Of a DNA stretch of 64,000 nt, positions 1 through 64,000 are shown in pieces. The stretch spans positions 220,439 through 284,438 of the forward strand of contig NW_026516721.1 of assembly GCF_025766255.1 (NCBI RefSeq). Reading direction: 5' to 3'. A program made the translations under genes and the position numbers. Each line of letters starts with the position of its first letter. Position 1 is the stretch's first letter. The stretch comes from Zychaea mexicana. Lineage: Eukaryota; Mucoromycota; Mucoromycetes; Mucorales; Lichtheimiaceae. The notes below the pieces were generated by a model, which did no database searches, was not told the origin of the DNA, and saw only the letters and a program-made list of their open reading frames with translations.

Positions 1-71
1 GGTGGGAAAGGGTAAAGAGAGGATATTGAATACGATAAGTTATACAAAGGTTTGGGGGATTGGTTGCGCAC

Positions 72-1604
72 TCAGAATTCCCATTTATGAAGGTTTTCGT
101 CCATGAAAAAATCAACCATGCTCTTGACCTTCGTACCACCTGGTGTCTTTGGTCGTGTTTCTTTAATTTTAAGTGCTGCTTCGGGGGAAAGACTCTTTCT
201 GTGTTGGTTTGATGCATTCGCTGGTCGTGTATGTCCAAGCGATTCAAAGCGAAGCCGAAGTGAGTCGACTTCAGGTGTTTCTGGACGGGGTAACGAGGAT
301 ACGCTGTTTGGTGAAAGCGATGCTCTGAGTGCAGAGTGCTCAGTAGCGGGTATAGTCGAAGTAGTGTGATTTGTAGCAGCAGCAACTTCAGCATCGTGAT
401 CACTTTCCGCATCATCGGCATCTTGCTCACTTGGAGCGTGGGTTGATTCGGAAGGTTGCGATTCACCGAATAACAGCGATTCATTCGATGTCGGTTTCGT
501 TATATCCGTTATACCTGGCTGTAGAAGGTCGCTTGAAGCATCATCCTCATTGATATTTCCCATCGTTGCCAATGTTTCTTGCTCTTCCGACAGCGCAGAA
601 GTAGAAGCTGAGCTGGATTTGCCGCCCAGGGTGGGTGAAGTAACGGTATTGTCAACAGTATCGCTTGCTGTAGTGCTTGTTGTTGCAAGGGTATCATCAT
701 TATCATTACTTTTGTTCGACGTTTTCAACACCGTTCGACGAGTAGCCTATAATACAGTTACATATAGTTTACTTGAATTGTTAGGAACATGCCTGTATTG
801 TCACCGATGTGAACGCAAGAATTTTACCGAGGTATTCTTAGGTTTCTGTGCTTTCATTGCTGTCGCAGTGTTATTATCTTCTCTACGTGACCGTGGAATA
901 CTAGCTTTGTTGATTTCTCTGGCTGTTTTTTGAGTTAGTTTAGGCTGAGGCTTGCCTCTGGAGGCCGTAGTATGCCTTTGAGTAACACGTGTTTGTTGGG
1001 ATGGTGTACGTCTTTCCTCTGCAGTCTTGTTAGCTGTCATCGCTGAAGTTGCTTTTCGGGCTGTAGCAGTCGGAAGCTTTGAACCTGTTGCAGCAACAGT
1101 ATTCTTCTGCTTGTTGGCCAGTTTGCGTATCCATGTAATATCTTGCTCAGCAACAGCTTGCGAAGGACTACCGTAAAGATACTTTCTCTTTGCTCTGTAA
1201 AATAGCAATAATGAGTATACGGAGGTTCTTTAATGCTTATAAAGGTATACAACAGACGTAATACATACGCATCATGCTCGTTGATAATATCCAGCCAACG
1301 TGCAGCAACATCTTGAGCTTCGAGCACCAATCCTTGTGCAGGTTTACTACAAAGGTTTGGGCAGGCCTGTGTAAGTAAATAGAACGCCTGAACAGATATG
1401 TACCTCAGTCAAACAAACATACCTTCCCAGGCACGCTCTTAAATCAGCATTTCTGGCCGTGAGTTCTTTAGCATCAGCAACTGTAAGCGCAATTTGTTTC
1501 TCAAAAGTAATGCTGATTTCAGCATCGTTGAGCAGATTCATCAACTCATTCTTCCCACCACGAATCACGGCGAATGTGCGCTGTGTTTGACTGGTATCCG
1601 TCAT
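72..1604 (-). CDS. Hypothetical protein, 4 exons, mostly disordered
   Basis: I see a four-exon minus-strand gene: exons 1423-1604, 1269-1346, 828-1194 and 72-746, with GT-AG introns and phases that sum to 1302 nt (433 aa). The start is the ATG at 1604, opening MTDTSQTQRTF. The first ~90 residues look folded (a helical stretch around KQIALTVADAKELTARNADL, then WLDIINEHDA). After YLYGSPSQAVAEQ the chain becomes basic and Thr/Ala/Lys rich, then acidic and Ser/Thr rich, ending in a short conserved-looking tail with SMVDFFMDENLHKWEF. I do not recognise the family. The basic-then-acidic low-complexity body suggests a nuclear or scaffold protein, but that is inference. It is divergently placed from ERG27's 3' side and has no premature stops, so it is probably a real host gene. 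Confidence 0.75.
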
Positions 1605-2281
1605 CTTTGAACAGATGAGTTATCCACAACTATTTTCGAGACCAATTAGATGATTTTCTAGTGGATTATCGATCAGGAGAATTCTGTCTCACCTTAATGT
1701 CGGGTACACAGTTAAAAGAGATGGTGTGTTGCTGCGCAATGGCAACCCAAACTACCAAAACGTCGTGTGTCACGAAGAGTGTGTGGGTGAGGGCTCGAAA
1801 CCGCTGAGTGCCAATTGGAAACGCGAGGGCGTTTGACATTTGCCCAAATGTGAATGGTATATATCTTAAATGGCTGCACTTAACAATTGTTTATTAATAT
1901 CCCTCACTTATTCCTCGTCACAGACCAGTTCTCTTTTCTTTATGATGAATTTTTTTTTGAAGGTGGCATCTAGAAAAAAAGCTATATCATACGCTATCAC
2001 CAATGCATAAGCGTTTCCCTAATTGTATCCTTCTTACGCCCGCTCTCCTTTCTCCCTCGATTACTAACCCACTAAACTGACTGCTGTTCCTATCGCAGCT
2101 AAAAGAAAATGCAGTGCCTCCTCAAGAGAGCATTTAAACTAATTGAAATGCATACAGGTATCAAGGAGATGATCAAAGAAGAAGGTATTGCGGATGTATT
2201 ATTGAATGAGGTCCGTAATTAGTGGTGGCAAATAGGACCTTGTAATTTTCGTAATGTTCCGGATAAACTCTTTAAAGATCC
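1605..2281. other. Intergenic region upstream of the 72-1604 gene
   Basis: This 677-base stretch lies between the start of the first gene and the stop of ERG27. It should hold the promoter of the minus-strand gene and the ERG27 3' UTR. A plus-strand mini-ORF (ATG 2109 to TAG 2222, 37 aa, opening MQCLLKRAFKLIEMH) follows a possible splice acceptor (ttcctatcgcag) at about 2099. I cannot tie it to a family or to an upstream exon, so I do not call it a gene. Confidence 0.5.
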
Positions 2282-3624
2282 TTATCCTATCCGAGATTGA
2301 GTATACTTGTTCTTCCAGGCTTGATACGCCAATTCACAGTGTTGTATAAGTTTCTCAGCGTCCATAGGATCGTAATCTGAAATTGGTTCGGCTTCAGCAT
2401 AAGAAACGCCGCGCCAGCTTGTAAGCGATGTGTATCTGCAAAGGTAGTTCAGAGTTTTTAGTGGCTGTAAAGCAACAAAAGCATGCGCGACAGCCCCTCG
2501 ATATCCTGTGATATTCTGTGAAGTAACACCAGCAAATCGAAACTATATACATTCCAAGTTAGTAACGCGTAATGCTAGTAATACGCATTTAAGATATGCG
2601 CGCTCTTCCATAATGCACTCACAGCATAGTGAATTAATGTTCGAAGTTTGGTTATCCAAATTGGCAGGTTACCAATCGAGCTTGCTACTACTCCAGGACT
2701 CGTTGAAAAAGATGTGATATTTTGCTTTTCGTTATCATATCTTGTGTTGCTTCCGATAGCTACCAAATCACAGGCCCACTTTGAAGACTCGTACGGCATT
2801 AAGCTACAATACGAGCAAATCAATACACATAAAATGCATAAGATCAACGTCTAGCAGGAATAAAAGGAGACATACCTTCTAATTCCTTGCCAATCTTCTA
2901 TGTCGAACACTGATTTCTCTGCTGTCAATGAACTTGTCCAAATTACACGACCTTCGCCGCTAATATGTAGCAGAGATTCGAGCTCTCTTGCCTAAATCAA
3001 ATCTAATTTGGTAAGCGATACTCGCAATTCATCGAAAAGAAAATACTGGTGAAGACTTCATGATAGTACCATGATGTAGTGGCCAAATACGTTTGCTGCA
3101 AAAACGTTCCCCATCCCATCAGCGTTGATTTCTCCTACAATCTGTACTGTAGCATCAGATCTCTCCATAAACCCAACAGGGCTGGCAAGGAACTGCCATA
3201 CGACTTGACTCCAGTTGATACCGCTGGTGCTTAGAATACCAGCATTACAAAATATATAATCAATATGCGAGTAACTGTGGTACGATTGTCAAATTAACAT
3301 ATGCGTTAGACCTATGATGCTGGCACGACTTTCGGTATAGATACTGCATAGAGTAATAGACATCACAAACCTGTCTTTTACAGCTTTGCAAAAATCAAAA
3401 ACAGAGATCGTACTACCAACGTCCACGAGCTTGATATCGATATTGGCTTCAGGGAATTCAGCGAGAAGAGATTTCCGGGCATTACTTGCACGAGTATGAT
3501 TGCGACAAGCCATCACAATTGAAATGTGTTTGTCTTCCTGTAATAGCCGTTGGATAATGCCGAAGCCGACGCCAGCATTGGCACCAGTAATAATAGCGAC
3601 CTTAGAATGCTCTTTCATTGTCAT
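2282..3624 (-). CDS. ERG27: 3-ketosteroid reductase (Erg27-like SDR)
   Basis: This is a short-chain dehydrogenase/reductase of the Erg27/HSD17B7 type, which reduces 3-keto sterol intermediates during C-4 demethylation in ergosterol synthesis at the ER. Five exons are visible (3371-3624, 3070-3274, 2876-2991, 2623-2803, 2282-2542). They sum to 1017 nt (338 aa), close to the usual family length. The N-terminal NAD(P)-binding Rossmann motif is TGANAGVGFG. DYIFCNAGIL, the NVFGHY helix, VIWTSS and the catalytic YxxxK (PYESSKWACDL) follow in order, and SPGVV follows the active site. The ATG at 3624 is used because the upstream TTG extension is not a normal start. There are no premature stops. The steroid-type assignment rests on the NVFGHY and IWTSS context; another long SDR is less likely. 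Confidence 0.9.
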
Positions 3625-3744
3625 CTTTGAATCTTCCAATAAAAAAAAAGGGGTGGGGTGTCACAGCACATGAAGAATTTAAATCTCGGAAATCGAATTC
3701 TGCGAGGTCAGCACACTCTTTCCTTTTTTTACGCTTCGACTGAC

Positions 3745-5231
3745 ATGGCACCTGCAAGACAACAAGTAAGGGATCACATAGTCATCTACTTTAGATTGAA
3801 CGCTAATTTGTCATAGGTTGATAAAGCCACTCTTGATGAATACTTGAAAGAAAGAAGACCTGAAGGAGGAACCTATAATATCTGGCATAATCGATGGAAG
3901 GGCCTGGAGAGAGATTGGAGTAAAAAAGGGTAAGCACGCACACGTACCCATCTACGCAGTCTACGCGAAGATCTATATCGCTCAAACGGCTTTTTAATAT
4001 TGTTTTCTACAGTGTACGTGCGAAGTTTAAGTGCGATGTTGCTCGTGACTCAGGTGACACTGTTGGTACAAACAATCGCAACGCGTACTTTTGCCTTTTT
4101 TTCGCCAAAGGCATGTGTGCTCAAGGTGCTCAGTGTTCCATGTTGCATCGAATCCCAAATGAAAGTGACGAGGTTGAGACGACAATTGACTGTTTTGGAC
4201 GCGATAAATTTATGTAAGCTTGTTGGGGCTGAGAGATGAAAAAGAGCAGTGCATAAGCGATCTGTGCGTATCCCCGTGTGTATTGATATTTCGGTTCCTC
4301 GTTCAAGGGAATTTCGACAAGATATGGGTGGTGTTGGCTCGTTTAATACACAAAACAAGACACTTTATGTCGGCCGGATTGCGTCGACCGGGAACATGCG
4401 TGATGTTGTAATAAAACATTTTGCCCCGTTTGGTGAATTGGAGAGAGGTACTACTTTTATATTTGATACACACGTCTGGTATGTTTTGATGTGCATACTC
4501 ACCGGTCCATTATATAACTATTATAGTTAAGCTGTTACGGCACAGAGGTGTAGCTTTCGTCGCGTATAAATCCAGAAACAATGCAGAATTCGCAAGAGAG
4601 GCAATGATGAACCAAGGGTTAGATAATAACGAAATTATCAATGTGCGGTAGGCAAACAATATTCTGTTTGAATCTTACTACGTGAATTAAAGGAGATAGT
4701 TGGTTACTAATTGTACATTGTTCCAGATGGGCAACTGCAGAGCAATCTACGATGAAGGGAGATGAAGAGAGAGGTGCAGCCGGAAAAGACCAACAAGGAT
4801 TTGATCCTAGACAATTCTACGAGCGACAAAACGCAGAATCAGAATTGCCTGCTGAATACACCCAAATCAAACGAGAGGTTGACGAAGACGGTTTTAGAGA
4901 AATGGAATTGAAGGCCAAGCGTCAAAGAATCGAGCAACAAACCCATGATTATTATGCCGATGCATCGTCAGCACAGGCGATATATGGTTACACACAGCAG
5001 ACACAGCAACCACCGCAGCAGTCTAACCCCAAGTCTGCTGGCATCATTCCCCAGAACGTATTAAGCTCACTCAAAACGTTAAAAAGCCCAAAATCCGATG
5101 CTGCTGCACCGTCAGCATCACCGTCATCCGCAGCACAACAGTCATCGTCAAGTCAGCAACAAGCAGTCAACCCGGGAGGTCTGGGCAATCTTGCATCCTA
5201 TGGAAGTGATAGCGAAGACGAAGACTACTAG
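3745..5231 (+). CDS. CWC2: Pre-mRNA-splicing factor Cwc2 (RBM22-like)
   Basis: This encodes the spliceosome protein that links the NineTeen complex to U6 snRNA at the catalytic centre. Six exons (3745-3765, 3817-3929, 4013-4213, 4308-4447, 4527-4647, 4727-5231) give 1101 nt, 366 aa. The N-terminal Torus segment reads TYNIWHNRWKGLERDW. It is followed by a CCCH-type finger (YFCLFFAKGMCAQGAQCSMLH), the linker RQDMGGVGSFNTQNKTLYVGR leading into an RRM (RNP2 TLYVGRI, RNP1 RGVAFVAY), and a Gln/Ser-rich tail ending in GSDSEDEDY. All intron phases agree and no stops interrupt it. An AATAAA-like signal lies just after the TAG. A broken inverted copy of its 3' end lies at 11752-12082. Confidence 0.93.
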
Positions 5232-7207
5232 ATAAATAAACTCTTTATGCCGATGTTTGCAAAAGTGCACGACTAATAAGATTAATTGGGGATGGACCTC
5301 ATGATGTAACACGCTGGAACATGTGGTCCATACATAATAAACGATATGACACGGATGTTCAGTGAAGCAGATGCATATGTATCATCGTTGTTCTTTCGTA
5401 TGAATCTTGATTGAGTTTTTTCTGCTGCCTGGTCTCTAAAATACTGAAAACGTTGTGTATGAACAAGTTGCAGAATACGTATAAAGAGTTTAAGCTCTAG
5501 ACTTCTTTTGATTACTTACTCTCAAATTCCATGGTCATAAAATAAGTCGTGTTTCAATGCGAGAATAGAATCGTGTATGATGTGTTGCATGCTTCTGGGA
5601 AGTTATCATGGGTAATCAATGAGTATATGGCCACGAATATGAATACTTGACTTTGAACGTCACTCCAGATATCCTTAGTATAAACACCGCAGGTGTGTTT
5701 TCTTCAAAGTACACTTTGAACTTTGCAGATAGAAACCCGATAGCTCTATAGATAGATGAACCACTATCGGAAGCTTCTCTAGACCGCCTTTGTATAAACT
5801 ATCTGGGTTTATTTTATCATACACGTACCGGCTTGGATGGCCAGATATTCCTCTACTATCCATGTGCTGTTCGATTCTTTAGAATAGAGTCGGCTTGTAC
5901 GATAGCAAATATGAAGACGATTATAGACTTGTTTATACTCATTTGTATTGAACAACATCAACGCGCTTTTTTATTGCCAAAGATTGCTTCAAATATTACA
6001 GTATTGTAATGGTGAAGATATTTCCAAGGCGGCTTTTGATACGGATACCCCCTTCTATTCTTAACCCTCATCAGGTTACACACATCCTATATATATACTT
6101 GTGGGGGTGTCCGCAAGGTTATGTATACCCAAGTGGTTTGTTCTTTTATTTCCTATACTATATAATGGGATATCATACATAGAGAAATTACTAAAAAGAA
6201 AGAACTCTGCATGCACAGTACGGATGACTAAGCACTGTCAATGTCAGAGCAACGCAGCAGTACCGACAGAAATGATGGCAAAAGTTTAAATATGCAACGT
6301 GCTCGAACTCAAAACGGCACGATATAGAATGGAGCATGGCAGTAGTACATGAGCTTTGGTTGCAGCTTGTCAATGGTAAAAATAGAGCAGCCTTATTCGG
6401 TGTAGGTGAAAATAGATTGATCTTGAGATTTTTATCATAGGGTTTGTGAGCTAACAATGGATAATATGGTTGTTGACGGCTGGCAGCTTATGGAAGTATT
6501 ATATCGAAGGAGAAAGATGGGGGTTTACTGAAGCTAAGAGCATCCTCAGCACCTCGCCAAATTTCATACCAACGATGGAGATAGTGTATGTGCTTATAAA
6601 GAATCCGTTACTTTGTATAATATCATAGCTAAATTTTATCACAACACGACCCTTAAAAGAGCGGGCAGCGGCTCTGCTAGGATAACATGGTGGCAACATG
6701 AAAACAATTATTACTTGGCGAGGTTGTTCGGGATGCTAACTGATGGTAGTGTGTCGTATCCCGCGTCATGGACCTCCTTCACAAATAGGAGCAATGATCG
6801 TCCGGAATGGCCTTGTTTATCCTCTTCAAGGTCGTCAGTTGGTTTTAAGTCTTCCATGCATGTTCTGTGTGATCCAGAGATATCCGACCTAATTTTTGGT
6901 TAGAGAAAGAGTCAATGTGTACCAAACTAATAGGGTATCGCGGTAAGCGTTGTCTATAGTACCTTTGGCGGCTAGAAAAGGTCCATCACCTTTGACAATT
7001 CGTACTGTATGATCGATCACGCTTGATGGAAATTTGGCTTCGGTAATTAGCTCAAGGACGAAATGGCATCTACAATGCCCACAAGTGAATATCGGTATCT
7101 ACAGTATGAGAAAAGAATGGTGATGCTAGCTTACTTTTATTTACACATTGTTTTCTTCCGCTGTCGCGAAATTAAGCTGTTTTATTACCTATGGTGTTAA
7201 CAGCACA
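5232..7207. other. Intergenic, no confident gene
   Basis: Nearly 2 kb separates CWC2 from the next minus-strand gene. The only coding-like signals are on the minus strand: an open segment at about 7060-6905 (containing VIDHTVRIVKGDGPFLAAKG) and another at about 6893-6714 (containing CMEDLKPTDDLEEDKQGHSG), separated by a plausible acceptor. They may be terminal exons or a relic of a lost gene. I do not recognise them and no start is visible. The rest shows no repeat or RNA structure that I can support. Confidence 0.4.
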
Positions 7208-9249
7208 CTAGGATCCTTTGATTCTATGTAACCAGGGCCGAAATGATTTCGAGACGATACCAGTTCCGATTTTTTGACTCTGATGCGGATCCCTGATGAA
7301 GATGCTGTTGTGGTTGTTTATGATAATAAAAGAGGAAGTCCTTATGCCGCCTGAAGCAGGTGCTGACGTTAATGATTTAGAAACAGAGGATCTCGAAGGA
7401 GAAGCAGAAAACGGAATGTAAAACTCATGAGTGCTGGCGAGGTCGGCTGGAGGAGGTTTGCTAGATCTAGCTGCTTTGATGACGCGCAGCATCGTGTGTT
7501 TGACTTGTAGAAGAATATCCAATATCGGTAATACATTATCTGTGAATGCATCGATATCGGTAGTTACGTGGTATTTCGGCAGGCGCGTTAGACGACAGAC
7601 ACTGCGCCCAGGGCAATCCATGAATAATAATGAGATTGAAAATCCTGAAATTTATAAAGGTGTCAGTAAACTATCTCTTTCTGAAAATGACAAACAGCCA
7701 TGTAGTTTACCCATCATTATGAAGCCGAATGTTATCACGTCTTGCTTGGTGCCCGTGTATTTCTTCGCCAAGCTGACAAACATGTCGCGCAGTGTCTTCG
7801 GGCATTTCAACTGGCTTTCATGCATCTCTTTCGTGCCCCTTTCACCTTCGCTTTTGCGACCGGCCTCACCACAAGCGATTTCTACGCCATCGTAGACAAA
7901 TCGGAGATCCACGCGTGTCCTATGCAGCTTTCTTTCTTTTAGAGTTCTTTTCATATTTCTGCCTTCGCTGGTTGCCAGGGCTTCTTTGTTCTCCGCTATA
8001 AACCATATAAACCAGTGTCAGCAAAAGATAATATTATCAGATGTAGATTGAGTTAAGATAAGAAGAGATCATAGGTACCTGTGGACATCGATTTTTGTAT
8101 CATCGTACAGATACCGGATGACCGACCATACTCGGCTCAAGATATCATCCTCTGATGTACCTGCCTTTATTAAGAAATTTGATCGATAGTTGCTGGCCAA
8201 GTTCATGACTGACTGGCGTAGCCAGGTGATGTCGTACTTTTCTTCGTCAGTGTATGGGGCGTGCCTTGTCAGATGCATCATTATTTCATTGTATGTTTTC
8301 TGTACAGTAAATAGTGTCCCAATGAATAAATCCATGATAAGGAGCTTGCACTATCACTGCTTACAACAATATAACACTGTGATTGGAAGCCATAGCAAAA
8401 AGAAACCCGTACCTTATCCTTTAACGAGCGGATATACGAAATGACGTCTTCGTCTTCAACAGATGCTATCTTGGGCAGGGAATGAGTTCTGATGTATTTC
8501 AAATCTTCATCGCTGAAGACATTTTCCCAGCAGCTATCGTTTGTGTCGAGAATGTAACTATGGCCAGCGCTATAACTCGGTTAGTTTTTGCCATCTATTA
8601 TATCTAAATAATCATGATGTTTTTAAACGATAGTGCTTACTGCTGAAAGTCCAGTGTGCTGCAATAATTAACCATCTCATTTTCGACACAAGCGCCAGAT
8701 GGCAGCACCCACTTGTCTTGCATCTTCCGATGTGCCTCTCGCATTTGCACAAGAAACCGACATGATTTTGTAGCATCATCGGTTGCAGGACCGACAGCAG
8801 CGACAGCAACGGGGGCATTTAGGTACAGGAACTCATAAACGCTACCCCAGTCTGGCGTACCAAGTACCTGATTGACGATATAAACATAATGAATAAGCTT
8901 TGCTGTTGAGATAAAAGAAAACGAGAAAATGCCTACTTGACGTTTCAAGTCTCTTGACACTTTGTGAGAAAGCCCAGTCCAGTATTGTTTGACATTACTG
9001 TTGGCACATCGAAGTCTTGCTTTATTTTCTCTGACAAAATCCTCAAGCGTAGCATTTTCGTTATTGTCAAAGTACTCAATTAGAACTATACGTATCAAGT
9101 CAGTAATATGGTCGAAAATTACCACTTGTTGTTTCCTTACAGTGGTTGTTGGCTTCGTTGGGTGCTACGTGCAATGCACTTTCTGCTGGGACAACTGCAG
9201 GTGAAGGTATGCGGAACGCCCAACAGAGGTTTTCCCTCTTTACTTTCAT
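7208..9249 (-). CDS. Uncharacterised multi-exon protein
   Basis: Seven exons can be traced: 9141-9249, 8937-9085, 8641-8867, 8413-8569, 8079-8299, about 7711-8017 and 7208-7644. The start is ATG 9249 (MKVKRENLCWAFRIPSP). Phases agree through exon 5. The joint into exon 6 is out of frame with the downstream conserved-looking stretch (RTRVDLRFVYDGVEIACGEA), so there is either a one-base shift near 8000 or a splice site I have misplaced. The later part contains KCPKTLRDMFVSLAKKY, TFGFIMMG and MDCPGRSVCRLTRLPKYHV. The layout resembles a recurrent uncharacterised protein family that I associate with Mucorales genomes, but that recollection is not checked here. No catalytic motif, signal peptide or membrane helix is evident. 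Function unknown. Confidence 0.6.
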
Positions 9250-11751
9250 CCCAATCTTCTCATAGGACCGCTACCGTTGCTTGTCTGCGGAAATGTCCGA
9301 GTGATCGTCGTGCACGCTTTGTATCTTTATGTTCTTAGTCTCTACACGGTGTGAGCAGTTTACGTTGAATTACCACCCTTCGTCACTCCATCCTAACACT
9401 ACTCGACCTCCCTCAAGTGATACAACCACTACGCTTTATTGACAGAAATATGGCTCTTTTGAATAACAAATTTCAAGAAGCTGAGGTTACCAAGGTAAAT
9501 GCAAGTGTATAGAAAGAACTTTCTAGGAGCAAGGGGTATAGCTGGAGGAAACAGGGTAACAATGCCGTGGAGTCAACTAACTAGGAGAAGAGGGGGGGTG
9601 AGAGAGAAGCATGGTATATATAAATAGGATGATGTTGCTTTTTATTCGATGTTACTCTTTTTGTAGAAGCTAAAGACTCAAAACGGGTGTGATTGCTACT
9701 GGATGAACGAAGTTGTCATTATACTAGAGACGTGATGACTTGAAAAGCTGTTAAACACGGGTGGAGCTGTAAAGATGTGTCTTCTTAGTAATGAAAACTG
9801 TCAAGTGGCTGGCATGACCGAGGACAAGGATCGACACTATATATGTGCCTGGAGCATTGTCTAAGGAGCAGCGCGATAGCAGAGGTAAAAAGCGGGTGGA
9901 GCTTTTTTGTGATTGTAAGACTTTGATGCTTCATCGAACTGATATGTTTATTTATTCATGCCGTTTTTACAGGAAAGGAAATGGTTGTGTTACAAAGCAT
10001 ATAATATCTTTTATAATAAATAGTATGTCCGTCCCCGAAAATCACGTTTGGTTGCAATAGGACAGTTGCCACGGGGCACACTTTTCCAAAGTCAAGGCCC
10101 ATAGTATCCTCATAATTTTGTGGTTAATCAACACTCGTCTGGATGCATATCTCCTCTGGTTTTGTGCCTGCTTTCTTTCAGATACATGGCTTTCTTGCTT
10201 GTTGTTCCCTTGTGGACCCCCCATCATTGTATGATTGGTGCAGTGTAGCTCCATCCGTCATGATAGACGGTCGGGGAGTGTAGTTGAGGTTATCCATCGC
10301 AGCCGTCTTTGGCGATTATATTGACTTGCGTCGCTTTAGTCTGCCAATCTGTCGACCATTTCGGTCATATCCCACTCTGGCCTGGTACCATATATCAAAC
10401 AATGCCGAGCCGCGATATTGGCTATGTCTTCTACCAGCATAGCACGCTTTATATGTAGTATACACATATCTCAGTTATTAAGAATAGGCGACCGCGGTGA
10501 AAAGTAAAAGGAGATTAAAGCTACCTACCGCCAAATCATTTACTCGAACTCAATTATTGTGAAGCAGTGCAATACGCATATCGACGTCACTTTTCTGCTG
10601 GGTCGATTCCAAGAAGTGGCCGATGTTCGCTAACAGCTGGCAATCTAAGAACGAAATGTCGAATTGTAAGTGATTATGTGAAACGGGCCAAATATATGAG
10701 CTGGCTGAGAGGCAACTCATTTCCGGACTATACTTTTTCTGTCCTACATAAAGGTACAAGCCGTCTTCGCAAATATAGCTTTATTTACGCGATGGTCATA
10801 CTCGTTGAGGCTAGACTGATTAGTGCTAGAATCGTTTGTAGTGGATGGCACCAAACAGAGAAATAGAGACACATAGACTGCAAGCTAAAAGCCCTCGCAT
10901 TACACGTGTATGCTTGCCGTGGAACTAAGATGGTCGATCGCGCCACAATGCTGCTCCACAAAGGCAACAGAACCACGTTTCAGATTGGGAACAGTGATAA
11001 AACCTGTTGCATGTAAAAATAGTATAAAAGGTAAAACATCAACTATACAAAATCTCATGAGGATATGTAAGCACATTAGCTGTTTCGCACACAAAGTATT
11101 TTTTGAGAAGGTGACATACGAGGATACACAAGCGTGGCAGACAATTGACACTTGGAAAACGCGCACACCGGATTAACCACTTGTAGCAATAGCATGGAGA
11201 CACACACACATCGACTCACATCTAATATTACAGAGACATAGACAGAAACGCGGAAACGCGGATGTACATGTCAGAACTGAAAGACTTGAGAGTGTGAAAG
11301 AGTGATGTCGATCGCTCAACATCTAACAGAAGAAGAGCTGTCTCTGTGATAAACAAATACGACTTCATACTAAAAAACTGCCACTGATACCACCCAAATA
11401 TATAGCAACATACTACTCAGAATATTTTAGTTTTCTGGAGCTCGTGTAACGTTGTTGTTGTCATAATATCGAAGCGAAGTTAGCCGATGGAAACTAACAT
11501 ATTTATGCAGTACATATCTCAGAGGCAAGGCAACAGAAAAGGAAAATGGGTCATGCTCTATACCAAGAAACAAGACATCGTACCATTTACTATGTAAGTA
11601 CATACACATGTATTCCAGCTTATGCACGTGGGGCTTCTCACAATTATTGTGATAGAGGTGCAGTTTTATCCCATGTGAACTTCCCAATTCTATCTCGCTT
11701 GATCAGTACCTTTGTGAGTTTCAAAGAAATGTGCGATTATGGATGTTTCTT
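9250..11751. other. Gene-poor stretch with one weak split ORF
   Basis: About 2.5 kb with no confident gene. On the minus strand two coding-like segments sit close together: about 10759-10555 (contains DISFLDCQLLANIGHFLEST) and about 10455-10336 (contains MLVEDIANIAARHCLIYGTR, ending at a TAA), with an AG acceptor just before the second. They could be exons of a degraded gene. On the plus strand, ATG 9450 opens a 15-codon segment that ends at a GTAAAT donor, but no downstream exon is convincing. Dispersed CACACA and TATA-rich tracts are the only other features. Confidence 0.35.
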
Positions 11752-12082
11752 TTATTTAGTCTTCTTTTCTTCACCGTCACTTCCATACAATGTAAGATTG
11801 CCTAGCCCTCCCGGATTAGTTGCATGTTGCTGACTTGATGAGGATCGTTGCGCAGGCCTTTTAGCGTTTTGAGTGAGCTTAATACGTTTTAAGGGATGAT
11901 GCCAGCAGACGTGAAAATGGGTTGCTGCTGTTGCGATGGCAGTGGTTGCTGTGTCTGCTGTGTGTAACCATATATCGCCTGTGCTGACGATGCATCAGCA
12001 TAATACTGTAATCATGGCTTTGTTGCTCCGTTCTTCAAGACGCTTGGCTTTCGACTCATTTCCTCTAAAACCGTCTTCGTCA
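11752..12082 (-). pseudogene. Broken CWC2 3'-end copy
   Basis: Read on the minus strand, this segment matches the last coding part of the CWC2 gene at about 4878-5230. It shares the stretch around GATGCATCGTCAGCACAGGC, the block encoding ...YGYTQQTQQ, the VLSSLKTLK region, and the NPGGLGNL...YGSD tail before the stop. It has lost the reading frame early (an in-frame TGA after a frameshift), and about 45 nt are deleted or changed around the Ser/Ala-rich tract. It stops abruptly at 12082, where a CACTATAGG terminus begins. It lacks the RRM and zinc finger. It is a partial inverted duplicate, not a retrocopy with a poly(A) tail. Regions further 3' do not match the CWC2 3' flank by eye. Confidence 0.8.
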
Positions 12083-12260
12083 CACTATAGGAAAGAAAAA
12101 ACCTTAATATACCTTAATAAACCTAAAAAAACCTAAAACCTGAAAAAACCTGAAACGGGCAAATTAAGGTATATTCAGGTCTTTTTTAAACCTGAAAAAA
12201 CCTGAAAAAACCTTAATATACCTTAATATACCTTAATATGTGTGGTTTCTCTGATTCGTC
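12083..12260. mobile_element. Terminus of an older CACTA-like element
   Basis: The sequence starts CACTATAGGAAAG, a CACTA-type terminus very close to the CACTGTAGGAAAA end of the younger element at 13301. It is followed by a dense set of subterminal repeats built from ACCTTAATATACC and ACCTGAAAAA in both orientations up to about 12240. The flanking host-like DNA (CWC2 pseudogene) ends exactly at this point, and TCA immediately outside would be a candidate 3-bp target duplication. I could not find the opposite terminus in the window, so it is probably deleted or displaced. Confidence 0.6.
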
Positions 12261-12648
12261 TTATTGGTCAGCTGAAGCGTGAAATGCGTTCAACTGTGTT
12301 TATGATTGGGTACATACATCGTGTCTTATTGGTCGTTGTACGTATAGCTGTATCCGTTTGGGAGCATCATTGGATACTTCATTAGCTATTCACATTTCTC
12401 CATTGGCCTTCTTTCATATTATATATGCAAAAAACTGATCATGATTGGATAATAAAAATATGTTTATTATTAAATTTTGCTTTCTATTATAAAACTTTGA
12501 AAAATCATATTTGCATTGTACAGTATACACGCAAAATAAGTGTTCATTTTTAATTAATTGCGACCACTGATATACGAAAAAAATTATTTGATAGGAGATA
12601 ACTGTATTTTATTCATAGGTCAAAAGTGTGATTAGCATTCTGCTATGA
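12261..12648. other. AT-rich non-coding interior of the older CACTA-like element
   Basis: I see no ORF or repeat here. The sequence is AT-rich and lies between the subterminal repeats and the 3' end of the Gly/Arg-rich accessory gene, so it is most simply the element's untranslated interior. Confidence 0.4.
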
Positions 12649-13300
12649 TTAGTTGCCACCACCACCACGACCACCACGACCGCGAGCACGACCACCACCA
12701 CCACGAGCATGGGGGCCACGAGGACCACGAGCACCGACGCAAGAGCCACTGGTGCTCTCAGATACGTCATCAGTAGAGCCATCACACGAACAGGCGCGTT
12801 TGCGTGATGTGGTCTCTGTTTCAATCGTGTTAGCATATCGTGGATGCTTGTTTCATGCTATGCAATATGGATCGTTGATCTATTGTTTACCTTGGTGTAA
12901 TGACAGCAACAAACTTGGCAGTTGTGCCGTTTCTTCATCTTCCGACTCTGACACCATGAGCCGTGGAACGACGTCTGTAGTTGGTGTTGACGGCAATGCT
13001 GCGACCTCGTGGTGCTGACGAGTACTGCTTGAATACAACCAATGTGTGAGTATGTACTTGCTATAAAGTATGCCAAATACATTAGCAATGGTAGAGTATA
13101 TATACCTTTCTTCTGAAGAAACAGATGTTTCCTCTTGTGTAGCGCTTGATGATGTTGATGAGTTATGGTGTCTCAAAACTATAAATGTCCAAAGGTAAGC
13201 ATTATATATAGGTAAATATACCAGAAATGCTAATACTCCTAGTATGTACTTACTATTCTTTTTGGAGATGCTGCCCTGAGCAACACGTCTTTTGTAGGTT

Positions 13301-13560
13301 CACTGTAGGAAAATTCTTGTGAATTTTAAATTCTTGTAAACACTAAGTAAAGTAACAAGAATTCTTGTGGATTCTTGTGAATTTAAAGTAGCGATAAAGC
13401 GGTCACACGTTCACAAGAAAATCAAAGCAGTCACACGTTCACAAGAAAATCACAAAACGTTTTGTGGAATACCAAAGCGGTCACATGTTCACAAGAGAAT
13501 CACAAAACGTTTTGTGGAATACCAAAGCGGTCACACGTTCACAAAACATTTTTGTGGAAT
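13301..13560. repeat. Left subterminal repeats of the CACTG element
   Basis: A unit of about 50 bp containing CGGTCACACGTTCACAAGAA and AATCACAAAACGTTTTGTGG recurs three times between about 13396 and 13560. Such clusters are the expected binding array for the element's accessory DNA-binding protein; that role is inferred from CACTA family knowledge. Confidence 0.75.
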
Positions 13561-13717
13561 ATTCATTATATAGATTTTAAAAAATAGCTTTATTCAATTA
13601 CATGATACTAGCTAAGGTTTATTAATTGATGGAATACTGGTCGAGCGTATATAGATGAAAACCACCCCTTTCTCTCTCTATATATATCACATACACTCTC
13701 GCTATATATATACGTGT

Positions 13718-14247
13718 ATACAGTGGTCCCCCGCTTTTTGCAGCAGCGGTTTTTGGTGGAAAAAAACTGCAAAAAGTGGGGAACTGCAAAAAGTGAGGAT
13801 GAGTATGAGATGTTACACAGACTGAGTCTATTATGTCAATCAAGTGTCAATGATAGTAAACCAATTAAAAGTGTCGGTGTTGTACTGAGGCTACTTATAA
13901 TAAATCAACTCTTATATAAAAGGCTGTCGTCTCATTCTTGATGTTTATATACTGCACTATCAACACCTCCACACCACTATGGTAAAAGCAAAATACCCAA
14001 AGCTTACTGATGAGCAAAAGGACGCTATCTATTAACATTACATGTAGATGTCACTGGTTCAAGACTCTGTGGCCCAGGCTCTCGAGTTAATAGCGGAAAA
14101 TTGCAGGTCCCCATTTTTGGCCTGCAAAATGCAAAAAGTGAGGAAACTGCAATTTTATTAAGTGATGAGCGGGTATGCTCCAAAAAAATCTGCAAAAACT
14201 GAGGATCTGCAAAAAGTGGGGCTGCAAAAAGCGGGGGACCACTGTAT
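13718..14247. mobile_element. Pogo-type MITE nested in the CACTG element
   Basis: It begins ACAGTGGTCCCCCGCTTTTT and ends with the inverse (AAAGCGGGGGACCACTGT), flanked by TA on both sides. Many copies of CTGCAAAAAGTG lie inside both ends. A short interior stretch from ATG 13979 (MVKAKYPKLTDEQKDAIY) looks like the start of a helix-turn-helix domain before stops. I infer an internally deleted derivative of a pogo/Tigger transposon. The termini resemble, but are not the same as, those of the larger pogo element at 31436. Confidence 0.8.
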
Positions 14248-14289
14248 GTGTGTGTGTTTATACAATAATCAACTTTCTGATACTTTAAC

Positions 14290-15286
14290 TTACCTTTTAA
14301 TTATGTTTATTTTTGTGGGGGGAGCAGCTCCGAGCCGCTTTGTAGTACGACGTCGTTTGGTAGACTGCGTGGAGGAAGGAGTAGGGGCAGGAGCAGGAAG
14401 AAAAGCAGAAGTGGAGACATTAAGAGAAGCAGGAAGAAAAGTAGAAGAGACAGGAAGAGCAGAAGCGGAAACAGGAAGAGAGGCAGAAGAGACAGGAAGA
14501 GCAGAAGCGGAAACAGGAAGAGAGGCAGAAGAGACAGGAAGAGCAGAAGAGACAGGAGGAGAAGTAGGAAGAGAAGCAGAAGAGACAGGAAGAGCAGAAG
14601 CGGAAACAGGAAGAGAAGCAGAAGAGACAGGAAGAGAAGCAGAAGCCGGTTCTTGTTGTCTACCTGAAAGTTAATATATATACAATTGTGGTTGCTCTAG
14701 TGTAGTAGTTATCATACCTCAACTTGCTGGATCTGCCGTGGTTATTCCAGCATTCTTGGACGATGTGGCGAGCTGCCCACTGGTCCTGGCAGACAGCAAA
14801 ATCAATTCCCTGCTTCTTTGCCAGGTTCGTGAAAAGGCTGATAGCCCAGTTGCTATCCTTGCTTTGCAGCTTAGCAAAGTAGCAGGTCGCGCTGTTGTCA
14901 GCACGATCCAGCAATCTCTTCTCCAGAACAACCACAACACGCTCCCGGATGTGCTTGATGTCCATCTAGGCTTTGATCAAAGCACCACCTTCAAACTGGT
15001 GGTAGCCTTGAAGGAGAAGGCGCTCGACATCATCCTTGTTAGCTTTCTTCACCATCTTCCCCTTGGTATTTAGAGCCACTGGGTGGGGAATGAGGGAAAC
15101 CGTCTCAGCAAGTTCTGCTTCATCGACAACTGGCACCTCGACTAGGGATTGCGCCGTTAGCAGTTGGTCGAGCTTCTCCAGAATGATTGCTTGATTCGTC
15201 TCTACATTGATAAGACGATGCTCCATACGAGTGAAGACTTGGAGGAAATTGAGGTTAGCGTTGGAAGGTGTTTGGTTAGTGTTCAT
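14290..15286 (-). pseudogene. CACTA accessory (TnpA-like) protein gene
   Basis: Two exons, 14718-15286 and 14290-14659, join in phase (acceptor CAGGTAG) for 313 codons. The start is ATG 15286 (MNTNQTPSNANLNFLQVF). A coiled-coil-like N-terminus (RMEHRLINVETNQAIILEKL) is followed by a folded block with DVERLLLQGYHQFEGG and IRERVVVVLEKRLLDRADN, then WAARHIVQECW. The C-terminal half is a tandem low-complexity repeat of Ser-Ala-Leu-Pro-Val, ending in a basic STKRRRTTKR stretch that would serve as a nuclear signal or DNA contact. One in-frame TAG lies at 14966-14968 between KA and MDIKHI. It is opposite in direction to the transposase, as expected for a two-gene CACTA element. DNA binding to the subterminal repeats is inferred. 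Confidence 0.7.
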
Positions 15287-15451
15287 TTTTTTAAAAAAAA
15301 GTTTTTGGGAAGAAGAGAAGAAAGAAAAAAAAATTTGCGAAACTTTCACAGTAATTTAAAAGTATTTGTCACCTTAATTAATCAAGTGGCTATAACATAT
15401 CGTTCAATTGAGACTTACCTATCATTTCATACTCATCGTCCACTATCCACC

Positions 15452-18400
15452 ATGCCCATATATTGTTGCGATAACTGTGATGAGACCTTTAGGTCTGCAA
15501 TAAAGTACAAAAACCACGTCAAAGAACATAAGCGGGAACAGTGCCGTAGCAGCAGCAGTTCGCCTCCACCAGTTACTGCGTTGGTGTTAGCACCCGACCT
15601 AACGAATGCCGATCCTGGTACCTTGATGGGAAACGCTAATCTCGAGGTCCCTCCCGAGATCATTGCGGCTGATCGCGAAAGTGACAGCGTAGACCACGAG
15701 ACCAGTGACAACGAAAGCTGTGGCGAAAATAACGACGAAGGTAGCGACGTCGAAGCTATGCTTCCACTTGAGGACGCGCCAACTCGCATTAATGAAGGGG
15801 ATGTCGAAGAAATCGATGTTTCAAATATCGAGCAGTAAGCCGAAGATAACAGATGGGATCTCGAACTATTGGCGATTGTTCTTAACTACAATCTTCCGAG
15901 GGATTGTCATGACAATCTGATTAGCTTTTACAATCGCTTTGTGAAGCACTCTATCGACAGCTTCAGTAAGTAAATGAGTAGTGATCAATGTATATACATG
16001 TTAAACATTTTTCGTAGTGGAAAATCGCAACTTTTGAAGACTTGTGTAGCCCATACTTGGCCAGCAAAAGGGCTGGATATATTTGCCCTATCAAGCCGAG
16101 GAATCTGGATATATGCGCGGATGGATGTGTTCTTATCACTAGCAGTCAAGACAAGTGCCCAAAGTGCGAGAAGCCTCGTTATTTGGAAAACGGGAAGCCT
16201 GCACAGGTCATGAGATATATCCCTATCTCACACCTTCTTGCAAGTTTGTTTGCCACCGCTACGAGTCGCGATACTTTAAGATTTGGCAACAAGAGTGTAG
16301 GAGAAGAAGGCGTCACGACTGATATTGTTGATGGGCGTGCCTTCGAAATCTGCCGCCATTTTTTCGATGGAGAGTATGACATTACGCTTGGCTTGTTTGT
16401 AGACGGTTTCGTGCCATTCCGTCGAGGCCGTAATAATACAATATCAATGACGATTGTCCACCTTGTAGTCTTCACGCTTCTTCAATCCGAAAGGTATTCT
16501 AGTAACGTATAAAGGTTTGATTTGGCACTGATATAAACCAGATACTATATAGATACAAACTGAAGAATATGCTCCAAGTCGCCATTATCCCTGGACCATA
16601 CAAGCCCAAAGACATTCATAGCTTTTTAAAGCCTTTGATGGATGATCTTCAGGTTTTGGGAACAATTGGAATGCGAGTGCGTTGTCCTGGCATTCCTGCG
16701 CCGATACCAGTAAAAGCGCATCTCATGCTTGCATCTGGAGACATACCTGCTGTCACGGATCTTGCATATCACTCAGGACACACTTCGTACTACGGCTGCA
16801 GAGTATGTGTTATCTTTGCTACAAGTTGCGTCAGTCCCAGTGGCAATGGCCGAGCAAGATATTTCGTTGGTGGAGCTCAGCTGGACCAAAGCAGAAGCAA
16901 CCGCGAGTATCTTAACGAAGATACGGTAAATATCTGAACATATTGACTATGATATAGAGGAATACATGCGTTACTTAACAAAAAAAATATACTATCATAG
17001 CGACGCGGTTTGTATGGGACACCATTAGCAGCCTTACCGACATTCCATGGTGCATCATTTTTTGGACTTGATGAGATGCATTTAATTGGCCAGAACATCG
17101 CACACCAAGTGTACAGATGGATCACGAAAACCTATGCCAATGCACAATTACCATTTGCCTTCAGTGATGCCGCTATCAGACAGATGGGTATAGCTATGTC
17201 GGAATCTGTGTCGAGTCTTCCTATAGGATTAGATGGTGCATTATCAGGTAACAGACATACGAATGTGTGCGTGTTTCTCTTTTGCATAACATATCGATAT
17301 ATATACTCCTTTAAGATATCTTTACCTGTCCTGCAAGTGCACATGCAGCTGACTGGATTGATTTCCTGTCACTCGCTCTGCCATCGATAGTGTTTGAGCA
17401 GTTGAACGCTGCTGGATGCCAGCACATCGAGCAACTTAATAATCTGGTTATTGCGTGTGCCTTGGCTCTTTCTTGGGATATAACCGACGAGCAGCTTATT
17501 GACATGGATAAGTAAGTTACAGTCATTTGATTAACTACTTAACTTAACCAACATTTCTTTTTAGCCGCATCAATTCTTGGCATATGTTCCTCTCTGGTCC
17601 CCATATGCCCAATAACATATACACCATCTGCCACTACCTTCTGTGACATGCGCCAGATATCATTCGCATGCTCGGACCTCTCAGATCGATTAGTGCACGT
17701 CCCATGGAAAGAGCCGTTGGTAAGTGATGTTTACATGTAACTGTCTACTTCATTTTTAATGGAAACTTGCAGGTGAAGCCAAAAGACGTATACAATCAAG
17801 GAAGCTTCCAGGAGTTAATGCCCAGAATGCAAATGTCAAGACTGCCATTATCAGGCTCTTGGGCAGAGTCCTTGATTTTGAGCACTCGACCACTAGCGAC
17901 GACAATAAGGCGAATGACGTCTTTTATGTTGGTTGCGATAAAAACGGGGTGAATGACTGCGATGATGAGGATGCGCCAGAATTGAGAGGGCCTCGACTGA
18001 AAAGGAACGCCAGGTTGACAGACTATAGTCATCTGAGACTTAAGGCTCACCTTAAACAGTATTACAAGAGACTGCGAGCTGGCGCGGAGCAGAATGAGGG
18101 AGATAGGATGATGATTGATGGCGAAGATGATGTGATGGGACTCGACGAAGTTGGAAATGCTTTTGAAGAAAGCATAGTTGTTGCACCAAACCTTTTTGTA
18201 GACGGCACTGTCTATGAGAGTCTAGGTGCTGGATATTTGTGCAGTAGGATGGCACACTTTATCTGGCTCGAACTTCCAATGGACAAACACTACCGTTTCG
18301 CAAACAGGGAGCAAGAGACCATTTGGGGTGATTTCTTCGGCGACCTTCATCTTTCATTCGCACACACATATCGAGGTTAGGAATTACACTAAAAGGATAC

Positions 18401-18867
18401 TAATCACTTTTGGAGTGTTATAGGGTAGGCGTTTTTTTAACGAAGATTGTGGTGTTTCAGGAATAACCCGCATTCTTTGTGTTTTGTCGAGGATCGGAAA
18501 TGGGACGAGATAATTCGTGAGACTCTTAACGGTCAAGTTTTTATTACGAGAGAAAGAGAGAGTTCCCAATATTCTTATTAATAGTTATTCATATAAAGAA
18601 ATTGTCTTTGTGGAACTTATTTGATGTCCTGATCCTCTGGATACAACACTTTGCTTGGTGGAACTGAAGCGCGACGTGAAGCTTTCTCAATGGGGTTACC
18701 CCACAGGCTTATCACGATCAAATACAAAATGGTATGTCACAGAAGCCCAAAACATTCGAAGTTTTGCAGGTACGATCAAATCATCCATTTCAGAAAACGG
18801 TTTACATTATGTATATCCTGGATTAGTCTCTGGCTATGTGAACCTCGGAGACATTAGAAAACTCTGA
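15452..18867 (+). pseudogene. Tnp2-type CACTA transposase
   Basis: Spliced plus-strand gene starting at ATG 15452. The N-terminus is a C2H2 finger (YCCDNCDETFRSAIKYKNHVKEH) and an acidic linker. Exon 16040-16512 has a zinc-ribbon-like CPKCEKPRYLENGKPAQVMR, the GVTTDIVDGR block and LGLFVDGFVPF, carrying the first catalytic-type Asp. The next exon has ASGDIPAVTDLAYHSGH and CRVC (second Asp region). Then come FGLDEMHLIGQN (about 17063) and RPMERAVGEAKRRIQSRKLPG (about 17700-17800), typical of the Tnp2/Transposase_21 C-terminal side. Premature stops are at 15836-15838 (TAA) and 17644-17646 (TGA). Small exons extend to about 18867. Cut-and-paste excision of CACTG-ended DNA is the family role. The stops make this copy a likely pseudogene. 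Confidence 0.85.
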
Positions 18868-19789
18868 AATCCACAATTGACTACACTTCTACTGCATCTA
18901 TCCATTCGCCCACAAAAGCATAACGAAGGTTTGCTCAATTCCCGTTATTCACATGTGTTACTCTCTTTATTATTACCTTTAACTACACCCCTTTCCTTTT
19001 CAACTTTCACGCCTTCCCACCACAAATGTATTATCTGACTCGTGCCTCTTATATAGTTTAAAAATTTCATTATCGAAGACCTAGCTCGTCGAACAGTTCA
19101 TCTATGGTCTGGAGTTTTCGTATTGTTTCCTCAGCAGAGATGCTATATTTTTCGATATCGTTCGTACCAGTCGAAGGTATTGTTTCTGGCGCTGAGGAAT
19201 CGTCGCCGGGAGAGTTTGCGCCATACAAATATGGGAAGGAGGTGAGTATACATGAGTGGAGCCAGATCCATTGCTGCAGGTATTTGATGGCGGTTCTCTA
19301 TGTATACATTTACAAAACTTATTTACTACAGTGGCAACGAATAACAGCGTGGGATCGCTATTTACTTACCTTTGGTCGCATATAAAACGCGAAAGATCCA
19401 AATCAGAATCATAATCACCTCTCTCATATTCTTTGTTTATAGCGTCCAAAACGTCATTGCAGTGTTCTGCCAAGTTTTGGCGCGGAACGCCACGCGTTGC
19501 TTCGAGCAAAGCTTTTATTCTATTTGGATCGTGAAAGTTAAATAAATAAGGGACTATGATAACGTTCTTCTTTGCACATACAATAAGCGCTCCCTGTTGT
19601 AATGTTGACGCAAAATCTTATTCACGTCCAAAACTTGTTCACGGCAAATGCAAGATCGGCTATTCGTTTCCTCAGTAGTTTTGTGCAAAGGGAACATGGC
19701 AGCAGTCAAATGAATAATAAATGTACCCAGAGCATTTCAACACAACCACTAGTTATTTAACTTAAGCTCACATCAAGATAGTATTGTTT

Positions 19790-20054
19790 AATCACAAGAA
19801 TCCACAAGAATCCACAAGAACCACCAAAAAAAATTAGTGACCCAGAGCAGGCAGTGACAGACGTCACAAATTTACAAGAAATCCACAAGAATCTACAAGA
19901 ATCCACAAAAACCACAAAAAAATTTGGCGACCTAGAGCAGTGTCACAAATTTATAAGAAATCCACAAGAAATCCATAAGAACCAAAAGAATGAGGCCAGC
20001 GGGGGTCCAAATTCACAAGAAATTCACAAGAACCACAAGAATTTTCCTACAGTG
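19790..20054. repeat. Right subterminal repeats of the CACTG element
   Basis: More than ten copies of ATCCACAAGA or ACCACAAGAA lie between 19795 and 20045, inverted relative to the left-end repeats. Together with the terminal CACTG they define the right end of the element. Confidence 0.8.
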
Positions 20055-20290
20055 GTTATTGCCCGGTCCCAGCGAAGCTGCAGGATCTTGTTTGCAGCCC
20101 AACTTTTCACGCACGCAGCCAAGGGTGCAAATCCTTGGCATGTGCTCTCCAAGTCTTCCCGCGCCTTCAAGGTCGTCTCTGGCATCGCTGACCAGGTCGT
20201 TTGGTGCGGATCGACATCAGGGTTGCTGAGAATGCCCTCAATAATAATCCCGGCGCTTCCCCAGACGTTGTCCCTGATGTTAACCTCATC

Positions 20291-20774
20291 GGCGCATATG
20301 CATTACCAACTATTTTCATATAAAAACTATTGGTAACAAATTTTTTGTTGGTAGCAAAAATTTAAAATGGTTGCAAATTGAACATGATCTTATGGAAAAA
20401 TATATTACGATATATAAATTTAATATAAGAAATATAGCTTATGACACCGTATTCATTGCATATCTATTTATTAAAATCCTTCAGTTTTATGATTTATAAC
20501 TCACAAAAAAGGAAATCTTTTCAATCTCCTCCTCCTTTCTTTCCTTCACAGTCTCTTTACGCGTTCGATATGTCCATCTGTCCATAACGCTTTTTCGTCG
20601 CCATGGCGACCGTGTAACCATTACAGCATTGTCTTCTAGCATTCAAACGATCAAAATGTGGCTTCACTGTTTACCTCCGACGTAGAATAAAGCTGTAAGC
20701 ACAACAGAGTGTGTAAATATTAAATACTACACAAAACTTTTTCTCTCTCTCTTTATCACAAAACATTCATCTCC
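20291..20774. other. AT-rich non-coding stretch
   Basis: I see no gene here. A short inverted motif (ATTACCAACTAT / ATAGTTTTTAT...TTGGTAAC) near 20297-20335 suggests another transposon edge, but I cannot define an element. Confidence 0.35.
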
Positions 20775-21005
20775 ATGTCAGCAAGCCACATAGAATTCTC
20801 TCCACGCCCATCCGATGAAGAAATCTTGGCAAAAGTTGAGCAGTACAGGGCGATGTGTAAGGCTTACCCAGGCAAGATTAAGGAAGGCTTAACAGACGAC
20901 TACAAGTACTTATACTTATATCCAAGAGACGTCGTGGATGAGATAGATGAAGCAATGGCAGAATTTCACGAAAACCAATGTACTTCAAAGCAAACCAAAA
21001 AGTAA
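20775..21005 (+). CDS. Small hypothetical protein, 76 aa
   Basis: A single-exon ORF opens at ATG 20775 (MSASHIEFSPRPSDEEILAK) and ends at TAA 21005. It is acidic, with the YKYLYLYPRDVVDEIDEAMAEF segment looking helical and amphipathic, and a basic Lys/Gln tail. A run of CT dinucleotides precedes the start (20740-20760) and an AATAAA lies about 20 nt after the stop, a reasonable layout for an expressed small gene. I do not recognise the family. It may be a host gene or a leftover of a neighbouring element. Confidence 0.5.
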   Translation: MSASHIEFSPRPSDEEILAKVEQYRAMCKAYPGKIKEGLTDDYKYLYLYPRDVVDEIDEAMAEFHENQCTSKQTKK

Positions 21006-21584
21006 CTTTCTGTTGATACAATAAATAAACAGTCCAAAATCGTATATATTATATATTGTTTTAAGAAAACAAGCGATACAAGTGTATTTTGGATTAAGAG
21101 AGGTAGTGTTCGGAGGGGATAGAACAGACACACCATCACATATAATTTAAAGACAGCAGTAGCTGGTCGATTCGAAGTGCGGATGCTACTAAATGCCTGT
21201 CATACATGAACAATATCAAAAAGGAAGTTGACATTGTGCTGTTCTTTCTCTTACTCTTTTTTCTCAGCTATCTCTACTGCAGTACCTCTATTTACTTTGA
21301 CTTTATTACACATAATTTTACACAGTGTACAGTAATCTTTACTTTTTTAGGCATATATCATTGTTAGACACGCCATCTCAATCTTCTAATCCTGACATTT
21401 TGACTTGCTGACATGACCTTGAGCGTTGAGAATATAAGCAAAAAGTACTTTTCAAAGAGAGTTTTGCTGCTGAGATCATAATAGTTATTGTGTGCAACAA
21501 AGAAACAAGAGCTGCACTGTATACTGCTCTTCTCTCTTCTCGCATTTCAAAACTCACTTCTAATCTTCACTTCAATCAACAAAC
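21006..21584. other. Non-coding stretch before the Helitron fragment
   Basis: I see no ORF, repeat or RNA structure with support here. CT-rich segments at 21240-21270 and 21520-21560 could be a promoter for the downstream ORF. Confidence 0.3.
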
Positions 21585-22371
21585 ATGTCAACTCCAATTT
21601 GCCCTTCATGCGGCTTGCCCGGCCATCAACGCATTTCGCACCGCAACTGTCTTCATAATCCCGCTCGGTTGCAAATACGTCAGCAAAATGAACATGAAGC
21701 TGGAATTGAAACCGAAGAACGCGTTCCTGTGTGTTCAAGCTGTGGGCAAGAGGGTCATCATCGCTCCACCAACCGATTGTGCCCAAACAATCCTGCAAAC
21801 CAGGCTGCTCAAAATGTTAGTGACCATATCTATACCAGCTATACTTGCTATTCGTTGATATATAGTCATCAGCTGTTAGAAGCTTGAGCATTCAGTATAT
21901 CAATTAATGATCCTTTACTTCATGTAGATGCATAATATCGCCCGTGCTGTTGCAGCTGTGATTCCTCCCCGGCACTATTCTGGTCGCATGGACAGGGAAT
22001 GCTCTAATTGCCATGCACGTCTTTGGATTCAAGAGCGCATCTCAAACTCTTCCCAAGTACGACCTGCATTTAGCCTATGCTGTGACCAAGGAAGTGTCCG
22101 ATTGCCACCCCTTTCCCCCACCCCTCCTGAAATTTCCCGTTTGTTGCGTGGCACGGATGAGGCCTCCACCCAATTCCGCACAAACATCCGCACATACAAC
22201 AACTCCCTCAGTTTTACTTCGCTTGGTGTCCACGTTGATCAGACAGTAGCCAACTCCATCGGTGGTGCATACAACTTCTGCATCCACAGTAGTGTCCACC
22301 ATCGAATCGGGTCTATAGAGTTGCCACAGCAATTACTTAGTAGGTCCAGTCCACTTAGTCCACCCAGGTAG
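21585..22371 (+). pseudogene. Helitron helicase-like protein, N-terminal part only
   Basis: Two exons (21585-21815, 21928-22371) join in phase. Exon 1 encodes two zinc-knuckle motifs (CPSCGLPGHQRISHRNC and CSSCGQEGHHRSTNRLC). Exon 2 has the Helitron_like_N signature: CSNCHARLWIQER, FSLCCDQGSVRLPPL, a block with FRTNIRTYNNSLSFTSLG, and the HHRIGSIELP end. In a full Helitron this precedes the HUH-type Rep nuclease and the PIF1-type helicase, which are absent: similarity stops at about 22330, where a different repeat starts. It is therefore a truncated 5' part of a rolling-circle transposon gene. Exon 1 plus exon 2 are free of stops, so the break is by truncation, not by point decay. Confidence 0.8.
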
Positions 22372-22700
22372 ACCCCAGGTGGACTCCAGAATATTTTTAA
22401 ATATTTGGCATCAGAAAAAGCCTAGGAACACGATTTATTATGATGAAAAACCTTACGTAATTAGTACATTGTGGAGATATAAGCTATTTATTGTTGAGCA
22501 TAAGGTATACTCTACCAAGTCTACCTAGTCCACCTAGGTAGACCCCAGGTGGACTCCACAATATTTTTAGATATTTGGCATCAGAAACGGCTCAGGACCA
22601 CGATTTATTATGATGAAAAACTTTACTTACTTAATACATGATAGTGATATGACAAATTTACTATTGAATATATAGTATACTCTTATGTAGACTAGGTGGA
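22336..22700. repeat. Two imperfect ~180-bp tandem units
   Basis: Two direct copies with period about 180 bp share TAGTCCACC.AGGTAGACCC, CAGGTGGACTCCA.AATATTTT, ATATTTGGCATCAGAAA and CGATTTATTATGATGAAAAA. The core contains an inverted pair (TCCACCTAGG / CAGGTGGA) that could form a hairpin. A third partial core (GTAGACTAGGTGGA) is at about 22687. The block lies exactly between the truncated Helitron and the 3' side of the recombinase-helicase gene. Confidence 0.75.
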
Positions 22701-22940
22701 TTTTGAGGTTGAATCTTTGGCCCCTTAAAGTAGTGGGATCAGTATACATGCATGTACGTTCAAATGACAATCATCATTTTTTCATCAGAATTTGAGGGAA
22801 AACATTCGACCTGAAAAATATAACAAATAGCTATATGGCAGCTTCAAGTAGTTGATTTACATTTGTATTGTATCTATTTAAATGATATCAAGTATCATTT
22901 TTTGGACAAAGGCAAACACTTAGCACTAGAACACTTTTTT

Positions 22941-25900
22941 TTATGTGTAAATCGATCTATAAAGAAGTATGATATATTTTAAAAAATAAGAGAAAAGGGG
23001 GTGGCAATCAAAGAAAGAAAAAGAGAAAATAGAGATAAGGGAGATATAGTATAATAAAAAAGAGAAGGGGAGAAGAGAAAGTATGTGTAAAGAGATAAAG
23101 AGAGGAGAGCAGAGAGGTAAATGTTTATGTAAAAAGAAGTGTGATAGAATGATATGGCCTAGATGCATGGCATTATTGGGATATGTGTGGGGGCCAGCAG
23201 CTATAAGCCAGTATGCAAAATCTTGTTGAATTTCAATTGCTTGAAGGTAACTTTCTTTGAAACCAGCTTGGCAGATAAATTGGGGCTTACGCCGATAGGC
23301 TGCCCAGCAGAGACGGTATAACAGGTCCTCATAGGTACCACTGCAGTTTGACCAGTTACCATCATGGAAGATGGTCTGGTTCCACTGGTTAGGAACAAGG
23401 CACTTTTTGCAAAAGCCCTCCCTAATTGGTTTCACACATGCTGGGTTAGAGACATAGTGGTCACCAAAGCAACGGAAACATTGACCAATATGAGAAATGC
23501 ACTGGAGAGAAGTTGTATGCTCACTTTCGGCTATGCCAAAAGTAAACAAGCAAGGTATGCAGTGATCCTTGGCTATCATCATAACTGACTTGAAGTTGTC
23601 AGCATCCGATATGTACTTTCTCTTTCGAGAAAGACCAAGATATGCGTCAATTGGTGTCGGCTAAGGAAAGGTGTATAGTTTAGTACAAAATGCTGATAGA
23701 GTAATAACAAAGATGACTTTGTAGATACGTACAATTGATGGTGGTGTGTGATCGATAATCCAATCGGTTGAGGGGCGGACAGTAGTAGAAGGAGGGAGAG
23801 GAGAATCTACAAATAGGTTGGAAGCTTAAGTGTCTAAAAATTTGAATATTAAAATGAAACTGTGTGTATACCTTTGATTTTTTGGCAATAAGAGCAAAGC
23901 TCAACATTACCATACCCAAAGCAGTTGGTAACTTGAGAGTCTAAAGACTCTGCAAGTATCTGCCGGATGCATTTTGATGCCAAAATGACATCATTAAATG
24001 CTTGCCACAGAGATAGATGCCGGTTTACCCTCTTGAGACTTTGTATCTGTCTTTTTTGGCGTTCAACGTCAACAAAGTACAGACACCGTGCACAGGAGCT
24101 ACTACGACCAGAACGACCAGTTTCTTGAGCATAATCAAGGATTGATGCAGAGCCACCGAGGTGAATCACTGTTGAGATTGTAGAGCAATCGATGCCAGCA
24201 CCAAATGCACTTGTTGCAACCATAATTTTTAGCTCACCGGAAACAAAGGCAGTTGTTCGTTTATGTTTTTCTTCTACCGAAAGATTACAGTGGAAGTAAG
24301 ATATTTGTGTAGTGTAGTACAGTAATGCTTGTTTAAGCTTGTTGCTGATAGATGTTGTTGCATCTACTGCAGAGCAGTAGATGATGGTGGATAATGGTGA
24401 TGATGATGGTGAATAATGAGCTTGTAGGTGTGATATTGCTGCAGCTTACAGATTGGTGGTGTTGATAATTTGATAACAGAGGCTTGGTCGCATTGACAGC
24501 TGTCGTATAATCAAAAGGTCTGCGCCAAACATGTCACGTAAGTCGGATTCGAATAACAGTGGAATTGTTGCGGATAAAAGAAGGAATGGAACGGTGAGTG
24601 AACAGAGGAAAAGGAGTGTATATAATGCCGGACGGAATGAATGCCATGTGATTGCTGTATGCACCTCATCAATTACGACTCAGGCTAGCTGATTATGGTC
24701 GTTGATTTGCTACACAACGTTGAGGAACCGTTGACTGCTAGCATGTTCAACTTGGACGATGATGATGTTAGGCAAGGGGTGCTGTATAGTGATATCCGGA
24801 GTATATTCTATTACAGACAACCCAGCTTGCTGAATCTGGCGTTTCATATCAGCCAAAAGTGCGACAAGTGGGACAACGACGACTGTTGTCAAATGTGACT
24901 CGACGAGTGTAAGCAAGCCAATAAGCCCACAGCAGTAATCAGGCGCGCTGTCATCTACAGCGCCGCCATCTACAGCGCCGCCATCCACCATCAAGAGCGC
25001 CTCCATCGAAGGCACCGTTAACAGCATCATAGTAGCAATATTATAGTATAACAGATATCACTGAAAACATATAAATAGCCAAGTATTTTAATAAAGAAAA
25101 AGAACAACTCAATTCACTATTCTTCTCTAGTCTCTTTTCCTTCCTTCATATATTCAATCCCCGACCAACCCATTACAACGAGTGCAGGGACTTACCAGAG
25201 CCTGTAGGTTGGATGGCAAGTATGCTAGATTCTCGGGAGATGACGGTGGTGATAAGCTATGCCTGTTCGAATGATTGGAAGGAAGGCGACAGCGAGTTAG
25301 TGGCTTTACCAAGTGCGTTAAGCAGCTATGGTGTGATGGATGTGCCTATGTAGAGAGCAATATTAATTATGATTTTACATGTAAGGATGATGAAAAAAAA
25401 GGATGTACCTTGCGGAAGTGCTGGTGGTGCTGAAGTGGTTGTTGACTGGCGCCTGTCCAAGTTGTTTTGCACTTGCAAACTGTGTTGCATCTCAAGCAAT
25501 GCCACATTCTCTGCAGCAGCCACGTTTGCCAAGAATTTACCATGCTGGGCAGCAACTTGGTCTTGTTCCGCCTGCAGAATAGCACTTGGAAAGAGATGAC
25601 ACCCAGGGCCGACACCTATAATTGACGAGTAGTGAATACATTTCAATGATAGGTTGTGAAAGTATGAGAACAAAGATAATATACCAAGAAAATCATGCCA
25701 CATTTCTGAAGCAATAAAGTACTCTTCTATTGCTACAGAGGCTCAATCCATAATAATTAATTTTACTGTAAACAGTAAATTAATTTTAGTTATGCCTCTC
25801 ACAGTCAAGCTAGCCTTCGTCCAAGTATTCCTCGGCTAGAGAGGGGACTTGCTCACTACCGTTGCGCCACTTAGAGTGTTTTAAACATAATGGTTGAGAT

Positions 25901-28900
25901 TAACCCTATTGGTTGAGAATCTTATAGTGTTTAAGAAATTATTTTTTTAATTAAAAAAATTAATTTCATGATTTATTATAAACATTTAAAAATTATATTA
26001 CTTATAATTTTTTACATATTTATAATTTCACTAAAATCATAACACTAAGGGTTACCCTCCACAGAAGAGAGTGCATTCGAGTCTGTTGTTGCCTGTGCAT
26101 AATTGTATGTGGCAGTTCTGGACGAGTGGCCTGCCTGCAGGTCTACTGTATAATTTGAGCCGTGGTATGTGAGCAAGTATTGGATGTGATAGCGTGAGAA
26201 TGCAACGGACACATGACGATAATCTTGAAAACTAAGGCGAGAAGGAAGGAGTTGATGCCAGCGGGCTTGAAAGTGTGTTCGGAGCAGGTCAGCTGACATT
26301 TTAGCACCGTTGCGTATGAAGAAGTATGCCATTGTATCAAGTATTTTTTGTTGTGAAGTTGAGCATTCATAAATGAAGAGGCTAGAGAAAAGAATAGAAT
26401 GAGACATTGCATGATAGACTTTTAAAATGTAAATACCTTTCTATAGGTCGGATGAATATGATGTAGTGGAGAAATAGGCGGATAAGATAGTGAGGAATGA
26501 AACGGGCAATTGCTTGGTCACGTTGTTTAATATTACGAGTTTTTTGGTATGTTGTGAGAAGCATCAATATTTGATGTTCGTTTGACCAATACAAGTTGCG
26601 TGTTATGTATGTTGTGTTTTGTAATAAAGTGCCTTCTAGCTCTGTAGCCCGAGCTGTTTGTCCGTATGTGAGGTGCATTAGCATGAACAAATCGCGTTGG
26701 ATTTGTTCAGCTGTGGTGATGTATGTTTTAATGGCAGATATATTGTATGTTGTACTGTTGTTTGTTATATGTTGAATATAATGACGGGATAAGTGTGGTG
26801 TAGTGTGTATATGCTGGAGGATATGACCGAATTGGTGACAGAGGTTGTTTTTTGGGTTGGTAAAGAATGAATAATTGATATCACGATTGTTGAAATCGTC
26901 ATACAGATGTATAGCTTTGTTGTTGCGGAATTCAAGAAGATTATTAAGGTCGATGTCAAATGTGAGTTTACGTATTTTCTGTTGTATAGTGGTTTTTAAA
27001 TTGTTGGCCAAGAGACGTAAATCATGTACATGAATACGCTCGTTCGTTTCGACCATGGCAAGTGACAGATGGTTGGAGTGCGGTGTCCAGACAATCTTAT
27101 CTGTGACAAACTCTGACGAGTCTGAAATGGAAGCAATGCGACTGTACTCAGCAATAGCAGCATATGCAGATGCTTTGCCATCAATCAGATACTGTTGGTA
27201 GTTTGCGGTGAAGCTAAAAAAGAGTTTGTATATGATATTGTTATATGAGTGTAAAATGGCTAATATGGAAGGCTAAAGCAAAGAACTTACACTGTAATTA
27301 AATTTTGACTAGCATAGTTTGTATATATGTTGTTGAGTAAGAGTAAACGGAACCAGTACTTGATTTGAGAAATGAATGGTGCAATAGAGGAAACGTCTTT
27401 GAATTGGCCATTGAACTGCAAGTAAGAAGCAATGACAAATCGAGCGATAGTATATCCATTCATAGCGACATCAAAAGGTTTTTCTTCTTTCAATAAAGTA
27501 ATCCACAATTTGCAAATTTGTGATTCGATCTGTGTAGCTGTTTGTGATGACAATTATGCTGGATTGACATTTGCTGATAGTGTTGCAATGTTGGTGAGGA
27601 TTGTATTGATAATTGAAGACCAAGTACCCAAAACAGAAGACCAGTGTGGTGAACGACGGATGCGAAGTAAAAAGATTAGAAGATTAGCGCCTGTTTGTGT
27701 ATAGCGTTGGATGCTAGCACGTTCGAGTTGATTAAAGCCATGATCAGGGAGAGGTTCAGAGAGCCTAAAGGGGATAGATGAATTAGAGTAGATGATTGAC
27801 GAAAAGAAGATGATTTGAACACTTACTTTTTCTGTTTGAGATAGCGACGCAATGTATAATCTTTCTCATGAACAGAATTGTGTAAACGAACAAAAAGCTG
27901 CTTGTTAACCTTGGCGACTACTTTAAGTATATTTTCCTCTACGTGTATTTTCTTTGTCAAGTCATATAGAGTGAGAGGGATGTTTCTTGACGTATTGGTA
28001 GGATGTTGTTGTTGGTGTTGGCTATGCGCTATTAAGAGAATGGTGAATACACAGACGATGCTATAAATGTAGTATAGCTACTAATATAAAATGATAACTA
28101 CCTGTTTTCCACTCCTCGACAATGTCATACCACTTGGTATGGACGAAAAACCAAGGGATTTGTTTATTGTTGGTGTTGACATTTGAGGTTGGGCCAAAGG
28201 CAGGTTCCAAGCGAGTAAAAGCATCTGCAATAGGTAGATGATTACTTAAAGATGCTACATTTAAAGCAGGTACAGTGACAGTAGGTTGTTCTGTTGGGGC
28301 AGGCAAAGGTAAATTACAGTTTCTACAGTGGCGCTGTATTACTTGAAAGTTGGTAGACTTGAAGCCACAACGGCAATGCACATAGTGCTTGGTATCTACA
28401 AGAAGTGTAGTTACTTTTCCTATAAAGTGATTAGTACTTCAATGTAATATAAATGGTAGATGGTATAGGAAAGATACACACCATGATCGTTTGGATATTT
28501 AATATTAACTTTTTTTTGGTGCATTTTCCGAATGTGTCACTTACGAGCAGATTTTGAAGAAAAATATAAATTATACTCTTCAATTCCACAAAGAACACCA
28601 GAATGCTGTGTTGGCTGGGAAGTACCAGGCTCTATACTGTTGCTTTCACTACGCTGTTGTTGCTAGATTCACTCTCTGAACCACTAGATATTGAGGAATG
28701 TGCTGAACGACTAGGGTTATAGTCACTGCCGCTATTGGGTATGTTTGCATCAATGATTGTTTTATGTGGACTATGGGTAAAGGATGATGTTGATGAAGGC
28801 AGAGCTGATTGGCGATGAGATGCCTGGGTAGAAAGTGGTATAGATGAGATCACAGGAGCAGGACGTCTTTTGAAAACTATGTAGATGTAAAAAATTAGAG

Positions 28901-29690
28901 ATTGTAAAAGAGTAAAAAGACTATGGATACATACTTTTGCTTAGAGTACCTGGTTTGCGATTATCTGAAGTGTTTTAAAAGTTTGACGATTGAATTATTT
29001 TTAGTAAGTAGAAAATGATAGTGTGAATACTTTTATAAATAAATGATAAGTTTACCTTAACTGATATCTGAACACTCTAAAATTGCGATTGAAGACTTTT
29101 GGGTTGATTGCAATACCGGTTGCTGTGTACGTACAGCACTGGGCTGAGCCCGGAACTTTCCTTTTTCCAAGGCTGAGTGACGAGGAGCGACTAGCGGCTG
29201 GTTTGTACATGCACCAGAGATACTAGAACGAGCATTTCCTACTGGAGAGCTTGATTCTACAACCTTTCTCTTTTTCAATAAAGGAGGGGAAGCAGCCTTT
29301 GGAGCTAAAAAAAGAAGTGCATTTTTATTTTCAGAGAATGAGATGTAAAACGTAAAACAAAGTGAGAGAGCAACAATAATTACGAGAAGCAGCCTCTTGG
29401 GAATCGTCCCAGATAAAATCCGAAGGAAGACTTTCCAAGGAGTTTCTACGTTCCAGACGAGGTGCACAGTTACCCTGATTAACAGGGGCCAGAGCTACGG
29501 CCGGAGAAGCTAACAAGGGAGACGATTGGGCAGCAGGCAAAGCAGGGAAAGGCTCTTGCTGCGGCAGCGAAGGCGAAGGCAAAACCGAGTCCTCAACACG
29601 CAACTGGCTGTTACCAGTGACGAACGACTTGGCAAACGAAGCCCACGAGTGGACCTTTGAAGCATAAGAGCTAGAGTTGTTGGCAGACAT
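22941..29690 (-). pseudogene. Zinc finger-tyrosine recombinase-RecQ helicase fusion
   Basis: A single long minus-strand gene of many exons, ATG at 29690. In order I see: a Ser/Pro-rich N-terminus; an SV40-like basic signal LLKKRKVVE (about 29260); a Cys/His finger HCRCGFKSTNFQVIQRHCRNC (28381-28316); a helical region (27835-27070); and a tyrosine-recombinase domain with box I Arg in GQTARATELEG (Arg codon 26649-26651), Lys in TYQKTRN (26541-26543), QDYRH (Arg 26216-26218, the usual His replaced by Gln), AGHSS (His 26126-26128) and TYNYA (Tyr 26099-26101). After a linker comes a RecQ-type helicase: QPTGSGKS (about 25195-25212), VVVPLVALLADMKRQ, IDEVH (about 24670), LLSATIP, VATSAFGAGID and QETGRSGR (about 24100). 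A Cys-rich C-terminus follows (CFRCFGDHY). Several in-frame stops (for example TAA about 27555) and a frameshift near 28630 mark decay. Known helicases of this type are dispersed in fungal genomes; the recombinase reading is my inference from motif order. Confidence 0.78.
25740..26044. repeat. AT-rich insert with a tRNA-like A box inside the fusion gene
   Basis: Between the recombinase and linker exons lies a block not explained by a normal-size intron. It has an AT-rich inverted repeat at one side (AATTTTACTGTAAACAGTAAATT, 25753-25775). On the minus strand it carries a GTGGCGCAACGGTAGTGAGC stretch that fits a tRNA A box, with only a poor B-box match 35 nt later. The other side is a long AT tail. 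It could be a degraded tRNA-derived SINE or simply a long intron. The recombinase exon ends at TAG 26045, just outside it. Confidence 0.35.
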
Positions 29691-30005
29691 ATTTGATTTT
29701 TTAAAAAAAGGGGTTCTTGAAAAAGCTATTGTTAAATGATTAGTATAAGTATTTACATTGGAATCACATAAACAAATAAAGGGAAAAGATGATTTTCAAA
29801 TAATTGCTAAAGAGTGAAAATGTAACTGAATGGCAGAAATCGAAAGAGAGGGGAAAAATCCACCTAAATGACCTAAAAGGAAAGAAGGGAGAAAAATCTA
29901 CCAAAAGAACAGAAAAGGAAAAAGAGGGAAAACTTGGGTGACCGTGACTGCTTCTCCTCGAAAGTGACTGTTTTTGCTCAACTACTATATATAGAAAGGT
30001 AGGTG
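29691..30005. promoter_or_regulatory. Upstream region of the fusion gene
   Basis: A purine-rich stretch (AAAGAGAGGGGAAAAA and similar; CT-rich on the sense strand) lies directly upstream of ATG 29690. Long CT-rich tracts are common in fungal promoters. I see no clear TATA box. Confidence 0.35.
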
Positions 30006-30660
30006 CAAAAGTGGTCAAGGCATCAGCTTTAGACCCAAAAGATCGAGAGTTCTAATCCATCAGCAACCAATATGTATAAACCTCATTTCTGGCTTACCTA
30101 AATGTTTCTAGAGTGTGGGAAAAAAAATTACATATAGAGTCACATATAAGCAATAGTCTCAGCTAGAAAGAAGGCCAGATTTGTAAAAAAATTTGTTACT
30201 TATTTTTATGTTAGGAGACTTATTGGAATCTTTCAGATTCTCAATTAAGTCTAAATAACAACCTACTGGTTGTTTAGGATTGATTTCATCAAAGTTAAGA
30301 CCTCTTCAAAAAAATCAAAGTTTTTTTATCAGACCCCCCCAGTATTAGGAATCAAACTATCGATTCGATTTTAACAAATAGAATAAAATAAAAAAAAATA
30401 AGATTTATTTTTTTAGATTTTAATATCTTAATGATTAATAGATTTCTTAATTTCATTAGAAATCTTATTATTATAAGATATTCGATGAGTCTTCTTATTA
30501 TAAATATATATAAGATAGAAATAATAGAGTGATATTTATAAAAGAGTAAAATATAGAATAGATAAGATAGAAAAGGGTTTGCAAGGTAGCATAAGTAAAG
30601 AGAGAATGAAAAGGAGGAAGGAATAAAAGTAGAGAAAAAGAGAGAAGAAGGGAAGGAAAA
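30006..30660 (+). repeat. tRNA-like head plus AT-rich tail (possible SINE)
   Basis: At 30009-30062 the sequence AGTGGTCAAGGCATCAGC, then about 20 nt later GAGTTCTAATCC, fits tRNA A- and B-box patterns with one or two mismatches and tRNA-like spacing. The following ~580 bp is AT-rich with no ORF, a small inverted repeat (CAACCTACTGGTTG, 30259-30272) and a C-run at 30343. It resembles a tRNA-headed SINE, different from the pair at 40436 and 60830. A degenerate tRNA gene cannot be excluded. Confidence 0.35.
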
Positions 30661-30699
30661 TAAGGCTAATCTTCTATATTAACTTCCTCATTACTACTA

Positions 30700-31200
30700 T
30701 TTTAAACCTCATCACTAATAAAAGTAATAATATTATTATTACTTATTTGTTGTACTTGTTATGCTTGTTGCTGATGTTGTTGTATATATAGCTGATTTAG
30801 CTAAAAATCAACTGCCATTGCTGCTGTAAGAGCTGTTGCTGTTGTTGGACCTGTTGGTCTTTTTGCTCTAATTCCGATTGCAGCTGTGTTATTTGCTGTT
30901 GTTGTTGTTGCTGTAAAAGCTGCTGCATCTATAAGTGTTGTTGCTGTTGCCTTTGCTCTTGCTGCTCATACTGCTGTTGTGACTGGCGTTGTTGCTGTCT
31001 ATGTTGTTGTTGTTGTTGTTGCTCGCGTTCTTGTTGTTGTTGCTGCTCTTACTGCCGTCTCCTTTCATCCCGATGCTCTATATGCTGTAGGACCCTTTGT
31101 CTTTGCAGATTAAGAAGGGCCCTATTTTGCTGTTCTTGTTGCTGTTGATCTTCTTCTGCTTCTTCTACTTCTTCTCTTTCCTCTTCAAGGGGGTATGTAC
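30700..31200 (-). pseudogene. Gln-rich coding relic
   Basis: On the minus strand one frame from about 31190 to 30800 encodes an acidic start followed by very Gln-rich sequence (RRRQ, EQQQQQERE, QQQQYEQQEQRQQ, MQQLLQ) with only two interruptions, TAA at a CAA-like position and TAG at a CAG-like position. No start codon or folded domain is visible. It may be the coiled-coil tail of a transposon accessory gene, as in the Harbinger Myb-like proteins nearby, but it may also be simple CTG-repeat DNA. Confidence 0.35.
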
Positions 31201-31590
31201 TCTAGTTGTGATATTTCATAAAAATTAAGAGTTACAAATTTTTTAGGAGTTATAAAAATTCTTTATATAGTGCCTGCCACCTAGAAACAACAAGTGGACA
31301 TTTCAAAAATTTAAGATTCCGCCTTTATAAATTTCCATTTTTAGTTAAGTGATATTTATTCATCGAAAATTTGCTAGTGGGACTTATATTTTTTCTGCTT
31401 TTCATCCAGTGAGTCCTTTCTCAGAGGATGACTTACAGTGGACCCCCTTTAATGTCAACCCTCAAGTATAGCTGAAAGTGTTGACGCTAACGGGGGTTGA
31501 CGTTAAAGGGGGTGGACTATTTAGGAACAAAGTTTAACTGTATAATAAAAGTTTTGAACCAGCGCACCCCGACACACTGTAGTACCGTAC

Positions 31591-31600
31591 TGTATATAAA
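31591..31600 (+). promoter_or_regulatory. Possible TATA box of the pogo transposase
   Basis: TGTATATAAA lies 34 bp before the ATG at 31634, inside the element, a position that would suit a core promoter. Confidence 0.35.
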
Positions 31601-31633
31601 GAATAACTTCTGGAAGATTGAAATGTTGTCAAA

Positions 31634-33396
31634 ATGTCTAGCTCTACTTCAACTACCACACTATGTGAGTACGTCTCCTTCACTAACGAGCAATGCGATC
31701 TGATTGTTGCTTACAAGAGCTCGAAGAAGGGCATTACACTGCAGATGGCGGCAGAGTATGCCAAAAAGGAGTTTCGCTTGAGTAAGGTCCCTAGCAAGAG
31801 CACTATCTCCAAAATTATCAAGCAAAAATCCACCGAAGCTCCTGGTGACGAAAGGGACGCCAAAAGGATGCGCAATAGAAAAGGACAATATCCTGTAAGT
31901 ATGAGTATATAGTATATATATAGCAGTAGTAATATATATTTGATTGAACTGTACTGATAGCTATTGTTTCTCTTCGTCTATCTGAAATGATGTTCCATAT
32001 ATAGCAAGTTGAAGAAGCGGTGTTGCTTTGGATTAACTGTGCACAAAAAAATAAAATCTAGATAACCTGGGACCTGATTCAAACGAAGGCCCGGAACTTT
32101 GCAGAATTGATTGGAATTCAAGCATTCAAGGCATCAAATGGCTGGGCGGACCGATTCTCAAGGAGATATGGGCTAAGTGCACATAGCATCCATGGAGAAG
32201 CGCAATCAGCAGACCTTGATGCCCTTGAAGCACAGAGGGATACTATCCATGCCAAGCTTGAACGATATAAGAAACAAGATATCTATAATCTTGATGAAAC
32301 CAGCTTGTTTTATCGCTTGGAGCCGAAGACAACAATTAGGACTCAAGGGTTCAGCGGCAGAAAACAAGACAAGACAAGACTCTCAGTCGCGCTTCTTTGC
32401 AATGCAGATGGTAGTGATAAATGGGTTGATCCCATTATCATTGGTCATGCTGTATGTCCAGACTCGTTCAAGGTTGATAAAAAACACAAGGATGCTGCCT
32501 TTCATGGCTTCAAGCAATACTTCGTCAATCAGAAGGCTTGGATGACTAGAAAGTGTTTCCGAGAGATTCTGAGAAAATTCGATCGAGCCATGGGTGCCAG
32601 GAAGAGAAAAGTGATCTTGCTACTAGACAACTTTTCTGGACATTATGTCAATTATGAACCTGTCAACGTTGAGCTTTTGTTCTTGCCTCCCAACACGACA
32701 TCCGTGATCCAACCTCTCGATGGGGGGATTATTCGGTCGTTTAAGGCACAGTACAAACGACGACAGCTGGAAAAGGCGTATCGTTCTATTGGAATGATCC
32801 AAAACGCGAATGGTCAAGTTGTGGGCCCCGCTGAAAAAGTTTTCATTGTCAATCAACTACAAGCGATGAGGTGGATTCAAGCGGCATGGACGGCAGTAAC
32901 CGCCGAAACAATCCAAAACTGTTTCCAAGCTACGATCTTCAAGTATTTAGGAGAAGGAGATAGTCTTGCTGCTACTGAAGTTGCCCAAGCAGAGGAGACA
33001 GACAGATGGGAGTTGGAGGCTCAAGTTCAACAGCTTACTTCTACTGGAGCTGTCAACCGTGATCAATGTCCTGATGTCAACCTTGATCCTGAGTATGAGC
33101 GCAACGTATACCTTGCATCACTTACAGAACAAGAAATCGTTGAGGAGGTGACAGCTGTTGCTGAAACAAGTGTAGAAGAGGTTGTTGTTGAAGAGGAGGA
33201 AGAAAAGGAATTGACGGCTAAAGAGAAATCTGAATGTATCAATACTTTTCTTGATATTTTGGATAGGGAGGAGGAACTCCATGACGCAGTAGTACATGCC
33301 ATACCTCAAATCCAATTAATTCGAAATAGATATCAAAAGGCAATGTATGCTACGCAATCATCTCTGACAAAATATTTTCAACCAACGACAGAATAA
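31634..33396 (+). pseudogene. Pogo/Tigger transposase (DDE_1 type)
   Basis: Two exons, 31634-31894 and 32005-33396, join in phase across a 110-nt GT-AG intron. Exon 1 encodes a helix-turn-helix DNA-binding domain (FTNEQCDLIVAYKSSKKGIT, later SKSTISKIIKQ). Exon 2 begins the CENP-B-like second HTH and then the catalytic core: YNLDETSLFYR (first Asp), VILLLDNFSGHY (second Asp) and PPNTTSVIQPLDGGIIRSFK (third Asp). The C-terminus is acidic (VEEVVVEEEEEKE). One in-frame TAG lies at 32059-32061, shortly after the intron. Apart from that the frame is open for about 550 codons, so inactivation is recent or the stop is read through. The role is cut-and-paste transposition into TA. Confidence 0.88.
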
Positions 33397-33573
33397 ATTT
33401 TTTTGATTGGATATGTTTGACCTCAATAAGAAGTCAACCCTGGCTAAGGTGTTGACATTGACCTTATGTAGAAGTTGAAATTTATCTCTGCTAAAATTTG
33501 AGGTTCTCAGAAAAAGGTTGACCGTATCGGGGGTTGACATTAAAGGGGTTGACATTAAAGGGGGTCCACTGTA

Positions 33574-34170
33574 AATAAACAAACTACTCTCGCATTCTTC
33601 TTAAATGATTATTAGAAACTGATAGTTCTCTTTGAATGCACAAGAAATTTACTTAATTGTATTCTTTGACTCTTGCACAATTTTAAGGTTCTTCTAGTAC
33701 TTGTTGAGTCTCCCCATTGTATAGAATGTTTTGGAAAAAGAAGGAATAATAAAACTGTCATCCTACTTATAATTTACCTGGCACCATTACAGTCAATGTT
33801 GATTGGAAGGCTGAGGTATATATTGCACCAGTGCTTACCACTAATGTTACACTACCTTCTTAATATGGAAATCGCCGATTCAATGTCATATACAATAGTG
33901 TATAGTAGGGTGGACATTCTGACAAAATCCTCTGCTAAATTTTGAAATCGACACCAACTTCAACACTTTATTTCTCATTTTTTTTTGCTTATATGTATAC
34001 AAAACGTTTTCATAGAATTATTCTTTGAGCCTCTCTCTATCGTTATATGAAACCAAAAAAGTGGGTTGTATAAGTGAAAAAAGTTGAAATAAAACATTGA
34101 AAATTGCTCCAAAAAGTTACGTTTCTAGGTGGCGGGCACCATATTTACAAATTAATTTAGGAAACACAAT
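33574..34170. other. AT-rich remainder of the outer TIR element
   Basis: No ORF or RNA is supported here. It is the right-hand part of the outer TIR element up to 34142, followed by 28 bp of spacer before the Harbinger element. Confidence 0.4.
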
Positions 34171-34354
34171 AGGGGTATTCAATTACAAAAATGAAAATTT
34201 CGTATGAAATGAAAAATCTCGCCATTACTAAATACAGTTTTCATTTCAAACCTAATAATTGGGGTACTCAATTACTCAATTTTTTTTTTTCATTTTTATT
34301 CAACTTCCCCTCTTTCAATTCTTTTCATCAAAACATTCACCTTTGTTCCCAAGT

Positions 34355-35801
34355 ATGCCCAGATACAGTGAAAAACAGCAAAACGAACGTGTCCTAGAAG
34401 CTTTGGCATACTTACAGCAAATCGAGAGTACGATGGCCATGATCGACGATGATGAAGATATGTCAGGCGACTCGGATAGCGATAATGATGATGTCTTGCT
34501 ATCGCATAATTTGCTATTGTCTATACCTTGGACGGAAGTGTATAACACAAGTTGCAGTCGACGATACCTTGATAGAGCACAAAAAGTCGCTCGTGCTCCT
34601 AGTAGGATTCACTGGCTTTTCAACGAGTTGGACGAACAACGATTTATCCAAGAAGTTAGGATGTCTAAAGATGCATTCTTCTTAATTCTCGATTTGATTA
34701 AAGAGAATGCGATCTTTGTTTCAAGTGGCCAGAAACCACAAAAACCTGTATTTGTGCAACTGCTTGTCACTTTGCGCCATCTTAGTTTCTACGGAAATGG
34801 TGCAAGCATCAGGAATGTTGCCAGATACTTTGGGATTGGAGGTACTACGCGTAATAAACTTAGTTATATACATACGTCTTTACACTTGAGACTTATGTAA
34901 TGTAATACGTTTTAGAGGGCTTTGTGATCAACTACACAAATAGGTGTATTGAGGCGATCTTGGCTCTTGAAAGTACCTATATCCAATGGCCTAACAATGC
35001 AGAAAAGTCCTTGTCCAAAAGTGATATAAGTCGTGGATCTGCTTTTGAAGATTGCATCGGTATCATTGACAGCACTCTTTTTCTGTTTGCAAGCGAGCCT
35101 TGCATTCAGCCGCAAAGCTACTTCTCGTATAAAAAGAAGTATGGTATTTCTGGCATTTTGGTATGCAATAGCCAGAGACAAATCATCTATTCATACATCA
35201 GCTGGCCAGGCTCTACTCACGACAGCCGCATCTTCAGCAACAGCACTCTCCGCCATCATCCTGAGCAATACTTCAAGCCTGAAGAGTACCTTCTGGGTGA
35301 CTCAGGTTTTGAGTGTTTGCCAAACGTTATTGTGCCATTCAAAAAGCGACGCAACGGCAGCTTGACAGATGAACAAGAAATGTTCAATTACAAACTTAGC
35401 TCGGTAAGAAAATATACAGTATGGTGTGCTATAAGGATAGAATTGTATTCACTTAACATTGTTCAAAATCAAAGGTACGAATTCGGATTGAACATACAAT
35501 TGGAATGCTGAAGATGCGCTTCCAAAGCCTTCGGGAACTACCGCCGCACTTAATAGATGAAGATGATGCGAAGCCAATAATCCATTGGATCAAGGCTTGT
35601 TTTGTTCTATACAACATCATAACTAAACACAATTTCGAAGACATGTACGACGACGAAGAACTTCGAACTGTCGTTAATGATCAGCAAGAACAACAGCCTG
35701 AAAACAATGTGAATTGGACAATCCCGAATAGTGATAGACTGACACCAGGAAAGGCCAGAAGGGAAGAGCTCTTCCATCATATTATTAACGATCACAATTA
35801 G
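34355..35801 (+). CDS. Harbinger nuclease (DDE_Tnp_4), apparently intact
   Basis: Three exons (34355-34841, 34916-35403, 35475-35801) with 74- and 71-nt GT-AG introns sum to 1302 nt, 433 aa, with no stops. The start is ATG 34355 (MPRYSEKQQNERVLEALAYL). An acidic N-terminus is followed by the helical DNA-binding-like region (FGIGEGFVINYTNRCIEAI across the first intron). The catalytic core then shows GIIDSTLFLF (first Asp), SWPGSTHDSRIF (second Asp) and VRIRIEHTIGMLKMRF (Glu) across the second intron. LLGDSGF lies between the second Asp and the Glu, as usual. The family cuts and joins element ends at 3-bp targets but needs a Myb-like partner. The partner gene here is broken, so activity would need a partner supplied in trans. 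This is the most intact transposase in the window. Confidence 0.9.
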
Positions 35802-35874
35802 TCATTATATCTGTCATCATGTATCGTATATTTATTCTGTTGTTACTATCATTATTCTCTTTATCGGATCAACA

Positions 35875-37373
35875 TCAATCTTCTACCACTACTACTTCAT
35901 CCATCTCCTCCTCGTCACTGTCATTATCGCCATCATCATTGTCGTCGTGACCATTCTTACCTACAATTTCCTGTAGCTCGCTTGCCAACGACTCATCATC
36001 ATCGTAATCACCCGAGTTTGTCTTGTCATCATCATCGTCAAATACGGCTCTTTGAATTGCGTTGTTGGTGAAACCAGCTTCTACCATTATCTTCATCATT
36101 GCTGTTTTGGATTCACAATCCTAGATCCGTAATTTCTTTGCCTCTAATTGCTGCCGTTGACGATCCATTCGCTCTTGTTGTAGTTGTTGATAGATATCTA
36201 GTTTGCGTTGATGCTCAAAAACATCCATTTTGTGCTTTGCGAGTTCTCGCTTGAGCTTTAAACTTTCTTCCATAAACCGCTTGTTGTCATTATTTATATC
36301 CCAGAGTGTTGCTGCCAAGGGGTTCTTTCTTATTTTTTCAGATTTTTTGATTTGAGCACGAGTCGGTTGTGACGACGAGGCTTGTTGGGGCTGCTGTTGC
36401 TGTGAGTTGCCCTCATCAATGTCTTCGCCGTCATCGTCATCATATAGGTTGTCGTCGTCGTTGTTGAAACTTAGATGGTATTGAGTAGGTGAAGAGGGTA
36501 ACAGTGATGATGAAGGTGGCAGTATAGATGTTGTAATGTTTTCATTTGAGTGGTTCGTTGGCATGTGCAGAGATTCTGAAAGATAGAGGGGGCGACTGGC
36601 ATGGTTATTGCTCATTATCTGTTCCAACTCGTAATAGAATTTGAAGGCGGCTTTAACGTTTTTGTCTATATATTTTGCATTTATATGTTAGCTTCAAACA
36701 AGTATACACTGGCCGATAGTTTGTTCTAATCATTTTGATTACTACATACCACTCTTGTCCTCATCGGCTCCATCCTCGTCATTGTCAATAGCCCCATCAC
36801 CATAAGGTCTACCGCCACCGGTCTCTCCAATCAAGTCATTGGCTTTGTTAAAGTTGGTGATCCATTCGTTTAACTTACACGAAACATGGTGTGCTGTTCA
36901 ATGGGTTAAACCATGACCGTGCAGCTCTCGGACGATCTCAGTAAGTATCACCTTTCTAGTATCCTTCGAATTGCCCTTGTTTCCTTGAGTCTTTGAATTC
37001 TTGGCCATATTGCCGCCAGTACCTCAGTAGCGTTGATAATTACCAGGTTCAAGCAACCATTCCAACAGTATTGTCTTGGATGACTTGCTGTCAGGGGTAA
37101 CGTTATCTTTACTCCATGATTTAGTCTTCTTCTTCTCTGTTATATTAAATGCAATGTTTGTAAATATTAGAACTATACACAGCATGACAGCTATATGACA
37201 GAAAAAATCATGTTACCTGAAGACTCGTCCGCATTAGATGGATTTCCCTTGCGCCGCTTGTTCTTGTTTCCATCGTTCGACATTGAACTGCTGTTACTGT
37301 TAAATGTAAATAATTGCGATTCCGGGATGACAGTCGCCGAGGATGGTTCAGTGATGGAGTTTTCGTGTTGCAT
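35875..37373 (-). pseudogene. Myb/trihelix-like Harbinger partner gene
   Basis: The start is ATG 37373 (MQHENSITEPSSATVIPESQ), with a first intron at about 37215-37141 and a second at about 36748-36667. The middle exon encodes a Myb/trihelix-like domain (SWSKDNV..., ILLEWLLEPGNYQRY, VILTEIVRELHGHG, CKLNEWITNFNKAND). The last exon carries Ser/Pro-rich, acidic and Gln-rich helical sequence (QLQQERMDRQRQQLEAKKLRI) and an Asp-rich end. Three in-frame stops interrupt it: TGA after NYQRY, TGA after GLTH and TAG at 36121-36123, each explainable as one C-to-T change (CGA to TGA, CAG to TAG). In Harbinger elements this protein binds the ends and carries the nuclease into the nucleus; that role is family knowledge. 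Confidence 0.75.
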
Positions 37374-37811
37374 GATGTTGATGTATAAGGCCAGAAAAAT
37401 CAGAAGAGTATGTTTTTGCAAGATATTAAAAAGATATCGTTTATTTATGCGACAAACAAAGTATTTATATGTTTGCTAACCCTGCTGCGGATCCGATGAT
37501 TAATGCAAAATGTTAAGAAAAGATGCAATATTTTGCTAAGGTATGATGTAATTGTTGACTGCGCATACTTTGCTAAGCTATGATATAATGGTCGACTGTG
37601 CAACACAAAAGGAAATGGCTGCGGTAAAGGTGTCACGAAATACCAGAAAAGGGAATGGGTTCATTCTCATTTTCATTTTTTGATTTCCTATACGTTCTTA
37701 TCCGAATAAAAACTGAAAATGAAAATGAAAATTTTCGAGTACCATTTTTACAAACCGTTCAGATTTTCATTTCATACGAAATTTTCATTTTTGTAATTGA
37801 ATACCCCTAAT

Positions 37812-38756
37812 AGAACATTTCAGAAATTTAATGAAATATCTACGGATTTTTTTAGAAATTATAAACAATATTTAAGAGCTTATTTTATTTATTTTGGTTT
37901 TTAATTATATTGAAAATAACAATATTATTTAATAATTCTAAATATTTAAAGAAATTATTATATTTAGAAATTTACTCTACTTTAAAATAAATATAGATTT
38001 ATCATATCTAACTTATATTTATTTTCAAAATTTTCTATAAGAACATTAATTATATAAAATATAAAATCTCTCTCTCTCTCCCTCTCTTCCAGTCTTTGTC
38101 GAAGACAAAACCTGGGAACGGAGTAAGCAACGGAGTGACCTCTAGGAGCGAAGCTCCGACAAAAAGGTTTAATATTTCTACTAGAAAAATACCCGCTGGT
38201 ATTTTTCACATATAATAAATTATTATAATTCTTAAATATAAAAAAATACCCACTGGTATTTTTTTTAAATTAATATTTTTAATCATTTTTAAAAAACCAA
38301 ATTTAATATTTTAGAATTTAAAAATGCTTAGCATTTTAAATTCTTGTGTAACAATAAAAAGAAAAATAAAAATACTCAATTTTTATTTTCTTTCTTTAAA
38401 AATAATTAAATTTATGTAGAAAAAATACCAGTAGGTATTTTTCTAATATAATTAATATTAAAAGAAGAGGAGCTTCGCTCATAGAAAAAACTTCGTTTTT
38501 TGGTTCACCGTTGGTGAGACTGGAAGGGAAGAGGAAGAAGGAGGAAGATGTTTATATTTTAAGAATATATAATAACATCATAAACAGTATATTTATAAAG
38601 TTAAATTTTGTTTTTAAAATAGATTATTTTAATATACTCAATTTAAATCTCAGAAATAATAAAAAAGTTATTTTTAAAAGAAAATTTGCAATAATTTTGT
38701 AATCACTATACTATGAGATGTTCTCTAAGGTTAAGGGGGTCTATATTACCCTCCTC
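37812..38756. other. Extremely AT-rich block with GC-containing hairpins
   Basis: Base composition shifts sharply to AT here. Embedded are three palindromes of the form AAAAATACC-nnnn-GGTATTTTT (38188, 38246 and 38425 regions) and GC-containing hairpins such as GGAGCGAAGCTCC (38145-38157) and AGCTTCGCT (38470-38478). No long ORF is convincing. Small GC-rich hairpins in an AT sea are typical of fungal mitochondrial DNA, so a nuclear mitochondrial insertion is one explanation. A decayed non-coding transposon is another. Confidence 0.35.
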
Positions 38757-39874
38757 TTAGTCTAGATTATCTCCTTCTTCTACTGGTACTTCAGAGAAAG
38801 GTTCTAAGAGCCTAACAGCATCATCAGTACTACCCTCAAAAGGTAGCTGCTGATCACTAGGATCTATGAAATATGATTCCCTTATAACATGGAGAAAATG
38901 ATTCCATAGATCATCAGCAAACCGCCTTTGCCAAATGAACCAAAAAAGCTGTTTTTTAACTAGCTTTTTAGTTCTATAGTTCCGGGTAATGAGCTGCTTT
39001 ATCCCACCCCAATTGCCTAAAAGTGAGTATTAGATATTATATAAAAGGAGAATATTTTTTTTCAAGAGTTACCTTCAATAGTATTAGTATGGATTTGTGT
39101 ACCAGGAATAACAAATATAGCTCATGGTTCACCATATGATAGGTATAACCCATCCTCTCTAACCGTTGGGTATTATAGGCTGTCTATCCATTAGAGTAAA
39201 TGATTGATCCATTAAGGATATACCTTTGGATCAAGTGCTCTAATGTAGGGTGGTTCCGCCGGTCTACATTCACCATCATAATATGTCTTTCTTGTGTCCG
39301 TTCTACTGCCCCCTAAACCCAAACACCTTTAACATAGCTACTAATACCATTGGCGGACGGCTTTCTTTTGCCAAACTTCGTTTCAGCGATATCTACAATA
39401 ATTCCTGGGCCACTAACTGGTTCACCTATATTATTAATAGTTATAAAATATAATAATCAAAGTAGAAAGAGAAATATATATACCTTTGAATATACTCTCC
39501 ATATCTTCAATAAATAGTTGAAAGTAATCATATCTTATCGGGCGAACTGTCTCCTAAGTTAGTTTAGTCTTATTAATAATATTAGTAGCACTAGTATTAA
39601 TTAACAATTCTAAACTAATATGTAAGACAACATGTGGAGGTACATTCTGGTGTTGAAAACAGGAATGAGTCCGAACAGTCCGCTCCAAATTACAGCTAGT
39701 ATATCGGGAAGTGCCATTTGCTCCTCTAGACCAAGAAAGAGGCATATCTCGGTCATAGTTAAGGCACTTCATACTACGGTAAAAAATGCCTTCTTCATAT
39801 AGAAACTGAATACAGGCCTCAGTACTTAAGAAGTAAGGCTCAGTAGGTGTAGGGATTTTGTTATAGATTGGCAT
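38757..39874 (-). pseudogene. Merlin/ISXO2-like (IS1595-type) transposase
   Basis: Read on the minus strand from ATG 39874 (MPIYNKIPTPTEPYFLSTEA). A zinc-ribbon-like N-terminus follows (MKCLNYDRDMPLSW...RYTSC). The second exon (about 39430-39060) has IIVDIAETKFGKRKP (first acidic residue), a GVWV-stop-GAVERT block, YILNGSIIYSNG (where family members have a second Asp) and MVNHE. The third exon (about 39020-38757) starts with the conserved GNWGGIKQLITRNYRTKK, carrying the Glu-side helix, and ends TAA 38757. Stops replace Trp-type codons at VWV-stop and SNG-stop, and the second Asp looks changed to Asn, so it cannot be active. Exon gaps match short GT-AG introns. Merlin elements are known in fungi but uncommon. 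I did not find clear terminal repeats. Confidence 0.72.
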
Positions 39875-40435
39875 ACTATTATAAACTAGTTAGTACCTTT
39901 ACTTTTATACTTAACTCTCCTTTAAAAGAATACCTTGTAATAGTTTGTTTTATGTATAGAGATATAGTTGTATATGTGTATAAGTGTTTGAATAAAGGTA
40001 TTTAGATATAGGTAGGAGAAAGAGTAGATGTAGTAGATGTAAATAGTGTAAAGGGTCTAGTTTATTTTTTTCTCGTGGGGAAACTGGGAAGACTAAAGAA
40101 AAAAAAGAATTCTCAAAAAGATATTGTATTTATACCTTATAAATGTATGTTACATAATTCAAATTCAGCTCCTATTTATTCTGTAAATAAAAGTCACAAT
40201 CTAAATTTGGGTATATTAAAGTATTTTTATCACTAAAGTCTTATCTATCAACTACTGATATTTTCTATCATGAAGTACTCATATCTTATCAGATACTCAT
40301 TCGTTTCAAATAAAACAAATAGTTTTAAGTTTACTCTACATTATACTACTACAGATGCTCTTTAAATATCTAAAAAGTATAATACCATAAATGTATAAGC
40401 AATGGGATGATCTATAGACTTACTATATAAAAATA
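39875..40435. other. Non-coding spacer before the giant inverted repeat
   Basis: AT-rich, with purine-rich segments, possibly the promoter side of the Merlin-like gene. I see no ORF, RNA gene or repeat copy here. Confidence 0.3.
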
Positions 40436-40650
40436 TATGCTTTTATACTTATTGGAACGAGGAAAAAAAGCTGCATCTGATGGTATATTATTTATATGAA
40501 AATAATCAGAATTGGTTGGATAATAGCAAAAACCAGTTTTTCAAAAAAAATTTACACTAAAGTTTGGCAAAAGGGGGATTTAAACTCGCACCTTCTACCA
40601 AAGGTAGGACATAAGGCTAGTGCGTTAGACCACTTCACCAACGCAAAGTT
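40436..40650 (-). repeat. tRNA-derived SINE-like sequence, left copy
   Basis: On the minus strand, the head at about 40650-40570 reads GCGTTGGTGAAGTGGTCTAA, then CGCGAGTTTAAATCC-like sequence, fitting tRNA A and B boxes. The body continues through AAAAACTGGTTTTTGCTATT, ATCCAACCAATTCTGATTAT and GCTTTTTTTCCTCGTTCCAA to a TATAAAAGCATA end. An inverted copy lies at 60830-61042. The two copies form the outermost parts of the giant inverted repeat. Divergence between copies is a few percent by eye. Confidence 0.75.
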
Positions 40651-40904
40651 TTGAAAAAACTAAAGCATATATGTCTGCTACTGCTTAGTCTGGGAAAACA
40701 TTTAGCCGTCAGGAAAACCAATTAAGGTTACTCTCATTTCGCTCCGAACAGAGAACCCAAAATAGTTTTGCAAGAATTCAAAGTCCTCTCTACTCGGATC
40801 GAACATAAAGGCGCACTGCACCGAGAAACTTCCTTTTCTGTATATACCCCGAGGTGTTGCATGAATAACAACGCGATTGCCATAAGAAACTTTGTACCCG
40901 ACTG

Positions 40905-40925
40905 TATATATATATATATATATAC
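40905..40925. repeat. (TA)n microsatellite in H1
   Basis: A run of about ten TA units. The sister copy H3 has a longer run at 47516-47541, so the locus varies in length between copies. Confidence 0.85.
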
Positions 40926-41119
40926 GCTGTGAATATAGTAGAAGCTAATAAATAAATTTCTCTATTATTTACTTCATCCATTGCCTCTCTATTTTTTCTA
41001 ATACCTATTATGCCAAACAACAGCAACAACCACAACAACTTTCAAATCTTGATGTGGACACCCGCCAGGATCCTCAGCAACAGCAGCAGACACAGCAACG
41101 GCAAGATTCAGAAGCACCG

Positions 41120-41917
41120 ATGCAAGCACAAGAATCCCAAGTTCAAGAAGCATTGCCTGCATCAGCAGCCATTGATGGTGATGACAATGATGGCAGCAAC
41201 AACATGACATCAACTCCACCTGGTTCGCAGACACCTGTTCCTACCTCTGCACGACGCCATACATGGGACGAGGCCTACATCGATGCACTCATTACGGCTG
41301 TAGGGACTCGATACGATAGACTGAAGACAGTTATCGAAACGCAAGCCAAAGGTCGCATCTGGAATGAAATACTTTCTGAGTATGTTGCAGCTGATCCGTT
41401 AGGTCGAAGTAAAGAAGCATTACAGAAGAAATGGCAAGATCTAGTCGATGAATATCGCGATGTTAGGGCTACGATTCGCAACAGTGGTGAGAACGGCCCT
41501 TCAGGTCAAGAGCGATGGTGCTACTATGACGCTGTAGACAGAATTGTGGGAACTGACCCTGCAATTGTACCTCCTGCCACGATGGATTCCCTCGATGGCC
41601 TCGTTGTCAATAGCACCCGACGAGAAAGGGATAACAATAACGATGTCAGCGAGCGGCCCACACAGCGACGACAAACAGCGGCATTTCAAGAGCTTGTCCT
41701 TGAGAATGCCGATCGGCAAACCGATCGCCTCATTGCCAGCATCAGCGAGGCATTCCAGCGGTTTGAGGAGGCAGAAGACCAGTATTCGCGAGAGGCGCAG
41801 GAAGCAGAAGACCGCCGGTATGATATGTACTTGCAGACACTAAGAGATTTGTTTGGTAGCCCTACAAACACAAATAGAAGTGGAGAGCCTAGTAATAATA
41901 ACGAAGAAGAACAATAA
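41120..41917 (+). CDS. Myb/SANT-like Harbinger partner protein (H1 copy)
   Basis: I start at ATG 41120 (MQAQESQVQEALPASAAIDG). The frame is open upstream into a Gln-rich stretch but without a clear ATG, and a GTG at 41054 is not a normal start. After a Gln/Ser leader comes a trihelix/Myb-like DNA-binding domain (RRHTWDEAYIDALITAVGTR, then WNEILSEY, ALQKKWQDLVDEYRDVRATI), followed by a basic RRQ patch and a long helix (DRLIASISEAFQRFEEAEDQ). It is 265 aa with no stops. It should bind the element's ends and help import the nuclease, which is encoded on the other strand. The part from SARRHTW onward is identical to the H3 copy, whereas the leader differs. Confidence 0.8.
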   Translation: MQAQESQVQEALPASAAIDGDDNDGSNNMTSTPPGSQTPVPTSARRHTWDEAYIDALITAVGTRYDRLKTVIETQAKGRIWNEILSEYVAADPLGRSKEALQKKWQDLVDEYRDVRATIRNSGENGPSGQERWCYYDAVDRIVGTDPAIVPPATMDSLDGLVVNSTRRERDNNNDVSERPTQRRQTAAFQELVLENADRQTDRLIASISEAFQRFEEAEDQYSREAQEAEDRRYDMYLQTLRDLFGSPTNTNRSGEPSNNNEEEQ

Positions 41918-42184
41918 ATTTTATTATATTATAATATGACATTTATTCAGAATTGTTAAAAGTGTATCTAGAATACCCTGTGTGATGACTAAATCTTCTA
42001 ATATAGCACTTTACTGCACTTTACAGAATGTGAAGAAGAAAACTAGTCATGCCATTACAGACAATAACTGCTACGAAAAGATGCCCAATTATTTTATATG
42101 CAGACTTTTAGTACCAAGCAGCACTTCACGTCAATATCTAAAAGATATAGAGCGATTACTGGAGCAATGTATAATGTATTGCGT

Positions 42185-43641
42185 TTATTGATTTGAGGAC
42201 AATGATTCTTTAAGCATATCGCGTTTCTGACGCCCTTGTGCAAACAACCTTGTACTGTCTTCTCTAGTACTAGACTGTCTATCAGTATCTATTATTGATA
42301 TACGTCCGGTTTGTTCATCCTCTTCTGTGTTCAATGGAAACAGTTCGTCAGAGTGCGGATCGAGCTGCTCGATACAGATATTATGGAGTATGCAACAGGC
42401 ATAAATCACCAGCGTCAGGTTTGTATGATCCATGAGGTACATGTAATGTCGCATGAACCTCTACCAGGAAACAAGACGACTGAATGCTCGCTCAATAGCC
42501 ATTCGCATTGAAGAATGGACTTTGTTGAATCGCTTTTCCGCTAGATCAGTTGATGAGCTAGGATACGGCGTCATGATTATTGGCCGCAGAGGAAAAGCAG
42601 AATCTATGAATAGGTTCAAATGCAGAATATAAGCAAAGCTGTAGAACATCAAAAGTACAGGACTACTAACCGTCAAGAATGTATGTTCCATTAGGACACC
42701 ATTGTTCAGGATCACTCAGCAGTCTGGTATTGAGCGCACTGTTATTGAAAGCGCGGGCGTCGTGAGTTCGCCCTAGTGAACATATATTTGTGATGCAGTT
42801 GCAGTCAGCAATGTGTACGTTAAAGACATTAATAAATCTCTTGTAGATTACTGTACCTGATTGACCCACGTCAATAAAAGTCAAGCGCCCATCTGCAGCA
42901 CACACAGCAAGCAAGTTTATTGAGTGATGCAGTTTGCGGTCAAAGTACCATTGACCTTGCTTCGTTGGTTTATGGATCACCACGAGCTTGCCATCCATAG
43001 CTCCAATCGCCCCTTGCAGCCTTGCTGAGGCATCTCGAGAGGTAGGTAAACCAGAGGGCAAAGAAAAGGCGTTGGAAGCTTTACGGGCTTCTTCTAGAGA
43101 GCGTGGCCACTTGATCTTGGAGCCATGGATGTCGCAAATAGCTTTTATGAATCGCACAGTGAAGTTGTGGTACGATCCTTGAGAAAAGCCAAATTGCGTC
43201 TCAAACATTCTGTATCCAATGTGAGTATTTGTAAAACGCCATAGTACGCAGCAGACTTTGAATATAAACTTGTGTCATTCTTGATGACTCTGACATAAAT
43301 TCCTGATGCACAGACAAAGTATTGACAAGCCATTCCAATATGGATTTGCGCATGCGGTAATGATATTTATAGCTGCCAGGACCGTCGTCATCGCGAAGAT
43401 TCGAGTGGCTCAATGTCCAATATTCCGTGCTGTGAATTCTTGGGATCTTAGCTGCTCGAAAATGATGCAGCGAACCAGCGTAGGCTGCGACGATGTTCGC
43501 ATTGACCGAAGGAAGCATTCCTATGGCAGGTGCTACAAGTTGCGTCAAGAGCTTGATGAATGCTGCTCGACGACGTCTTTTTTCTTCAAGATGATTGTGC
43601 GTTAGGCGGCGAATAATGGCTGATGGTGGAATATTGTTCAT
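42185..43641 (-). pseudogene. Harbinger nuclease (H1 copy), frameshifted
   Basis: Starts MNNIPPSAIIRRLTHNHLEE at 43641. Compared with the H3 copy it has one extra A at about 43254 (in ATTCAAAGTCTGC), which shifts the frame. Downstream parts still encode the core: GAIGAMDGKLVVIHKP (first Asp), GRTHDARAF (second Asp) and MAIERAFSRLVSW (Glu). An in-frame TAG at 42461-42463 follows LVSW and precedes RFMRHYMYLMDH. Two GT-AG introns (about 42860-42777 and 42668-42594) match the H3 copy. The shift and the stop make it a pseudogene. Confidence 0.82.
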
Positions 43642-43959
43642 TTTTATGATAAAAGCAGATAAAATAGATGAAAAATAGAGGGTGTATTTTTCTTTCGATA
43701 CTTTTATTAGGGTGTTCTCAAAAAGGGCGAACGGCCGTCCGGACGGGGTCCTGATTTAGAAGTAAGGTATTACCAAAATTGTGATAGTCCATACGGACAT
43801 TTTGAGAGCAATTTTGCGGGCGTTCGGACCATGCTATTACTATTTTCATCCACATCTCCAAGTAGTAGTAAGAGATATTAAACAAAAAAAGACGATTGAC
43901 CGTCAAAACAGCATAAAATGAATACTTTCCTTATTATAAATGCCTACCGAATGTCAGGC

Positions 43960-43970
43960 TATATAAATAG
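43960..43970 (+). promoter_or_regulatory. Possible TATA box of the H2 Myb-like gene
   Basis: CTATATAAATAG lies about 95 bp before ATG 44063. The spacing is plausible for a fungal promoter, but this is motif evidence only. Confidence 0.3.
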
Positions 43971-44062
43971 GCAGGATAAAGAAGTAATAAATGCTAATTA
44001 TCATCGAAATCTATCCCTTTCTTATTTTATCACATCAACTTCGTTTATCTTCTTTTATTATC

Positions 44063-45079
44063 ATGAGCGACAATTTTATTATTTGGTCTCCTGCTACGCA
44101 AGGTTTTAACAGAAGAAACGGTAGTCAGCTTGTACGATTAACACCTCCTGTCACCCAACAGCAAGAACCAGAAACACAAGGTTTTAACACAAGAAACAGT
44201 AGTCAACCTGTACGACCAACGCCTGCCGTCACGCAACAGCAAGAACCAGAAACGGTTGAAGCCAGTGAAGGTTCTGACCTCAATACAGTAGGCTCTGGTG
44301 ATGATAGGGAAGAAGAATCGACTGCTCACTGGATGGAAGAAGAAGAATCAGAATTGATCCGCGCTGTCGAAGAATATTATACTCGCTGGAAGAACGGTAG
44401 AAGCAACCAAGAAAAAGGGGAATGGTGGGACAAGATCTGCAATAAGTTCATTGAGGATACCAGTTCTGGACATCGATGTAGCAGAAGTGCTTGCAAGAAG
44501 AAATGGGATAAGCTCCTTCGACGCTTCCAAAGACTCACTGGGGAAACGAATCAGATTAGAAATGGGGGAGGACCCAACCAAGAGAGGTTCTCTCACTACG
44601 ATGCGATGATGGCGTTTCTTCAAGATGATGCGAGTGTGATAGCGCCGGTAACGATCGATTCAAATCGTCAAGGCAACCTGGTTCGAACTCATGATGAAGC
44701 AAATGCCGGCAACTCTGTCACAGATGATGCGGAACAACCACCAGCCCAGCGGCGACGAGTTAACAACGACTTGGGCAGTGAGCTTTTGGAGGCGCATGAG
44801 CGGGGCCGGGAACAGCTGTTTGAAAAACTTGACAGCATCTTCGAACAGTTCACCGAACAAGAATGTACACTCGACGCAGAGCGCGAAGCGGCCGATGAGC
44901 GACGTTTTCAACAGCAGCTTCAAGCGATAGTTGATCTTGAAAACAGAAGAGCTGAAAGCCAACGACAGTTAGAAGAAAGAAGGGTCAGAGCAGAGGAGCG
45001 AATTGCAGATGTAATTGCAGCACTTGTAGGACTCACCCGTAGTCAAAATAATAGAGAGCAAAATAACACTGAAGAATAA
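44063..45079 (+). CDS. Myb/SANT-like Harbinger partner protein (H2)
   Basis: One open exon of 338 codons from ATG 44063 (MSDNFIIWSPATQGFNRRNG). The leader contains an imperfect tandem repeat (TQGFN.RN.SQ.VR.TP.V with TQQQEPET after it, twice). A trihelix/Myb-like domain follows (HWMEEEESELIRAVEEYYTR, WWDKICNKFIEDTSSGHR, ACKKKWDKLLRRFQRLTGE), then a basic patch AQRRRVNND and a long charged coiled coil (QQLQAIVDLENRRAESQRQL). There are no stops. Its partner nuclease in the same element is broken. Confidence 0.85.
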   Translation: MSDNFIIWSPATQGFNRRNGSQLVRLTPPVTQQQEPETQGFNTRNSSQPVRPTPAVTQQQEPETVEASEGSDLNTVGSGDDREEESTAHWMEEEESELIRAVEEYYTRWKNGRSNQEKGEWWDKICNKFIEDTSSGHRCSRSACKKKWDKLLRRFQRLTGETNQIRNGGGPNQERFSHYDAMMAFLQDDASVIAPVTIDSNRQGNLVRTHDEANAGNSVTDDAEQPPAQRRRVNNDLGSELLEAHERGREQLFEKLDSIFEQFTEQECTLDAEREAADERRFQQQLQAIVDLENRRAESQRQLEERRVRAEERIADVIAALVGLTRSQNNREQNNTEE

Positions 45080-45330
45080 GTGTATTATTTGTATCACTTG
45101 ACATATCACAAATTATTGACACTTGTGGAAACTATAATGACTTGTCACATTCATACTTTGTGGAACCAATGCGAGGTTATTGATTCTAGAAAATAAAACA
45201 ATCGATCGCAATAAATTCGCGCATTGGAAATCGAGAATTAACTTCAACAAACCATTTCGGATAAGTGATATTTACTTAAAACAAATTGGGTTTTTAAAGA
45301 CTCTTATCATTGTGGTTTTATTGATACAAA

Positions 45331-46918
45331 TTATGCTTGACGCCGGCCGGAATGACGTGCTTGTAACTCATCCTTAAGTGTGTCGCGTTTGGCGTTCCCT
45401 GCTTGACGTAGCCACCGTACTTCAGCGTCGGTCAAGATGTCGTCTTGTTCGACAGAGATAGACAGCAGGCTGGAAGTATTTGGTTCCATGTTTACTACTG
45501 TTGCAGTTTCGGTATTTCCACTATCTTCATCTTCTTCGGCTGTTCTACGACGCGCGTCGACTTCGGCAATACTCACAAGATGATGATCGTTAAGCTCCTG
45601 GTCAAAATCATCAATGTTATCCGGGAGTTCATTGCCAGGTCGGTCGATGCAGATATTGTGGAGGATACAGCAGACATAGATGGTGGTGGCGAGATCGACT
45701 GGATTCAGCTGGTACAAGTAATGCTTAAGGAATCGCCAACGCGAAGTGAGCGCACCAAATGCGTGTTCAATTACCATACGCTGTGATGATAAAGCATAAT
45801 TAAAATCTTTTTTGGCTCGCTCTCGTGTGTTTTTCGGATAAGGTGTCATAATGTACGGGCGTTGAGGATAAGCGGAATCTGTTAAATGCAAACTATAATT
45901 AGCATAAACTTGCTATATAGACATAATGAATCATCTTTACATACCTGCAATAATGTATGAGTCATTTGGACATTTGGCATCTGGATCATTTTTCAAATCT
46001 CTTGCTAGTTCCGAATTGGCAAACACCCGAGAATCGTGTGTACGACCTTGTATCATGACAATATATTAGCAAGGATACAATTACGAAAGGAAATTGTGAT
46101 TTGTGAACGTTACCTGATTTACCAACATAAATAGTCAAAAACCGCTGCTGTGGATCACATACAGCTAGGAGATTCATTGAATGGTGGTTTTTGCGATCCA
46201 TCCAACTTATCCCACTATGACTTAGCTTGTGGATAATCACTAGCTTCCCATCCATAGCCCCAATAACATTTAGCAATTTGGGTCTTGCTACCGCTCTTGT
46301 TCGATCCGATTCGAAAACTACTTTTGCAAAGTCGTCTGCATTTCTCTGTACTTCTTCTGGGGTCTGCAGCCATCGGATCATCCTTCCGAGTATGTTCACC
46401 ATTGCTTGCATAAAGTTCCGGCTGAAGTTCCTGTAAGAGCCTTGCGAAAAACCAAAACGAGTACTAAACAAACGGTATCCAAGATGCGTGTTTGTGTAGC
46501 GTCATAGAACACAAGCAATTTGGATGTACGGTGGAGTAACACGCGGAGAGCTACGTTGGAAAGCTGGATCTGCAGATAGCATATCCACTAACCAAATGAA
46601 AGTAGCCTTGTTCATGCGATAATGAGCCTTGTAGCTGTTTCACGGGTTGTCATCATCCGTCAAGTTCTTATGCTCGATTCTCCAGTAATCCATAGATCGC
46701 TTTGCTTGATAGGGACCACGAACTTGGCGAAAATGGAGAGGGGAACCAATGTAAGCATACATTTCTGGAAGGAAGCCTAATGTTCGGAGCGATGCTTTGG
46801 CCATAGTAGTCATAAGAAGCCAAAACAGTCGACGTCTTCGTTCACTGATACGGCAACGGCGTTGAGTAGCCTGCTTGCGATTAGCTTGAATGACTGATAA
46901 ACAGGAGTTGTTGTCCAT
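45331..46918 (-). pseudogene. Harbinger nuclease (H2)
   Basis: Starts MDNNSCLSVIQANRKQATQR at 46918. Stops (TGA) lie near 46636-46638 (after TDDDNP) and near 46503-46505 (after ACVL, where the H3 relative has Trp). The catalytic blocks are present: NVIGAMDGKLVIIHK (first Asp), GRTHDSRVFANSE (second Asp) and RMVIEHAFGALTSRWRF (Glu). Two GT-AG introns separate them (about 46111-46048 and 45950-45882). The C-terminus is long and acidic (DEDSGNTETATV) and ends ARHSGRRQA. Two Trp- or Gly-type codons turned to TGA point to transition decay. Confidence 0.82.
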
Positions 46919-47515
46919 TGAAAAAAAAAGAAAATTGGAAAAGAGCGGTTTCTTTATTTTTTTTTTTGTGTTTCTTCGTATCTTTTAAGCACGATCAGAA
47001 TAAACTTGTATTTCTAAAAACATTCATATCAGCGATACCTAGCTGTACTATTGGTACTACAATGATGATGTACTATTGATAGGTATAGGAAAAATGATAT
47101 CTTTTCTGCTTTTCCAAATTCAAGTCGATTGCCATTGCATGGATGTGACACAGCTACTTTCCTTTTCGAGTTCGGACCGAGGCGTCGTCTCAACTATTTG
47201 TTGAGACGACGATTCGCTCAATTTGGAAGCTTCGACCCACCTTCATATGGATACAATTTTTCGGCATTTTAAATTTATTTCTATTCGTGGGTGGGGCGAA
47301 CGGCCGTTCGCCCTTTTTGAGAATACCCTTATTGGTTGCTCTCATTTCGCTCCGAACAGAGAACCCAAAATAGTTTTGCAAGAATTCAAAGTCCTCTCTA
47401 CTCGGATCGAACATAAAGGCGCACCGCGCCGAGAAACTTCCTTTTCTGTACATACCCCGAGGTGTTGCATGAATAACAACGCGATTGCCATAAGAAACTT
47501 TGTACCCAACTGCTG

Positions 47516-47541
47516 TATATATATATATATATATATATATA
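47516..47541. repeat. (TA)n microsatellite in H3
   Basis: About thirteen TA units, the counterpart of the shorter run in H1. Confidence 0.85.
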
Positions 47542-47746
47542 CGCTGTGAATATAGTAGAAGCTAATAAATAAATTTCTCTATAATTCACTTCATCCATTG
47601 CCTCTCTATTTTTTCTAATACCTATTATGCTAAACAACAGCAACAACCACAACAACTTTCAAATCTTGATGTGGACACCCGCCAGTTCATCATCAGATCC
47701 TTAGCAACAGCAGCAGACACAGCAACGGCAAGATTCAGAAGCACCG

Positions 47747-48523
47747 ATGCAGACACCGGAATCCCAAGCCCCAGAAGCATTGCCTGCATCAGTGGCCGCT
47801 GATAGTGATTTGACATCGCCTCTACCCAGTTCGCAGACGCCCATTCCTACCTCTGCACGACGCCATACATGGGACGAGGCCTACATCGATGCACTCATTA
47901 CGGCTGTAGGGACTCGATACGATAGACTGAAGACAGTTATCGAAACGCAAGCCAAAGGTCGCATCTGGAATGAAATACTTTCTGAGTATGTTGCAGCTGA
48001 TCCGTTAGGTCGAAGTAAAGAAGCATTACAGAAGAAATGGCAAGATCTAGTCGATGAATATCGCGATGTTAGGGCTACGATTCGCAACAGTGGTGAGAAC
48101 GGCCCTTCAGGTCAAGAGCGATGGTGCTACTATGACGCTGTAGACAGAATTGTGGGAACTGACCCTGCAATTGTACCTCCTGCCACGATGGATTCCCTCG
48201 ATGGCCTCGTTGTCAATAGCACCCGACGAGAAAGGGATAACAATAACGATGTCAGCGAGCGGCCCACACAGCGACGACAAACAGCGGCATTTCAAGAGCT
48301 TGTCCTTGAGAATGCCGATCGGCAAACCGATCGCCTCATTGCCAGCATCAGCGAGGCATTCCAGCGGTTTGAGGAGGCAGAAGACCAGTATTCGCGAGAG
48401 GCGCAGGAAGCAGAAGACCGCCGGTATGATATGTACTTGCAGACACTAAGAGATTTGTTTGGTAGCCCTACAAACACAAATAGAAGTGGAGAGCCTAGTA
48501 ATAATAACGAAGAAGAACAATAA
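47747..48523 (+). CDS. Myb/SANT-like Harbinger partner protein (H3 copy)
   Basis: ATG 47747 (MQTPESQAPEALPASVAADS) opens 258 codons without stops. The DNA-binding domain and C-terminal helix are identical to the H1 copy from SARRHTW to the end, but the leader is shorter and different. Upstream the same Gln-rich frame as in H1 is broken by TAG where H1 has CAG (about 47701), which supports the internal ATG as the working start in both copies. The role is as for the H1 copy: end binding and nuclear import of the nuclease. Confidence 0.8.
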   Translation: MQTPESQAPEALPASVAADSDLTSPLPSSQTPIPTSARRHTWDEAYIDALITAVGTRYDRLKTVIETQAKGRIWNEILSEYVAADPLGRSKEALQKKWQDLVDEYRDVRATIRNSGENGPSGQERWCYYDAVDRIVGTDPAIVPPATMDSLDGLVVNSTRRERDNNNDVSERPTQRRQTAAFQELVLENADRQTDRLIASISEAFQRFEEAEDQYSREAQEAEDRRYDMYLQTLRDLFGSPTNTNRSGEPSNNNEEEQ

Positions 48524-48790
48524 ATTTTATTATATTATAATATGACATTTATTCAGAATTGTTAAAAGTGTATCTAGAATACCCTGTGTGATGACTAAAT
48601 CTTCTAATATAGCACTTTACTGCACTTTACAGAATGTGAAGAAGAAAACTAGTCATGCCATTACAGACAATAACTGCTACGAAAAGATGCCCAATTATTT
48701 TATATGCAGACTTTTAGTACCAAGCAGCACTTCACGTCAATATCTAAAAGATATAGAGCGATTACTGGAGCAATGTATAATGTATTGCGT

Positions 48791-50246
48791 TTATTGATTT
48801 GAGGACAATGATTCTTTAAGCATATCGCGTTTCTGACGCCCTTGTGCAAACAACCTTGTACTGTCTTCTCTAGTACTAGACTGTCTATCAGTATCTATTA
48901 TTGATATACGTCCGGTTTGTTCATCCTCTTCTGTGTTCAATGGAAACAGTTCGTCAGAGTGCGGATCGAGCTGCTCGATACAGATATTATGGAGTATGCA
49001 ACAGGCATAAATCACCAGCGTCAGGTTTGTATGATCCATGAGGTACATGTAATGTCGCATGAACCTCTACCAGGAAACAAGACGACTGAATGCTCGCTCA
49101 ATAGCCATTCGCATTGAAGAATGGACTTTGTTGAATCGCTTTTCCGCTAGATCAGTTGATGAGCTAGGATACGGCGTCATGATTATTGGCCGCAGAGGAA
49201 AAGCAGAATCTATGAATAGGTTCAAATGCAGAATATAAGCAAAGCTGTAGAACATCAAAAGTACAGGACTACTAACCGTCAAGAATGTATGTTCCATTAG
49301 GACACCATTGTTCAGGATCACTCAGCAGTCTGGTATTGAGCGCACTGTTATTGAAAGCGCGGGCGTCGTGAGTTCGCCCTAGTAAACATATATTTGTGAT
49401 GCAGTTGCAGTCAGCAACGTGTACGTTAAAGACATTAATAAATCTCTTGTAGATTACTGTACCTGATTGACCTACGTCAATAAAAGTAAAGCGCCCATCT
49501 GCAGCACATACAGCAAGCAAGTTTATCGAGTGATGCAGTTTGCGGTCAAAGCACCGTTGACCTTGCTTCGTTGGTTTGTGGATCACCACGAGCTTGCCAT
49601 CCATAGCTCCAATCGCCCCTTGCAGCCTTGCTGAGGCATCTCGAGAGGTAGGTAAACCGGAGGGCAAAGAAAAGGCGTTGGAAGCTTCACGGGCTTCTTC
49701 TGGAGAGCGTGGCCACTTGATTTTGGAGCCATGGATGTCGCAAATAGCTTTTATGAATCGCACAGTAAAGTTGTGGTACGATCCTTGAGAAAAGCCAAAT
49801 TGCGTCTCAAACATTCTGTATCCAATGTGAGTATTTGTAAAACGCCATAGTACGCAGCAGACTTGAATATAAACTGGTATCATTCTTGATGACTCTGACA
49901 CAAATTCCTGATGCACAGACAAAGTATTGACAAGCCATTCCAATATGGATTTGCACATGCAGTAATGATATTTATAGCTGCCAGGACCGTCGTCATCGCG
50001 AAGATTCGAGTGGCTCAATGTCCAATATTCCGTGCTGTGAATTCTTAGGATCTTGGCTGCTCGAAAATGATGCGGCGAACCAGCGTAAGCTGCGACGATG
50101 TTCGCATTGACCGAAGGAAGCATTCCTATGGCGGGTGCTACAAGTTGCGTCAAGAGCTTGATGAATGCTACTCGACGACGTCTTTTTTCTTCAAGATGAT
50201 TGTGCGTTGGGCGGCGAATAATGGCTGATGGTGGAATATTGTTCAT
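48791..50246 (-). pseudogene. Harbinger nuclease (H3 copy), one in-frame stop
   Basis: Starts MNNIPPSAIIRRPTHNHLEE at 50246. The frame is open through the first exon, including VCCVLWRFTNTHIGYRMF, which is shifted in H1. It carries GAIGAMDGKLVVIHKP, GRTHDARAF and MAIERAFSRLVSW in order across introns at about 49465-49383 and 49274-49215. A TAG at 49067-49069, between VSW and RFMRHYMYLMDH, interrupts the last exon. The same stop is in H1. It is otherwise complete, ending KRDMLKESLSSNQ. Confidence 0.82.
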
Positions 50247-50699
50247 TTTTATGATAAAAGCAGATAAAATAGATGAAAAATAGAGGGTGTATTTTTCTTT
50301 CGATACTTTTATTATTCATGAAAGTGACAGTTTCCTTTTATATCGATCCGAGCGAGCCACCACGGAGGCCTTTCCATCGGAGAAGCCACTACCAAAATTG
50401 GAAGCCTCCGAGAAGCCCTCTTTTGGAAGGAAAACGGAAAATTTATTTTCCATTACTACATTGGGGTATGGTGTTCTCTGTTCGGAGCGAAATGAGAGCA
50501 ACCATTTATGAAAGTGACAGTTTCCTTTTATATCGATCCGAGCGAGCCACCACGGAGGCCTTTCCATCGGAGAAGCCGTTACCAAAATTGGAGGCCTCTG
50601 AGAAGCCCTCTTTTGGAAGGAAAACGGAAAATTAATTTTCCATTACTACATTGGGGTATGGTGTTCTCTGTTCAGAGTGAAATGAGAGCAACCTAACTG

Positions 50700-51085
50700 T
50701 CTATTTCCTTTTTAGGAAGTCACGTGATCTAAGCCACTTAGCAAGCCCGCGGGAAAACGTTTAGCCGTCAGGAAAACCAATTACCCGTCTAATTCCTTTT
50801 TAGGAAGTCACGTGATCTAAGCCACTTACTAAGCCCCCAAGGGGTGACTGTAAGAATTTACCCGGTGGCTCAGTGGCTTAGATCACGTGACTTCCTAAAA
50901 AGGAAATAGACAGTTAATTGGTTTTCCCGATGGCTAAACGTTTTCCTAGGGGCTTGCCAAGTGGCTTAGATCACGTGACTTCCTAAAAAGGAAATAGATA
51001 GTTAATTGCTTTTCATGATGGCTAAACGTTTTCCTGGGGGCTTAGTAAGTGGCTTAGATCATGTAACTTCCTAAAAAGGAAATAG
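50700..51085. repeat. Hairpin array of CACGTG-containing 30-mers, left arm
   Basis: The unit AGGAAGTCACGTGATCTAAG followed by CCACTTA occurs twice forward (50716, 50800) and three times inverted (50872, 50967, 51048; the last has CATGTA). CTATTTCC and GTTTTCC...TAAACG spacers alternate with the units. The opposed units can pair into long cruciforms. The same array, inverted, lies at 60470-60770. Confidence 0.88.
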
Positions 51086-51129
51086 ACGGTTAATTGGTTT
51101 TCCTGACGGCTAAACGTTTTCCCAGACTA

Positions 51130-51790
51130 AGTAATAGCAGACATATATGCTTTAGTTTTTTTAAATATCTCTCCTTCTATAGATCATAGCTCATCTATTA
51201 TTAATGCTATTGCTATAAAACTTTGTAGGTATATACAGATGATGTATATATATCTAAATGTGTTTTTACTGAAGACAGTCACATTGCTTATTTTAGACAT
51301 TACATAAGAGGATGTGTAAAAATCACTAAAAGTAGCTTTATTTAGGGTAGATTAAGACTTCTAGAAGGTGCAATATTGTAGCTACAGTACTGTAAATTGC
51401 AGTACATGTATCTATCATATATGGCAACAACATACTAGAACGGCAATAGCAGTCACATAGTATATAAGCTTTTTTTCTTGAGAAAACTTTACTCTCAGAG
51501 CTATTACTAGCCAATGAGATGTACTACAGAGCTATGATAAGAATTCTGTTATATAAATCAAATGCTGTGTAGTCATTGTTAGGCTCAAAATTAGCAGTCA
51601 CATCTCTAGATTATTACTTTATATAGTAACTGATGACTTTTTTTGGAGAATTATTTTCTCAAAGGGGTTTCTCGTCAACTAAACACCCTACAGTGCCCTA
51701 CTAAAGATCCTACTAATTAAGTCACATCTTAGCTATCTACTCATATAATTGTTATGGCGATTCAACCACATTTCTTTTTTCTCATTTTTT
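51130..51790. repeat. Non-coding left-arm segment
   Basis: AT-rich DNA with no ORF. It is matched in inverted orientation by 59730-60370 with small differences, for example TAATTAGTAGGATCTTTAGT at 59799 against its inverse near 51700. Confidence 0.8.
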
Positions 51791-51803
51791 TCATACTTAT
51801 AAG

Positions 51804-52070
51804 TTGCTCTCATTTCACTCTGAACAGAGAATACCATACCCCAATGTAGTAATGGAAGATACATTTTCTATTTTCCTTCTAAAAGAGGGCTTCTCAGAGG
51901 CCTCCATGGTGGCTCGCTCGCATCGATATAAAAGGAAACTATCACTTGCAACAATAAAATATCGAAAGAAAAATATACCCTCTATTTTTCTTCTATTTTA
52001 TCTGCTTTTATCATAAAAATAAACAATATTCCACCATCAGCTATTATTCGCCACCCAGCGAAGAAAGCAT
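51804..52070. mobile_element. H1-family Harbinger 3'-end relic in the left arm
   Basis: The inverse of the H1/H3 right end: the terminal motif GTTGCTCTCATTTCACTCTG at 51804 runs through ATCGATATAAAAGGAAACT to the codons around the nuclease start (CAATATTCCACCATCAGCTA at 52024). It then stops at about 52057 (CGCCACCCAGCG). The same relic is in the right arm (56915-57001 plus 59542-59716), so it was there before the palindrome formed. Confidence 0.8.
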
Positions 52071-53547
52071 TGGTAGAGTAATTAAGACAGGGAATAAGCA
52101 TAGTGTCAACCTATGTGCGAAGCATAAACTGAGTGAAGCGAAGAAAGCATGAGGAGAGTGATTAGGATAGGAATAAAGCATAAGTTCCTTATTCTGCCCC
52201 GACTTTAACTTTGCCCCCCCCCCCAGTTTTCAATTTTTTTGAAAGTCAGATAGATGAAGGGTAGCAGGCACAGAATAAAGGGACTTGGAGAAAAAATTGA
52301 GTACAGTAGTATATGTTTTGTCAGCAATTAAAAAAAAAGCATTATAACTACATAGTGTGCCATTCATCTTGAGACAAGGTAATTATAAAAGTGCATCTAT
52401 AAATCGTAAAGCTCATTGAGAATGGGGAGCGGTAGCTGAATAATACAGGGAGAGCAATTACGATTTGCGGCAGAAATAAGCATCTGCACTTTTATACTAA
52501 TGGTCACTGTCAAACCTGCTCAAATCAATTCCAATAGACACAACTGTAACAGCGATTCGAGATGAAGTTGGATTCAACACGTAATTATAATATATGCGGT
52601 GAGATGGAGGTAAGAACGAACATATATATTGGATATACATAGGTGTGTGCACGCGTGTGTGTTTGTTGGTATAGCATTGCAGTAAAAACGAAGGCCTTTA
52701 TTGTCTTTGTTCTTGCTCCAAATGCACACGAGCATTTTACCGATTCCTTTTACCATCGACGTCGATGCTTCCACCATTCAATAATCTAAATGTCAATGGC
52801 CCTTAATGAACGACGAAAAATATACAAGAACTTGTTACGGCGTGTTGGTACTTGATGTGCAAATACTTTTACAATACTCGTTTCTATACATCGCGTATAA
52901 ACACATACAATGTCCAACCCGTTTGGCATTCGCCATCTCAAGGAATGGTCAAGGCTTATTTATTGTAATCTACAATACTGATGGTAAGTGCTGCAAGTGT
53001 TTTCTAAGTTTTTATAATTATAAAGGGTGCACAAGTGTCTAATATTACTACTGTTCCTTGCTCTATCATACCGCCTCTTTCATTTCAGCAACCGGCAAAG
53101 ATATTGGTGCAGCTAATGGGTACACAGATCTTATGAAAGAATGGGTGGGATGCACATCCATTATGCTATTGAGCAGTCTATGTTATGTTATATACTGCAC
53201 TTATTTTATAGCCCTGGAAACGTGCTCCCTCAAAGGATAGTATCAGTGGTTGGATATAGGAGGGACAAAAGAAAAGAGTAGGATTGTCTTTCATCGTTTG
53301 TATTGTAAGTACTTTATGAAAGCAAAGATAGGTGATACTTTATATAGTGGCTGATAATTTATACAATATATTTATAGATAATAAGATGAAATAAAGGAAA
53401 TGGTGATCAAGAATTGTTTTAACAGTGGAAGTTAGCATTGGATGGTAGGGATAGGATGTTGTTTAGTTAGGTTTTGACGCTCGATGCATCTTCAGAAAGT
53501 TTGGTCATTTGGGCCATTACAGCATCAACAGAATCAGCTTGCCCATC
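52071..53547. repeat. Inner left arm of the giant inverted repeat
   Basis: Matched by 56000-56915 on the other strand, including the C-run CCCCCCCCCCAGTTTTC (52215) opposite GAAAACTGGGGGGG (56749). A ~290-bp segment at 52936-53226 has no counterpart on the right. It contains GT...AG-like borders (53003 and 53090) and open codons (GKDIGAANGYTDLMKEW), so it may be an insertion or a captured gene piece that was lost from the other arm. Confidence 0.65.
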
Positions 53548-55790
53548 TTAAACGGTGTATTTCTCCAGAAGGCGCCTTATTGCTGTTGTTTCCTGTGATA
53601 TCTCTTGGCAAACATCCTTAAGCTCATCCGTTGGTATTGGAATACGCTGCCCTTGGTGCCGCAGTGCTTGAGACGTTGATCCAGTGGCATGCTCAATCCA
53701 ATATTAGTAGGTGGCCATAGATGGACGTACAGTGCTGGTTTTTACATGCTGTTCCACCAAAAATATGTGCTTACATAGGAGCAAGGATCTAGTGAACTTT
53801 GGACACGAGCAAGAAATGATTTGGCTATTATATGAAATAACCTATTAGAATAGATAGTATATAAAGTAAGTAATGAGAATAAGAAATTAAACATGCAAAT
53901 GACTATATGAAAAATTGATTTACATTGTAAGTAGTGCTGCTGTCAACAAAGGATTGAACCGTGTACTTCGTAGCAGATACCACATGGACTTTTGATGGGA
54001 GCTCTGCACGATTTACTTTTCGGCTTCTTGTTCTTCTTTATGCATAGCGTGTTCATAAGGACCCATTTTGCCAACATTCGCAAGTAGCCGTTTTACCTCT
54101 TTAAAGATATCAAACGCCACATCAGAAGAAAGAATTTCAAGCAAAACATCAAGTCGATGCAAGCGTTTGCGTTTCAAATATTCTGTCTTCAACTGATTAT
54201 GCCAGGTTTCGACGTAGTTATTCATTTGCATATTGGTGTATACTTCTGGTTGAAAGCACGCCACCCAACGCTGATATCCACTGCCACCTAGACTGTCAAC
54301 CCATTCGCGTACGAAATACACATGGAAGGATGGCTGCGTTTTCTCCATTTCACTAAGGAATGACTGGAAAATCGATGTAAAGTTCTCCTTGTCTATTTCG
54401 TACATGATTTCATCCAAACGACCACGGATATATTCTCTGGCTTGCACAATTGTACGACCTCTCATGCCAACAACCTTAGATTGAACATTTTTATTCCATG
54501 CGCGCTTAACATGCCATAGGCAATGTTGAATCGTTGATTGCGCCCAAACGGATGTGATGGCGTTGTCTTCGGCGAAATCACGATCGATCGTAAAGCGAAT
54601 AGGATCAAGTCCAAGAGAAGCCAATGACTGGAACCAACTGATCAGAGGAGTCGATGACTTATCAGTGGTCAGCAAGTATGAAACAGGAACGCCACGGCCA
54701 ACTACAGGGTGACGAATAACCATCGTGTATAGGACACATCCAGGATATTGGGAGACATCATGGGTTGCATCCAAACAGATAAACTTGCCAGAGGTACCCA
54801 ACAAATGTTCTTTTTGCCATGGAGCAACAAATCCGAAAGCAAAGTGCTCTTTCGAAAGCTGTTGGCTAGGAATTCCGGCATTCGTTGTGTAGCTAGGATT
54901 AGCACCGATCCAAACATGATAGCCCTGGGAGTGGAATCATTGAGCCATGCTTCAACTGAAGCAAAATCATCTTCAGCTTTCAAGCACAATTCCTGCCGAT
55001 ATCTATAATATATATTATAGACATTAACAGTATTGATGTGTGCTGCACGGCTGCTGCTCGGCAATGCTTGATATTTATGCTGCAGGTACATTCTGATATC
55101 ACGAACGTTATATCCTTTGCACAATTCTTCCAAGATTCGTTGGTTGACCTCTGGTGTATTCTACAGATATTAATCATCTTCAACACTGCCGGGTGTATGG
55201 CCAGTATGGACACCAGTATACTCAAACTGAGCATAGCTAGAATCTTCAGTATAGCAAGTGACCTTAAGCTTAGCTGTGCATCCAACTTGCTTGCTTTTTT
55301 TCTGAACTAGACATAGCTTAACACCATCTACATCGTAGTTCTCTTGATCGAGTTCCACAGTACTGGAGCTCAGAGTTGCACGATGGCAGCGGTAACGGAT
55401 CGTCCAAAGCTTCGTCACCTTGCGCTGTCGTTTTGGCTTATGAACACCTACTGCATCATGTGTAAACATTTGTGCTAAATTTCCCATTTTATGCATGTCC
55501 ATATTAACCTTCGCCTGCCGCTTCTGCTTTTTTCTGCTTCTTCGCTTCCTCATCCTCGCGGGACCACTTGTCTTTGTACACCTAGCATTTACCAGTTTCC
55601 TGTAGTTGCTGCTTCAAGCGTTGCTCCCACACAAGACAGGCAACTTTTTCAGGGCGTGCCTGGGCAAGGTTGGCTGAGATCAAAACAGGGAGGGTAGTAG
55701 TAGTAGCAGGAATAGTAGTAGAAGCGTTTGGGGTGTTGTTTGTGTTTGAGATTTCGAGATGTAGCTGTGAGATTAGGAATCAGGAACAAA
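53548..55790 (-). pseudogene. MULE (Mutator-like) transposase
   Basis: Read from about 55790 down. An N-terminal WRKY/FAR1-like zinc domain is present (LWTIRYRCHR, CTAKLKVTCY, GHTPGS). The MULE core shows FAFGFVAPWQKEHLLGTSGK and ICLDATHDVSQYPG (first Asp), RFTIDRDFAEDNAI (second Asp) and HCLWHVKRAWNKN. The Glu-side helix follows, then a SWIM zinc finger SCSCPKFTRSLLLCKHIF (about 53820-53770) in the last exon, ending at TAA 53548. An intron lies at about 53920-53840. Decay is clear: TAG at 55584, TAA and TAG near 55162-55170, a one-base shift near 54930 (CTCCCAGGG) and another near 54013 (GAAAAGTAAAT). Mutator transposases cut DNA next to long TIRs; this copy cannot work. Confidence 0.85.
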
Positions 55791-55999
55791 TGACGTGTTC
55801 AATATTGACCATATTGCCTTCTTAATAATCTGACAAAACAACTGATTCAACAATACCACATATTCGATGAAAAAACCTTTTTTTCTGTCACTTCAATGCT
55901 ATATCTAAAGCACTTTAAATAAAGGTGCCCAATCACTGCATCATTATATATTTCTTCATGTACTACCAATTATTTATTAAATGCGACTACTGTATACCG
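55791..55999. other. Spacer between the MULE gene and the right arm
   Basis: Non-coding, AT-rich, and the likely promoter side of the minus-strand transposase. There is no counterpart on the left. Confidence 0.4.
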
Positions 56000-57001
56000 T
56001 TTTTTTATCACTCCTATATCCAACCACTGATACTATCCTTGAGGGAGTGCGAATACCAAACGGGTTGGACATTGTGTGTATTTATACGCGAGGTATAGTA
56101 ACGAGTATTATAAAAGTATTTGTACATCGAGTACCAACACGCCGTAACAAGTTCTTGTATGTTTTTCATCGTTCATCAAGGGCCATTGACGTTTGGATTA
56201 TTGAATGGTGGAAGCGTCGACGTCGATGGTAAAAGGAATCGGTAAAATGCTCGTGTGCATTTGGAGCAAGAACAAAGACAATAAAGGCCTTCGTTTTTAC
56301 CGCAATGCTATACCAACAAACACACACGCGTGCACACACCTATGTATATCCAATATATACGTTCGTTCTTACCTCCATCTCACCGCATATATTATAATTA
56401 AGTGTTGAATCCAACTTCATCTCGAATCGCTGTTACAGTTGTGTCTATAGGAATTGATTTGAGCAGGTTTGACAGTGACTGTTAGTATCAAAGTACAGAT
56501 GCTTATTTCTGCCGCAAATCGTAATTGCTCTCCCTGTGCTATTTAGCTATCGCTCCCCATTCTCAATGAGCTTTACGATTTACAAATGCACTTTTATAAT
56601 TACCTTGTCTCAAGATAAATGGCACCCCATGTAGTTACAATGCTTTTTTTTTAATCGCTGACAAAACATATACTACTGTACTCAATTTTTTCTCCAAGTC
56701 CCTTTATTCTGTGCCTGCTACCCTTTACCTATCTGACTTTCAAAAAAATTGAAAACTGGGGGGGCAAAGTTAAAGTCGGGGCAGAATAAGGAACTTATGC
56801 TTTATTCCTATCCTAATCACTCTCCTCATGCTTTCTTCGCTTCGCTCAGTTTATGCTTCGTACATAGGTTGACACTATGCTTATTCCCTGTCTTAATTAC
56901 TCTACCAATGCTTTCTTCGCTGGGTGGCGAATAATAGCTAATGGTGGAATATTGTTTATTTTTATGATAAAAGCAGATAAAATAGAAGAAAAATAGAGGG
57001 T
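56000..57001. repeat. Inner right arm of the giant inverted repeat
   Basis: The inverse of about 52024-53270, lacking the 52936-53226 segment. Open stretches here are shadows of the repeat and do not form genes. The arm is cut at 57001 by the Tc1-like element. Confidence 0.85.
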
Positions 57002-57003
57002 TA

Positions 57004-59539
57004 AGTGGGTGTCAGCTAAAGGGGCCAATTTAAGACCCGATTTCCAGCCTTCATAGAGTTATCTCTGCATGCTTAATTGCTACAAAAGATAGCAGAATCG
57101 ATAGCTTTAGAGGAGAGGAACACAATGTACTAATTTTTTTTTAATGCGCTCACTTGTTGCTGAGCTATGACGTTTCGATGTCTACTATTTTTAGTACTTT
57201 TAGCTAGGAAACGAACAATTTTTGTACACCATTTCCCCATCATCTATTTTGAATCGCAAATCTTTTCCACGTCATCTTTCACCAACTTCAAAATTAAATA
57301 CGCATTTAAATGGCAGGAACCAAAAGAAGAGCTAAAGTTGGTAAAGCTAACTACGAACAAGGAAAAAGATTGAGACTTGAACGCGAAAAAGCAGAATGCG
57401 AAAGAGCAGAACGCGAACAACAAGAGATCGAAGTTCAAGACATTCAATAAGAGGAAGAATCCCCTCTTAGTGACGACGAGATCACGCATGAGGAAGAAGA
57501 AGCTGTGGATGAAGATCCCACTGGCCTGAACGAAGAAGAATTAAACGACGTTCAAACCAGCTTGTTGAAAGCTAACTTTGTTGTTTGGAAACCTGGCACT
57601 GACAAACAAGGAAGGCCAAAGATTTACAATAAAAGTGACCCACGGACAATTGAAAGCAGCAAAAAGAAACAACAAGAGAAAGCAAAGGAATCCGCACGAG
57701 TAGACGAACTCTTCTGGAAGCAATGCATCGAACAAAAAGCAGCAAAACTCACAGAGAAAGAAGAGCAAATCAACAAATTCAAAAATGCTGCTTCTGCTCT
57801 TAAAAAATATGCTGATCCATTTCAAAAAACACCCGAGGTCAACCATTTCGAAAGAACACGTCTTAGCACTCTCCATCATTTTTTTCTGAAAATCTCAAAA
57901 GGAATTGGTAGAATGGAGGCATCAGAGCAACTAAGCAAAGACACTTGGAAAAAAGGAAAATGCTTTGCACGACGTATCCACGAATGGGCCAACGAATACT
58001 TGGCCATAAACAGCTTAACAACATCAAAACGAGGTGCACACGTCAAAACTGCTTCCATCCTTCGAGATGAACATTTGAAAGATGATTGTGTCGCATATTT
58101 CCGTTAGGTTCGACCAGAACAAAGAACAATCCGTAAACTCAAGTTTTTCATTGAAAACGACCTAGTGATTGATCAAAACACCCTGGATCAACGTTTGGAA
58201 GAAATTTCAGAATCAACAGTTCGTCGTTATTTGAAGCTATGGGGATTTACTAGTCGCAGTAAGATGGATTCGGTTTATATTGATGGACATGAACGACAAG
58301 ACGTGGTGGAATACCAGAAGAAATGGGCAGAAAGAATGCTCGAATACAGAAAGTCCATGAATCATTATGACAATAATGATGAACCGAAGGAATTGTCATT
58401 GGAAGTCTGGGTAATTATATCTATAAAAAATGTTTAAAAAAATGGTTTTAAAAGTTCTAATATTTTATATGTTATGTTAGGATCAGCAAAAAGTACTTGT
58501 AACACACGATGAAACGTATTTCTACTCCAATGATAGCAAAAGAAGATTGTACCTTGCTTGTGACGAAACCATCATTTGTAAAAAAGGAGAAGGGCGTGCT
58601 ATTATGCTAAGTGCATTTGGTTGCTTGTGTCATGGTCTTTTTTCCTGTCGTACGATTCTTCCTGGTGCTGCCAATGATGGATATTGGAAGAAGGAGAACA
58701 TGGCAGAACAATTGAAATCAGCAATTGAAGAGTTCAATGAATTGCATCCCAATTGCACGGGAGTGTTCTGTTTCGACCAGAGTTCCAATCATTCCGCAAT
58801 GCCAGATAATGCACTGAATGCATTTAAAATGAACCTTGGACCTGGTGGAAAGCAGATCATCTCGCATGATACCGGCTATTATGATGCAAATGGACAGTGG
58901 CGAATTCAGCGTATAGTGGACGGTGACGGTCGTGCTCGTGGTCTTGAGGCAGTATTGAAGGAGAGGTGTCTTTGGCCAGAGCAAGGATTGAAAAAGATGT
59001 GTCAAGGAGAAAACCAAGGCAATTGCTGTGCAGTACACTTAATAGCAGAGCAACCAGACTTCAAAGCTCAAAAACCGCTTCTTGCTGAAATATGCGAAAG
59101 CAACTATATGATTTTTGAGCTTTATCCAAAGTACCATTGCGAGTGCAATTGGATAGAAAGAGTGTGGGCAGAGATGAAGAGAATTGCTCGAGAAGAATGC
59201 GATTACTCGTTTAAATCTTTGCAAACGCGTGTCAAAACATTGCATAAGAGAATTCCTATCCAACACATCATTCATTATGAACAACGTGCTTGGAAGTTTA
59301 TTGAAATGTATAATAGAGGACTAGATATTAGAAGAGCCGAATGGGCTACAAAAAAATATAGAAGCCATCGAGTGCTTCCACCAACCTTGGATTTCTCCGA
59401 TTATACTGAAACTTACCTTCAATAAATTATATTTTCTCTATCATTATCATTAGATCAAAAAAGAATTGTATCACCTGACGCGGGGTTTAAAGTCGATTTG
59501 ATTTTTGCAAAAAATGGCCCCTTTAGCTGACGCCCACCT
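57004..59539. mobile_element. Tc1-like transposon in the right arm
   Basis: The ends are AGTGGGTGTCAGCTAAAGGG and the inverse of AGGTGGGCGTCAGCTAAAGG, with TA outside each (57002-57003, 59540-59541). The uninterrupted left arm at 51967-51985 reads ATATACCCTCTATTTTTC, which on the other strand shows the empty TA site. The 2536-bp element carries one large transposase gene. Confidence 0.88.
57310..59425 (+). pseudogene. Tc1/IS630-type transposase with long N-terminus
   Basis: ATG 57310 (MAGTKRRAKVGKANYEQGKR) opens an acidic-basic leader. A TAA at 57448-57450 and a TAG at 58105-58107 interrupt one otherwise open frame. One GT-AG intron (58411-58480) is present. The HTH-like region is around TVRRYLKLWGFTSRSK. 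The DDE core: VLVTHDETYFYSNDSKR (first Asp), GVFCFDQSSNHSAMPDNAL (second Asp) and KYHCECNWIERVWAEMKR (Glu). The spacing between the second and third residues is over 100 aa because of an insertion with DTGYYDANGQWRIQRIVDGD, larger than in classic Tc1. The N-terminus is also longer (about 250 aa before the HTH) than the usual 340-aa family. It targets TA, as the flanks show. Two stops imply a pseudogene. Confidence 0.87.
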
Positions 59540-59541
59540 TA

Positions 59542-60829
59542 TATTTTTCTTTCGATATTTTATTGTTGCAAGTGACAGTTTCCTTTTATATCGATGCGAG
59601 CGAGCCACCATGGAGGCCTCTGAGAAGCCCTCTTTTAGAAGGAAAATAGAAAATGTATCTTCCATTACTATATTGGGGTATGGTATTCTCTGTTCAGAGC
59701 GAAATGAGAGCAACTTATAAGTATGAAAAAAATGAGAGAAAAGAAATGTGGTTGAATCGCCATAACAATTATATGAGTAGATAGCTAAGATGTGACTTAA
59801 TTAGTAGGATCTTTAGTAGGGCACTGTAGGGTGTTTAGTTGACGAGAAACCCCTTTGAGAAAATAATTCTCCAAAAAAAGTCATCAGTTACTATGTAAAG
59901 TAATAATCTAGAGATGTGACTGCTAATTTTGAGCCTACCAATGACTACACAGCATTTGATTGATATAACAGAATTCTTATCATAGCTCTGTAGTACATCT
60001 CATTGGCTAGTAATAGCTCTGAGAATAAAGTTTTCTCAAGAAAAAAAGCCTATATACTATGTGACTGCTATTGCCGTTTTGTTATGTTGTTGCCATATAT
60101 GATAGATACATGTACTGCACTTTACAGCACTGTAGCTACAATATTGCACCTTCTAGAAGTCTTAATCCACCTTAAATAAAGCTACTTTTAGTGATTTTTA
60201 CACATCCTCTTATGTAATGTCTAAAATAAGCAATGTGACTGTCTTCAGTAAAAACATATTTAGATGTATATACATCATCTGTATATACCTACAAAGTTTT
60301 ATAGCAATAGCATTAATAATAGATGAGCTACGATCTATGGAAGGAGAGATATTTAAGGATGGAGTAACTAAAAAACACCTATATACTAACGCAAAGTTTT
60401 GAAAAAACTAAAGCATATATGTCTGCTATTGCTTAGTCCAGGAAAACGATTAGCCGTCAGGAAACCCAATTACCCATCTATTTCCTTTTTAGGAAGTCAC
60501 GTGATCTAAGCCACTTAGCAAGCCCCTGGGAAAACGTTTAGCCATCGGGAAAACCAATTACCTGTCTATTTCCTTTTTAGGAAGTCACGTGATCTAAGCC
60601 ACTTAGCAAGCCACTGGGAAAACCAATTACCCGTCTATTTCCTTTTTAGGAAGTCACGTGATCTAAGCCACTTACTAAGCCCCAAGGGGTGACTATAAGA
60701 ATTTACCCAGTGGCTCAGTGGCTTGCTAAGTGGCTTAGATCACGTGACTTCCTAAAAAAGGAAATAGACAGGTAATTGATTTTCCTAGGCTACAGTAAAA
60801 GCAGATATGTATACTTAATTTTTTAAAAT
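59542..60829. repeat. Outer right arm of the giant inverted repeat
   Basis: The inverse of 50697-51985 and of 40651-40722. It includes the second hairpin array of AGGAAGTCACGTGATCTAAG units (60491, 60580, 60646 forward, 60730 inverted) and the Harbinger relic ending GAAATGAGAGCAAC at 59714. Confidence 0.85.
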
Positions 60830-61042
60830 CTTTGCGTTGGTGAAGTGGTCTAACGCACTAGCCTTATGTCCTACTTTTAGTAGAAGGCGCGAGTTTAAAT
60901 CCCCCTTTTACCAAACTGTAGTGTAAATGTTTTTTGAAAAACTGGTTTTTGTTGTTATCCAACCAATTCTGATTATTTTCATATAAATAATATACCATCA
61001 GATGCAGCTTTTTTTCCTCGTTCCAATAAGTATAAAAGCATA
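60830..61042 (+). repeat. tRNA-derived SINE-like sequence, right copy
   Basis: The head GCGTTGGTGAAGTGGTCTAA at 60834 (A-box pattern) and GCGCGAGTTTAAATCCCCC at 60886 (B-box pattern) sit with tRNA spacing. The body and end (GTATAAAAGCATA) match the left copy at 40436-40650 in inverse orientation. Acceptor-stem pairing is degenerate, so it is not a working tRNA gene. Confidence 0.75.
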
Positions 61043-61837
61043 AACCTAAAAAAAGTGACGGGTCTCGCACTACTACTATTCTGCATCTTTATAATCCCCC
61101 TACAGCCCTTGCTTCAAAAGATCATATGTACTTTTCATACTGCTCTCTTACAAACATATGTAAAGTGCCGAAAAATGCCGCTCTTATATATATAATTTGA
61201 TGTCATGCCGAAACCAGTTGGATCCAAAAAAAAGGATGCTACAATGCATTTTTATATATAAAAACATTTTCAGTGTATTATAAAGCAGTACATGTTTTAC
61301 GATACTGATAGAATGCATTTTTTTTTCATTGTTGTGAATGACTAATGCGATTAAGTAGAGATTTGAAAAGCTAGGGACAGTGTAGGAGCAACAACCCCTG
61401 AATTATTAAAGACGACCCTGTTCAAGGGAAGCTTTTTCTTATATAAAAGTGAATTCTTTTGAGGTTAATCTTTTATCTACATTAGCTTTTTTGTTGATGC
61501 ATAATAGCAAGCAATAGACATATGGTTGCTTGCTACTATCGAACGTGCAGCAGGTCAAACCCACGGGGTTATGAGTTGGTGACAAATCGAGTACGGCAAA
61601 ACCACGATGAGCGTGATCACGTTGTACTAAGAGGCGAGACACAGCAGGATGGTATTTTATAAGCTACTTTTCCAAGCATCAGTATGGTAATAATGATATT
61701 TGACTTCGAATATAGTGGCTAGTATGATCGCTCTCTATGAATCCTTGAGCAATAACACGTCCCGATCATCAGTTGGCAATGGCGTAACCATGGATAGTAC
61801 TAGTGAATCCAGTGTTTTCCCCCTCTACTAGCAGGCA
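61043..61837. other. Spacer, no supported feature
   Basis: Mixed composition. Apart from a T-run at 61319 I see no ORF, repeat copy or RNA gene. The 3' part may be the promoter of the Tnp2-like gene. Confidence 0.3.
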
Positions 61838-64000
61838 ATTCTAACGCGGATATAGACGATTATGGTGATGATACGATGGATATTGATGATGGCAACCCCC
61901 CTTCTCCTATTCATCCTTTGTCTCCGGAGTCCCTTTCACTTCCCTACCCTCGTCCTTAAGGTATGATAAGTTGTTGAGTAGAATTGTTGATAGATCAACT
62001 AATAACGAATTATCTCTAAATGTAGCTGTCAATGCCAACCGCAGAATACCTCTCGACATTGAGGATAACATATTCGAAAACGGTAGTGATAGCGATAGTG
62101 AGACTGTGGTTGGTGCTCATGCTCGTGTATTGGATGCGGACGACATTGAGTGGGGATACAGCAACGAGGAAGACGATATAGTCGATATAACAGGAGGTCG
62201 GTTCCTAAAGGAAATTTTATTATATTCACTTGCATAGTAATACTAAATAAGTGTTTCTTAAAAAAAGATATCACTTACCTCGATAATTCAGTATCAGAAA
62301 GAATGCTACTTCAGCATTATCGACATCCAGTTGCACTCGTCCTCGTTTTCCTTGTCTTGTTCCAGTTGTATTTTTTTTCTGAGCATATTTCAGGCATAGT
62401 TATCGAGTTTTTCTCAGTCCTGCTTGCAGATCTCCTTGGCCCGGATGCCCATATCCCTCATTCACTTGCTACCCTGCATAGTATAATATAGCTTCTCTGT
62501 CTTAACAGACAACATCGTCTTATATGTGTCGTGTTCCCAGTGCCACAGTCTCTAACTGAAACGATCCGATGATTGCACCACCGAATGCACCAATGACGAC
62601 ATTTGATACCAAGGATTGTGCGGCACCAGATTGTTCAAAGCATTAAGAGTCACCTATCTCCAGTAAAGGAATTTGCGTACCAGCCCTTGGCTGCTAGTAT
62701 ACAGAGGCTTTTCAAGCGACCAGGGTTCGAGGCAAAAATTGAACAATGGCGTTCCCGTACACGATATGAAAACAAATTTTTTGACATCTATGATGGCGAT
62801 ATGTGGCGTGGTATCCTTGATAGAAGTGGTGCCCCATTCGTTTCTTTATATCATTCGTTGTTGTTGACGCTTAACGTTGATTGGTTTGGTCCGTTTATCA
62901 ATTCTATATACTCGTGCGGTGCTCTATACTTAACTGTCAACAACTTGCCGCAGTCAGAGCGCTTTAAAACAGAGAATGTAATCCTTGTTGGTATCATGCC
63001 AGGTCCAAGTGAGCCAAGTACATCCGGTATGAATCATTACCTTCGTCCACTGGTTGATGAATTGTTGGAGTGGTATAATGGAAAAAGGATCAGCACCTAC
63101 AGCAATCCAACAGAAGGCGCTCTTGTCTGGGTAGCTTTGCTCAACAATGCATGCGACATCCCTGCTGCTCGAAAAACTAGTGGATCCACGTCCCATGCAA
63201 GCCTCTGTGCTTGCCATAAATGCCTTCGCCAGTTCGCCGTCTTTGAGGGTACATCGAGTATAAACTACTCTGGTTTCGAAGTCGATGATTGGGAGCTACG
63301 CACGAAGGAAGGCAATTTGGGTGATGCCACTCGATGGAAATATGCTGCTACTATGGCTGCTCGGCGATAGATCGAACGTGAAACTGGGACGAGATGGTCA
63401 GAGCTTCATCGCCTACGCTATTTGATCCCATTCGTTGTACTATTATCGACCCAATGCATAATTTGTTCCTTGGTACTACTAAACATATGACAAAACTTTG
63501 GATCGAAGATGCGCATCTGACAAATCGAGATCTGAAGGAAATGCAAACATACGTTTTAGTAGCAGTTCTTTATTGCGTTTGTTGCTATCGTTGTTAATAG
63601 ATGGATGTCATGATCTTGTTCTGTGAATGACCATATACCTAGACTGGCTGATGGCATTGTCCTCCCACCCGACTATGTTTCCTTGAAGCGTAAGATCGAA
63701 AGTGGTTTTTCGTTCATGACTGCTGATGATTGGAAGTCATGGTGCCTAGTGTATTCACCTTTTGTGCTGCAGGGACACCTCGAAGATCGTTTGCTTCAGA
63801 ATTGGCTGCTTTTTGTCAATGCATGCCGTTTACTAGTAAAGCCATCGATTACTAAGAGCGAGGTCGATTTAGTACACGCAAATTTGCTGAATTTTTGCAC
63901 TGGTGTTGAAGACTGGTATGGCGCAGAAGCAGTAACACCAAACATGCACTTACATATGCATCTGGATATGACGATCCTTGATTTCGGCCCCTTGTACGGC
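61838..64000 (+). pseudogene. Second Tnp2-type (CACTA/Plavaka-like) transposase, cut by the window end
   Basis: Acidic exons at about 61838-62200 (NADIDDYGDDTMDIDD, DSDSETVVGAHA) are followed by a helical stretch (YFFSEHISGIVIEFFSVLLA). Next comes a Cys motif (SCSQCHSL, TAA at the following codon) and KEFAYQPLAASIQRLFKRPG. The core has FGPFINSIYSCGALYLTVNN, ENVILVGIMPGPSEPST, NNACDIPAARKTSG with CACHKCLRQF, and, after TAG-type stop 63368-63370, FDPIRCTIIDPMHNLFLGT. The last exon has DGIVLPPDYV, FSFMTADDWKSWCLVYSP and VTPNMHLHMHL and runs off the end. Frame changes near 62660 and several stops show decay. It is a different family from the transposase at 15452. Confidence 0.8.

Follow-up and report, generated by a model that had tools for sequence, protein, structure and literature searches.

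On the minus strand of the window (the whole stretch of 64,000 nucleotides of Zychaea mexicana DNA that we analysed) lies a gene for a protein with both a tyrosine recombinase (YR) domain and a RecQ-type helicase. The features of the locus are collected in Table 1. The gene encodes, in order, a zinc-finger-like N-terminal part (judged by eye; the Pfam zinc-finger match to it is sub-threshold only, E 0.097), the YR domain, the RecQ-type helicase and a Cys-rich C-terminal part. When the exon borders of paralogue C72 are transferred by alignment, the window copy starts at an ATG at 29690, its final open frame ends at 22941, and all 12 mapped introns have GT-AG borders, in the window copy too. The window copy is dead: read on the paralogue's exon borders it runs into its first stop after residue 184, exon 4 falls one base short of that in C72, and two insertions break exons 9 and 11. 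ARAGORN on positions 20000-32000 and Rfam on the whole window returned nothing. Elsewhere in the window (32062-33396, plus strand), an apparently uninterrupted frame of 444 amino acids matches DDE_1 (1.1e-36) and HTH_Tnp_Tc5 (5.4e-9), a pogo/Tc5-type transposase.

Table 1. Features of the recombinase-helicase locus, in positions of the window.
Feature	Position	Strand	Remark
Decayed 13-exon gene	22941..29690	-	exon borders from paralogue C72 by alignment
Exon 4	28482..28876	-	one base less than C72; paralogues show a C2H2-like motif here (by eye)
Exon 5	28102..28419	-	second Cys/His motif, CRCGFK...HC..C (by eye)
Exon 8	26437..27213	-	YR domain with Arg-I and Lys; residues conserved in alignment A5
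Exon 9, first part	26061..26381	-	YR domain with Gln, Arg-II, GH and Tyr
Insertion in exon 9	25740..26060	.	absent from five aligned paralogues
Exon 11	23872..25345	-	RecQ-type helicase, interrupted by stops and an insertion; Pfam Helicase_C E 2.4e-14
Insertion in exon 11	24910..25174	.	absent from five aligned paralogues
Arg-I (Arg of ARATEL)	26651-26649	-	codon-by-codon check
Lys of QKT	26543-26541	-	codon-by-codon check
Gln of QDYRH, replacing the HxxR His	26227-26225	-	codon-by-codon check
Arg-II of QDYRH	26218-26216	-	codon-by-codon check
GH of AGHSS	26131-26126	-	codon-by-codon check
Tyr of TYNYA	26101-26099	-	codon-by-codon check
Walker A, QPTGSGKS	25211-25188	-	codon-by-codon check
DEVH	24670-24659	-	codon-by-codon check
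3' terminal motif of the repeated unit	22314..22344	-	CCTACTAAGTAATTGCTGTGGCAACTCTATA
170-bp tandem repeats near the 3' end	22348..22683	-	2.0 copies
Rest of another repeated gene, entered by the 3' end of the unit	21900..22316	+	Helitron-like by eye; the part of this gene with CCHC-like motifs covers 21430-22371 (+) and is cut at the unit's 3' end
Pyrimidine-rich minisatellite remnant, 5' side	29834..29932	-	unit about 38 bp

The intact paralogue and selection on the gene

Of six copies read, paralogue C145 reads through, with 1714 amino acids and 12 GT-AG introns of 55-80 bases. It carries R843, K879, R969, H999 and Y1008, a Walker A motif from residue 1152 and DEVH from 1246, and the core of a RecQ-type helicase is recognised by Pfam (DEAD 5.3e-17, Helicase_C 8.2e-15); upstream of these domains Pfam finds nothing over cut-off. 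C72 is open to 1584 amino acids and then departs in the last exon, C171, C178 and the window copy have stops, and C149 has no start. An earlier note on this DNA had placed recombinase and helicase in one gene. Because C145 is intact, the fusion is indeed one gene, and the wording fails literally for the window copy, with its stop, short exon and insertions.

A genome search with the recombinase exon gives at least 50 rows, among which we count, besides the window, 19 near loci (78-94%) and 20 remote ones (24-42%). Counting the window among the near loci, 17 of 20 near and 14 of 20 remote loci are followed downstream by a match to the helicase exon. The gene is under strong purifying selection: the median dN/dS is 0.094 for the recombinase exon (range 0.05-0.53, median dS 0.47; 65 of 66 pairs among 12 sequences) and 0.164 for the helicase exon (range 0.05-0.76; 89 of 91 pairs). 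The first comparison uses 11 copies and the window, locus L020 having been dropped as below the length limit, and the second uses 13 loci and the window, which is counted twice since locus L039 is the window copy. In the first, pairs are those with dS > 0.03 and inserted bases were removed; decayed copies are retained in both.

Residues, relatives and fold of the recombinase domain

Three protein searches yield 29 database proteins, ten of which carry the YR motif set: P0001, P0002 and P0004 of Ceratobasidium sp. 392; P0005 and P0006 of Ceratobasidium AG-Ba, annotated as 'ATP-dependent DNA helicase tlh2'; P0018 of Aspergillus thermomutatus (CDV56_100197); and P0003, P0007, P0008 and P0009. Pfam places helicase domains over cut-off after the YR domain in P0001-P0003, P0005 and P0007-P0009, only the start of one in P0004, and none in P0006 and P0018. 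With its YR-like domain, no Lys and no helicase domain, P0018 is perhaps a related stand-alone or truncated form. Matches to OrsD/DUF3505 are sub-threshold in P0018 (E 0.04, at the C-terminal end) and P0004 (E 0.46), and C145 has none. A scan of prokaryotes with P0008 gave 49 pattern matches and no relative, and the window exon has no match in a phage collection.

In trees of ten sequences (L036 and P0005 with partial helicases; C72 excluded because its Arg-I motif is one residue different), the YR and helicase domains both keep a Ceratobasidium group and set the sequences of our own genome apart (supports 92 and 75); P0009, P0003/P0008 and L062 are placed differently in the two. This fits one old fusion of YR and RecQ domains, but is not proof of it.

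A codon-by-codon check finds each motif named in the earlier note on the minus strand, both those of the recombinase (ARATEL, QKT, QDYRH, AGHSS, TYNYA) and the Walker A and DEVH of the helicase, and the Gln reported in place of the HxxR His is there as well. The segment proposed for the recombinase (26045-27200) was about right, being exons 8 and 9 (27213-26437 and from 26381 on). All five catalytic residues, Arg-I, Lys, Arg-II, the His of GH and Tyr, occur in order in the window and in C145, and the Tyr is the ninth residue past the GH His, the same spacing as in E. coli XerD and lambda Int. In our ten-row YR alignment A5, which omits P0002, P0004 and P0006, Arg-I, Arg-II, GH and Tyr are invariant in every row and Lys is present in nine; the set expected of intact paralogues is thus complete in C145 and, save one Lys, across the rows. 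In first-row numbering, the invariant columns include G185, R189, E192, R206, P257, R315, Q342-H345 and Y354, K225 and H316 are almost invariant across the ten rows, and conservation is highest in the columns of the motif residues.

Could the likeness to tyrosine recombinases have arisen by chance, as a series of motifs within a fold of another kind? Sequence profiles are compatible with this: no recombinase is recognised by Pfam, PHROGs or a profile search against PDB sequences (we take sub-threshold Pfam matches to an Aladin propeller and Arterivirus GP4 as chance). Comparison by hhalign with DIRS-type YRs of the same genome, XerD and lambda Int also gave nothing significant, a null that is uninformative because the positive control (DIRS against XerD and lambda Int) failed as well. 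For structure, our first model was P0008 and the second P0004, modelled because helicases filled the match list of P0008 so that its YR part could not be assessed; P0004 includes just the beginning of the helicase. VIA-align matches the P0004 model to the catalytic fold of tyrosine recombinases and type IB topoisomerases. Its best sixteen rows belong to one superfamily and cover the motif-bearing region, with type IB topoisomerases also among the structural matches; rank 2 (XerA) has an rmsd of 18.5 and is not to be leaned on. Foldseek alone gives 0 of 106 matches at E <= 0.001, the protelomerase TelK standing at rank 10 (not significant), and the Tyr segment of the model has pLDDT < 50. The fold claimed in the earlier note is therefore matched by VIA-align and is not significant by Foldseek alone; in the modelled relative we regard a YR fold as well supported by the prediction. 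Since the residues and their order are kept at only 19-41% identity to the YR region of C145, the motif run is not chance, and with the most conserved columns being the motif residues and the sixteen best structural rows falling in one superfamily, the chance reading was already disfavoured and is very improbable.

A second doubt concerns activity. All 12 aligned sequences have Q, S, L or R in place of the HxxR His, so that the His (or Lys) characteristic of tyrosine recombinases stands at this position in none of them, and P0018 lacks the Lys. The domain might then be catalytically dead and serve for DNA binding only, with the helicase doing the work or other elements moving the copies. Against this, type IB topoisomerases work without the HxxR His, and their pentad, Arg-Lys-Arg-His-Tyr, is the residue set of the YR domain here; moreover, Arg-I, Arg-II, GH and Tyr are held invariant at low identity and the exon is under the strong purifying selection described above. 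We consider a dead domain improbable, and it is very likely that the fusion family has a YR active site of working type.

The repeated unit and its ends

The gene sits in a unit that is repeated and dispersed in the genome and whose 3' end is sharp. Copies end alike in ...GGCAAYTCTATA, after 170-bp tandem units whose number varies (3.7 and 5.2 in other copies). The 31-base 3' end has 31 matches in the genome at <=3 mismatches, 20 of them exact to the degenerate pattern, and the backward control has 0. Past this end the DNA differs among the window, C171, C149, C145, C178 and C287. Near the end, TTGCCGTGGCAA forms a 5+2+5 inverted repeat in C171 and C178 and has a mismatch in other copies.

At the 3' end of the window copy the sequence continues into ATAGACCCG..., part of another repeated gene, which we take to be Helitron-like (judged by eye and from recall) and in which Pfam finds nothing. 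This gene is uninterrupted at eight other places in the genome. In the six of these that we compared, similarity to the window is confined to DNA 3' of the unit; with the other half of the gene absent from the window, the junction in its present form does not qualify as a clean insertion.

The 5' side is less sharp. Homology of the window copy to four paralogues begins at 29934, and copies have pyrimidine-rich minisatellites on this side. An apparent 5' junction in C171 was rejected: the DNA upstream of its cut point is common to eight copies, and the point is the end of another repeat. No target-site duplication or pair of attachment sites was found among the copies compared, as the 5' end is situated within satellite DNA or past it; YR elements are described as having neither terminal inverted repeats nor target duplications in the accessible part of one account (PMC3627910). 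In C72, C67, C33 and C287 the upstream DNA is split in two, with a query overlap of about 3-10 bases and the parts about 0.2 to 15 kb from each other, which looks like insertion of other elements accompanied by short duplications. Satellite-like repeats are common to L093 (C145:8850-11850), C42, C153, C158, C222, C149 and others, and are perhaps subtelomeric or centromeric.

Known systems and the nature of the family

By name and description, the family resembles the telomere-linked helicases (TLH) of fungi. Multicopy, subtelomeric RecQ-like helicases are described, in the parts of the papers available, for Ustilago (UTASa; PMC10532341), Fusarium (PMC12857005), Mycosphaerella (PMC4522978) and, with DUF3505, Colletotrichum (PMC5576322). 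Shared with them are the multiple copies and the DEAD and Helicase_C domains (TLH proteins often add DUF3505/OrsD), and P0005 and P0006 bear the name tlh2. The difference is the YR domain, which goes unmentioned in the available parts of these four papers.

This likeness carries the rival with most weight, in which the genes are not a transposon but a chromosome-end or heterochromatin family that resolves, amplifies or protects repeats or ends, its copies being distributed through ectopic recombination and gene conversion between satellite-rich regions; the protein would act as a telomere resolvase, or as a type IB topoisomerase coupled to RecQ. Besides the tlh2 annotations and the described fungal families, several observations point this way: satellite-like DNA upstream of C145 recurs on contigs with other subfamilies, the residue set without the HxxR His is that of type IB topoisomerases, which are among the structural matches, and TelK appears in the Foldseek list, though not significantly. 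Type IB topoisomerases and bacterial telomere resolvases share the catalytic fold class, but they are not repeated elements, and we know of no fusion of RecQ to either. Against the rival, the copies share a sharp 3' end beyond which their DNA differs, and in one case this end falls within another repeated gene. The surroundings of the copies are repeat-rich, but (TTAGGG)3 occurs nowhere in the assembly, so that telomere linkage is not demonstrable here. On balance we hold a chromosome-end family to be unlikely, though clearly less so than a dead domain.

Among mobile elements, Academ transposases are of the DDD/E kind. In the accessible text of the sources, KolobokH is recorded in fungi only, and its DDD/E transposase is followed downstream by a RecQ helicase (PMC9587614); Academ/AcademH carry a RecQ helicase as well (PMC3627910, PMC10799480). 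These elements likewise join a transposase and RecQ, but theirs is a DDD/E transposase and ours a tyrosine recombinase; a DDD/E element was rejected, as C145 has no DDE Pfam match at E <= 1 and the fold is YR-like. Cryptons, Starships and DIRS elements share the tyrosine recombinase as joining enzyme, and differ in that here a helicase is fused to it and no YR Pfam model matches. Cryptons are marked by a stand-alone YR and short direct repeats at their termini, and to our knowledge they lack a helicase, which C145 has. A Starship was rejected because DUF3435 has no match at E <= 1 in C145 or the ten YR rows; a genome search with Starship captains gave 0 matches, but as 0 of 14 control genomes matched, it shows nothing alone. 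The 13 Phage_integrase (PF00589) matches of this genome, for example on C190, C273, C89, C305, C223 and C265, some in frames of about 1280 codons, are likely DIRS-type retrotransposons; judged by eye from their open frames and motifs, these DIRS-like YRs are distinct from the fusion family. We found no tyrosine recombinase ahead of RecQ in the open-access literature, which is weak evidence of absence as few subscription papers were covered, and papers pairing the two terms concern, in their available parts, DDD/E or other elements only. The earlier note knew of no described class with this architecture; fungal TLH families now stand as a resemblance, and KolobokH and AcademH as a pairing with RecQ that differs in the transposase.

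We therefore favour, with a probability of roughly 0.6, the reading that a repeated and dispersed element has this gene as its coding gene, and that the gene's single protein combines a RecQ-type helicase with a YR domain and zinc-finger-like N-terminal motifs. By analogy with other YR elements, the YR domain would cut through a 3'-phosphotyrosine at the element's end and at the target and exchange strands; the helicase would open or process DNA at the junction, and the zinc-finger-like motifs may bind the element's ends. Of the single-protein mobile system proposed in the earlier note, the repetition, dispersal and sharp 3' end are observed, and movement by the protein itself is what we infer; the unit is probably mobile. 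A bolder extension, which we hold only tentatively and as somewhat less than an even bet, is that fungal RecQ-like TLH families are, at least partly, a separate class of YR transposon with a single recombinase-helicase protein, whose own targeting, not a host telomere function, would explain their clustering at repeat-rich chromosome ends. The YR domain would then have been overlooked because it is invisible to every sequence profile.

The fusion of recombinase and RecQ is real and under selection, and it combines two known kinds, the YR element and the transposase with RecQ. Why multicopy RecQ-like helicases lie near fungal chromosome ends, and how they spread, has no settled answer in the accessible parts of the TLH literature. 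A conserved and apparently catalytic recombinase domain predicts either self-mobilisation or site-specific processing of chromosome ends. The key residues of both enzymes persist in intact relatives; this suggests that among the multicopy helicase genes that have been puzzling in fungi, some may be mobile elements equipped with a recombinase of their own. With a tyrosine recombinase in place of the DDD/E transposase, the pairing with RecQ would be a solution of the kind seen in KolobokH and AcademH, reached independently; if active, these elements would form a separate class.
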